Assembly: GCA_017656305.1 (NCBI GenBank) | Contig: JACDOG010000019.1 | Coordinates: 1 to 39,440 of the forward strand | DNA: 39,440 nucleotides | Direction: 5' to 3' | Origin: Thermoanaerobacteraceae bacterium | GTDB taxonomy: Bacteria > Bacillota > JADQBR01 | Shown here: positions 1 through 39,440 of the stretch, in pieces | Numbering within the stretch: position 1 is the stretch's first letter | How the letters are laid out: every line of letters starts with the position of its first letter | Notes under the pieces: generated by a model | Database searches by the model: none | Told to the model about the DNA's origin: nothing | The model's input: only the letters and a program-made list of their open reading frames with translations | Translations under genes and position numbers: made by a program

Positions 1-106
1 AACAGCAACTGCTATCTTACCATGTCTCCCATTACTTTGCAAGTGGTAAGTTTTGCTAGGTTTGTTAGAAAGAACATGTCCGCTTTTTATTGCGAACCGG
101 ACTTTT

Positions 107-136
107 ATTATATCATGTTTCGCAGATTGTTGTCAA
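107..136 (-). promoter_or_regulatory. strong sigma-A promoter reading out of the window to the left
   Basis: On the minus strand a perfect -35 TTGACA (131-136) and a perfect -10 TATAAT (107-112) are separated by 18 bp. It lies downstream of the lysS terminator and fires toward position 1. No ORF follows inside the window. Because lysS is commonly followed by an rRNA operon in Firmicutes, the likely target is rRNA or another stable RNA (inference). Confidence 0.75.
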
Positions 137-227
137 CACCGTCTATGGCTCATTCATCATGCCAGATACAGCATAAAATATAACATGTTTTTAAAAGAAA
201 AACAAGTCTTCTTTACTCGAATTTAAT

Positions 228-254
228 AAAAAAAAAGCAGGCCAGCAAGCCTGC
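228..254 (-). terminator. lysS intrinsic terminator
   Basis: Minus-strand hairpin with a 6-bp GC-rich stem (GCAGGC/GCCTGC) and a 6-nt loop, followed by a run of nine T. It begins only a few bases after the lysS stop codon. Confidence 0.88.
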
Positions 255-256
255 CT

Positions 257-2214
<1,958 letters not shown>

Positions 2215-2239
2215 TAGCGTCGCTCCCTTTCTTTAAAAA

Positions 2240-2268
2240 ATAATAAGCCTTTGTTGCAAAAATGTTAA
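2240..2268 (-). promoter_or_regulatory. sigma-A promoter of greA-lysS
   Basis: Minus-strand TTAACA (2263-2268), 17-bp spacer, TATTAT (2240-2245), 26 bp before the greA start codon. Four to five of six bases match consensus in each hexamer. Confidence 0.55.
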
Positions 2269-2303
2269 GTCACTATTTCAATATATGTTATGAATCAAGT
2301 CTT

Positions 2304-2416
2304 TATACTGTTAAAATATAGCTATTTCTGGTAACTAAGAAACAAGCACTGGCTATGGACTGGCCTACAGGCAGTCCACCTAGTCAGTGCTTCTCATCAC
2401 TATAGTTAACAGTATA
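2304..2416. repeat. nested inverted repeat between greA and the reductase operon
   Basis: Outer arms: an 11-bp perfect inverted repeat, TATACTGTTAA (2304-2314) against 2406-2416. Inner hairpin 2344-2392: AAGCACTG(GCTA) plus TGGACTG pair with CAGTCCA and (TAGT)CAGTGCTT, giving about 19 bp with one wobble and a 2-nt bulge. On the minus strand the inner hairpin is followed by GTTTCTT, so it could terminate the 2502-5034 operon. The extra outer arms are not needed for a terminator and are unexplained; a small non-autonomous element is an alternative. Confidence 0.6.
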
Positions 2417-2501
2417 TACCCAAATGAAAAGCCACTTTTAAAACAATTTTACGCATTTTATATGGGTATTATATAGACGCTACTAAATTTTGTCAAGAGT
2501 C

Positions 2502-3578
2502 TTAACCGGCCAGTTTAGCAAATGCTCGTTGTTTAATTTTCGCTATTTCCTCCTCGGTAACTGGTCTTTCGAAAGACCGGAAACCTGCTAGCTTGAAACC
2601 GTGCTTTAAAGCCAACCGGGAAATTTCGTCCACTTGCTCAATAGTTATTTCTCTTCCCAAAGTAAATGACTCGTACCTTTCTTCCAATGCCAGTATCATG
2701 GTTTCAGCCATGCAGGCCAGAGCCAACCCGGGCGGGTACCCAAAATTAAAATTGAACTCCACGGGACCAGGCACCTGCACTACTCCCCCTTCAATCACCA
2801 GCACATCATCTCTTTCCAGCGCCACCCTTTTTGAGACATCTCGCGGCCTGGCAACATCGCAAACCACCGCACCGGATTTCAGGTCTTCCGGGTAAATCAC
2901 AGCATCTACAGCAGAAGTTACTGCCACTATGATATCCGCCCGCCGTAAAGCCTGGCGGTAATCAGTGGTAGTACGCACGGACAGCCCCGTTTGGTAAAAA
3001 ATGCGATGCGCCAGACGCTCCAACTTGGCCTCATCCCGGGCCGCCAAAGTCATGTGCTTGTAATTACGCGCTAGTATTTGGGCGCACACAGCACCGATGG
3101 AACCGGTAGCGCCTAAGATCAACACTTCCGAATTTTCGTAGTTTTTATCCATCAGTTGAGCCGCCTTTTGCACTGCCTCGCAGGCTACGGCTATTGTATA
3201 GCTGTTACCGGTAGTAACGGGTATATTAAGCTCCTTCGCTACGGTAATGCCAGCATCGCCAACAACCGAAGTCATGGCACCCAAACCTAAAATGCGGGCT
3301 CCCTTTTTTTCTGCCAACCTCCCGGTTTTAATAATCTTTTTAAGCACCACATCTTCCGGCAGTTCCAGCATCTGCTCGCTGGTAAGGGGGCAACCCACAA
3401 AACAACCTTCCACTTCATTGTATGGCGATTTAACTCCGGTAATCTCCGAAGCATAAACCGGCGGCATAATCTTGGCTATTTGCAAAAGTGCTTTTCGCGG
3501 CAATTTTCCCAGTAAAGGAAATTTTCGCGAATAATCATCTAAACTCAACGGATGTATCATAAATGCAAACTTTCCCAT
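2502..3578 (-). CDS. acyl-ACP reductase (AAR)-like, NAD(P)-dependent fatty aldehyde-forming family
   Basis: 358 residues. The NAD(P)-binding loop GATGSIG is at 156-162. Conserved AAR-family landmarks align by eye with cyanobacterial acyl-ACP reductase: EGCF near residue 57, GLGAMTSV (98-105), TTGNSYT (122-128), GGVV (264-267), CMAE (289-292) and GREITIEQ (308-315). Cys289 aligns with the cysteine that carries the acyl thioester in cyanobacterial AAR. Known family members reduce long-chain acyl-ACP to aldehydes; substrate here is inferred. The N-terminal 55 residues differ from the cyanobacterial proteins. ATG start with AAGGAGGGG upstream. It is the last gene of a three-gene operon, 18 bp behind the preceding gene. 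Automatic pipelines may call it a shikimate/saccharopine-type dehydrogenase because of the Rossmann fold. Confidence 0.72.
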   Translation of the reverse strand: MGKFAFMIHPLSLDDYSRKFPLLGKLPRKALLQIAKIMPPVYASEITGVKSPYNEVEGCFVGCPLTSEQMLELPEDVVLKKIIKTGRLAEKKGARILGLGAMTSVVGDAGITVAKELNIPVTTGNSYTIAVACEAVQKAAQLMDKNYENSEVLILGATGSIGAVCAQILARNYKHMTLAARDEAKLERLAHRIFYQTGLSVRTTTDYRQALRRADIIVAVTSAVDAVIYPEDLKSGAVVCDVARPRDVSKRVALERDDVLVIEGGVVQVPGPVEFNFNFGYPPGLALACMAETMILALEERYESFTLGREITIEQVDEISRLALKHGFKLAGFRSFERPVTEEEIAKIKQRAFAKLAG

Positions 3579-3596
3579 CGCTAACCCCTCCTTGTT

Positions 3597-4505
3597 TTAT
3601 GCCAGGTATTCAATACGCGGCTGAAAACCGATTTTATCAAGCAGTTCATCGTAGTCTTGTGCAGTTATTTCCGTTTCCTTTTTGCCAATTAGGCTGACCA
3701 ACACTGCTTCCATAACATTTGTACCAAAAGACCTGCCGTTAAGTTCCGGCGTTGTAGTTACCAGGAGCCGGGCGCCGCGCCTTGCCAAGTCTGCAACATC
3801 GTCAGCAGTCACTGTATTGGTTATGATAATCTTGCCGTCTATCCGACCGGGCATGTGCCTTTTTATATAGTGAAAGTCGCCAGCTATAATATCAGCTTCA
3901 TGATAAAACTTAGCATATTTTTCTTTGGCTTTAACCTGGTCCTGTTTGCTACCCGTGGGGTAAAGCAGTTTAAAAGGCATCTGGCAGACTACGGGGGCAA
4001 GAATCCTTGCCGCCCGCTCTAAAGCTTTCAAAGAATGCAGCCGCACCGGTATACCGAGAACAAAAATCAAATCACCGAGAATAAGCTGACCGCCAATTTC
4101 GTTAATAGCTTCAGCCATGCCAAAACGGTCTACCCCGGACACCAGCAAGGTCTTTTTTTCATTGAAATTTATCCCTTTATTTTGATGAAGGTAGCCAATC
4201 ACCCGGCGTTCCAGAGTATTTTTCAAACCACTACCGTCCACAATGGGAGTCTTTTGCGCCGCCCGCGCCATTTTTGCCGCATCCCGAATGGTGTACCGTT
4301 TCTTACCGGCATATATGTATAGGTCCGCACCCCCTAAGCCAAATGCATCAACTTCGCCGTCATATTTTTTTATCAATTCAATAGCTTTATCCATATCACC
4401 GTCCGTTCCCTGGCGTTCAATAATAAAATCCTCACCTAAAATATTTGTTTCTACCCGGTGGTCACGCTTCGAAGAACCCAGGCTGATACTAATAACTCTT
4501 TTCAT
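3597..4505 (-). CDS. conserved protein of unknown function (quinate-dehydrogenase-like by label only)
   Basis: About 302 residues, soluble, no signal peptide or membrane span. Visible conserved-looking blocks are ISLGSSKRDH at the N-terminus, a GLGGADLYIY segment, SGVDRFGMAEAI, GDLIFVLGIP, and a C-terminal TTTPELNGRSFGTNVMEA. I see no canonical GxGxxG dinucleotide loop, so the quinate 5-dehydrogenase label sometimes given to such proteins is not supported by the sequence alone. The start is ATG at 4505 (AGGAGG 9 nt upstream); a TTG one codon earlier (4508) is also well placed. It overlaps the end of the regulator gene by 17 bp and precedes the AAR-like gene by 18 bp, so the three are translationally and transcriptionally linked and probably act on the same metabolite. 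Confidence 0.55.
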   Translation of the reverse strand: MKRVISISLGSSKRDHRVETNILGEDFIIERQGTDGDMDKAIELIKKYDGEVDAFGLGGADLYIYAGKKRYTIRDAAKMARAAQKTPIVDGSGLKNTLERRVIGYLHQNKGINFNEKKTLLVSGVDRFGMAEAINEIGGQLILGDLIFVLGIPVRLHSLKALERAARILAPVVCQMPFKLLYPTGSKQDQVKAKEKYAKFYHEADIIAGDFHYIKRHMPGRIDGKIIITNTVTADDVADLARRGARLLVTTTPELNGRSFGTNVMEAVLVSLIGKKETEITAQDYDELLDKIGFQPRIEYLA

Positions 4506-5034
4506 CAACCTTTTCCTCCTTTAACGACTTGATCAGCCGGCTGATTTTTTCCGGGGAAATGTAAATATCTTCTTCTATGGGGGATTTGCCAATCTCCACG
4601 CCAACCACCTCTTGACCTAAAACTGTGGACACTAAGTCTATCCGGTAATTGGACCCCAGTACAACTACCAGATCATATTCCTTGAGGCGAGTAATCAATT
4701 CCATCACATAATTAAAAATCACCAGCCCATTCTGATTAATAAAGTCCCACCGTTCCTTTTCCGTAAACAGCAGGCAGAAATCAACGCCTTGCTTGTTTAA
4801 AACCGTTTCAATCTCTTTTTTATTTTTTATAGGAAAGCCTATGACTGCTATGCGGCGTCCCTTGCGTATTTCACCGATACCTTCCAGGCGCGAAATGAAG
4901 CTTCTGTCCAATCCCAACCTTTTGGCGGTCTCTGCCTGGGAAAGTCCTGCCGCTCTCAGCTCAAATATTCGGTCCAGGGTACGTTCAATTTTTTTTTGGC
5001 TGATGACCTTATCGCCAATGCGCAGGATATCCAT
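4489..5034 (-). CDS. HTH (XRE-like) transcriptional regulator with C-terminal sensor-like domain
   Basis: 181 residues. A helix-turn-helix is visible at about residues 19-52 (AGLSQAETAKRLGLDRSFISRLE). The rest (from IAVIGFP onward) looks like an alpha/beta domain, with the hydrophobic strand YDLVVVLGSN, that may bind a ligand. The start ATG at 5034 was chosen because GGAGGG lies 7 nt upstream; the longer frame from 5082 lacks a ribosome binding site. It is the first gene of the operon with the unknown protein and the AAR-like reductase. Two adjacent octameric palindromes (5076-5095) lie 40-60 bp upstream and could be an autoregulatory operator. Its position suggests it controls the two enzymes. 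Confidence 0.75.
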   Translation of the reverse strand: MDILRIGDKVISQKKIERTLDRIFELRAAGLSQAETAKRLGLDRSFISRLEGIGEIRKGRRIAVIGFPIKNKKEIETVLNKQGVDFCLLFTEKERWDFINQNGLVIFNYVMELITRLKEYDLVVVLGSNYRIDLVSTVLGQEVVGVEIGKSPIEEDIYISPEKISRLIKSLKEEKVDEKSY

Positions 5035-5075
5035 AAAGAAACCCTCCACTAGTTTATGTAAAAAAGCCCAGTTTA

Positions 5076-5095
5076 TGTGCACAATTTTGTATACA
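5076..5095. promoter_or_regulatory. candidate operator: paired palindromic octamers
   Basis: TGTGCACA (5076-5083) and TGTATACA (5088-5095), separated by 4 bp, lie in the 5' leader or promoter region of the regulator gene. Twelve-base periodicity suggests cooperative binding on one DNA face. Assignment to the adjacent HTH protein is inference. Confidence 0.4.
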
Positions 5096-5131
5096 CCTTC
5101 AATTTTAGCAAATATTTCTAAAGCTCACAAC

Positions 5132-5154
5132 AAAAAAACCTACCTAAGGTAGGT
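5132..5154 (-). terminator. dusB terminator, overlapping the stop codon
   Basis: Minus strand ACCTACCT and AGGTAGGT form an 8-bp-capable stem followed by seven T. The dusB TAG stop (5144-5146) lies in the hairpin, so the last codons form its 5' arm. Confidence 0.85.
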
Positions 5155-6145
5155 CTTCCAAGGAAAGCAAGTATTTCTGTAATAAATTTCTTAAATCCTC
5201 AACACTTTGCCGCTGGTTTACCCTCTCTCTCATTCTGGCCGCGTTGCGCATATCCTTGAGATACCAAGCTATATGCTTGCGCATTTCCCTCACGGCTACA
5301 TACTCACCCTTGAACGTCACCATCATATCCAGGTGTCGCAGAGCCATTTTCACCTTTTCCTGCGGGGTAGGCGGGGGTATCTTGGTACCATTACGCAACA
5401 GTTCAAAAGTTCTCTTAAATATCCAGGGATTGCCTAAACTGCCCCTACCTATCATAACCCCATCACACCCGGTTTCTTCAAGCATGCGTGCAGCATCCTC
5501 CGGCTGCCAGATGTCGCCGTTACCGACCACCGGGACGGAAACACGTGATTTCACTTTAGCAATAAGCCCCCAGTCAGCTGATCCCGAATAAAACTGTTCC
5601 CGCGTCCGCCCGTGAACAGCTATCATGTCAGCTCCAGCTGCTTCCAGTTCCCGGGCCAGTTCCGGTGCATTGATGCTACCCGCATCCCACCCGGCACGCA
5701 TTTTAACAGTCACAGGTATGGAAACCGCCTGTTTCATGGCCTCCACAATTTTTACAGCCAGCGCCGGCTGCTGCATCAAGGCTGCCCCCTCGCCATTTTT
5801 TACTATCTTCGGCGTCGGGCAGCCCATGTTGACATCTACTAAATCGGCACCTATTTGCTCCACAATTTTTGCCGCCTCGGCCATAACACCCGGCTCCGAA
5901 CCAAACAACTGTATTGCCACAGGCGGCTGCTCGCCGGAAATATCAATCAGCTTGTAAGTCCGCCGGTTATTATAAGTAAGGGCTTTCGCACTTACCATTT
6001 CCGTCACAACCAGACCGCATCCGGCTTCTTTGGCCAAGATTCGAAATACTTTATCGGTTACACCGGCCATGGGTGCAGCAACTACAGGGTTAACTGCCAA
6101 TATTTCTCGCGGCGTTTTCAATTGTTTTGTTTCCTCTGCGGTCAC
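5144..6145 (-). CDS. dusB: tRNA-dihydrouridine synthase (DusB type)
   Basis: FMN enzyme that reduces uridines in the tRNA D-loop. The 333-residue TIM-barrel protein shows APMAGVTD (24-31), the catalytic NMGCPTP block with Cys109, VKMRAGWD, the HGRTREQFYSG loop, and VVGNGDIW and GRGSLGNPWIF phosphate-binding loops. The start is GTG, with GGGGTGA 6 nt upstream. It follows coaX by 17 bp and is almost certainly in the same transcript. In B. subtilis dusB sits between folK and lysS; here coaX and other genes have come between. Confidence 0.95.
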   Translation of the reverse strand: MTAEETKQLKTPREILAVNPVVAAPMAGVTDKVFRILAKEAGCGLVVTEMVSAKALTYNNRRTYKLIDISGEQPPVAIQLFGSEPGVMAEAAKIVEQIGADLVDVNMGCPTPKIVKNGEGAALMQQPALAVKIVEAMKQAVSIPVTVKMRAGWDAGSINAPELARELEAAGADMIAVHGRTREQFYSGSADWGLIAKVKSRVSVPVVGNGDIWQPEDAARMLEETGCDGVMIGRGSLGNPWIFKRTFELLRNGTKIPPPTPQEKVKMALRHLDMMVTFKGEYVAVREMRKHIAWYLKDMRNAARMRERVNQRQSVEDLRNLLQKYLLSLEDLP

Positions 6146-6162
6146 GGTCCGTCACCCCAACA

Positions 6163-6930
6163 TCAGGTGCAATTTTTTTCATAAATCAACCTTAATCCTT
6201 CTAGGGTTAAAAACTCATCCACTTTATCCACGGTAGCGGCATGTTCACCAATAAACCTGGCCAGACCCCCGGTAGCCACGACGTAAGCCTTGGATTTTAA
6301 CTGTTCCTGCATTCTGCTAACTATTCCGTCCACTTGTCCTGCAAAACCGTAGAGTATTCCCGCCTGCAGGCTATTTACCGTATTTTTCCCTATGATACTG
6401 GGAGGTGCCACCAGTTCCACCCGGGGCAGTTTTGCCGCCCGCTGAAACAATGCTTCCATGGAAATACCGATACCGGGAGCAATTGCTCCTCCCAAATATT
6501 CACCATTACGTGAAATCACGTCGAAAGTTGTAGCAGTACCAAAGTCCACCACTATGGCAGGACCGCCATAATGCTCGTAAGCCGCCACAGCATTGACAAT
6601 ACGGTCGGCACCAACTTCCCTGGGGTTATCGTATCTCAAGCTTATACCGGTCTTAATCCCCGGCGCAACTGTTAAGGGTTTGACCCCCAGATAAGTTTCC
6701 GTCATTTCCATCAATGCCGGGTTGAGCTGCGGCACTACTGAAGAAATAGCCACTCCTTCCACATCAGCAAAAGATAAGTCTTTAAACTCAAACAAATTCT
6801 TCAATAAAATACCAAACTCGTCAGCAGTGCGCTGCCGGTACGTAGAAACTCGCCAGTGATGGGTTAGCTTTCCGTTCACGTATGTACCCACCAAGATATT
6901 AGTATTTCCCACGTCAAACGCCAGCAACAT
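6163..6930 (-). CDS. coaX: type III pantothenate kinase
   Basis: Phosphorylates pantothenate, the first committed step of coenzyme A synthesis. The 255-residue protein has the type III signatures: DVGNTN phosphate loop (6-11), the GADRIVNA block, and [12 protein letters not shown]. Length fits. ATG start with GAGGAGG upstream. It is cotranscribed with dusB. Enzymes of this type are not feedback-inhibited by CoA, so flux control may lie upstream, in line with the RNA leader before the pantothenate genes at 11.6 kb (inference). Confidence 0.96.
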
Positions 6931-7042
6931 CGGTTTTCCTCCTCACAGTTAATCTAACCGACCAGTTCTCTTGTGGATTGTTCGCCTTTTTCTCCAATAT
7001 TCCTTTATATTTTTTCCCAAACCCGGCACTTAAGTCAATAAT

Positions 7043-7070
7043 AAAAAGCACAGGGGCGCGCACCCTGTGC
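7043..7070 (-). terminator. bioY terminator
   Basis: Minus strand GCACAGGG and CCCTGTGC form an 8-bp stem with a 7-nt loop, followed by TTTTTATT. It lies 15 bp past the bioY stop and closes the birA-bioY unit. Confidence 0.9.
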
Positions 7071-7084
7071 CGGAAGAATCAGTT

Positions 7085-7639
7085 TTATTTACTCTCTTGT
7101 ACCAGGTAGCCGCTGCGAATAAGCGCATTGCGCACGGAGTAGCCGATGCCGGCTGCAAGGAAAATTTTCACAACATCCAGAGGTAAAAACCAACCAACAC
7201 CTGCAGCAATAGCTTCGACAGGGCCTAAGCCTACTATCTTGGCCAGCTGGATGGTGCCCGTTGTATAGATTATGACCAATCCGACCATCATGGCCAGTAA
7301 CATGGTTTTATACCCGGGGTGTTTTACCCTGTCCACAATGGCCCCCATAACAAAGGCAGCAATAATAAACCCCCAGATGTATCCTCCGGTGGGACCCAAA
7401 ACTACCGGCAACCCTGCTTTGCCCTGCGCAAATACGGGTACACCGGCAATACCCAGCAGGGTGTAAACAACCATACTCGTAGCCGCAAGCCTCGCCCCTA
7501 GAATACCGGCCGCCAGGCAAACAGCAAAAACCTGCATTGTTATAGGTACCGGTGAAAACGGTATAGGTATGGATATCTGTGCCATTACTGCCGTAATAGC
7601 CGCAAACATGGCAACTAAAATCATGGATCTAGTATTCAC
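7085..7639 (-). CDS. bioY: biotin transporter S-component BioY
   Basis: Membrane substrate-binding unit of an ECF-type biotin importer. The 184-residue protein is almost entirely hydrophobic, with about six membrane segments and the BioY-typical GPTGGYIWGF motif near residue 85. No bioM/bioN (EcfA/EcfT) genes are present nearby, so it either uses a shared energising module or works alone, as some BioY proteins do. GTG start with GGAGGGG 7 nt upstream. A BirA-like operator lies 42-70 bp upstream, and birA is the gene immediately upstream, so biotin repression is the expected control. Confidence 0.95.
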   Translation of the reverse strand: MNTRSMILVAMFAAITAVMAQISIPIPFSPVPITMQVFAVCLAAGILGARLAATSMVVYTLLGIAGVPVFAQGKAGLPVVLGPTGGYIWGFIIAAFVMGAIVDRVKHPGYKTMLLAMMVGLVIIYTTGTIQLAKIVGLGPVEAIAAGVGWFLPLDVVKIFLAAGIGYSVRNALIRSGYLVQESK

Positions 7640-7680
7640 GATACATCCCCTCCCAAAAGTATTATTATGTTAAGCAATGT

Positions 7681-7708
7681 GTTAACCTAAAGCATTCAAA
7701 CCGTTAAC
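7681..7708. promoter_or_regulatory. BirA operator candidate before bioY
   Basis: Two GTTAAC cores (7681-7686 and 7703-7708) separated by 16 bp, with flanks resembling TGTTAACC, fit the general BirA box form. It lies in the 86-bp gap between birA and bioY, so it would control bioY separately from birA. Confidence 0.65.
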
Positions 7709-7725
7709 CTTCAGCTTAAAAAAAT

Positions 7726-8691
7726 TTACTCACGCAAGGTTACCTCACCGGACAGAAACTCCTGTCTTTCACCTCCATCCGTCTCTATCACCAGCCCGCC
7801 CCGCTCACTGATAGCCACCGCTTTACCGCTGATACGCTCCTGGTGAGCGGTTATAACCACCTTATTCCCCAAAGTAACGTTGTACTGCTGCCATTTCTGC
7901 CGTATCGGCTTAAAACCTGACTCCTTAAACAAGATATAATTCCTCTCTAAAGCCTCCAAAATCCTGGCCAATAAAGACACTCGGTCCACTTTTTCCCCTA
8001 ATGCCTCCTCCAGGGAAATGGCCCTGTCCTTAAACTCGGCCGGAAAAGCAACAGGTTTAACGTTAATCCCAAAGCCGATAACCACATAATCGATACTATC
8101 CAGTTCCGCCCGCATTTCTGTTAACAGGCCACACACCTTTTTTCCAGAGAACAATAAATCATTGGGCCATTTAATCCCCGGGGCCCTGCCACACACGTCT
8201 TTGATGCCTTCCGTGACAGCCACCGCACCCAGAAGCGTTAACTTGGAGGCATACTGGGGCTGTACTTCCGGGCGGAGCAAGACAGAACACCAAATGCCCG
8301 CTCCTTTAGGGGAAAACCATGAACGGCCCAGTCTTCCTTTGCCAGACAGTTGCTGTTCACAGACAACAACCGTTCCCTCGGCAGCCCCCTGATCTCCCAG
8401 TTCTTTCAGCCGATCATTGGTGGACGAAATAGCCTCATAGTGATATATCCTTCTGCCAATCACCTCGGCATGAAGCAGCGGCTTAATTTCCTGCTCGTAT
8501 AATTTGTCGGGAATATTATTCAGCCTGTACCCACGCTTAGGCACGGATTGGATGTCATAACCTTCTTTCCTCAGACTGCTAATATGTTTCCAGATGGCCG
8601 TACGACTGACATTCATTTGCCTGCTGATATCTTCACCGGAAACAAATTGACCCTCTTGATTTTTTAACAGCTGCAAAATTTTTTCCTTCAC
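7726..8691 (-). CDS. birA: bifunctional biotin-[acetyl-CoA-carboxylase] ligase and biotin repressor
   Basis: Attaches biotin to carboxyl carrier proteins and, as biotinyl-AMP complex, represses biotin genes. 321 residues: an N-terminal winged HTH (about 1-60, with SGEDISRQMNVSRTAIWKHI), then the ligase core with GKGRLGRSW (adenylate-binding loop) and the KWPNDLL lysine motif, and a small C-terminal SH3-like domain. The HTH shows it is the repressor form. The start is probably GTG at 8691, since GAGGTGAT is 7 nt upstream; ATG at 8700 overlaps that signal. Its own promoter carries a BirA-like operator, so it is likely autoregulated. Confidence 0.94.
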   Translation of the reverse strand: MKEKILQLLKNQEGQFVSGEDISRQMNVSRTAIWKHISSLRKEGYDIQSVPKRGYRLNNIPDKLYEQEIKPLLHAEVIGRRIYHYEAISSTNDRLKELGDQGAAEGTVVVCEQQLSGKGRLGRSWFSPKGAGIWCSVLLRPEVQPQYASKLTLLGAVAVTEGIKDVCGRAPGIKWPNDLLFSGKKVCGLLTEMRAELDSIDYVVIGFGINVKPVAFPAEFKDRAISLEEALGEKVDRVSLLARILEALERNYILFKESGFKPIRQKWQQYNVTLGNKVVITAHQERISGKAVAISERGGLVIETDGGERQEFLSGEVTLRE

Positions 8692-8712
8692 CGCACACAT
8701 CACCTCATTTGC

Positions 8713-8739
8713 GTTAACCTTATGATATCACAGGTTAAC
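8713..8739. promoter_or_regulatory. BirA operator candidate before birA
   Basis: GTTAAC (8713-8718) and GTTAAC (8734-8739), separated by 15 bp and flanked as GTTAACC/GGTTAAC, overlap the -10 and spacer of the birA promoter. Binding there would block RNA polymerase. Confidence 0.7.
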
Positions 8740-8750
8740 CCAGTTGGCAA
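8722..8750 (-). promoter_or_regulatory. birA promoter
   Basis: Minus strand TTGCCA (8745-8750), exact 17-bp spacer, TATCAT (8722-8727). It begins 6 bp past the stop codon of the upstream GGDEF gene. Confidence 0.65.
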
Positions 8751-8755
8751 ATTTT

Positions 8756-9454
8756 TTAGGAAACATATACGGTATTACGTCCGCTTGCCTTACTTTTATA
8801 CAGCCGCTTGTCCGCACGTTCTATAAACCGGTCAAAACCTTCTCCCCGGTACTGGACTACCCCGATACTAACCGTAAGCTCTCCGTAGAATCGCCGGAAC
8901 ACGGAGTCGGCTACTCTCTGCCTAATCCGCTCAGCCACTGTCTTCGCCTGTGCCGCATCGGTATTGGGGCAGATAACCACAAATTCATCCCCACCAAATC
9001 TGGCCACCACATCCACAGTCCGGGTACAGTTGAGAAAAATCCCGGCCAGCTCCTTTAAAGCCTTATTGCCGTATTCATGACCGTACTGGTCATTAAACGA
9101 CTTAAAATAGTCAACATCTATCAATAACAGGCTCAGGGTACCGCCAAATTTGTTCACCCGTTCTATCTCTTTTTTTACACGCCGGCAAAAGTAACGGTAA
9201 TTGTAGAGCCCCGTCAATTCATCTTTTAAAGCAAGAGAGTATAGGACACTAACGCTGCTTTTATTCTTTCGCAACGCCCAGTAAAACAGGATACCCAAAA
9301 TAACTGTTCCTGCAATACGACCGTAAGTATAAGGAATTACCTGAATCAATACCAGCAATGTAAAAATCCGCCAGTAATTCAATTCTACTATCTTAAATCC
9401 GCTCATATCCATCAATTCCCAGCTCTGACTTTTATTGTTGGATATTCGCGGCAA
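8756..9454 (-). CDS. membrane-anchored diguanylate cyclase (GGDEF)
   Basis: Predicted to make cyclic di-GMP at the inner membrane. Up to 232 residues: two hydrophobic segments (about 29-60) then one GGDEF domain. GGDEF is intact (154-158) and is preceded at the right distance by RTVD (145-148), a complete RxxD inhibitory site, so product feedback is expected. There is no extracellular sensor domain. Start uncertain: TTG at 9454 is the longest frame, while ATG at 9412 has a weak signal (TGGGA) and keeps both membrane segments. It follows panD by 37 bp and precedes birA, so it appears to ride in the pantothenate transcript; a role linked to vitamin metabolism is not supported by its domains. 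Confidence 0.88.
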   Translation of the reverse strand: MPRISNNKSQSWELMDMSGFKIVELNYWRIFTLLVLIQVIPYTYGRIAGTVILGILFYWALRKNKSSVSVLYSLALKDELTGLYNYRYFCRRVKKEIERVNKFGGTLSLLLIDVDYFKSFNDQYGHEYGNKALKELAGIFLNCTRTVDVVARFGGDEFVVICPNTDAAQAKTVAERIRQRVADSVFRRFYGELTVSIGVVQYRGEGFDRFIERADKRLYKSKASGRNTVYVS

Positions 9455-9491
9455 CTTGCTCTAATCCTCTTTTTTTAGACAAAATTTTTGC

Positions 9492-9872
9492 TTATCCCTC
9501 AGCAAGCGCCTTTTCTTCCAGCATATGCTCAATTCTATTATGTTCATCTACCACTACTACCTTGGGAACAAAACTTTCAGCCTCAGCGGCGTCAAAAATA
9601 CCGTAAGCAATGATAATTACTATGTCACCCGGCTGCACCAGCCGAGCAGCTGCACCGTTGACACAGATTATCCCGCTGCCCTCGGGCCCGGGGATGACAT
9701 AGGTCTCAAAACGGGCACCATTGTTATTATTAACCACCTGTACTTTCTCATTTGGCAAAATACCGACAGCATCCATCAGCTGTCTGTCTATGGTAATGCT
9801 TCCCACATAATTGAGGTCAGCTTCAGTAACCGTCGCCCTGTGAATCTTTGACTTCATCAGTGTTACCTGCAT
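9492..9872 (-). CDS. panD: aspartate 1-decarboxylase proenzyme
   Basis: Makes beta-alanine from aspartate for pantothenate synthesis. The 126-residue proenzyme carries the self-cleavage site Gly24-Ser25 in YVGSITID, which yields the pyruvoyl cofactor. [14 protein letters not shown] and the later [20 protein letters not shown] are family signatures. ATG start with GGAGGTG 6 nt upstream. It starts 3 bp after the panC stop, so translation is coupled. Confidence 0.97.
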
Positions 9873-9875
9873 CCT

Positions 9876-10718
9876 TTACACCTCCAAAATCATGTTGTCA
9901 ATCAAGCGTGTGTCCCCCACTCTAATTGCTCCCGCCAGGAGAATTTTCCCTCCAAGCCTTTCTACCGGTTTTAAGTCTTCCGCACGCACAATTTCCAGGT
10001 AATCTATTTCCACACCGGGTTTCCGGGAAAGGTTTGCCACCAGCTGTTTCTTTAGCGCCGATGCATCACGGCTTCCTTGTGCAATCAGTTTTTTACCCAG
10101 GCACAGTGTCTCGTACAGCGCCAGAGCCTGCTTGCGCTCCTGCTTGCTTAAATAAGTATTGCGCGAACTCATAGCCAAGCCATCCCTTTCACGAACGATG
10201 GGCATGCCAACAATTTCGACGGGAATATTCAAATCACGAACGATACTTTTAATAATTACCAGCTGCTGGGCATCTTTTTGCCCAAAATATGCCTTGTCCG
10301 GTTGTACGATGTTAAGTAACTTGGTCACCACTGTAGCTACACCGCGAAAATGACCCGGCCTGGATACACCGCACATTTTATTACTCAGCTCTTGCGACGG
10401 TTCAACAAAGGTACCAAAGCCTTCAGAATACATCTCCTCTACGGGTGGGGCAAAAATATAATCTACCCCAACTTCTCCGGCCAGTTCGGCATCCCGCTTC
10501 TCATCCCGCGGGTATTTGTCGTAATCTTCCCCCACACCAAACTGGGTGGGATTGACAAACAGGCTGACTACCACCACATCACACTCGGCCCGGGCCTGCC
10601 GCATCAGCGACAAGTGCCCGTCATGAAAATAACCCATGGTTGGTACCAGCCCAACTGTTTTATTCCTGTACCCAGCCAGTTCCTCTCTCACTTCAGACAC
10701 GCTGCGTAATATTTTCAT
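9876..10718 (-). CDS. panC: pantothenate synthetase
   Basis: ATP-dependent condensation of pantoate and beta-alanine. The 280-residue protein shows the HIGH-type motif in MGYFHDGHLSLM, VVSLFVNPTQF, the GVATVVTKL block, FGQKDAQQL and MSSRNTYLS. The start ATG at 10718 has AAGGAGG 7 nt upstream; the longer frame from 10739 has no such signal. Its start overlaps the end of the DUF2520 gene by 26 bp, so both are coupled. panB is absent from the window and must lie elsewhere. Confidence 0.97.
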   Translation of the reverse strand: MKILRSVSEVREELAGYRNKTVGLVPTMGYFHDGHLSLMRQARAECDVVVVSLFVNPTQFGVGEDYDKYPRDEKRDAELAGEVGVDYIFAPPVEEMYSEGFGTFVEPSQELSNKMCGVSRPGHFRGVATVVTKLLNIVQPDKAYFGQKDAQQLVIIKSIVRDLNIPVEIVGMPIVRERDGLAMSSRNTYLSKQERKQALALYETLCLGKKLIAQGSRDASALKKQLVANLSRKPGVEIDYLEIVRAEDLKPVERLGGKILLAGAIRVGDTRLIDNMILEV

Positions 10719-11595
10719 GGCCACTCCTCCTTCCGTCACTTAACAGTTTGTATATACGAGAAGCTTTGTCTCCACTCAAACTACCTTTTTCCTTTGCCAG
10801 CGGGACAGTACTGCAGCCCAGTTCTACAAACAACGGTAGTTCCTGCGGCAGCAGCTCCCGCATTGTTTTTACATGGTCTGCTACGGTACTGACATCCCCC
10901 CTGGCAATAGGTCCCGTTAGCGCCCCGGGAATATCCAGCTTCCTAATGTTACTTAAAGTCCCGTTAATTAACGGGTATAACGCCTGGTAAACCTGTTCCT
11001 CCGGCATACCTGCCTTGACCATCATCCTTTTGCTTAAGCCAACCAGCGTCACCAGGTAGTTGGAAGCAACCACAGCAGCGGCATGGTACAGTGCTTTCCG
11101 CTCGCTGTCAATAAAAAAATATTGACCACCTAAATCTTTAACCAGCCGGCGACCTAACGGTCGCACTGACGCTTCTCCCTCAATACTAAATACCGAGCCG
11201 GGCAGATGGGCCACTGCTTGTTCCACCGAAGCACATGACTGCAGCGGGTGAATTGCTAGGATTCCGGCTCCTTGCTCCTTCACCGGTGCCAGAACGGATA
11301 AATTCAAGGAACCACTACAGTGGATAACAATGTGTTTGTCATTAACCAGGCCATCCTCAGCTATCTGCCGTGCCACAGGACCAATGGCATCATCGTTGGT
11401 CGTGAGGAAGACAATCTCCGCGTGAGCAAATACATCCGCAACATCCTCAAAATAATCGGTACCGGTAAACCCAGCAGCCTCCCTGGCACTTTTCAAGGTA
11501 CGACTGTAATACCCCACAATACTGTACCCGTTCTTTTTAAACAGGGCTCCTAGGGCCGTGCCCACAACCCCAGCACCGACAAAACCCAGCTTCAT
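10693..11595 (-). CDS. Rossmann/DUF2520 oxidoreductase, candidate ketopantoate reductase
   Basis: About 300 residues: an N-terminal NADP-binding Rossmann fold with GAGVVG (7-12) and a C-terminal helical DUF2520 domain. The ATG at 11595 is the natural start for the FVGAGVVG strand; the open frame upstream runs through the leader RNA and terminator and is not protein. The ribosome binding site GGGGAGG is unusually far (about 14 nt). It is the first gene of a unit with panC and panD, overlapping panC. Pathway logic leaves ketopantoate reductase as the missing step, and DUF2520-type proteins clustered with pan genes have been linked to that role (PanG-like). Function is therefore inferred from context and family. 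Confidence 0.7.
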   Translation of the reverse strand: MKLGFVGAGVVGTALGALFKKNGYSIVGYYSRTLKSAREAAGFTGTDYFEDVADVFAHAEIVFLTTNDDAIGPVARQIAEDGLVNDKHIVIHCSGSLNLSVLAPVKEQGAGILAIHPLQSCASVEQAVAHLPGSVFSIEGEASVRPLGRRLVKDLGGQYFFIDSERKALYHAAAVVASNYLVTLVGLSKRMMVKAGMPEEQVYQALYPLINGTLSNIRKLDIPGALTGPIARGDVSTVADHVKTMRELLPQELPLFVELGCSTVPLAKEKGSLSGDKASRIYKLLSDGRRSGHENITQRV

Positions 11596-11631
11596 GAAAA
11601 ATGAAAACACCTCCCCACCAGGAGGGGCCAT

Positions 11632-11666
11632 AAAACAAAAGCCTTCCGGACACACATCCAGAAGGC
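11632..11666 (-). terminator. leader terminator upstream of the pantothenate genes
   Basis: Minus strand GCCTTCTGGA and TCCGGAAGGC form a 10-bp stem (one wobble) with a 6-nt loop, followed by TTTTGTTTT. It lies between the pan-type hairpin and the first coding gene, the position of a riboswitch expression platform. Confidence 0.88.
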
Positions 11667-11686
11667 ATAAAAATCCCAACTCCCCT

Positions 11687-11715
11687 CCGTCTCGGTCCTT
11701 TCCGGTTCCAAGCGG
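11687..11715 (-). ncRNA. pan-motif-like leader RNA hairpin
   Basis: Minus-strand stem-loop: CCG, CTTGG, two unpaired A, CC, loop GGAAA, GG, one unpaired A, CCGAG, one unpaired A, CGG. A hairpin with conserved bulged adenosines upstream of panB/panC/panD is the hallmark of the pan RNA motif known from comparative genomics in Firmicutes and others. Here it sits 20 nt before an intrinsic terminator and just before DUF2520-panC-panD. Ligand is unknown; a pantothenate-pathway metabolite is the obvious guess. Confidence 0.6.
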
Positions 11716-11794
11716 TACCAGTATCCAATTTTGCATAAAAAAACAGGTAAATACACCCCTACAGTGCAGCACGATTGCTCGTTGCCGCCTGCGC

Positions 11795-12295
11795 TTATAT
11801 CTTATCATTCAACTTCCCGAAAAACAAGACCTTCTGTTCAGAATTTTCCAATTCACTCAGCAGCTCGTCCACCGTTTTCCCGCCAGGAAATTTAAAATCA
11901 GGAGCCAGTTCCGACAGGGGAACCAGTACAAAAGCCCGTTCATGTGCCCTGGGATGCGGCACTGTTAAACACGGGTGATTAATGGTTAACCGGTCATAGA
12001 ACAAAATATCCAGGTCAATGGTCCGGGGTCCCCAGCGTTCTTCCCGTCTCCTGCCCAGTCGCCGCTCCACCAGCTGCAGGACATTTAACAATTCCCAGGG
12101 AGAAAGTGCCGTCTCCAGTTCTGCCACCGCATTTAAAAACCATCCCTGGTCAGTCTTGCCCACAGGTGCCGTTTCATAAATAGAGGAAACTGCTACTACG
12201 GTTATCTGCTCATGGCGCTCCAGTAAGGCCAACGCTTGTTGTAGGTAATTAATCCGATTACCCAGATTTGAACCCAAACTAATAAATACGGACAT
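11795..12295 (-). CDS. folK: 2-amino-4-hydroxy-6-hydroxymethyldihydropteridine pyrophosphokinase
   Basis: Transfers pyrophosphate from ATP to hydroxymethyldihydropterin in folate synthesis. The 166-residue protein has GSNLGNR, the RWGPRTIDLDILFYD metal/ATP segment and VPHPRAHERAFVL. Its ATG overlaps the folB stop (TAATG), so translation is coupled. GGGAGCGA inside folB is its ribosome binding site. No convincing terminator follows immediately; transcription probably runs into the pan leader RNA. Confidence 0.96.
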   Translation of the reverse strand: MSVFISLGSNLGNRINYLQQALALLERHEQITVVAVSSIYETAPVGKTDQGWFLNAVAELETALSPWELLNVLQLVERRLGRRREERWGPRTIDLDILFYDRLTINHPCLTVPHPRAHERAFVLVPLSELAPDFKFPGGKTVDELLSELENSEQKVLFFGKLNDKI

Positions 12296-12654
12296 TATTC
12301 TCGCTCCCGTTCTATTTCCACCCCGAAAAAGTTAAATTTACCGTTGATAGGCGCTTCCGGCTTCAATACCCGCACTTTTACTTTTTCCACCAGACGCTCC
12401 GCAAGCATTCTATCGGCAATACGTTGGGCCACAGCCTCTATCAGGTCATATCGCTGTTTTTCCACAATGTCCTTGATAGCCTCATAAAGCCTGCCGTAAT
12501 CAACGGTTTTATCCAGGTCATCGGCTAATGCTGCAGGCTGTAAGTTCAGGAACAGCTCTACATCCACCACAAATTTCTGCCCGGTAACTTTTTCACCGGG
12601 TAGGCAGCCGTGATAGCCGTAAAACTCCAGGCCGTTCATCAATATGCGGTCCAC
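12295..12654 (-). CDS. folB: dihydroneopterin aldolase
   Basis: Cleaves dihydroneopterin to hydroxymethyldihydropterin and glycolaldehyde. 119 residues, family-typical, with LEFYGYHGCLPGE at the N-terminus, YDLIEAVAQRIAD in the middle and VRVLKPEAPI near the C-terminus. GTG start fixed by alignment to the usual MDRI beginning. It starts 4 bp after folP and overlaps folK by 1 bp. Confidence 0.95.
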   Translation of the reverse strand: MDRILMNGLEFYGYHGCLPGEKVTGQKFVVDVELFLNLQPAALADDLDKTVDYGRLYEAIKDIVEKQRYDLIEAVAQRIADRMLAERLVEKVKVRVLKPEAPINGKFNFFGVEIERERE

Positions 12655-12658
12655 CGTC

Positions 12659-13846
12659 TCACCGCCTTACCATGGCATCAGTCATACGTACCACCCGCAC
12701 CATTTCCTTGACGTCATGCACCCGTACAATATCCACACCCTGGACAATACCCAGGGTTAAGGTGGCGGCTGTACCTTCCAATCTCTCGGTTACCGGCAGG
12801 TCCAGGGTGTTTCCGATCATGGATTTGCGGGAAGTCCCCAAAAGCACCGGTTTGCCCAGGCACTTCAACTCCTGCAGCCGGTGCATAACCTCGAGACTTT
12901 GTTCGGTATCCTTACCAAATCCGATGCCGGGGTCAATTATGATATTATCAGGATTGACTCCAGCTTCTTCAGCCAGCTCAATACTTTCGGCCAAGGAAAG
13001 AACGATATCTCCCATGAGATCCTGGTACTCCGTTCCTTTTTGATTATGCATTAATATTACCGGTACATCCGGATACTGCGCACATACCTCGGCCATTTTA
13101 TCGTCTTTTTTAAATCCCCACACGTCATTAATGATATCGGCACCGGCCTCCAAAGCCTCCCTGGCAACCTCACTTTTGTAAGTGTCCACGGAAATGGGGA
13201 TCGGGATTTCCGACACCAGTTTCTCCAAAACGGGCATCAGGCGTTTTAACTCTTCTTCAGCAGAAACGGGATTTGCCTGCGGCCTAGTAGATTCCGCGCC
13301 AATGTCCAAAATATCTGCACCATCTTCAACAAGCTGCCACGCATGTTCCACGGCACGGTCCACCTGGTTGAACTTTCCCCCGTCTGAAAAGGAATCTGGC
13401 GTCACATTCAGTATCCCCATTACCAGGGTTCGCTCGCCCAGCACCAGCTTCTTATTGCGGCAGCGCAGCTCCCTGCAAGGCCGGTGTTCGGTATTGGCCA
13501 GCGCCTCTCTTATCTCTTCGGCCAGCTGCGGCAAACCAAAGGGCTGCATACGTAGCTTGTATATCAACTGTTCATACTGTTTTAGCGTTCCCATCAACAG
13601 CACGTCGGTTTCCTCCACAGAGCGGTTAATGGCCCCACGGTTCAAGGCAGCTTCCCCGCCCTTGGCCAGCATTTCCTGTTTGATGATATTAGCAGCAGTA
13701 ATGGAGACGTTTTTGATCTTAATCACTTTATACACCGCTTTTGGCACCATTAACTTGACACCCTGCGGGTCGCTGCCTACGCCTTGAATATATTCTTTTG
13801 CTTCTTTTTTGTTTTCTATAGATAATACCCGCACTCTACCCTTCAT
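12659..13846 (-). CDS. folP: dihydropteroate synthase with N-terminal extension
   Basis: Joins hydroxymethyldihydropterin pyrophosphate and p-aminobenzoate. The catalytic TIM barrel occupies about residues 130-395, with MGILNVTPDSFSDGG, DIGAESTRP, SVDTYKSEVA, IIDPGIGFGK and LLGTSRKSMIG. The first 130 residues are an extra domain (VLSIENKKEAKEYIQGVG... to about EHRPCRELRC) not present in the 270-285-residue enzymes of B. subtilis or E. coli; it resembles no domain I can name. ATG start with GAGGTGG upstream. It sits between the HD gene and folB. The p-aminobenzoate genes are not in the window. Confidence 0.95.
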   Translation of the reverse strand: MKGRVRVLSIENKKEAKEYIQGVGSDPQGVKLMVPKAVYKVIKIKNVSITAANIIKQEMLAKGGEAALNRGAINRSVEETDVLLMGTLKQYEQLIYKLRMQPFGLPQLAEEIREALANTEHRPCRELRCRNKKLVLGERTLVMGILNVTPDSFSDGGKFNQVDRAVEHAWQLVEDGADILDIGAESTRPQANPVSAEEELKRLMPVLEKLVSEIPIPISVDTYKSEVAREALEAGADIINDVWGFKKDDKMAEVCAQYPDVPVILMHNQKGTEYQDLMGDIVLSLAESIELAEEAGVNPDNIIIDPGIGFGKDTEQSLEVMHRLQELKCLGKPVLLGTSRKSMIGNTLDLPVTERLEGTAATLTLGIVQGVDIVRVHDVKEMVRVVRMTDAMVRR

Positions 13847-13870
13847 ATAACCACCTCGTAAAACTATGTT

Positions 13871-14359
13871 TTAATATAAATCCTGGTTTGCCAAAGTTTC
13901 GTATTTGTAGCATTTTTCCTTAACCGGGCACACCGGACACACCCGCGCCCGTTTATCAGCCTTATATAACAACTGCGCCAGCAAAGTCCGCCCGTTTTCC
14001 CGTCTGCGGTGAGCAGCAATGGCCTCCGTCATCATCTCTATCTGCGACGGGGAAAAATTTAATTTGCGTAAAATATCCCTTGCCAGTTCGCCGCTGACCC
14101 GGGCATGGTCATAACCAAAATCGTACTGCTGCCACCGGCCAATATCGTGCAGCAAAGCAGTAACATAAATAACTTCCTTATCAATAAATCCCTTTTCGGG
14201 ACAACCTGCTTCCAGCCATAAAATATAGCAGATACGTGCGACAGCAAAACAATGTTCTATATTGTGACCGCAAAATTCCCTGTCCAGTTCCCTAACAGCT
14301 ATTTTCTGCAGGTAATCCTGGTACTCCTCGTCAGCAAGCAGCTTTTTTACCCGCTCCAT
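13871..14359 (-). CDS. HD-domain phosphohydrolase with C-terminal cysteine motif
   Basis: 162 residues. HD-family metal ligands are visible: GHNIEHCF (His), ALLHDIGRW (His-Asp) and YDHARVSGE. The C-terminus ends in CPVCPVKEKCYK, a CxxCxxxxxC cluster that could bind an extra metal. The protein probably hydrolyses a phosphate ester or nucleotide. It is first in the fol transcript (24 bp before folP) with its own promoter. A role as the missing phosphatase removing phosphate from dihydroneopterin triphosphate/monophosphate is attractive from context but unproven. ATG start with GGAGTG upstream. Confidence 0.8.
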   Translation of the reverse strand: MERVKKLLADEEYQDYLQKIAVRELDREFCGHNIEHCFAVARICYILWLEAGCPEKGFIDKEVIYVTALLHDIGRWQQYDFGYDHARVSGELARDILRKLNFSPSQIEMMTEAIAAHRRRENGRTLLAQLLYKADKRARVCPVCPVKEKCYKYETLANQDLY

Positions 14360-14389
14360 CGGCGCACTCCTTCAAGGTCCGAATTAACC

Positions 14390-14418
14390 ATAACATTTTA
14401 AATTTTAGTATTTGACAA
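14390..14418 (-). promoter_or_regulatory. promoter of the HD-folP-folB-folK unit
   Basis: Minus strand TTGTCA (14413-14418), 17-bp spacer, TGTTAT (14390-14395), about 30 bp before the HD gene start. Confidence 0.5.
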
Positions 14419-14465
14419 ATATTTGATATTTTCCTCCTTACTCCACATTCCATTGTCTGGCAGGC

Positions 14466-14499
14466 AAAAGAAATCAGGGAGAAACCTCCCTGATTTCTT
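14466..14499 (-). terminator. fhs terminator
   Basis: A 13-14-bp perfect stem (AAGAAATCAGGGAG and its complement) with a 4-base loop, 15 bp past the fhs stop. The following T run is short on the minus strand (TTTT). Confidence 0.8.
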
Positions 14500-14513
14500 G
14501 CAGGTATTTTCTT

Positions 14514-16274
14514 TTAGAAGAGACCCATAACCTTTCCGGTTTTAGTATCAACATCAATTCTCCTAAATGCTGGGTCTGAACCAGTTCCCGGCATCAGGCT
14601 GATGCTACCTGCCATGGGGCAGAGGAACTTAGCGCCACCGTAAACCAGGATGTCACGAATGGGCAGTCTCCAGCCCTTAGGCACACCTTTGAGAGTGGGA
14701 TCGTGTGACAGGCTGAGGTGAGTCTTGACCATCATGGTCTGAAAGTCCCTGAACTTGGGATCAGACTCAAACTTCTTGGCTTTAGCCTCAGCTTCTGGTG
14801 TCCAGTCAACACCATCTGCACCGTAAACCTCTTTAGCGATAACTTCCACACGCTCGCGGAGCGGCATCTCCAACGGGTACAGCGGCTTGTAGTTGCTGGG
14901 CTCTTCGCACGCATCAATAACAGCGTCTGCCAGCTCCAGTGCACCTTCGCCGCCCTTCAGCCAGTGCTCGGATACAGCAACACGAGTGCCAGTCTGCTCA
15001 ACCAGCTTGCGAACCAGTTCGATTTCTTCCTTGGTATCAGTGTAAAAGCTGTTGATACATACAACCGGCGTAATTCCGGACTTCTTCACAATGTTGATCA
15101 TATGCTCCAGGTTGCAGAAACCTTTTTCTACCAGTTCGAGATTTTGAGAAGTGTATTCTTCAGGCAACGGACGTCCCGGTACCACTTTCGGTCCGCCACC
15201 ATGCATCTTCAGCGCACGGATGGTAGCAACGATGACGGAAACATGCGGTGTTAAGCCGCTCAAGCGACACTTGACGTTCCAGAATTTCTCAAAGCCGATA
15301 TCAGCAGCAAATCCACTTTCGGTTACATGATAGTCAAATAGCTTCAAGCCCAAGCGGTCACCGATAATCGAAGACTGACCGATAGCAATGTTGGCAAACG
15401 GCCCGGCATGAACCATTACGGGCTGTCTTTCCACAGTAGCGCAGAGAGTGGGGTTAATTGTGTTGCGCATCCACGCGGTCATGGCGCCGGCAACTTCCAG
15501 GTCCTCGGTAGTAACCGGGTTGCCCTGCTTGTCATAGGCAACTATTATTTCACCAATACGTTTTCTCAAGTCAGCCAGGTCGGTAGCAATAGAGAGAATA
15601 GCCATTAACTCCGAACTGACCGAAATACCGAACTTGGACTGCATCATGAAACCGTCTCTCTTGCCGCCGATGCCGATAATGATGTTACGCAAGCATTGGG
15701 CAGCAAAATCTATAACCCAACCCATTTCTACGTTGGTAGGGTCAATATCCAAACGTTTCAGGTTGCGAGCAGCTAGAGTCTCGTCGTCGTAATTGCGCTC
15801 GTGCTGCATCCGAGCATTCAAAGCTACCATGGCCAGATTGTGTGCGTTGGTAATGTCGTTAATATCGCCGGTCAGTCCCAAAGAAAACTCAGTCATGGGA
15901 ATGAGCAGCGCGTTACCGCCGCCGGCAGCGGTTCCTTTAATGTTCATGGTCGGACCGCCCGAAGGCTGGCGCAGACAACCGCCTACGTTTTTACCTCTTT
16001 TACCCAAACCTTCGATTAGGCCTATAGAAGTAGTAGATTTACCTTCGCCTAGCGGGGTTGGGGTAATGGCCGTTACCTCGATAAATTTGCCATCAGGCCT
16101 ATCTTCCAGGCGATTCATAATCTTAATAAAGTCCAGTTTGGGAGTCCTACCCATGGGGATTATTTCATCTTTTTGCAACCCCAGCATATCTCTCCATTCT
16201 TCAGTCGTGGGCAAATTCTTTTCTGCCGCTTCCGCTATTTCCCAATCCTTCATCTTGGTTGGATCATAAGGCAT
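14514..16274 (-). CDS. fhs: formate-tetrahydrofolate ligase
   Basis: ATP-dependent formylation of tetrahydrofolate, the first folate step of the methyl branch of the Wood-Ljungdahl pathway and a C1 source in other anaerobes. The 586-residue protein carries the P-loop [13 protein letters not shown] (about 72-84) and the FTHFS signatures [18 protein letters not shown] and [11 protein letters not shown]. Length is slightly above the Moorella enzyme. ATG start with AAAGGAG 9 nt upstream. It stands alone between its own terminator and a 230-bp upstream gap in which I see no convincing promoter hexamers or riboswitch. Neighbouring fol genes supply its cofactor. Confidence 0.97.
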
Positions 16275-16504
16275 AGCAATCGACTCCTTTCATTTCAATG
16301 ATACTGATAAAATTCTGCAAAAGTATATATTGCCTGAATTACCCCCCCCTTACAGCAGTTATTGAAGACTTATGTTTTACCACCATTTAAAGCAAATAGC
16401 ATTCTATTTTCTGAACATTTTAACCCCGGCTGCCAATAATTTCATTAACAATAAAATATTTCTCTTTATCCGGTCCATTTCCTGCTAGCAAATAAGAATT
16501 TTGC

Positions 16505-16831
16505 CTATGTTTTCTCAATTTTTCGGCATTTCAAAAAATGCTGTGTTTCGCGGGCAAACAAGTTTTCATTTAAAGTACCGCTCAAGTATGTTTCCTTTAT
16601 GGCAACACCAAATTTTTGGGCTTCCAGCTGTGCCCGTTCAAATACTTTCCATAAAGGCAAACATTCATATCGCCAGATCAGACATACAATTTTCACCGTA
16701 TCTTCAGACTGTTCTTCACCACCAAACTTGGCAACTTGTTTCGCCACATTTTTCTGCAGCTGCTTCGCTATATAGTGTGCTATCCGCAAATCATCGGTAT
16801 GCAGGCAAATTTCAAAAGTAATTTCCTCCAT
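16505..16831 (-). CDS. small protein of unknown function
   Basis: 108 residues, soluble, no signal peptide, no membrane span. It is rich in Lys, Glu and Gln, with three Cys and two Trp but no motif that I recognise. It is judged real because of the ATG start with a well placed GGGGTGA 6 nt upstream, an uninterrupted frame, and a position of its own between the symporter terminator and fhs. A weak promoter (TTGAAA, 16 bp, TATTTT) may lie just upstream. No terminator follows clearly. Function unknown. Confidence 0.6.
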   Translation of the reverse strand: MEEITFEICLHTDDLRIAHYIAKQLQKNVAKQVAKFGGEEQSEDTVKIVCLIWRYECLPLWKVFERAQLEAQKFGVAIKETYLSGTLNENLFARETQHFLKCRKIEKT

Positions 16832-16885
16832 AATAAATCACCCCATCCCATCATAAAATATATTTCCTTACGCTGCTTTCAATGC

Positions 16886-16912
16886 AAAAAAATAGCCTGC
16901 GTAAATGCAGGC
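16886..16912 (-). terminator. terminator of the DUF997-symporter unit
   Basis: Minus strand GCCTGC, 6-nt loop, GCAGGC, followed by TATTTTTTT, directly after the symporter stop codon. Confidence 0.88.
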
Positions 16913-16915
16913 ACT

Positions 16916-18394
16916 TTAAATAGCTCCTTTTTCCTTAAGCGCGGCTTGAAGATAACCGATAAATTCATCGGCTGTTTCCACCGGTGGTTTGGTTACAATG
17001 CTGCCAACATAATAGAGTATCACCGCTACCAGCAAGGCCCAAACCCCTGGCCAATGACCCAGCGGTTTCAGACCGCTGAACTGCAGGTATACGCTTACTA
17101 TACCCCCGCCGATGATTGAGGCCATAGCACCAAAAGCAGTACCTTTTTTCCAGAAAAAGGCGCCAAAAATGGCGGGAACCGTTACCAGCAAACCCGTGGA
17201 CGAAGCTACAGAAAGTACTGCAATTAAGTCCAGCTTCAATTGGGCAAACTGGAACGCCAGAATTGCTATCAAGGGAATTGCCAGTTTGCCCACTATTAAT
17301 TGAACGGTTTCCCTGTCATCTTTAAAAACATTACCGTAGATATCGCGAGAAACCACAGAAGACAGTGTGAGCAAAATAGAGTCTATGGTAGAAATAGCAG
17401 CTGCAGTAATTCCCACCATGACCACCAGTGCCAAAACTTTTGGCACTACAGGCAGGGCCAACAGGCTGGGCGTAGCCAGGTCCGCGTTTTCCAAATCGGG
17501 CAGCAATGCTTTGGCACTAAAACCCCAGAGAATGGAAATGATTGTGTAAATAAAGCCAAATACCAGAAAGCCCATGACAGTGTTACGCATGCTTTTCATT
17601 GATTTGGGCACAAACAAACGCTGGCTGACCTGGGGGTTGGTAATGCTAAAAAAGAACCACGGCAAACTTAACCCGATAAATGTTTTCAGGGAAAATAGAC
17701 CCGGGCCCGGAACTACCAACCACTGCGGGTATTTTGTTTCCAAAGTACTGACAAGGCCGCCAAAACCGCCCAGGCCTCTAATTACCACTACGAAAACAAC
17801 AATTGTGGACGCCACAATCATGACTAGGGACTGCAGTGAATCTGTCCACGCTACTGACCGCATACCCGCCATCCATGCCCACGCTATGGCCAGCACCGTT
17901 GCCAGGATTACCCCGGTTGTGAATGATATGGTACCACCGGACATGCCGGACACCAAATAACCAACCCCCATGAGCTGCACCGCGCTGTAGGGTATCAAAA
18001 AAACACAGTAACTGATAGCAATTACTACCGCTAACAACCTGCTGTCGTACCTGTATCCCAGCATTTCTGCCGGCGTCACAAAGTTGTATTTTTTCCCTGC
18101 CAGCCAAAACCGCGGCCCAAAAAACGCCACCAATACTAATCCCGAAAGATAGATCAGCTCAAATCCCATAGCGCCTACGCCGCCTTTAAATGTCAGTCCG
18201 GCCAAACCGACCATCATAAAAGCACTATAAGTGGTGGCACTGTAAGTAAGCGCTCCCACAAAACCACCAATGGTCCTATCCGCCAGAAAATAATCTATCA
18301 TACCTTTCCCCAAACCCTGCCGGGAAAGATAAGCAACGGCAGTACCCAAAAAAATGTACAATATCATGGCAGCATAAATATTCGTTGCTTCCAC
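16916..18394 (-). CDS. sodium/solute symporter (SSF family), PanF-like
   Basis: About 492 residues with roughly 13 membrane segments. SSF hallmarks are visible: SATTYSAFMMVG near the N-terminus, NFVTPAEMLGYRYDSR, and GITAAAISTIDSILLTLSSVVSRDIY. Start GTG at 18394 is favoured by GGAGGG 6 nt upstream; the longer TTG frame lacks a signal. It follows a DUF997/YhdT-like gene by 1 bp, the same pairing as yhdT-panF of E. coli, which suggested pantothenate. The operon, however, carries a NiaR-type operator, so niacin or a related pyridine is an equally serious candidate. Substrate is therefore open. Confidence 0.88.
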   Translation of the reverse strand: MEATNIYAAMILYIFLGTAVAYLSRQGLGKGMIDYFLADRTIGGFVGALTYSATTYSAFMMVGLAGLTFKGGVGAMGFELIYLSGLVLVAFFGPRFWLAGKKYNFVTPAEMLGYRYDSRLLAVVIAISYCVFLIPYSAVQLMGVGYLVSGMSGGTISFTTGVILATVLAIAWAWMAGMRSVAWTDSLQSLVMIVASTIVVFVVVIRGLGGFGGLVSTLETKYPQWLVVPGPGLFSLKTFIGLSLPWFFFSITNPQVSQRLFVPKSMKSMRNTVMGFLVFGFIYTIISILWGFSAKALLPDLENADLATPSLLALPVVPKVLALVVMVGITAAAISTIDSILLTLSSVVSRDIYGNVFKDDRETVQLIVGKLAIPLIAILAFQFAQLKLDLIAVLSVASSTGLLVTVPAIFGAFFWKKGTAFGAMASIIGGGIVSVYLQFSGLKPLGHWPGVWALLVAVILYYVGSIVTKPPVETADEFIGYLQAALKEKGAI

Positions 18395-18395
18395 A

Positions 18396-18629
18396 CTAAT
18401 CCCTCCATTGTCCGGTAATATAACCAATGGATATAATTGCAGTTACCGCAAACAAAACCCAAAACAGGAACGAACCATAAATTTTGGGAACATCACTCAG
18501 TATGGTAAAGGGAATAACAACAGCCAGCAACAGCAAAAAACAGAAAAAAAACACCCACAATCTCGTGACACAGTTAGAAGCCTCGTTATGTGTTTGGTTG
18601 AGATCCTTTTCCGGCAGCTTTTGCTCCAT
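18396..18629 (-). CDS. DUF997/YhdT-like small membrane protein
   Basis: 77 residues: a short polar N-terminus followed by two membrane segments (about residues 23-47 and 52-72). Small proteins of this type are encoded immediately upstream of panF-like symporters and are thought to act with them, role unknown. ATG at 18629 chosen because AAGGAGG lies 8 nt upstream. The gene ends 1 bp before the symporter start. It is the first gene after the NiaR-type operator. Confidence 0.8.
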   Translation of the reverse strand: MEQKLPEKDLNQTHNEASNCVTRLWVFFFCFLLLLAVVIPFTILSDVPKIYGSFLFWVLFAVTAIISIGYITGQWRD

Positions 18630-18675
18630 GCTAAAATCCTCCTTCCCCAGGTAACTTCCACCCAATCCTGTATAT

Positions 18676-18695
18676 GCACCTGTCTTTACACCTGT
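18676..18695 (-). promoter_or_regulatory. NiaR operator candidate
   Basis: Minus strand ACAGGTGT, AAAG, ACAGGTGC: a tandem direct repeat with a 12-bp period that matches the NiaR (YrxA) consensus of Firmicutes as I know it. It lies 34-66 bp downstream of the predicted -10 and upstream of the DUF997 gene, so a bound repressor would block elongation or initiation. niaR is the adjacent upstream gene. Confidence 0.75.
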
Positions 18696-18728
18696 AAATA
18701 AAAAAATTTACAAGGATAAGTTAGCTCT

Positions 18729-18757
18729 ATTCTAGCAGAGATTGAAAAATAGCACAA
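18729..18757 (-). promoter_or_regulatory. promoter of the DUF997-symporter unit
   Basis: Minus strand TTGTGC (18752-18757), 17-bp spacer, TAGAAT (18729-18734), just past the niaR stop codon. Confidence 0.5.
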
Positions 18758-18779
18758 TACTTTTATGCACCAAGTCCTG

Positions 18780-19304
18780 CTAATTTTCTTTTTTCAGCAA
18801 AATCCCCGCGTCATCTAATGCTTTCTCTATTTGCCGAAATACTTCATTCTTTTCCGCTCTCACGGTATGCAGGTGCACTCCTTCAGTTAACGAAGATAAA
18901 AGCGCAGCATCACTTTCCTCCACCTTCCTACAAAATGCCGCCACATCAGCACGGGATTTAAGCATCAGGGAACCGGAAATTTGCCCGTATATAGGGTGTT
19001 CCACGACGACATCCTCCACAATCCCACCGCAATCAACGAAGATATTTAATTCTTTTCGGGTGTCAGCTTCAAAGTGCCGGCAGGCAAAGGTGCGCTTTAA
19101 AAGTTTGCTGTTATCTTGGGAAAGGATTATATAGCCCTGCGGTGTAGCCAAAATTTTCTGTCCCTGGGCTCGCAAAAGCGCTATGTCCTGTACAATAACC
19201 TGCCGGCTAACGGATAGTCTGGCAGCAAGCTCCGAGCCTGTTATCGGTTGCGCCGCTTCCTGCAAGCAATCCATGATAGCCTGACGGCGCCGGTTTGCAT
19301 CCAC
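18780..19304 (-). CDS. niaR: NAD biosynthesis/niacin-uptake repressor NiaR
   Basis: Represses NAD synthesis and niacin-uptake genes when nicotinic acid is present. 174 residues: N-terminal winged HTH (ITGSELAARLSVSRQVIVQDI) and C-terminal 3H ligand-binding domain with the name-giving histidines in CRHFEADTRKEL, VEHPIYGQI and GVHLHTV. The start is probably GTG at 19304, with GGAG 9 nt upstream; a TTG five codons earlier has no signal. It follows the thioesterase gene by 16 bp. The tandem ACAGGTG sites lie between it and the symporter genes, so its direct target is next door. Confidence 0.93.
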   Translation of the reverse strand: MDANRRRQAIMDCLQEAAQPITGSELAARLSVSRQVIVQDIALLRAQGQKILATPQGYIILSQDNSKLLKRTFACRHFEADTRKELNIFVDCGGIVEDVVVEHPIYGQISGSLMLKSRADVAAFCRKVEESDAALLSSLTEGVHLHTVRAEKNEVFRQIEKALDDAGILLKKEN

Positions 19305-19320
19305 TGGCAACCACTCCAAT

Positions 19321-19707
19321 CTACTTGCGCATGGCCTTATCTAGAAACTTTTCCAAATTAATCACAAACCGCTCGTGCTCCCCTTCCCCAATCTTTTCCT
19401 TTTCATCAAAAGCTTCCACTTTAAAAACCAGACGCCTTCCATCCACTTCTTTCAAGTAGGCTTTGGCCGTTACCTGCATGCCCACCGGTGTAGCAGCTAA
19501 ATGCCTGACAGAAACAGCACTGCCTACGGTTGCCTGACCTTCCGGCAGCAAGGGGTCAACCGCGCTCAATGCAGCATTCTCCATTAGGCCAATCATTGCC
19601 GGTGTAGCATACACATTAACGCCGCCGCTGCCATAAGCCCGCGCCGTATTGTTTTCCGTAACTTTTTCCCTCACTTCACCCGTTAAGCCCGGTTTTATTT
19701 TATCCAT
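19321..19707 (-). CDS. hotdog-fold thioesterase, FlK-like
   Basis: About 128 residues in a single hotdog fold. Residues equivalent to the Thr-Glu-His set of fluoroacetyl-CoA thioesterase FlK are visible in YATPAMIGLMENAA (Thr, Glu) and SVRHLAATP (His). The family hydrolyses acyl-CoA thioesters; substrate here is unknown and fluoroacetate is unlikely. Start ATG at 19707 was chosen because AAGGGAG lies 9 nt upstream; ATG two codons earlier is too close. It is followed by niaR after 16 bp and preceded by the ndk terminator, so it heads its own transcript. Confidence 0.82.
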   Translation of the reverse strand: MDKIKPGLTGEVREKVTENNTARAYGSGGVNVYATPAMIGLMENAALSAVDPLLPEGQATVGSAVSVRHLAATPVGMQVTAKAYLKEVDGRRLVFKVEAFDEKEKIGEGEHERFVINLEKFLDKAMRK

Positions 19708-19771
19708 ACCCATACACTCCCTTACAAATTTTTCCGGGAATATCCCCATAACTTACAGCTAACCTCCGCTA

Positions 19772-19798
19772 ACAAAACCCGGGTATTACCTACCCGGG
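19772..19798 (-). terminator. ndk terminator
   Basis: Minus strand CCCGGGTA, 5-nt loop, TACCCGGG, followed by TTTTGTTAG. It closes the ftsH-ndk unit. Confidence 0.85.
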
Positions 19799-19830
19799 CC
19801 TCATCCGTACAGTGAAAATACAGGATATTA

Positions 19831-20280
19831 CTACTCGTACAACCAGCTTTCCATTGTCTTTTCATATGACAAAATCTCATCTTCGTCGAAATATATCTTG
19901 ATTTCCCGTTCCGCGCTCTCCACGGAATCAGCACCGTGAATGACATTTCTACCAATATCCAAGCCGTAATCACCGCGGATAGTGCCCGGCTGGGCTTCTA
20001 AGGGATTGGTTTTACCCATCATCTGCCGGGCGGCTGCCACAACATCCTTCCCTTCCCAAACCATAGCAACCACCGGCCCTGAAGTAATGTACTCCAGCAG
20101 TCCGGCAAAAAACGGCTTGTCAACGTGCTCTTTATAGTGCTCCCTGGCCTGTTCTTCAGTCAGACGCATGAACTTCATTGCCACCAGCTTATATCCTTTG
20201 GCCTCAAACCGGCTGATAATTGCTCCGACTAAATTCCTTTGCACCCCATCCGGTTTAATCATGATAAAAGTCCGTTCCAT
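19831..20280 (-). CDS. ndk: nucleoside diphosphate kinase
   Basis: Transfers the gamma phosphate between nucleoside triphosphates and diphosphates. 149 residues, typical length. [23 protein letters not shown] and the catalytic histidine in [16 protein letters not shown] are present. ATG start with GGGGAGG upstream. It begins 16 bp after ftsH, in the same transcript, and ends at the CCCGGGTA hairpin terminator. Confidence 0.97.
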
Positions 20281-20296
20281 GGTGGTGTTCCTCCCC

Positions 20297-22243
20297 TTAT
20301 TTAAATCTAAAAGTAATCACAGGTTCCGGTCCGCCGATGGGTGAGGCTCCCCCGTCATCGTCCCTGGCTGTATCCGCCGCATCAATATCGGTGCCGTTTC
20401 CGGAATCCAGCTTATCCTCCGTTTTCTGTGTGCCGTCTTGTTTTTCCAGTTTTTCAATTAGTGCCACAAATTCCTCCGCCTCTAATGTTTCCTTTTCCAT
20501 CAATGTCTTGGCCACTGCATGCAATTTGTCCATATTGTCCAGCAGCACCTGCTTGGCGACATTATAGCGTTCATCCATAATGCGTCTTGCCTCTTTATCA
20601 ATGGAAAACGCCACTGCTTCACTGTAGTTGCGGTCCCGTGCTATGTCACGGCCTAAAAATACCTGCTCCTGTCGCATACCAAAAGTCAAAGGTCCCAGTT
20701 CATCGGACATACCGAACTCAGTAATCATCTTCCGCACCAACTCGGTAGCCCGTTCCAGGTCATTTTGTGCCCCCGTGCTCACTTCTTTTAACACCAGCGC
20801 TTCGGCAACTCGCCCACCCAGCAGCATGGAAATCTGGTCCAGCAGCTGGGACTTAGTCGCATAACGCCGGTCTTCCTTTGGCAGCAGCAGCGTGTAGCCG
20901 CCAGCTCTACCGCGGGGGATAATAGACACCTTGTGAACCGGGTCCGTATTCGGTAGGTAATGCCCCACCAGCGCGTGGCCGGCTTCGTGATAAGCCACCA
21001 GTTTCTTTTCGTAGTCAGTCATAACACGGGATTTCTTCTCGGGCCCGGCAATGACCCGCTCCACGGAATCCTCCAAGTCCCGCATGCTGATTTTTTTATG
21101 GCCCCTGCGAACAGCAAGCAGCGCCGCTTCATTGAGCAGGTTCTCCAGATCAGCCCCGGTAAAGCCCGGTGTCCGCCGGGCCAATACGCTCAAGTCCACA
21201 TCATCTTCAAAGGGCTTCCCTCTGGCATGAACCTTTAAAATCGCCTCCCGGCCATTGACGTCCGGCGTATCCACCGTTATCTGGCGGTCAAAACGCCCGG
21301 GACGCAACAGTGCGGGGTCCAAAATGTCCGGCCGGTTGGTGGCCGCAATAATAATAATACCTTCATTTGTTTCAAAACCATCCATCTCCACAAGCAGCTG
21401 GTTAAGCGTTTGTTCACGCTCGTCATGGCCGCCGCCCAAACCGGCTCCCCGCTGCCGGCCCACGGCATCTATTTCGTCTATAAACACAATACATGGTGAG
21501 TTTTTCTTGGCCTGTTCAAACAGGTCACGAACCCGGGAGGCACCGACACCGACAAACATCTCCACAAAATCGGAACCGCTGATGGAGAAAAACGGTACGC
21601 CCGCTTCACCGGCGACCGCCCTTGCCAGCAGGGTTTTCCCCGTACCGGGCGGCCCATAAAGCAGTACACCTTTCGGTATTTTAGCCCCCACCTCGTTAAA
21701 TTTCTTGGGATTCTTTAAAAATTCCACCACTTCCTGCAGCTCTTCCTTGACCTCGTCGGCACCGGCCACGTCGTCAAAGGTTACTTTTTTCTTATCCTCG
21801 GAGTGCAGCTTGGCACGACTCTTACCAAACTGCATAACACGACTGCCGCCGCCTTGAGTTTGCTGCATCATAAAGAAAATTAAGCCCACAAGCAGCAAAA
21901 TAGGCAAAAAAGTGCCCAGCAAGCTGGTCCACCAGGGCGGTTCGGGGGCTGGATTAGGTTCCACATCTGCCCCCTTTTCAATCATCAAGTTGATCAAATC
22001 CTCGTCTTTGGGAGCATTTACTGTAAATTCGATGCCATCTTTAGTCGTACCGCTAATCCGGTAGACATCTCGCTCCACAACGACGTTGGCTTCCTTGATT
22101 TGCCCCTTTTGTACAGCTTTATAAAATCTACTATAATTCCAAACCTCAGCTTCCTGCTGCTGCGGTGTTGTCCATTGTATCACTGCCACCGCTATTAAAA
22201 CAATTAGCAAATATATAGCTAAGTTTTTGAAAACGCCTCTCAA
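20297..22243 (-). CDS. ftsH: ATP-dependent zinc metalloprotease FtsH
   Basis: Membrane AAA+ protease for quality control and regulatory proteolysis. 648 residues: membrane segments at about 7-23 and 108-126 flanking an extracytoplasmic domain, AAA module with Walker A GPPGTGKT (197-204), Walker B IVFIDE (252-257) and the RPGRFDR second region of homology, then the protease domain with zinc motif HEAGH (419-423). The C-terminal tail is acidic and low-complexity. TTG start, supported by GGAGGG 6 nt upstream. Its own promoter lies at 22289-22317; tilS is upstream, as in B. subtilis where hprT comes between. Confidence 0.98.
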
Positions 22244-22288
22244 TCATTACCCTCCTCACAATAGATTACCAAATTTATATAATGTGCT

Positions 22289-22317
22289 ATTCTATCACAG
22301 TTTAATCCTATTTTCAA
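22289..22317 (-). promoter_or_regulatory. ftsH-ndk promoter
   Basis: Minus strand TTGAAA (22312-22317), 17-bp spacer, TAGAAT (22289-22294); five of six bases match in each hexamer. Confidence 0.7.
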
Positions 22318-22327
22318 ACTTACCAAC

Positions 22328-23731
22328 TTATTCCGGCTGTGCAAAAACAGCCTGCAGCTTTATGCAACGAACAGTCTGAGGCGTCACTCTACAGCAGTGA
22401 TTAATTTCCTGTCCCACCACCCACAAGATTTTGCCTGCAGCGTCTACTACCAGTGGCAGGCGCTGCCGTTGCGCCCGCGGTACCTTGCGATCAATAAAAA
22501 AATCCTTCAACTTTTTTTCACCGGGCGCACCCAGAGGGTGAAACCTGTCACCCGGCTTGCGATTACGCACCGTCAGCGGAAGCTCAATCTTCTCCAGGTC
22601 CAGGAAAACTTCCAGTCTTTTTCTCCTGTCAACCTCACAATCTGCCAGGTCAGCCCCAATTAAACATCGTGCCTCATTTATCCGAACCTTGCCGGGAACT
22701 GGCAGGCGATAACTGAAATTTACGTTTTCAACTTGGTTCTTAGCGTGCGCATTAGTCGATGTTTTTATTTTTTGTAACAGCAAATGGGCATAAAGTTTTT
22801 CCGCCACCAGCCCTCCGGGCAGGGTAAGCATTTTCCCCGTCTGCACGCTTTCACTTAATGCCAGGATATCTTCAATATGATGAAAGTCCAGAATTATACC
22901 CGTCAATTGCCGAAGCACCCTTCGCAGCAGACGCCGTTGCATAGCCCTGTGCAAACCACGAAAACCTTCGAGGTCAATCAATACCCGGCTCTCTTCCATT
23001 TGACATAGTTGTGCCGCCGCATCTTTGGCCGTTCTGTTGAGAAAATCATTTTCCTCCTGGAAAATTAGAGCTGTTTGCGCCAGCAGGGGCACTATTTGGG
23101 GATTATATTCCTGCTGCAGTAGCGGAATCAGCTCTTTACGAATCTTATTACGACGGTAAATAGTTTTTTCGTTGCTGGGGTCTCGACGCCACCGCAGCCG
23201 CCTTACCTCGCAATACTGTTCGATTTCCTGCCGGCTGACATCCAACAGCGGCCGGATTATTTCACCCTGCCGGGGCAGCATTGCCCCCAGTCCTTCCGGC
23301 CCGCTACCTCTCAACAAATTATGTAACACTGTTTCCGCCTGATCGTTTTGGTGATGCCCCAACGCCAGTTTTGTACAACCGTAAAGCCTGAAGATGCGTT
23401 TCAAAAAATCATAACGCACCCGTCGCGCTGTTTCCTGGGCTGAGCCACCTTCTGTCAGTAAAGCGGGAATATCTATGGACGCATAAGTTACAGGAATTTT
23501 TAACGAACGACAATAATCCTCGACAAAAAAGGCATCCTGAAGGCTTTCTTCACCACGAAACATATGATTGAGATGGGCTACGCGGAGACTAATGGCCAGC
23601 TGCTGTCGCAACCGCCATAAGATATCCAGGAGAGCAACGGAATCCGGCCCTCCTGACACAGCTACCAGCACCTTGTCTCCCGGCTGGAGCATATTCTTTT
23701 TTTCAATTGCCGCCTTTACTTGTTCCAACAT
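22328..23731 (-). CDS. tilS: tRNA(Ile)-lysidine synthetase
   Basis: Converts the wobble cytidine of tRNA-Ile(CAU) to lysidine, so that AUA is read as isoleucine. 467 residues: N-terminal PP-loop ATPase with SGGPDS (26-31), LGHHQNDQAETVLHNLLRGSG, and a C-terminal substrate-binding region with NRKPGDRFHPLG and KKLKDFFIDRKVPRAQR. ATG start; the ribosome binding site is weak (AGAGCGA), which may keep expression low. A promoter (TTGCGT/TATACG) lies just upstream. Confidence 0.95.
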   Translation of the reverse strand: MLEQVKAAIEKKNMLQPGDKVLVAVSGGPDSVALLDILWRLRQQLAISLRVAHLNHMFRGEESLQDAFFVEDYCRSLKIPVTYASIDIPALLTEGGSAQETARRVRYDFLKRIFRLYGCTKLALGHHQNDQAETVLHNLLRGSGPEGLGAMLPRQGEIIRPLLDVSRQEIEQYCEVRRLRWRRDPSNEKTIYRRNKIRKELIPLLQQEYNPQIVPLLAQTALIFQEENDFLNRTAKDAAAQLCQMEESRVLIDLEGFRGLHRAMQRRLLRRVLRQLTGIILDFHHIEDILALSESVQTGKMLTLPGGLVAEKLYAHLLLQKIKTSTNAHAKNQVENVNFSYRLPVPGKVRINEARCLIGADLADCEVDRRKRLEVFLDLEKIELPLTVRNRKPGDRFHPLGAPGEKKLKDFFIDRKVPRAQRQRLPLVVDAAGKILWVVGQEINHCCRVTPQTVRCIKLQAVFAQPE

Positions 23732-23763
23732 ACGTATCGCTCTTTTATCACCAGCAGGCTACC

Positions 23764-23792
23764 CGTATAACTATATTTCGTCAAAAACGCAA
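23764..23792 (-). promoter_or_regulatory. tilS promoter
   Basis: Minus strand TTGCGT (23787-23792), 17-bp spacer, TATACG (23764-23769), 32 bp before the tilS start. Confidence 0.45.
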
Positions 23793-23850
23793 GCATTCCT
23801 GCCCATTTCCCCCCAAAATTCCCCCGTTTTCATATCTTTCCCTATATGCA

Positions 23851-23881
23851 TAAAAATAAAACCCCCAATTTACAACGGGGG
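23851..23881 (-). terminator. spoIIE terminator, containing the stop codon
   Basis: Minus strand CCCCC, loop, GGGGG, followed by TTTTATTTTT. The last Pro-Pro codons form the 5' arm, and the spoIIE TAA lies in the loop. Confidence 0.87.
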
Positions 23882-26317
23882 CAACTTGCGGTCAATGCGT
23901 GCAGCCAGTACGGTAATGTCATCCTGCGCACTGCCTCCATGCCTGTCCAGTGCACTTTCCAACAACCGATTGGCTGCTTCCTGCGGATCATCGGTTTTCA
24001 GGTCACGAATGGCCTGGAGCAGCCACTGGTCCTGCTCCTTTTCCTGAACACCGTCCGAAACCATAACCAGGAGATCGCCTAACTGCAGTTGCTTACTCAA
24101 GCTTTCCACTTCAATACTGGCAAGAATCCCAATGGGTAAATTCCCGGCAGCTATTGACTCTACCTGATGCCCTCGCTTGATCCAGCTGGGCATGGCACCG
24201 ATTTTAACAAACTCACCGGCACCGGTATACAAATCAATTAATGCCAGATCCAGAGTAGTAAAAGAATCCTCCAGGGTACGTATGGTCATAATGGAGTTTA
24301 AAGTCTTGACCGCCAGTTCCAGTTCAAAGCCGGCCTCCAGCAGCTGGTGAAGCAGATTGACTGTCATATTGCTTTCCCGGGCTGCTTTGACGCCCACACC
24401 CATGCCGTCACTGATCAATAAGGCCATCTTCCCATCCTTTAATTTTAAAATGGCGGCCTTGTCACCACATATGGCCGCACCCTTTTTTGCAGCCTGTGCA
24501 AAACCCGCCTCCACATGGTACGCCCAGGCGGGAATCAATCTTACATAGCAGCTGGAACCACCGGCGCGTTCTAAACAGGACCGACTGTCCTCAGCGTAAG
24601 GTCTTCCCATAACGCGGGACACGGTGGGTATTACGGTTTTGGCACAATAAGCTCCGGACGTGCAGGGTTTTAGCTTCAGGTTAATCTCCAAATCACGGCG
24701 GCCACAGCGGTACACGCTTAACTCGTAATAATCAATACCCACCCGGCTCAATTCCCGGGCCAGTACCGACTCCAGGTCCCCCCGCTTTTCCACTTCCAAC
24801 GTCAGGGAATTCACCAGGTCATCCATAATATGCGAGATACCTTCCAGTTGTTGGGATAACAGTTCCTTACTTTCCCGCACACGCTGCCGCCAAAATTTAT
24901 CCACGTGATAGGTTTCCAGCAGGAAGTTCACCGCTGTTGCTATCTCACCTTTACGTGTACACTGGCCGCGCATACTGGTTGTCACATCTTTTTTTGCTAT
25001 TCTGCCTTTGTTTTCCGCCATGGAAAAGAGCTTCAACAAGCTCTTATAAGTTGCGTAAAAGTCCGTTTCCCAGCACTTGTTTGCAGCCGGGCACCGGTGA
25101 CACACCTTCTGTGCAATTAAATTTACTATATTTGCAGCCTTATCCCGGCCTGGCTCTTTTTTCTCTGCTTCCGCCGCAGTGGATGTTTCCGAAAAACTGC
25201 GTGCTAGCTCAGCAAAAATCTGCGCCAAATCTCTAACCTTTTTGCTGCTGATGTTGGCCAGTTGTTTGTGCACCAGCCCGTCGGAACTGCTGGCAAACAG
25301 TGCACGCAGCCGGGTCTGCCATGGGCCAGAAACCAGCGCCATAGCCACGCAGCTGATACCAATTTCGACAAACCTTAAAATAACCGCGTTTTGGTCCAGC
25401 AAGTAAACGGAAAAAATCAAGTTGCCCAAAATATACCCGGCAACAACCCCAAGTCTACCGTAGCTGTTAAATAACCCGGCCAGCAGCCCAGCAAGCGCCA
25501 GGACGCCGACCAGTGAAGGCGCCGCTATCTGGGTGATGCTGGGAATGGCTCCCACCAGGGTACCGGCAGCGGCGCCCGCTCCGGCTCCGCCACCCAACGC
25601 AACCAGCATCACCAAAAAATTACCGGCCAACCGGTGTAAGGCAAGAGAAAATACCCTGATATCCTCCATGCCGCCTAAAACACCCAGCAACAGCACTATT
25701 AAACAGAGACTCTCTTCAGGAGAAATTGACCAAATATCACGGCTGCTGCTAAAAGCACCTAAAATCATCATAAACGCCGCTGCCAGGGCACCGGCAAACG
25801 CTCCTTCAAACACTATGGCTACCCAGCGGTACAGGGTAGGTTCAAAAAACAGGGCAAAAATACCCTTTACCAAAACTATGGTCACAAACACCATACCGGG
25901 AACCACCAGCCAGCGCCGCTGGTAGTTGACCGGGTACAGGTAACATACCATGGTTAAGAACACCAGTACAAAAAAATGCCCCCAGGCTTCAACTCCATGC
26001 AGCACTGTAAACAAACTGACGCAGGCAGCGCCCAACACCAAGGGGACGTAACTTCTCCAAACCACCACCACCGCCACCAGAAAGGCAGGTCCAAAGGGCG
26101 TCAATTCACCTAAAATGATAGTTCGTCCTAAAAAAAACGCTGCAACAGCAACCCAAAATCCTTCTAAAGAAAAAGCAGTGGCAAAGTACCGCCATACTTT
26201 TCCTGCCAGCATCTGGGTTGCACCAACAGCGTCCTTTCTTTTATTTTTTTGCAGTTTTTTCTTCTTTACCCCGTTTTGCTCCCGACGATAAGGGTAAACA
26301 TCGGTATGTTCATACAT
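23870..26317 (-). CDS. spoIIE: stage II sporulation protein E, PP2C phosphatase
   Basis: Dephosphorylates the anti-anti-sigma factor SpoIIAA to activate sigma-F in the forespore, and acts in polar septation. 815 residues: a basic N-terminal tail, about ten membrane segments (roughly 45-330), a central oligomerisation region with a Cys cluster (CHRCPAANKCW), and a C-terminal PP2C domain containing LLISDGMGVGVKA and MVSDGVQEK. Length close to B. subtilis SpoIIE (827). ATG start with GGCGGTGA upstream. Single-gene unit downstream of the tRNA cluster, with a promoter of the Spo0A-controlled type. Confidence 0.97.
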   Translation of the reverse strand: MYEHTDVYPYRREQNGVKKKKLQKNKRKDAVGATQMLAGKVWRYFATAFSLEGFWVAVAAFFLGRTIILGELTPFGPAFLVAVVVVWRSYVPLVLGAACVSLFTVLHGVEAWGHFFVLVFLTMVCYLYPVNYQRRWLVVPGMVFVTIVLVKGIFALFFEPTLYRWVAIVFEGAFAGALAAAFMMILGAFSSSRDIWSISPEESLCLIVLLLGVLGGMEDIRVFSLALHRLAGNFLVMLVALGGGAGAGAAAGTLVGAIPSITQIAAPSLVGVLALAGLLAGLFNSYGRLGVVAGYILGNLIFSVYLLDQNAVILRFVEIGISCVAMALVSGPWQTRLRALFASSSDGLVHKQLANISSKKVRDLAQIFAELARSFSETSTAAEAEKKEPGRDKAANIVNLIAQKVCHRCPAANKCWETDFYATYKSLLKLFSMAENKGRIAKKDVTTSMRGQCTRKGEIATAVNFLLETYHVDKFWRQRVRESKELLSQQLEGISHIMDDLVNSLTLEVEKRGDLESVLARELSRVGIDYYELSVYRCGRRDLEINLKLKPCTSGAYCAKTVIPTVSRVMGRPYAEDSRSCLERAGGSSCYVRLIPAWAYHVEAGFAQAAKKGAAICGDKAAILKLKDGKMALLISDGMGVGVKAARESNMTVNLLHQLLEAGFELELAVKTLNSIMTIRTLEDSFTTLDLALIDLYTGAGEFVKIGAMPSWIKRGHQVESIAAGNLPIGILASIEVESLSKQLQLGDLLVMVSDGVQEKEQDQWLLQAIRDLKTDDPQEAANRLLESALDRHGGSAQDDITVLAARIDRKLPPL

Positions 26318-26340
26318 CTTATCACCGCCTTCACTCTCCC

Positions 26341-26373
26341 ATTATAGTACAAGCCCCGCGCAATCTTTGTCGG
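26341..26373 (-). promoter_or_regulatory. spoIIE promoter with 21-bp spacer and Spo0A-box-like site
   Basis: Minus strand perfect -10 TATAAT (26341-26346); at exactly 21 bp lies CCGACA (26368-26373). The plus strand over that hexamer reads TTTGTCGGG, seven of nine bases matching a 0A box. B. subtilis spoIIE also has an over-long 21-bp spacer and needs Spo0A-P, so the same control is inferred. Confidence 0.65.
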
Positions 26374-26464
26374 GATAGGAGACAGTAAAGACAGTGATTT
26401 CCGACAGGAAAAACAAAAAATCCCCATCAGGGATGGGGAGCGAAACGTAAAAGTTAGCACGATC

Positions 26465-26498
26465 AAAAATACAAAAGACCTCGCTTTTTGCGAGGTCT
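26465..26498 (-). terminator. tRNA operon terminator
   Basis: Minus strand AGACCTCGC, AAAAA loop, GCGAGGTCT, followed by TTTGTATTTTT. It closes the three-tRNA transcript before spoIIE. Confidence 0.9.
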
Positions 26499-26500
26499 GC

Positions 26501-26576
26501 TGGTGACCCGTAGGGGATTCGAACCCCTGTTACCGGCGTGAAAGGCCGGTGTCTTAGACCACTTGACCAACGGGCC
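26501..26576 (-). tRNA. tRNA-Glu (anticodon TTC)
   Basis: 76 nt including an encoded CCA. Cloverleaf is complete: acceptor GGCCCGT pairing with ACGGGTC (one G-U), a 5-bp anticodon stem with loop CTTTCAC, and T-loop GGTTCGAATCC. It is the last of three tRNAs on one transcript; its terminator follows immediately. Confidence 0.96.
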
Positions 26577-26582
26577 GTAGTC

Positions 26583-26659
26583 TGGTAGCGGTGGTAGGAT
26601 TCGAACCTACGACGCCACGGGTATGAACCGTGTGCTCTAACCAGCTGAGCTACACCGCC
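26583..26659 (-). tRNA. tRNA-Met, elongator (anticodon CAT)
   Basis: 77 nt with encoded CCA. Acceptor GGCGGTG pairs with CACCGCT, leaving a G1-U72 wobble as in the B. subtilis elongator tRNA-Met. Anticodon stem CACGG/CCGTG lacks the three stacked G-C pairs of initiators, so it is the elongator. A tRNA-Ile2 (CAU, lysidine target of TilS) was considered, but the acceptor matches elongator Met. Confidence 0.93.
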
Positions 26660-26673
26660 ATATTCTACTATCC

Positions 26674-26749
26674 TGGTTGCGGGGGTAGGATTCGAACCTA
26701 CGACCTCCGGGTTATGAGCCCGACGAGCTGCCAGCTGCTCCACCCCGCA
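26674..26749 (-). tRNA. initiator tRNA-fMet (anticodon CAT)
   Basis: 76 nt with encoded CCA. The anticodon stem carries the three consecutive G-C pairs (GGG/CCC) diagnostic of initiators. The acceptor end is T1-A72, a weak pair, rather than the usual C1-A72 mismatch. It is the first tRNA of the operon, directly behind a strong promoter. Confidence 0.95.
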
Positions 26750-26765
26750 GTGAAATCACTTATAA

Positions 26766-26794
26766 AGTATGCAACATTTTTTCTCAGTTGTCAA
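26766..26794 (-). promoter_or_regulatory. tRNA operon promoter
   Basis: Minus strand perfect TTGACA (26789-26794), 17-bp spacer, CATACT (26766-26771), 16 bp before the fMet tRNA. Confidence 0.8.
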
Positions 26795-26818
26795 GAGGAT
26801 ATGCACTGGTATTTTTTC

Positions 26819-27259
26819 TTAATTAAGCATTAATCTAGCACCTACAGCTAATAATATTAGGCCGGCACATTTATACCAGGTAAAGCATACTTTTTCCAGC
26901 CCAAACAACCCAAAATGGTCGATTACCAAAGCTGTGGACACCTGGCCCACAATAATTGCAGTAGTGGCCAGCGCCACTCCTACCCTGGGTATACTAGCAA
27001 CAACTCCGTAAATAATCAAGACATTAATGACTCCTCCCAGGTACACGTACCACGGAGCTTGATTCAGCTTGCTCAAATCACCGTTACCCAGCTTAAACAG
27101 TACCAGCAAGACTACGACCAAGGTACCGATAATATGTACAACCAGCGTTGCTTCAATTTGACCCACTGTTTTTCCCAAAACAGAATTTAACGAACCCTGT
27201 ACTGCCATAGCTGCACCGGCAATGGCTGCGATAATCAGAGCAACAACTGTCGCTGTCAT
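26819..27259 (-). CDS. DMT-superfamily permease, DUF606/YdcZ type
   Basis: 146 residues with five hydrophobic segments and little else. It resembles the small YdcZ/DUF606 group of the drug/metabolite transporter superfamily, with QGSLNSVLGK after the first helix and the GVALATTAIIVGQV segment. Substrate unknown; proteins of this size work as dimers. ATG start with AAGGGGA upstream. A TATAAT without a good -35 sits near 27299-27306. A possible leader or small RNA ending in a strong terminator (27355-27387) precedes it. Confidence 0.75.
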   Translation of the reverse strand: MTATVVALIIAAIAGAAMAVQGSLNSVLGKTVGQIEATLVVHIIGTLVVVLLVLFKLGNGDLSKLNQAPWYVYLGGVINVLIIYGVVASIPRVGVALATTAIIVGQVSTALVIDHFGLFGLEKVCFTWYKCAGLILLAVGARLMLN

Positions 27260-27354
27260 GAATGTGATTTCCCCTTTTAAGTCTTTTTTGACGCTCTAAA
27301 TATTATACCCGAAAAAAAAAATCCTACTCTGTCCCCCGTTTTTGCACTTTTTAC

Positions 27355-27387
27355 AAAAAAAAAACCGGCACCTGCAACAATGCCGGC
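27355..27387 (-). terminator. orphan intrinsic terminator upstream of the DUF606 gene
   Basis: Minus strand CCGGCA, 10-nt loop, TGCCGG, followed by ten T. No coding gene ends before it: the preceding transcript already has its own terminator at 27499-27525. It therefore ends either a leader RNA or a small RNA. Confidence 0.82.
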
Positions 27388-27444
27388 TTAATGCTTGTGC
27401 TTCCTGTCACGCCACCCACAGCCGGATGGCTTATCTTTAGTATA
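27388..27444 (-). ncRNA. candidate leader or small RNA upstream of the DUF606 gene
   Basis: Between a TATACT -10-like box (27439-27444) and the orphan terminator lies a hairpin with stem GCCATCC/GGGTGGC (27411-27430). I could not match it to a riboswitch class. The -35 region is poor, so the transcript start is uncertain. Confidence 0.35.
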
Positions 27445-27498
27445 CCCCTTAACTATGGCGGAACTATGAATAAAATGTAAAATAATTTTTAACAATCC

Positions 27499-27525
27499 AA
27501 AAAAAGACCGGTACGTTCACCGGTC
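27499..27525 (-). terminator. two-component system terminator
   Basis: Minus strand GACCGGT, 6-nt loop, ACCGGTC, followed by seven T, 10 bp past the kinase stop codon. Confidence 0.9.
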
Positions 27526-27535
27526 AACATCACCT

Positions 27536-28957
27536 TTATTCTTCCGCTTTGGCCAGAGTAAAGGTAAACTCCGTTCCCCGGCCTTCGGTACTGGTAACTT
27601 CAATGGTTTCTCCCATGACCTCTATTAATTTCTTTACAATGGCCAAGCCCAATCCCGTTCCTCCCTTGGAACGCGTACGTGCTTTATCCACTTTGGAAAA
27701 ACGCTCCCAGATTTTTTGCAACTGCTCTTCGGGAATACCTACCCCCTGGTCCATTACCCTGACCACCGCTTTGCTGCCGGCATCCTGGCTTTCCAAGATT
27801 ATACTTTTACCTGGCGGCGTAAATTTAATAGCATTATCTACTAGATTTACAAGTATCTGTTCCAGCCTGTCCGGATCCGTATTGACAATACACCGTTCCA
27901 CCTCGGCATCCAGCCTGATAGTTAGCCCTTTTTCTTCTATACGAGGCATGAATTTTACAATAATGTTGCGCAAAAAGGCGTTCAACTCCACTTTTTGATA
28001 GTTCAACTCGATTTTGCCCGACTCTATCCAGGCCAGGTTCAGGAGGTCGTTGATCAGCCGGTTAAGCCGGTTGGTCTCCTCACTGACGATTTTTAAGTAA
28101 CGCTTCTGGTCATCACCACTAATGATCCCGTCCAGTATACCCTGGATAAAACCTTTGATGGAAGTCAAAGGTGACCGCAGTTCATGAGACACATTGGCAA
28201 TAAACTCCCGCCGCATATTTTCCAGCTGTCCCAGTTCCTGCGCCATAAAGTTGAAGCTCAGGGCCAGCTGGCCGATTTCGTCTTTTTCCCTGACATTGAC
28301 CTTTTTATCAAATTTGCCGCTGGCCATTTCAATGGCAACCTTGCTCATCTGCTGCAACGGCTTGGATATTCGCTGTGACATGTAGTAGGCAATGATAATA
28401 GCAAAAATACATGTGATAAAAGCTGCAATAAAGATCAAGCGGTATACCTGGCGCAGCGTACCATGTATGCCGTAAATGGGGGAGTGTAAAAAGATGGCGC
28501 CGGCCACTTTGTTATCCAAAAACAATGGTACGCCCACTGATATAACCGCCACTTCAAAGCGATTACCAAAAAAACCCGTCCGCGTCACCACATCGGCCGC
28601 CAATACCTGTTTCATGTCCTCTGGTTCCAAATGGCTGACAAACCATTTTTCATCCCCAGGCCGCGAATCCAAATATACCAAACCTGTAGGGTCCACCAAC
28701 CATATTTCGGCATTTAACGAGCGGTCAATACCGCGGATCATAAATCCCACTTCTTCCCTGCTCATCTGTCCCTGGCGGTATTTCAGCATGATATTGTTAA
28801 TTCTCCGCCCGGCTTTAACCAGCTCGTTTTTCCGCTCGGTCAGGTAAAAATTTTGAAATAGCTGGGAAAACAACAGGCTCAAAACTATCAAACTGATGAC
28901 GATAACCACTATATACGTAGTCATCAACCGGCTGAAAATACTGCGGAAGACCTGCAT
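27536..28957 (-). CDS. membrane sensor histidine kinase (HAMP, HisKA, HATPase)
   Basis: 473 residues: membrane segment at about 14-36, an extracytoplasmic sensor of about 130 residues (SIG-like/PAS-like, with VGVPLFLDNKVAGAIFLHSP near its end), second membrane segment about 173-192, HAMP, dimerisation domain with phospho-acceptor His258 in NVSHELRSPL, and ATPase motifs NLVDNAIKFTP, DQGVGIP and GGTGLGLAI. Overall like PhoR/ResE/WalK kinases; signal unknown. Its ATG overlaps the regulator stop (TAATG), so the pair is cotranslated. Confidence 0.93.
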   Translation of the reverse strand: MQVFRSIFSRLMTTYIVVIVISLIVLSLLFSQLFQNFYLTERKNELVKAGRRINNIMLKYRQGQMSREEVGFMIRGIDRSLNAEIWLVDPTGLVYLDSRPGDEKWFVSHLEPEDMKQVLAADVVTRTGFFGNRFEVAVISVGVPLFLDNKVAGAIFLHSPIYGIHGTLRQVYRLIFIAAFITCIFAIIIAYYMSQRISKPLQQMSKVAIEMASGKFDKKVNVREKDEIGQLALSFNFMAQELGQLENMRREFIANVSHELRSPLTSIKGFIQGILDGIISGDDQKRYLKIVSEETNRLNRLINDLLNLAWIESGKIELNYQKVELNAFLRNIIVKFMPRIEEKGLTIRLDAEVERCIVNTDPDRLEQILVNLVDNAIKFTPPGKSIILESQDAGSKAVVRVMDQGVGIPEEQLQKIWERFSKVDKARTRSKGGTGLGLAIVKKLIEVMGETIEVTSTEGRGTEFTFTLAKAEE

Positions 28958-29646
28958 TATTTCACCTCAAACTTGTAACCCACACCCCAAACTGTCTTGA
29001 TATGCCAGTCCTGCTCGGCGTGCCGTAATTTGCTGCGCAACCTCTTTACATGTACGTCTATGGTTCGTGTATCACCCAGGTAATCATAACCCCAGACCTG
29101 TTCGATTAACTGTTCTCGCGAAAAAACCTGGTTGGCATTACTGGCCAAAAAATACAGCAGTTCAATTTCTTTAGGCGCCAGTTCCAGCGTCTCGTCACCC
29201 ACTTTGACCACATATTCCTCCATGTCAATAACCAGGTTGGATATGGCAATCTGCCTTTTGGGTGCAACCTGCGGTTGCGCCCTTCGCAATACCGCTTTTA
29301 CGCGAGCCACAATTTCCTTGGGTTCAAAGGGTTTGACCACATAGTCGTCAGCTCCCAGTTCAAACCCCGTCAATTTATCAAAGCTTTCACCCTTTGCCGT
29401 AAGCATAACAATGGGCACACCGCTGTTTTTCCGGATTTCCCGACAAACCTCCCAGCCATCCAGTCCCGGCATCATAACATCCAAAATGATAAGGTCTGCC
29501 CCTTTATCTTGAAAAGTGCTCAGCGCCTGGTTGCCATCGACTGCCAGACTTGTTTCATAACCTTCTTTTTCTAGATAAAGCCGTAGCAGCTCCCGAATAT
29601 GCTCATCATCATCAACAATCATAACCCTTTCTTTTTCAGCCAACAT
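28957..29646 (-). CDS. OmpR/PhoB-family response regulator
   Basis: 229 residues: receiver domain with acidic pocket VDDDE (11-15), phospho-acceptor Asp56 in LILDVMMPG, the switch Thr in VMLTAKGE and Lys in VVKPF; C-terminal winged helix with TRTIDVHVKRLRSKL and WGVGYKFE. Partner of the kinase that follows it. Most similar in layout to ResD/PhoP/PhoB. ATG start with GGAGGGG upstream. Divergent from the L,D-transpeptidase gene, with which it shares an 95-bp promoter region; whether it controls that gene is not shown by any visible repeat. Confidence 0.94.
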   Translation of the reverse strand: MLAEKERVMIVDDDEHIRELLRLYLEKEGYETSLAVDGNQALSTFQDKGADLIILDVMMPGLDGWEVCREIRKNSGVPIVMLTAKGESFDKLTGFELGADDYVVKPFEPKEIVARVKAVLRRAQPQVAPKRQIAISNLVIDMEEYVVKVGDETLELAPKEIELLYFLASNANQVFSREQLIEQVWGYDYLGDTRTIDVHVKRLRSKLRHAEQDWHIKTVWGVGYKFEVK

Positions 29647-29678
29647 GCCGGCACCCCTCCAATGGTATATTTTTGTTA

Positions 29679-29707
29679 GTATAACATTCTAAACGTAGGA
29701 CAAAGTA
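29679..29707 (+). promoter_or_regulatory. sigma-F-like promoter of the L,D-transpeptidase gene
   Basis: -35 GTATA (29679-29683) and -10 GGACAAAGTA (29698-29707) with a 14-bp spacer. Both boxes fit the forespore sigma-F consensus (GYWTA, about 15 bp, GGnnAnAnTR). No comparable sigma-A pair is visible on this strand here. Confidence 0.5.
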
Positions 29708-29741
29708 TTAAGCGAAAACCTTAGGTTTGGGAGGACATGTA

Positions 29742-30701
29742 ATGCATCGAGTAAAGGATATATTAGCAATTTTTGGTATACTTTCCTTTTTATTGTACTC
29801 AATCCAAAGTGTTGAAGCAAGCCCCATTATTTTCAATCATTTTTCACCTGGAGGGTGCACCGATGTTAACCGCACATTATCCTTAACTACTCCTTATATG
29901 TCCGGCCCGGACGTTCTCGAGCTGCAAAAGCGCCTGCTGGAACTGGGTTATTCCGTACCCACCAACGGGATTTACAGCGAGGAGACCGCCGCTGTGGTGA
30001 AAAAGTTTCAGCAGGATAACGGCCTGGAGCCCACTGCGGCAGTGGACCCCTGCACCTGGGAAGCACTGGGAAAGGGCATCACTATTTCACCGTCCACCAC
30101 AAAAGCTAACAAGAGAGAAAAACCTGAATCCCCGATTCAGATAGTGGTGGAGGTAAATAAGCAAAGATTAACAGTTTTTTCTGGCAACCAAGTGTTTCAA
30201 ACTTTCCCGGTAGCCGTAGGCAAACATAAAACTCCAACCCCCCACGGTGAGTTTAAAGTAATCAGCAAAGGTGCGTGGGGTGGAGGCTTCGGCACCCGCT
30301 GGTTGGGACTAAATGTACCCTGGGGCACCTACGGCATACACGGCACAAACAAACCCTGGTCCATCGGGCGGTATGCCTCCCACGGATGCATCCGCATGTT
30401 TAATAAAGACGTGGAAACACTCTTTCCCTGGGTACCCGTCGGCACTCCGGTCAAATTAATTAATAAAGACAGGCGACCTCCCAAAAACATATCAAACACG
30501 CTGAAAATCAAATCCTCCGGGCAGGTAGTTGTCTTCGTTCAGGAAGCCCTTAAAGCCAGAGGATTTTTAATGGGAATGGCAGATGGCATATACGGAAGAG
30601 CAACGGCAAATGCCGTGAGTTACTTTCAGGCATTTAATAACCTGCCCATTACGGGCAAAGTGGACTCCAAAACTTATCAAATACTAATGGCAAAGGAGTA
30701 G
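29742..30701 (+). CDS. L,D-transpeptidase (YkuD) with two flanking peptidoglycan-binding domains
   Basis: Exported enzyme forming or exchanging 3-3 peptide cross-links or anchoring to peptidoglycan. 319 residues: signal-like hydrophobic N-terminus (about 6-26, possible cleavage after VEA), a PG_binding_1 domain (about 53-110), the YkuD catalytic domain (about 132-242) with H200 and SHGCIRM containing Cys216, then a second PG_binding_1 domain (about 255-317). Start ATG 29742 has GGGAGG 7 nt upstream; a TTG frame five codons earlier overlaps that signal. It is one of only two plus-strand genes here, and is coupled to the downstream His-tailed gene. A sigma-F-like promoter suggests a forespore or spore-wall role. 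Confidence 0.92.
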   Translation: MHRVKDILAIFGILSFLLYSIQSVEASPIIFNHFSPGGCTDVNRTLSLTTPYMSGPDVLELQKRLLELGYSVPTNGIYSEETAAVVKKFQQDNGLEPTAAVDPCTWEALGKGITISPSTTKANKREKPESPIQIVVEVNKQRLTVFSGNQVFQTFPVAVGKHKTPTPHGEFKVISKGAWGGGFGTRWLGLNVPWGTYGIHGTNKPWSIGRYASHGCIRMFNKDVETLFPWVPVGTPVKLINKDRRPPKNISNTLKIKSSGQVVVFVQEALKARGFLMGMADGIYGRATANAVSYFQAFNNLPITGKVDSKTYQILMAKE

Positions 30702-30707
30702 TTCCCA

Positions 30708-31127
30708 ATGGCTCTAACACCAGAAGATTTGCTCCGAAAATTGAAAGAGGAAAACAGTTTTGCCGAGTATTATCGCTATCTTAACGACAGGTACGGGATA
30801 AACCAGCAGGGAACGCATTTTAACCTGCTGGTCAACGATGTAGAGGAGGCATGTGACATCACGGGGTTTAACGAACAGTTCGCACTGGAGGCATTAAAAA
30901 AGGACTTGACCTACAAGTCCCTGGAAAAAATCAACTGGATTGCCGAAGCAGAATCCCAATTCACAAACCAGCCTTTTTTAGCGGCTCTCGACCGCTACTA
31001 CCGGTTTAATGCCGACGCTTACAACAGCAAGGAAGAATTGCAAAATGTAGTAAGAAACTTTGAACAAACGCATCACGGTCATGCACACTTCCAGTACGCG
31101 CCGGAACACGAGCACAAGGATGATTAG
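30708..31127 (+). CDS. unknown protein with histidine-rich C-terminus
   Basis: 139 residues, predicted helical and soluble, with many Asn, Glu and Tyr. The C-terminal 20 residues hold seven histidines (HHGHAHF and EHEH), a likely metal-binding tail. No signal peptide, so it should be cytoplasmic, unlike its exported neighbour. Real gene: AAAGGAG overlaps the stop of the transpeptidase gene and sits 9 nt before the ATG, so the two are cotranslated. Its TAG stop overlaps the TAA stop of the convergent ppx gene. I do not recognise the family. Confidence 0.72.
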   Translation: MALTPEDLLRKLKEENSFAEYYRYLNDRYGINQQGTHFNLLVNDVEEACDITGFNEQFALEALKKDLTYKSLEKINWIAEAESQFTNQPFLAALDRYYRFNADAYNSKEELQNVVRNFEQTHHGHAHFQYAPEHEHKDD

Positions 31128-32011
31128 GAAGTCATTTCCTGTATCAACCCGTACAGTAGATCCGCTTCACTGACAATTATGTTGGAGGCCTGCAAAAAAT
31201 CAAGTATTACCCACAATATTCTTATGCCCGCCACAATTACGTCTGCCCGTTCCGGCTGCAGCCCCACCACCTGCTTTCTCTGTTCTAAAGACAGGCTTGC
31301 CAGCTTGCGATACAACCTATCCACAGACCGATAGTCAAGTCTTGTACCGTGAATGATATCAGGTGCATAATCTGCTAGTTGTTTTTTTATGGCCGCCAGG
31401 CTGGTTATAGTTCCGCCTACGCCTATCAACTGCCTATGAGGCAGCTCTACTGCCACTTGTTCCAGAGCGGGAGCAAGTACACCCTTAATTTCTTCCTCAC
31501 TGCTTGCATTTTCCGTACAGCGCACCGCACCCACCTGCCGGCTTGTTGCCTTGATCTCTCCCCGGCTCACATAGGTCAGTTCCGTACTGCCACCACCGAT
31601 ATCCACTACCAGGGCCTGATTTTCATCAATGTCACCTCCCAGCCCCGCCACTGCTCCCTGAAATGATAGCACCGCTTCTCTGGTGCCGCTGATAATTTTA
31701 ATGGGCAGGCCAAGTTTTTCCTGTATGTAATGGATAAATGCTTTTCCGTCAGCAGCATCTCTCAGTGCTGCAGTGGCAACCCCGGAAACTGCTGTCACAG
31801 AATGTTCCTTGAGTAATACACGGCATTCCCTGAGAGCAGCCAGAGTACGTTCCTTGGCTGCAGCTGACAAAAGACCGCCCTGTCGCAATCCTTCACCCAC
31901 CCGGGTTATTTTCAGGTATCTTTTAACCGGAATAATACTACCGTCCTCCAGCCTGGCTACCAGCATTCGCACCGAATTGGTCCCCAAGTCTATACTGGCA
32001 TAAACTGACAT
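31124..32011 (-). CDS. exopolyphosphatase / pppGpp phosphohydrolase family (Ppx/GppA)
   Basis: Hydrolyses terminal phosphate of polyphosphate or pppGpp. 295 residues of the actin-like ATPase fold: SIDLGTNSVRMLVA at the N-terminus, VSGVATAALRDA, VVDIGGGSTEL (second phosphate loop) and GVGGTITSLAA. This short form lacks the C-terminal HD-like domain of E. coli Ppx. ATG at 32011 follows GGAGGGG by 5 nt; the longer frame begins in the upstream terminator and is not coding. In clostridia this gene commonly neighbours yabR/divIC. Which of the two activities it has cannot be told from sequence. Confidence 0.9.
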   Translation of the reverse strand: MSVYASIDLGTNSVRMLVARLEDGSIIPVKRYLKITRVGEGLRQGGLLSAAAKERTLAALRECRVLLKEHSVTAVSGVATAALRDAADGKAFIHYIQEKLGLPIKIISGTREAVLSFQGAVAGLGGDIDENQALVVDIGGGSTELTYVSRGEIKATSRQVGAVRCTENASSEEEIKGVLAPALEQVAVELPHRQLIGVGGTITSLAAIKKQLADYAPDIIHGTRLDYRSVDRLYRKLASLSLEQRKQVVGLQPERADVIVAGIRILWVILDFLQASNIIVSEADLLYGLIQEMTS

Positions 32012-32051
32012 CATCACCCCTCCAATTATTAGCTTGCACAAAATAAAGTAG

Positions 32052-32076
32052 AAAAAAAAAAGCACCTTATGGTGCT
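32052..32076 (-). terminator. terminator of the S1-domain gene, with the stop codon in its loop
   Basis: Minus strand AGCACC, loop ATAA, GGTGCT, followed by ten T. The loop holds the TAA stop codon of the S1 gene. Confidence 0.9.
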
Positions 32077-32471
32077 CTGTAATTTCCTCTGCCGCGACCG
32101 CCGCGCCTAGTATCGTTATGACGCCTTAAGTCCTGCTGTCTTTCATCACTTTCCTTTAAAAACTTCGCCAATTTATCTTCAAAAGACATGTTACTCTGCT
32201 TTTGCTTTCTGCTACCCGTCTTGTAAGGCCTGTAGTTAGGATCCGCCTGTTTGATAGACAACCCAATTTTACCGTTTTCGTCAATGTTAATTACTTTTAC
32301 CTTAACCCTATCACTTTCCTTTACATAATCTTTTACATCCTTGACGTACGCATCCGCAACCTCAGAAATGTGTACCAGGCCTGTCTTGCCTCCGGGGAGT
32401 TCCACAAATGCACCAAACTTGGTAATGCCGGTAACTACCCCTTCAAGTATGTTGCCAACAGCAATTGCCAT
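32067..32471 (-). CDS. S1-domain RNA-binding protein, YabR-like
   Basis: 134 residues: one S1 OB-fold domain (about 4-72, with GVVTGITKFGAFVELPGGKTGLVHISEVA) followed by a basic, Arg/Gly-rich tail ending RRGGRGRGNYRAP, which should add RNA affinity. The ortholog YabR occupies the same place next to divIC in B. subtilis. Start ATG fixed by the conserved MAIAVG beginning; the AGGAGG signal is about 15 nt upstream, longer than usual. A perfect-consensus promoter (32513-32541) drives it, so strong vegetative expression is expected. Confidence 0.93.
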   Translation of the reverse strand: MAIAVGNILEGVVTGITKFGAFVELPGGKTGLVHISEVADAYVKDVKDYVKESDRVKVKVINIDENGKIGLSIKQADPNYRPYKTGSRKQKQSNMSFEDKLAKFLKESDERQQDLRRHNDTRRGGRGRGNYRAP

Positions 32472-32512
32472 GACTGAAAATTTGATCCTCCTAACATTCT
32501 AACACTATTAAT

Positions 32513-32541
32513 ATTATAGCCTAGTACAATCTTACTGTCAA
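32513..32541 (-). promoter_or_regulatory. perfect-consensus sigma-A promoter of the S1-domain gene
   Basis: Minus strand TTGACA (32536-32541), exactly 17 bp, TATAAT (32513-32518), starting 5 bp past the divIC stop codon. Both hexamers match consensus at every position. Confidence 0.9.
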
Positions 32542-32546
32542 TAAAC

Positions 32547-32942
32547 CTAGTCACGAATGTCCCTATTGCTGTCCGTTTCCCGAAGGGGTTTTACGTCTCC
32601 CGGCAGTGCCGGTACCAGCACCTTTTCACCAGGTTTGACTAGCCCCAGTTCTTCCCGAGCAAGCTTTTCTATATAACTATCGGTCTGCACCAGCCGCAGT
32701 TTTTCCTGCAGGGCCCGGTTTTCCTGCTGCAAGATTTTCAGTTCCTGTACTAAAGCCGCCTTCTTGGTGTTTAACTGGTAGATTTTATAATAAACCTGCC
32801 CAAAAGAAAACAGCACATAGCCCAATATAAATATCAGCAGCAGCGACCCGGGCTTCCAGCGAAACCGCCAGCGCCGCTTGATTTTTGGCTTAGGCTGCGG
32901 GAGCTGGTACGTTTCGTAAACACAATATTTGTACGCTTTCAT
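32547..32942 (-). CDS. divIC: septum formation initiator DivIC/FtsB family
   Basis: Bitopic divisome protein. 131 residues: basic cytoplasmic tail (KPKIKRRWRFRWK), one membrane segment (about 32-50), then an extracellular leucine-zipper-like coiled coil (about 55-92, LVQELKILQQENRALQEKL) and the conserved YIEKLAREELGLVKPGEKV region. Synteny with B. subtilis divIC supports DivIC over FtsL. ATG start with AGGAGG 11 nt upstream, inside the end of the preceding HTH gene, 3 bp away, so both are coupled. Confidence 0.92.
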   Translation of the reverse strand: MKAYKYCVYETYQLPQPKPKIKRRWRFRWKPGSLLLIFILGYVLFSFGQVYYKIYQLNTKKAALVQELKILQQENRALQEKLRLVQTDSYIEKLAREELGLVKPGEKVLVPALPGDVKPLRETDSNRDIRD

Positions 32943-32945
32943 AAA

Positions 32946-33170
32946 CTATTCTTCCTCCTCCCGCCCAAAGATGCCCAAGGTATCCCCGGGCAGTACAATT
33001 ACCACCTCGTACCCTTTGGAACGAGCACGGTGCAAAAGAGTGGCCACCGAGCTAGTAGACAACCCCAGTTTCCTGGCAATCTCTTCAGAGGAATGGCCCA
33101 TTTCTTTTAACGCCACTACCTGTCTTTCCCGAAAGCTTAACTTTTCCACACCACGCAGTTCTATTTTCAT
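32946..33170 (-). CDS. small HTH protein (sigma-70 region 4 / LuxR-type)
   Basis: 74 residues, essentially one helix-turn-helix: LSFRERQVVALKEMGHSSEEIARKLGLSTSSVATLLHRARSK (written here only in part: SFRERQVVALKE, then SSEEIARKLGLSTSSV) reads as sigma-70 region 4 or LuxR-type. No receiver or other sensor domain. The C-terminus ends in an acidic EEEE. ATG 33170 with GGGGATAACT upstream; the longer frame from 33227 is made of DnaA-box repeats and is not coding. It precedes divIC by 3 bp. In related spore formers a similar small gene sits between yabQ and divIC. Confidence 0.8.
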   Translation of the reverse strand: MKIELRGVEKLSFRERQVVALKEMGHSSEEIARKLGLSTSSVATLLHRARSKGYEVVIVLPGDTLGIFGREEEE

Positions 33171-33172
33171 AG

Positions 33173-33246
33173 TTATCCCCAGATTTGTCCACAAATTATC
33201 TACAAATTGTGGATAGTATGCTGACATTCCTTAATTTCTATCCACA
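33173..33246. promoter_or_regulatory. cluster of five DnaA-box-like 9-mers
   Basis: TTATCCCCA (33173), TTGTCCACA (33185), TTATCTACA (33196), TGTGGATAG (33208, reverse) and CTATCCACA (33238): each matches TTATCCACA at eight of nine positions. The first four start 11-12 bp apart, one helical turn. They cover the region directly before the small HTH gene and its ribosome binding site. Confidence 0.78.
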
Positions 33247-33293
33247 ATCGGAAATGTCCTGCCTTATAAGCAAATTAAATTAACACAAAATGT

Positions 33294-33322
33294 AAAAAAA
33301 TAATCCTCTTGGCAAAAGAGGA
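33294..33322 (-). terminator. yabP-yabQ terminator
   Basis: Minus strand TCCTCTT, 5-nt loop, AAGAGGA, followed by TTATTTTTTT, about 80 bp past the yabQ stop. It separates the sporulation unit from the HTH-divIC unit. Confidence 0.88.
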
Positions 33323-33400
33323 CTACAATTTTGCTACAAACCTTATAATATTATTTGTGGGAAACTGCCATTGCTCTTTCATTTTCAGGAATGGATAAAG

Positions 33401-33916
33401 TCAAGATTTGGGGCTTCTGCGGATAAATTCCCTGAGCCGGTGCTTCAAGCCACGCACCTTACGTTTTAGTAATCTTGTTACTCCGCCGAACAACCCGTTG
33501 AATTTGTAAAGAACTAGCGTTATCAATCCCAACGGATAGCTCAGTAGCTTTTTTGCAAGCCTTACCGGCACCATCAGAATTCGCTTGGTGACACGAAACA
33601 CCTTGCCTGTAAGGCGAAACAACTGGTGCCACTTGCGCAGAATATACCTGCTGAAAAACCTGTAATAGCAATAGGCACCGACACCCATTCCCAGCAGAAC
33701 ATAAAAGCGCACTTCACCCCAATTTACGGCCAGCAAACCGTAATAGGCTATCACCGTAACAATAATCCAAACAAAAAAATCACACAAATGGGTAACAATT
33801 CGGGAGGGTTTCAGGAGCCAGCGCAAAGCCCGGTAAAAATCAAAGCAAAAAGCTATGGCAATACCAATTACTGCAGTCCAGAAAAAATAGTAAAATTGTT
33901 GAACCACCGGTATCAT
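33401..33916 (-). CDS. yabQ: spore cortex biosynthesis protein YabQ
   Basis: Membrane protein needed for cortex formation. 171 residues: hydrophobic segments in the first 90 residues (VQQFYYFFWTAVIGIAIAF and two more), then a strongly basic, amphipathic C-terminal half (KLLSYPLGLITLVLYK, many Arg and Lys). ATG at 33916 with GGGGAGGG 5 nt upstream. It follows yabP by 27 bp, as in B. subtilis, and shares its sigma-E-like promoter. Confidence 0.9.
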   Translation of the reverse strand: MIPVVQQFYYFFWTAVIGIAIAFCFDFYRALRWLLKPSRIVTHLCDFFVWIIVTVIAYYGLLAVNWGEVRFYVLLGMGVGAYCYYRFFSRYILRKWHQLFRLTGKVFRVTKRILMVPVRLAKKLLSYPLGLITLVLYKFNGLFGGVTRLLKRKVRGLKHRLREFIRRSPKS

Positions 33917-33943
33917 GTCAGCCCTCCCCCGCAAAGCAGCATG

Positions 33944-34213
33944 TTACTTGAACAGCTTTTGGATAATTCCCTTCCCCCTATTTAACTGTTCTTCTTCCAG
34001 GTACTGAATAAGATTTATTTGACCGGTAATCGACACCTTGCCGTCATCTAAATTCAGTTGATTAACGTTGAGAGCTTCCCCTTTCAGCAGCAGCACTCCC
34101 AAAGTTGTCCGCAGCTGCACTTCATCTTCATCAAAACTGTCCACATGCTTTACTCCGGTAACCGAGAGCGTCTTTCTGTCAAACAACATCAGTTGGTGTT
34201 CCTGGGCCATCAT
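33944..34213 (-). CDS. yabP: sporulation protein YabP
   Basis: About 89 residues of YabP/YqfC fold: EHQLMLFDRKTLSVTGV, the VDSFDEDEVQLRTTLG core and LLLKGEALNVNQLNLDDGKVSITG. Required for coat assembly or cortex in spore formers. Two adjacent ATG codons (34213, 34210) are possible starts behind GGGGGG. It is the first gene of yabP-yabQ, with a sigma-E-like promoter at 34234-34262. Confidence 0.9.
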   Translation of the reverse strand: MMAQEHQLMLFDRKTLSVTGVKHVDSFDEDEVQLRTTLGVLLLKGEALNVNQLNLDDGKVSITGQINLIQYLEEEQLNRGKGIIQKLFK

Positions 34214-34233
34214 CACACCCCCCTCTCCCAATA

Positions 34234-34262
34234 AATCTATGTCCGGCAAAGATCAGTTATGA
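34234..34262 (-). promoter_or_regulatory. sigma-E-like promoter of yabP-yabQ
   Basis: Minus strand -35 TCATAAC (34256-34262), 14-bp spacer, -10 CATAGATT (34234-34241). It fits the mother-cell sigma-E consensus (KMATATT, 14-15 bp, CATACAnT) at most positions. yabP is a known sigma-E gene in B. subtilis. Confidence 0.55.
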
Positions 34263-34271
34263 CAGCAGGGC

Positions 34272-34302
34272 AAAAAAATTAAGGCACGTGTGCGTGCCTT
34301 AA
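34272..34302 (-). terminator. spoIID terminator, containing the stop codon
   Basis: Minus strand TTAAGGCACG, CACA loop, CGTGCCTTAA, followed by seven T. The spoIID TAA stop lies at the base of the 10-bp stem. Confidence 0.9.
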
Positions 34303-35267
34303 TCCCATACTTTTTGTATCTTAACATCCTTGAAAAAGTAATTTACTATTTCTTCAGCAGATTTGCCCTGTTCCGCCAGCGCTCTGGCACCCCACTGGCT
34401 CATTCCTACTCCATGCCCGTAACCTCTGCCGCCAATGATGAGTTTATTACCGCTTACTTCAAACCTGTCCAGCAAGGTGGACCGCATTTTGTCACTGCCT
34501 AAAGCCTGCCGCAGCTTTGGCCCGCTTATTTTCACGTTGCCAATTTGCAGCGTCAGAGCCCTTCCTGAAGGGCCTTTTTCCACAATTTTAGCGGACGAAA
34601 CGGCAGCCGGATCCTGCCCGGTCTGCTGCTTCACAGCCTGTCTTACCTGGCTTAACGGAAACTCCGCGGTCCAGGATTTGTTTTCCGGTTCGGTAATGGC
34701 AAAACCGGGGTCTTTGACACTCTTGATATACGGTACAGGTTTTTCGTTTACCAGTCCTTCCTGGGGCAAGGCCGCAGTCTTGCCGCCACCATCGGCAAAA
34801 AACCATGCGTTTATGTAATTGCCCTTGTAAGTTATTACCTTCCCTCTTGTCCTTTCAGCCGCCTTTCTCACCCTGTCGTTAATTTTACTCGGGTCATACG
34901 CTTGAAATTCATCCTTGTCTGTTGAGGCATCCGTTCCGTACTGGGGCACGCCCCCTTCTTGAATCTTTTTCATGGTAAAGGTACGGGCTAAAATAGCCTG
35001 GGCTGCCAGGGCTTCTTCAGGCCAAGAGGTATCCATTTCCGCAGCCACCACGCCCTGCAGGTACTCCTCCATCTTAATTTCCTTCTTCTCCCCGGTTTCA
35101 TTGACATAAAGAGTAATGGTAGGCTCTTTTCCTCCCGGTATCCGAGGCTTCTTCCCCTCCCCGGGCGGTCCGGGCTTTCTCGCCTGGTTGGGACAGCCGA
35201 CTGCCACCAGCATGAACATTACAATTATACCGGCAGTCAACAGATTTATGACAGTCCTCTTGTACAT
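34299..35267 (-). CDS. spoIID: SpoIID/LytB-domain protein
   Basis: Lytic transglycosylase family acting in engulfment. 322 residues: N-terminal membrane anchor (about 7-25) ending in VAVGC, which could be a weak lipobox, then a Pro/Lys/Gly linker and the SpoIID domain (about 48-318) with EEYLQGVVAAEMDTSW (catalytic Glu region), ALAAQAILARTF and the GGRGYGHGVGMSQWGA signature. ATG start with AGGAGGT upstream. Position in the yabO-yabP neighbourhood differs from B. subtilis, where spoIID lies elsewhere, so it could be a paralogue of the main SpoIID. Confidence 0.9.
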   Translation of the reverse strand: MYKRTVINLLTAGIIVMFMLVAVGCPNQARKPGPPGEGKKPRIPGGKEPTITLYVNETGEKKEIKMEEYLQGVVAAEMDTSWPEEALAAQAILARTFTMKKIQEGGVPQYGTDASTDKDEFQAYDPSKINDRVRKAAERTRGKVITYKGNYINAWFFADGGGKTAALPQEGLVNEKPVPYIKSVKDPGFAITEPENKSWTAEFPLSQVRQAVKQQTGQDPAAVSSAKIVEKGPSGRALTLQIGNVKISGPKLRQALGSDKMRSTLLDRFEVSGNKLIIGGRGYGHGVGMSQWGARALAEQGKSAEEIVNYFFKDVKIQKVWD

Positions 35268-35352
35268 GAAACATACCTCCTAAAGTTAGTACTACTCCTA
35301 TTCTTTTCCCACAGGAGGTATTTATGAATGGTAAATATTTACTAGAAACTGC

Positions 35353-35595
35353 CTACTCAATTACTTCGTAAAGTTCACCTGCCTTGCTGGCCGGCACGCT
35401 GTCCACAGTTGAAAGCACTTTCACCTTGGTTTGTTTGGCCCCCATTTGGATACATATAACGTCTCCTTCTTTTATCTTGGTACCTGACTTGGCCACTTTG
35501 CCATTAACAGTAACCTTACCGGCGTTACAGGCTTCTTTGGCAACAGTTCTTCTTTTTATTAAACGGGAAACTTTTAAAAATTTGTCTAAACGCAT
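35353..35595 (-). CDS. rlbP: S4-domain RNA-binding protein RlbP/YabO
   Basis: 80 residues, one S4 domain: MRLDKFLKVSRLIKRRTVAKEAC at the N-terminus and GKVTVNGKVAKSGTKIKEGD. Related to Hsp15-type ribosome-quality-control factors (RqcP), which help elongate C-terminal tails on stalled nascent chains with RqcH. ATG start with AAAGGGGG upstream. It lies between hup and spoIID, in the order known from B. subtilis yabN-yabO. Confidence 0.94.
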   Translation of the reverse strand: MRLDKFLKVSRLIKRRTVAKEACNAGKVTVNGKVAKSGTKIKEGDVICIQMGAKQTKVKVLSTVDSVPASKAGELYEVIE

Positions 35596-35630
35596 CGCTG
35601 GCCCCCTTTCCCTGACATAATTATTTTTCC

Positions 35631-35663
35631 AAAATTAAAATCAGGCTCCTTGCGGAACCTGAT
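35631..35663 (-). terminator. hup terminator
   Basis: Minus strand ATCAGGTTCC, GCAA tetraloop, GGAGCCTGAT (one wobble), followed by TTTAATTTT. Confidence 0.88.
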
Positions 35664-35677
35664 TTTTCTCGACAAAT

Positions 35678-35950
35678 TTAATTAACGGCTTCTTTTAAGG
35701 CTTTACCAGCCTTGAATGCCGGAACCTTGGTTGCCTCAATCTTTATTTCTTCTCCCGTCTTGGGGTTACGGCCGGTACGAGCTGCTCTCTGTCTTACTTC
35801 AAAGGTACCAAAACCTACCAACTGTACTTTATCGCCCTTCGCCAAGGCCTCCTCAATGGTCTCCAGTACTGCTGCTACAACCTTTTCAGCATCTTTCTTG
35901 GTGATTTCCGCTTTTTCCGCAACACTGCTAACCAGTTCTGATTTGTTCAA
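35678..35950 (-). CDS. hup: HU-family DNA-binding protein
   Basis: 90-residue nucleoid protein. [41 protein letters not shown] (arm) and [16 protein letters not shown] make it a canonical HU rather than IHF. TTG start with AGGAGGG 7 nt upstream. Monocistronic, with its own promoter (36025-36053) and terminator. Confidence 0.97.
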
Positions 35951-36024
35951 GGTAATCCCTCCTAAACATAATATTATTTGAAATTACAAGTTTTTAAAAA
36001 GATACCTTTTGGTCTATTCGCTAT

Positions 36025-36053
36025 ATTATAGGAATTTCCTGCTATAATCCTAA
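36025..36053 (-). promoter_or_regulatory. hup promoter
   Basis: Minus strand TTAGGA (36048-36053), 17-bp spacer, perfect TATAAT (36025-36030). Confidence 0.6.
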
Positions 36054-36075
36054 GTTTTTCGTAGATTTTTCCAAT

Positions 36076-37545
36076 TCATCCAATAACTTTTTTCGATTCC
36101 TGCCACCATTTTTCCATGGCTTCAATGTCCAGTTCGACCAAAGACACATTTTCCTGCTTCGCTTTTTCTTCAATGTAGCGAAACCGTGAAATAAATTTAT
36201 TAACTGACTGCTTAAGCACCTCCTCGGGACTTAACCGGAGCAGCCGGGCCACATTGACAGTTGCAAACAGAAAATCTCCCAGCTCTTCTTTAATCCCTTC
36301 TTTATCACCTGTTTCAACAACTTCAGTCAATTCATCCAGTTCCTCCCGTATTTTCGCCAGGGCTCCGCCGGGGTTTTCCCAATCAAAGCCTACGCGGGAG
36401 ACCTGAGACTGCACTTTTTCCGCCAGCATTAAAGCAGGCAGTGCCAGCGGCACGTCAATGATACTGTCCGGTTTCTCCCCGGTCTTTTCCTGTTTCTCTA
36501 TTTCCTTTATTTCTTCCCACGTGACCCGGACTTCATCGGGCGCATCAGCTTGTCCTTCTCCGAAAACATGGGGATGCCGGCGTATCATTTTGTCCACTAT
36601 TCCCTGAACCACATCGGACATATCAAAATAACCGTTTTCTTTAGCTATTTGCGCGTGGAAAACCACTTGTAATAATAAGTCTCCCAATTCCTCACATAAT
36701 TTATACATATCCCCCTGCTCAATGGCATCTACCACTTCATAAGCTTCCTCAATGGCGTAACGGCGTAAAGAATGGTGTGTCTGGTGCTTATCCCAAGGGC
36801 AGCCATGCTTGCCACGCAGTGTTTCCATAATCTCCACCAGCGGGTCCAAAGGCACACGAGCAGCTGCCGCCCTGGCTTCCCGAATTGGCGGTATGTAGAT
36901 ACTGGTCAAATGATCCACCCACGGTTGCCGGTCCAACTGGTATAAGGGCAACCACTCCACGCGTTCCTGTCCGGTAATACCGGCAGCCTTCACCAAACAG
37001 ACCTGAAAATCATCCGGATAGCATTCCATTAAAGTAAGCTTTACTTCAGAGCAGATGTGCTGGCTGTAAGACTGCAGCAATAACATACCCCGCCGCGTAT
37101 CGATGTCTTGAACACCCAGACTTAACGCATCTAAAACAGTAATCCCATCCACCGGGTCCAGTGCAAGGGCAGCAAAAACTGCATCGACACAGCTCATAGC
37201 CGGGTAAATTTGCGTAGCCACTTCAGGGTCCGCCAGCAGCAGCTTGACCGTATCCTCAGCCACCAGCGGATGTCCGGGCACCGCGTACGTCACAATTCCC
37301 CGACGGGACAGTTCTTTCAGTTGGCCAGCTATCTGCCGATACACTTCGGAAAAATCTACAGCCCTGTCATACAGGTCGTCAAAAGATTGATAGGCTATCC
37401 CTTCTTGTCCCAGCCGCTCTACGATCGGGTGTTTGGCTGTGCGCAGGTATAAGTCCTTTGCCTCTTTTAATATTTGATAATTTTCCAGCGGTAATTGTCC
37501 GAAAGCTCCCGGACCAAGACCCACAATCCGTATCACCACGCTCAC
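36076..37545 (-). CDS. mazG: tetrapyrrole-methylase-like / MazG nucleoside triphosphate pyrophosphohydrolase (YabN-like)
   Basis: 489 residues, two parts: an N-terminal tetrapyrrole-methylase-like domain (1 to about 225, VGLGPGAFGQL, TYAVPGHPLVAED) and a C-terminal MazG region in which the acidic metal motif appears twice (CEELGDLLLQVVFHA and EELGDFLFATVN), as in E. coli MazG. It hydrolyses (d)NTPs to monophosphates, a house-cleaning role. The start could be GTG at 37545 (overlapping the spoVB TGA) or GTG at 37539/37536, behind GAGGTGA. It follows spoVB without a gap. Confidence 0.94.
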   Translation of the reverse strand: MSVVIRIVGLGPGAFGQLPLENYQILKEAKDLYLRTAKHPIVERLGQEGIAYQSFDDLYDRAVDFSEVYRQIAGQLKELSRRGIVTYAVPGHPLVAEDTVKLLLADPEVATQIYPAMSCVDAVFAALALDPVDGITVLDALSLGVQDIDTRRGMLLLQSYSQHICSEVKLTLMECYPDDFQVCLVKAAGITGQERVEWLPLYQLDRQPWVDHLTSIYIPPIREARAAAARVPLDPLVEIMETLRGKHGCPWDKHQTHHSLRRYAIEEAYEVVDAIEQGDMYKLCEELGDLLLQVVFHAQIAKENGYFDMSDVVQGIVDKMIRRHPHVFGEGQADAPDEVRVTWEEIKEIEKQEKTGEKPDSIIDVPLALPALMLAEKVQSQVSRVGFDWENPGGALAKIREELDELTEVVETGDKEGIKEELGDFLFATVNVARLLRLSPEEVLKQSVNKFISRFRYIEEKAKQENVSLVELDIEAMEKWWQESKKVIG

Positions 37546-39125
37546 CTCGCTATTCCTAGTTTTACCAGCAGTCGTATCAACTTGTGCCCCACAAATGGCA
37601 AATCGTGCAAGTCCTGCACCCTGAAAACACCAAACAGCCCTAGAACTAGTACGTAAATCACAGCCCCCAGTCCCACCGAGGCAAGAGTTGCCACAGTATT
37701 GCCAAAAATAAGGTCAAGCCATTTGTAAGCTGCTATCACCGAAACGGCCATGACAGCTACGGCCGGCAGCGGTCGTAACAGGAAACATTTGAAGTGTACT
37801 CCCGTCACTAAGATTTTTAAAGCAAGATAATTTAACAAAAATGCCATGGCAAAACCGAAAACAGTAGCTAAAGCGGCACCCCGAATAGCCAGCCACGGGA
37901 CAGCCGTCCACCAGTAGCTGAGAAAGAACTTGGCTGCAGATGCCAGGAACAGGTTTATCACCGGAATGTATGTCTTCCCCAGCCCCTGTAATGCACCGGA
38001 AGTCATCTGGTACAGCCCTAAAAAGAACACGCCCCATGACAGGTAGGCCAAAGGAATACCCACTTCCCTAATATCATACAGAAGTAGGGCTATAGGCTCG
38101 GCCAGGGCCCAGAGACCTGCCGCTGCCGGAAGCATAAGAATAATGCTGATTCTTAATGCCGCATTGATGCGACGGCTCACCACAGCGGTGTTTCCCTTGG
38201 CTAGGGCTTGAGAAATAGCCGGAACCAGGCTCACTGCCAGAGATACGGTCACAATTGTCGGTAAGTTTATCAAACTTCCCGCCATCCCTGTGAACTCCCC
38301 AAACAGTTCCGTGGCCCTAGTAGCGGCAAACCCGGCAATTCTCAGCCTCTGCGGTACAACTAGCGCATCTATCATCTGGCTGATGGGCATTACCAGGTTG
38401 CCTAAAGAAAGCGGTAACGCTATGGTACCAATGCGCATGACCAGTTCCCGCTTGCGCTCCTGGGGAAAAACAGGAACCCTGCTGACTTTATTTGTCCGGT
38501 GCATGGCAAATAAATACCATACCAGAAACACAAGTGCCGCGGCGCTGCCAGTCACCGCCCCAAAGGTAGCTCCGGCAGCCACCAGTGTAATACTGCGCGG
38601 TAGAAAGATAAAAACAGCAAAAAAAACCGTAGTCACCCGCACCAGCTGTTCCAATACCTGCGATATGGCCGTCGGGTGCATTACCTGGTAGCCCTGAAAA
38701 TACCCTCGCAATGCTGACACGATGCTGGTTACGAAAATCGCCGGGGCAATAGCCGTAATCGGCGCTGCAGCCCGGGGTTCAGACAAGACATGGTAAGCCA
38801 ATGTTTTGGCACTGGCTGCCAGCAGCAGTGAAAAAAATGCACCGGCACCAGCCAGCATGGCCAAAGAAACCTTAAAGACACGCCGGGCGCCGTATCTATC
38901 GCCTACGGCCAGTTTTTCCGAAACCAAAATACTGATGGCCACAGGAATTCCCGCTGTAGAAAGCGCCAGCACAACAGTGTATAACGGGTAGGCCATCTGG
39001 TATAAACCTACCCCTTCACCACCTACTAAACGGGCAAACGGAATGCGGTACAGAGCACCCATTAATTTAGATATAAATCCCGCCGCGGCCAGGATTGCCG
39101 CCCCACGAACAAAGCCATGTCTCAT
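37542..39125 (-). CDS. spoVB: stage V sporulation protein B, MOP/MATE-type polysaccharide exporter
   Basis: About 527 residues and 14 membrane segments. Family start FVRGAAILAAAGFISKLMGALYRIPFARLVG and the central MISQMIDALVVPQRL are typical of SpoVB-type lipid II flippases needed for cortex. ATG at 39125 is preferred (GGGAGA 9 nt upstream); the longer frame has no signal. A TATAAT (39151-39156) lies upstream without a clear -35. The spoVB-mazG-hup-rlbP order is that of B. subtilis yabM-yabN-yabO. Confidence 0.93.
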   Translation of the reverse strand: MRHGFVRGAAILAAAGFISKLMGALYRIPFARLVGGEGVGLYQMAYPLYTVVLALSTAGIPVAISILVSEKLAVGDRYGARRVFKVSLAMLAGAGAFFSLLLAASAKTLAYHVLSEPRAAAPITAIAPAIFVTSIVSALRGYFQGYQVMHPTAISQVLEQLVRVTTVFFAVFIFLPRSITLVAAGATFGAVTGSAAALVFLVWYLFAMHRTNKVSRVPVFPQERKRELVMRIGTIALPLSLGNLVMPISQMIDALVVPQRLRIAGFAATRATELFGEFTGMAGSLINLPTIVTVSLAVSLVPAISQALAKGNTAVVSRRINAALRISIILMLPAAAGLWALAEPIALLLYDIREVGIPLAYLSWGVFFLGLYQMTSGALQGLGKTYIPVINLFLASAAKFFLSYWWTAVPWLAIRGAALATVFGFAMAFLLNYLALKILVTGVHFKCFLLRPLPAVAVMAVSVIAAYKWLDLIFGNTVATLASVGLGAVIYVLVLGLFGVFRVQDLHDLPFVGHKLIRLLVKLGIAR

Positions 39126-39230
39126 CCTCGGATCTCTCCCATTGTTTACCATTATAACCAAATTAGAAACAAAGTGCCACTAAGTTTTGCCTGCTGGGCT
39201 ATAACTTTGCAAATCAAATAGAAGGGTGCG

Positions 39231-39403
39231 GTGCGGCAATACCCCCGCCCCCTCAGTTCGCATAGGCCGGTAGGTACCCGCAAGCAATTCTTCCCTAATA
39301 CAGCTACTACCTTCTCCATCAGGCCGGTCCCGTCTCCGCAGGGTCGCTCCACCATTCGTGCCGGAGAGGAACTAGGCACTCCCACAGTCCCCCGCGTATT
39401 CAC
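39231..39403 (-). pseudogene. decayed N-terminus of a group II intron reverse transcriptase/maturase
   Basis: GTG start (39401-39403) behind AGGAGG, then a frame with PSSSPARMVERPCGDG and GLMEKVV, the characteristic beginning of bacterial group II intron proteins. After KNCLRV a one-base frameshift (about 39271-39278) is needed to continue as YRPMRTEGAGVLP, which parallels the AYRRV..N.GA.GVDG block of those proteins. Nothing of the reverse transcriptase core follows: the frame runs into the spoVB promoter region. The stretch is more GC-rich than its surroundings. Recognition is from memory of the family, not a search. Confidence 0.5.
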
Positions 39404-39440
39404 CGCTTCCTCCTGTGGATAGCTCCCTCGCGAAATTTTC

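Follow-up and report, generated by a model that had tools for sequence, protein, structure and literature searches.

Introduction

The promoter of sda in B. subtilis is among the described systems closest to the locus studied here. There, DnaA boxes occupy the promoter of a small gene related to sporulation, and DnaA functions as a transcription factor (PMC4447404, PMC8203912); it controls sda through these promoter boxes, with ATP preferred (PMC4447404). In E. coli oriC, arrays of weak sites 2 bp apart are filled from strong boxes (PMC6727663), and the DnaA of Thermotoga maritima pairs best on boxes of the same orientation 2 bp apart, and on inverted boxes too (PMC10316083). A further relevant system is BldC of Streptomyces, a small developmental DNA-binding protein with direct-repeat sites of variable number (PMC5859096).

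This study addresses a cluster of DnaA-box-like words before a small helix-turn-helix (HTH) gene and divIC, described in an earlier note on the window, that is, on the whole 39,440-nucleotide stretch of DNA that was analysed. Like sda and the other DnaA targets listed in PMC8203912, the locus has boxes at a promoter, but neither this HTH gene nor divIC is on that list. It differs from sda in its unrelated HTH protein and in the activating role of DnaA at sda, and also in its strict 11-bp leader array and sigma-H-type promoter, neither of which is described for sda in the sources read. With the oriC arrays of E. coli and T. maritima it shares a strong box accompanied by weaker boxes with 2-bp gaps, and the tolerance of an inverted box (PMC6727663, PMC10316083). 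Unlike those arrays, it sits in a gene leader away from dnaA, and its base preferences differ from those of oriC boxes. If the HTH protein is the reader, the likeness would be to BldC, but the HTH protein is of the LuxR / sigma region 4 type and falls outside the MerR-like winged-HTH family of BldC. DnaA boxes at a regulated promoter are of a known kind, as in sda (PMC4447404, PMC8203912). The open-licence literature searched yielded no oriC-like 11-bp array in an HTH-divIC leader, and no paper combining DnaA, divIC, helix-turn-helix and DnaA boxes.

The Box Cluster and Its Neighbourhood

Five words with 8-of-9 identity to TTATCCACA had been reported at 33173-33246, and all five are present (Table 1). 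Their start-to-start steps are 12, 11, 12 and 30 bp. The window's genome contains 954 sites with at most one mismatch to TTATCCACA in 2.70 Mb, or one per ~2.8 kb. The earlier note had held that a similar density in shuffled intergenic DNA would speak against the cluster. When the intergenic region 33171-33400 was shuffled 20,000 times with its dinucleotides preserved, the richest 74-bp segment reached three boxes once, two boxes 46 times and never five; these shuffles, together with those of the 110 leaders described below, rule out a chance cluster. Coding constraint is ruled out as well, since the array is intergenic and only a sixth word, TTTTCCACA at 33142 within the HTH coding sequence, is coding. 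This sixth word exists as described, but it encodes the conserved V8-E9-K10 and recurs at the same place in few orthologs only. The likely Shine-Dalgarno, GGGG, overlaps the start-proximal box (TGGGGATAA in the sense of the gene), and the CCCC of that box may therefore belong to the ribosome-binding site. The fifth box is also found in the sister genome L010.

Table 1. Positions of the cluster and surrounding features in the window
Feature	Position	Strand	Basis or remark
S1-domain gene, downstream of divIC	32067..32471	-	PF00575
divIC, next gene of operon	32547..32942	-	PF04977, 5.5e-18
Small HTH gene, 74 aa, ATG at 33170	32946..33170	-	Pfam Sigma70_r4_2 1.2e-11, GerE 1e-6
Array unit nearest gene, CTGGGGATAA	33173..33182	-	DnaA-like TTATCCCCA at 33173 (+); overlaps likely Shine-Dalgarno
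Array unit TTGTGGACAA	33185..33194	-	DnaA box TTGTCCACA at 33185 (+)
Array unit TTGTAGATAA	33196..33205	-	DnaA-like TTATCTACA at 33196 (+)
Array unit CTATCCACAA	33207..33216	-	inverted DnaA box, CTATCCACA at 33208 (-)
Sigma-H-like promoter AGGACAT ... GAAAT	33234..33260	-	sequence; N18 between AGGA and GAA
Fifth box TGTGGATAG	33238..33246	-	CTATCCACA at 33238 (+); in promoter spacer, outside 11-bp register
Terminator-like hairpin, yabQ / HTH gene boundary	33300..33326	-	sequence
yabQ, upstream neighbour	33401..33934	-	PF09578, TIGR02893

The downstream genes had been read as a small HTH protein and a divisome protein, and the Pfam matches agree, with the HTH protein being of the sigma region 4 / LuxR type. 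Its orthologs begin at the same methionine as the window gene. The protein model has a mean pLDDT of 90, with a short strand on each side of the HTH; the folds most like it are those of LuxR-type domains and of sigma region 4, with no match below E = 0.001. Sporulation genes surround the cluster. The order on the minus strand is yabN, HU (named from reading its translation), an S4-domain gene, a spoIID-like gene, yabP, yabQ, the cluster, the HTH gene, divIC, the S1-domain gene and a ppx-like gene, with spoIIE further along. A perfect sigma-70-type promoter, TTGACA-N17-TATAAT, is located before the S1-domain gene (32513-32541, minus strand), which therefore probably has its own vegetative promoter.

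Sigma-H-Type Promoter

Sigma-H promoters are known for AGGA and GAAT elements at a fixed spacing. By this consensus, such elements are present in the orthologous leaders: AGGA-N17-GAA occurs in 73 of 110, with other spacings being less frequent (N14 in 3, N15 in 1, N16 in 4, N18 in 15, N19 in 6 and N20 in 9), and N17 or N18 is found in 83 of 108. We read this pattern upstream of the array as a sigma-H promoter. The window copy has N18 with GAAA, and one box lies in its spacer. Sigma-H itself is encoded in the window's genome (TIGR02859, 382.7 bits, C11:20866-21459). A promoter of the AGGA-N17-GAA type also precedes divIC in 15 of the 18 genomes without a detected HTH gene (L269-L286), so sigma-H control of divIC would be wider than the HTH-array module and may be general in the phylum. 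The module sits between this predicted promoter and divIC. A link of sigma-H to divIC was not found in the open-licence literature by title and abstract.

Conservation of the Leader across the Phylum

An HTH ortholog is present in 155 of 398 phylum genomes, with one match each at the cut-off used, and 388 candidate stretches in the GTDB genome set encode a relative. The named carriers include Moorella thermoacetica, Pelotomaculum, Desulforamulus and Thermosyntropha. Among the 110 loci whose upstream regions were compared, divIC lies downstream of the HTH gene in 104, YabQ upstream in 88, and the S1-domain gene is present in 75. Conservation upstream of the HTH gene in relatives, proposed earlier as a check, is borne out, and many bacteria of the spore-former type keep the element there. 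The last 110 bp before the genes contain 254 boxes with at most one mismatch to TTATCCACA, against 6.2 in shuffles of the 110 regions, with the exact TTATCCACA as the commonest word. At least one box is found in 95 leaders and at least two in 86 (each out of 110). Boxes are densest, at ~30 per kb, within the 50 bp preceding the start codon; elsewhere their density is mostly <1 per kb. When one locus per family is taken, at least two boxes remain in 32 of 46 families, so close relatives do not produce the enrichment. Several boxes at a promoter, above chance and conserved, are expected of a DnaA-controlled promoter, and this is the pattern of these leaders.

Architecture of the Array

The earlier note had missed three features: that the array is strictly spaced at 11 bp, that it includes weak TTGTA units, and that its base preferences are unlike those of oriC boxes. 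On the coding strand, [TA]TGT words are spaced by 11 bp (220 pairs), 22 bp (149), 33 bp (80), 44 bp (32) and 55 bp (20), while every other spacing in the range 3 to 69 has at most 9 pairs. The pitch persists with one locus per family, and boxes in both orientations share one register. Numbered outward from the gene, units 1 and 2 are good boxes in 78 of 99 and 66 of 96 chains, respectively, and an inverted box occupies position 3 in 56 of 96; units farther upstream are mostly weak TTGTA types, with a mean of 2.4 to 3.3 mismatches. The order is thus strong boxes beside the ribosome-binding site, often an inverted box, and then weak units back to the sigma-H-type promoter. Weak same-orientation sites 2 bp apart beside strong boxes, which is the rule for oriC-type DnaA oligomer arrays (PMC6727663, PMC10316083), are what these leaders contain. 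A one-strand motif search of the leaders returned TTGTnnAnAA; a two-strand EM search returned low-information motifs only. Inverted boxes 3 bp apart could pair in a leader RNA hairpin, a reading set aside because many leaders have same-strand units only. One leader (L077, G124) carries a perfect 11-bp tandem repeat of CTTGGGATAAG at roughly -120 to -50 relative to the HTH start, as if slippage had expanded the array; two good boxes lie upstream of the repeat.

Specificity of the Array

The earlier note had also proposed a genome scan for similar clusters. In pattern searches, the two-unit array pattern matches the window's genome exactly once, at 33185-33205. The four-unit pattern gives 25 matches in 398 genomes, of which 18 are at the HTH promoter; of the remaining seven, two are copies of a single unrelated site and five come from HTH-less genomes, mostly simple tandem repeats. 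With a looser pattern the picture is the same in 48 genomes, and nearly all array matches in the searches of 48, 32 and 398 genomes are at the HTH promoter. The looser pattern has a few other matches, all in genomes without the HTH gene, located near oriC and ahead of a corA-like and an indolepyruvate oxidoreductase gene. Clusters of DnaA boxes, some with 11-bp spacing, were seen before corA-like and indolepyruvate oxidoreductase-like genes in L288 (G226:C1:217700-219700) and L287 (G297:C1:81500-83500), respectively, both from genomes lacking the HTH gene.

No array was found upstream of divIC in the 18 genomes without a detected HTH gene, except in L282 (G386:C8:19450-20650). Here an HTH remnant, MKIELRG-stop, stands directly before divIC behind a decayed array; judged by this remnant, it is a natural loss of the HTH gene. 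The cluster is not an oriC located at dnaA or dnaA-dnaN, and a second origin is ruled out, as dnaA lies on contig C26 with its own boxes.

Other clusters were noticed. One is directly downstream of a tsaD/gcp-like gene, identified from its translation (L123:2297-2445; G000:C10:47296-47444), and a DnaA cluster at gcp is known in B. subtilis (PMC4447404). Another consists of three exact TTATCCACA words between comF-like and ribosome-hibernation-factor-like genes (L122:2602-2662; G000:C4:77601-77661).

Which Protein Reads the Array

The arrangement suggests that DnaA, or the HTH regulator itself, controls the HTH-divIC genes at the start of sporulation. Our leading proposal, on which we are evenly divided, is that the cluster would be a platform for an ATP-DnaA oligomer, oriC-like, in the leader of an HTH-divIC operon driven by sigma-H, with a probably repressive effect. 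DnaA would be anchored by the strong boxes beside the ribosome-binding site, upstream of which an inverted box often stands, and the weaker 9-mers with 2-bp gaps (11-bp pitch) would let the ATP-DnaA oligomer extend head-to-tail toward the promoter. We infer DnaA as the binder, and bound DnaA would most likely block RNA polymerase and so repress the operon. Levels of the HTH protein and DivIC would then increase only while ATP-DnaA is scarce or displaced, for example when initiation has stopped and sporulation begins. The pitch and the strong-to-weak order copy oriC arrays, and by this analogy we count them for DnaA. Additionally, position 8 is T in GG units and C in CC units (p = 5e-22, with sites treated as independent though the genomes are related), which counts for DnaA because such coupling is expected of DnaA boxes in two orientations. 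The tie of DnaA to division or sporulation suggested earlier is plausible on these grounds, and the sigma-H-type promoter strengthens it, but the base preferences leave room for a second reader. Exact TTATCCACA is the leading word, yet the variants differ from those at oriC of the same genomes: TTGTCCACA makes up 62 of 257 boxes in leaders versus 2 of 189 at oriC, and leaders almost lack TTATTCACA, the variant most frequent at oriC. Inverted boxes in leaders keep G3, with the coding strand reading TTGT (48 versus 13; at oriC 0 versus 26; p = 8e-13, sites again treated as independent among related genomes), and their spacing is 3 bp, against 4 bp as the best in T. maritima. Fourteen leaders lack any box at the one-mismatch limit but hold 25 11-bp pairs versus 0.3 expected (3 of the 14 have none), and the f96 genomes among them have normal oriC boxes. 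The variant differences, G3 retention and box-less arrays would be in keeping with a second reader, for which the HTH protein is the simplest candidate.

The weights given to rival readings are judgements, not calculations. It is possible, though we lean against this serious rival, that the HTH protein uses the array as its own operator, binding WTGTNNANAA units head-to-tail and controlling the sigma-H promoter of its gene in BldC-like fashion; in that case the DnaA boxes would be look-alikes or a second layer on which DnaA and the HTH protein compete. The array follows the HTH gene in the 48-, 32- and 398-genome searches and is not seen before divIC where that gene is absent, but such linkage is equally expected under DnaA control, and the uniqueness of the array to the HTH gene does not separate the two proteins as binders. 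Units without DnaA character hold the 11-bp register, and the G3 kept in inverted boxes is a sign of a second, directional constraint. The modelled strands flanking the HTH could serve oligomerisation, and BldC, by analogy, binds direct repeats as head-to-tail multimers (PMC5859096). Against this, the coupling of positions 5-6 and 8 gives exact DnaA boxes in both orientations, beyond what one directional reader would need, and the pattern search found no other target of the HTH protein. Covariation of its recognition helix with unit type gave no signal, the helix being nearly invariant by eye across orthologs, which precludes such covariation.

It is improbable that another tandem-repeat regulator, such as Spo0A or an OmpR-type response regulator, reads the array with an incidental likeness to DnaA boxes. 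Direct repeats can serve as binding sites for response regulators, as discussed in PMC5859096, but an array nearly unique per genome is unlike the regulon of a global regulator, and exact TTATCCACA is the commonest word. Spo0A boxes were rejected, as their core TTGTCG is not enriched in leaders. Titration of DnaA near the origin, raised in the earlier note, is very improbable as the main role. The near-origin position is borne out, with the HTH gene ~60-210 kb from dnaA in relatives that have both on one contig. However, the element lies exactly between the promoter and ribosome-binding site of one gene, a position needless for titration, and it is confined to that leader and not kept before divIC where the HTH gene is missing.

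We return to DnaA as the preferred reader, and to an extension that we consider unlikely. The HTH protein may be a second, sigma-H-induced reader of DnaA-box-like repeats that competes with DnaA for the array. Competition of this kind would form a replication/asymmetric-division switch, and the HTH protein may also act on the DnaA boxes of oriC during sporulation.

Significance

To our knowledge, how sporulation is tied to replication in spore formers outside Bacillus is largely open. Within ~90 bp, the element described here joins a sigma-H-type promoter, an oriC-like DnaA-box array and a regulator-plus-divIC operon, and it does so in most of the 46 sampled families. It also places an 11-bp array of oriC style outside an origin. 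Carriers that can be cultured include Moorella thermoacetica, and the element is a direct, testable candidate for the link between sporulation and replication.
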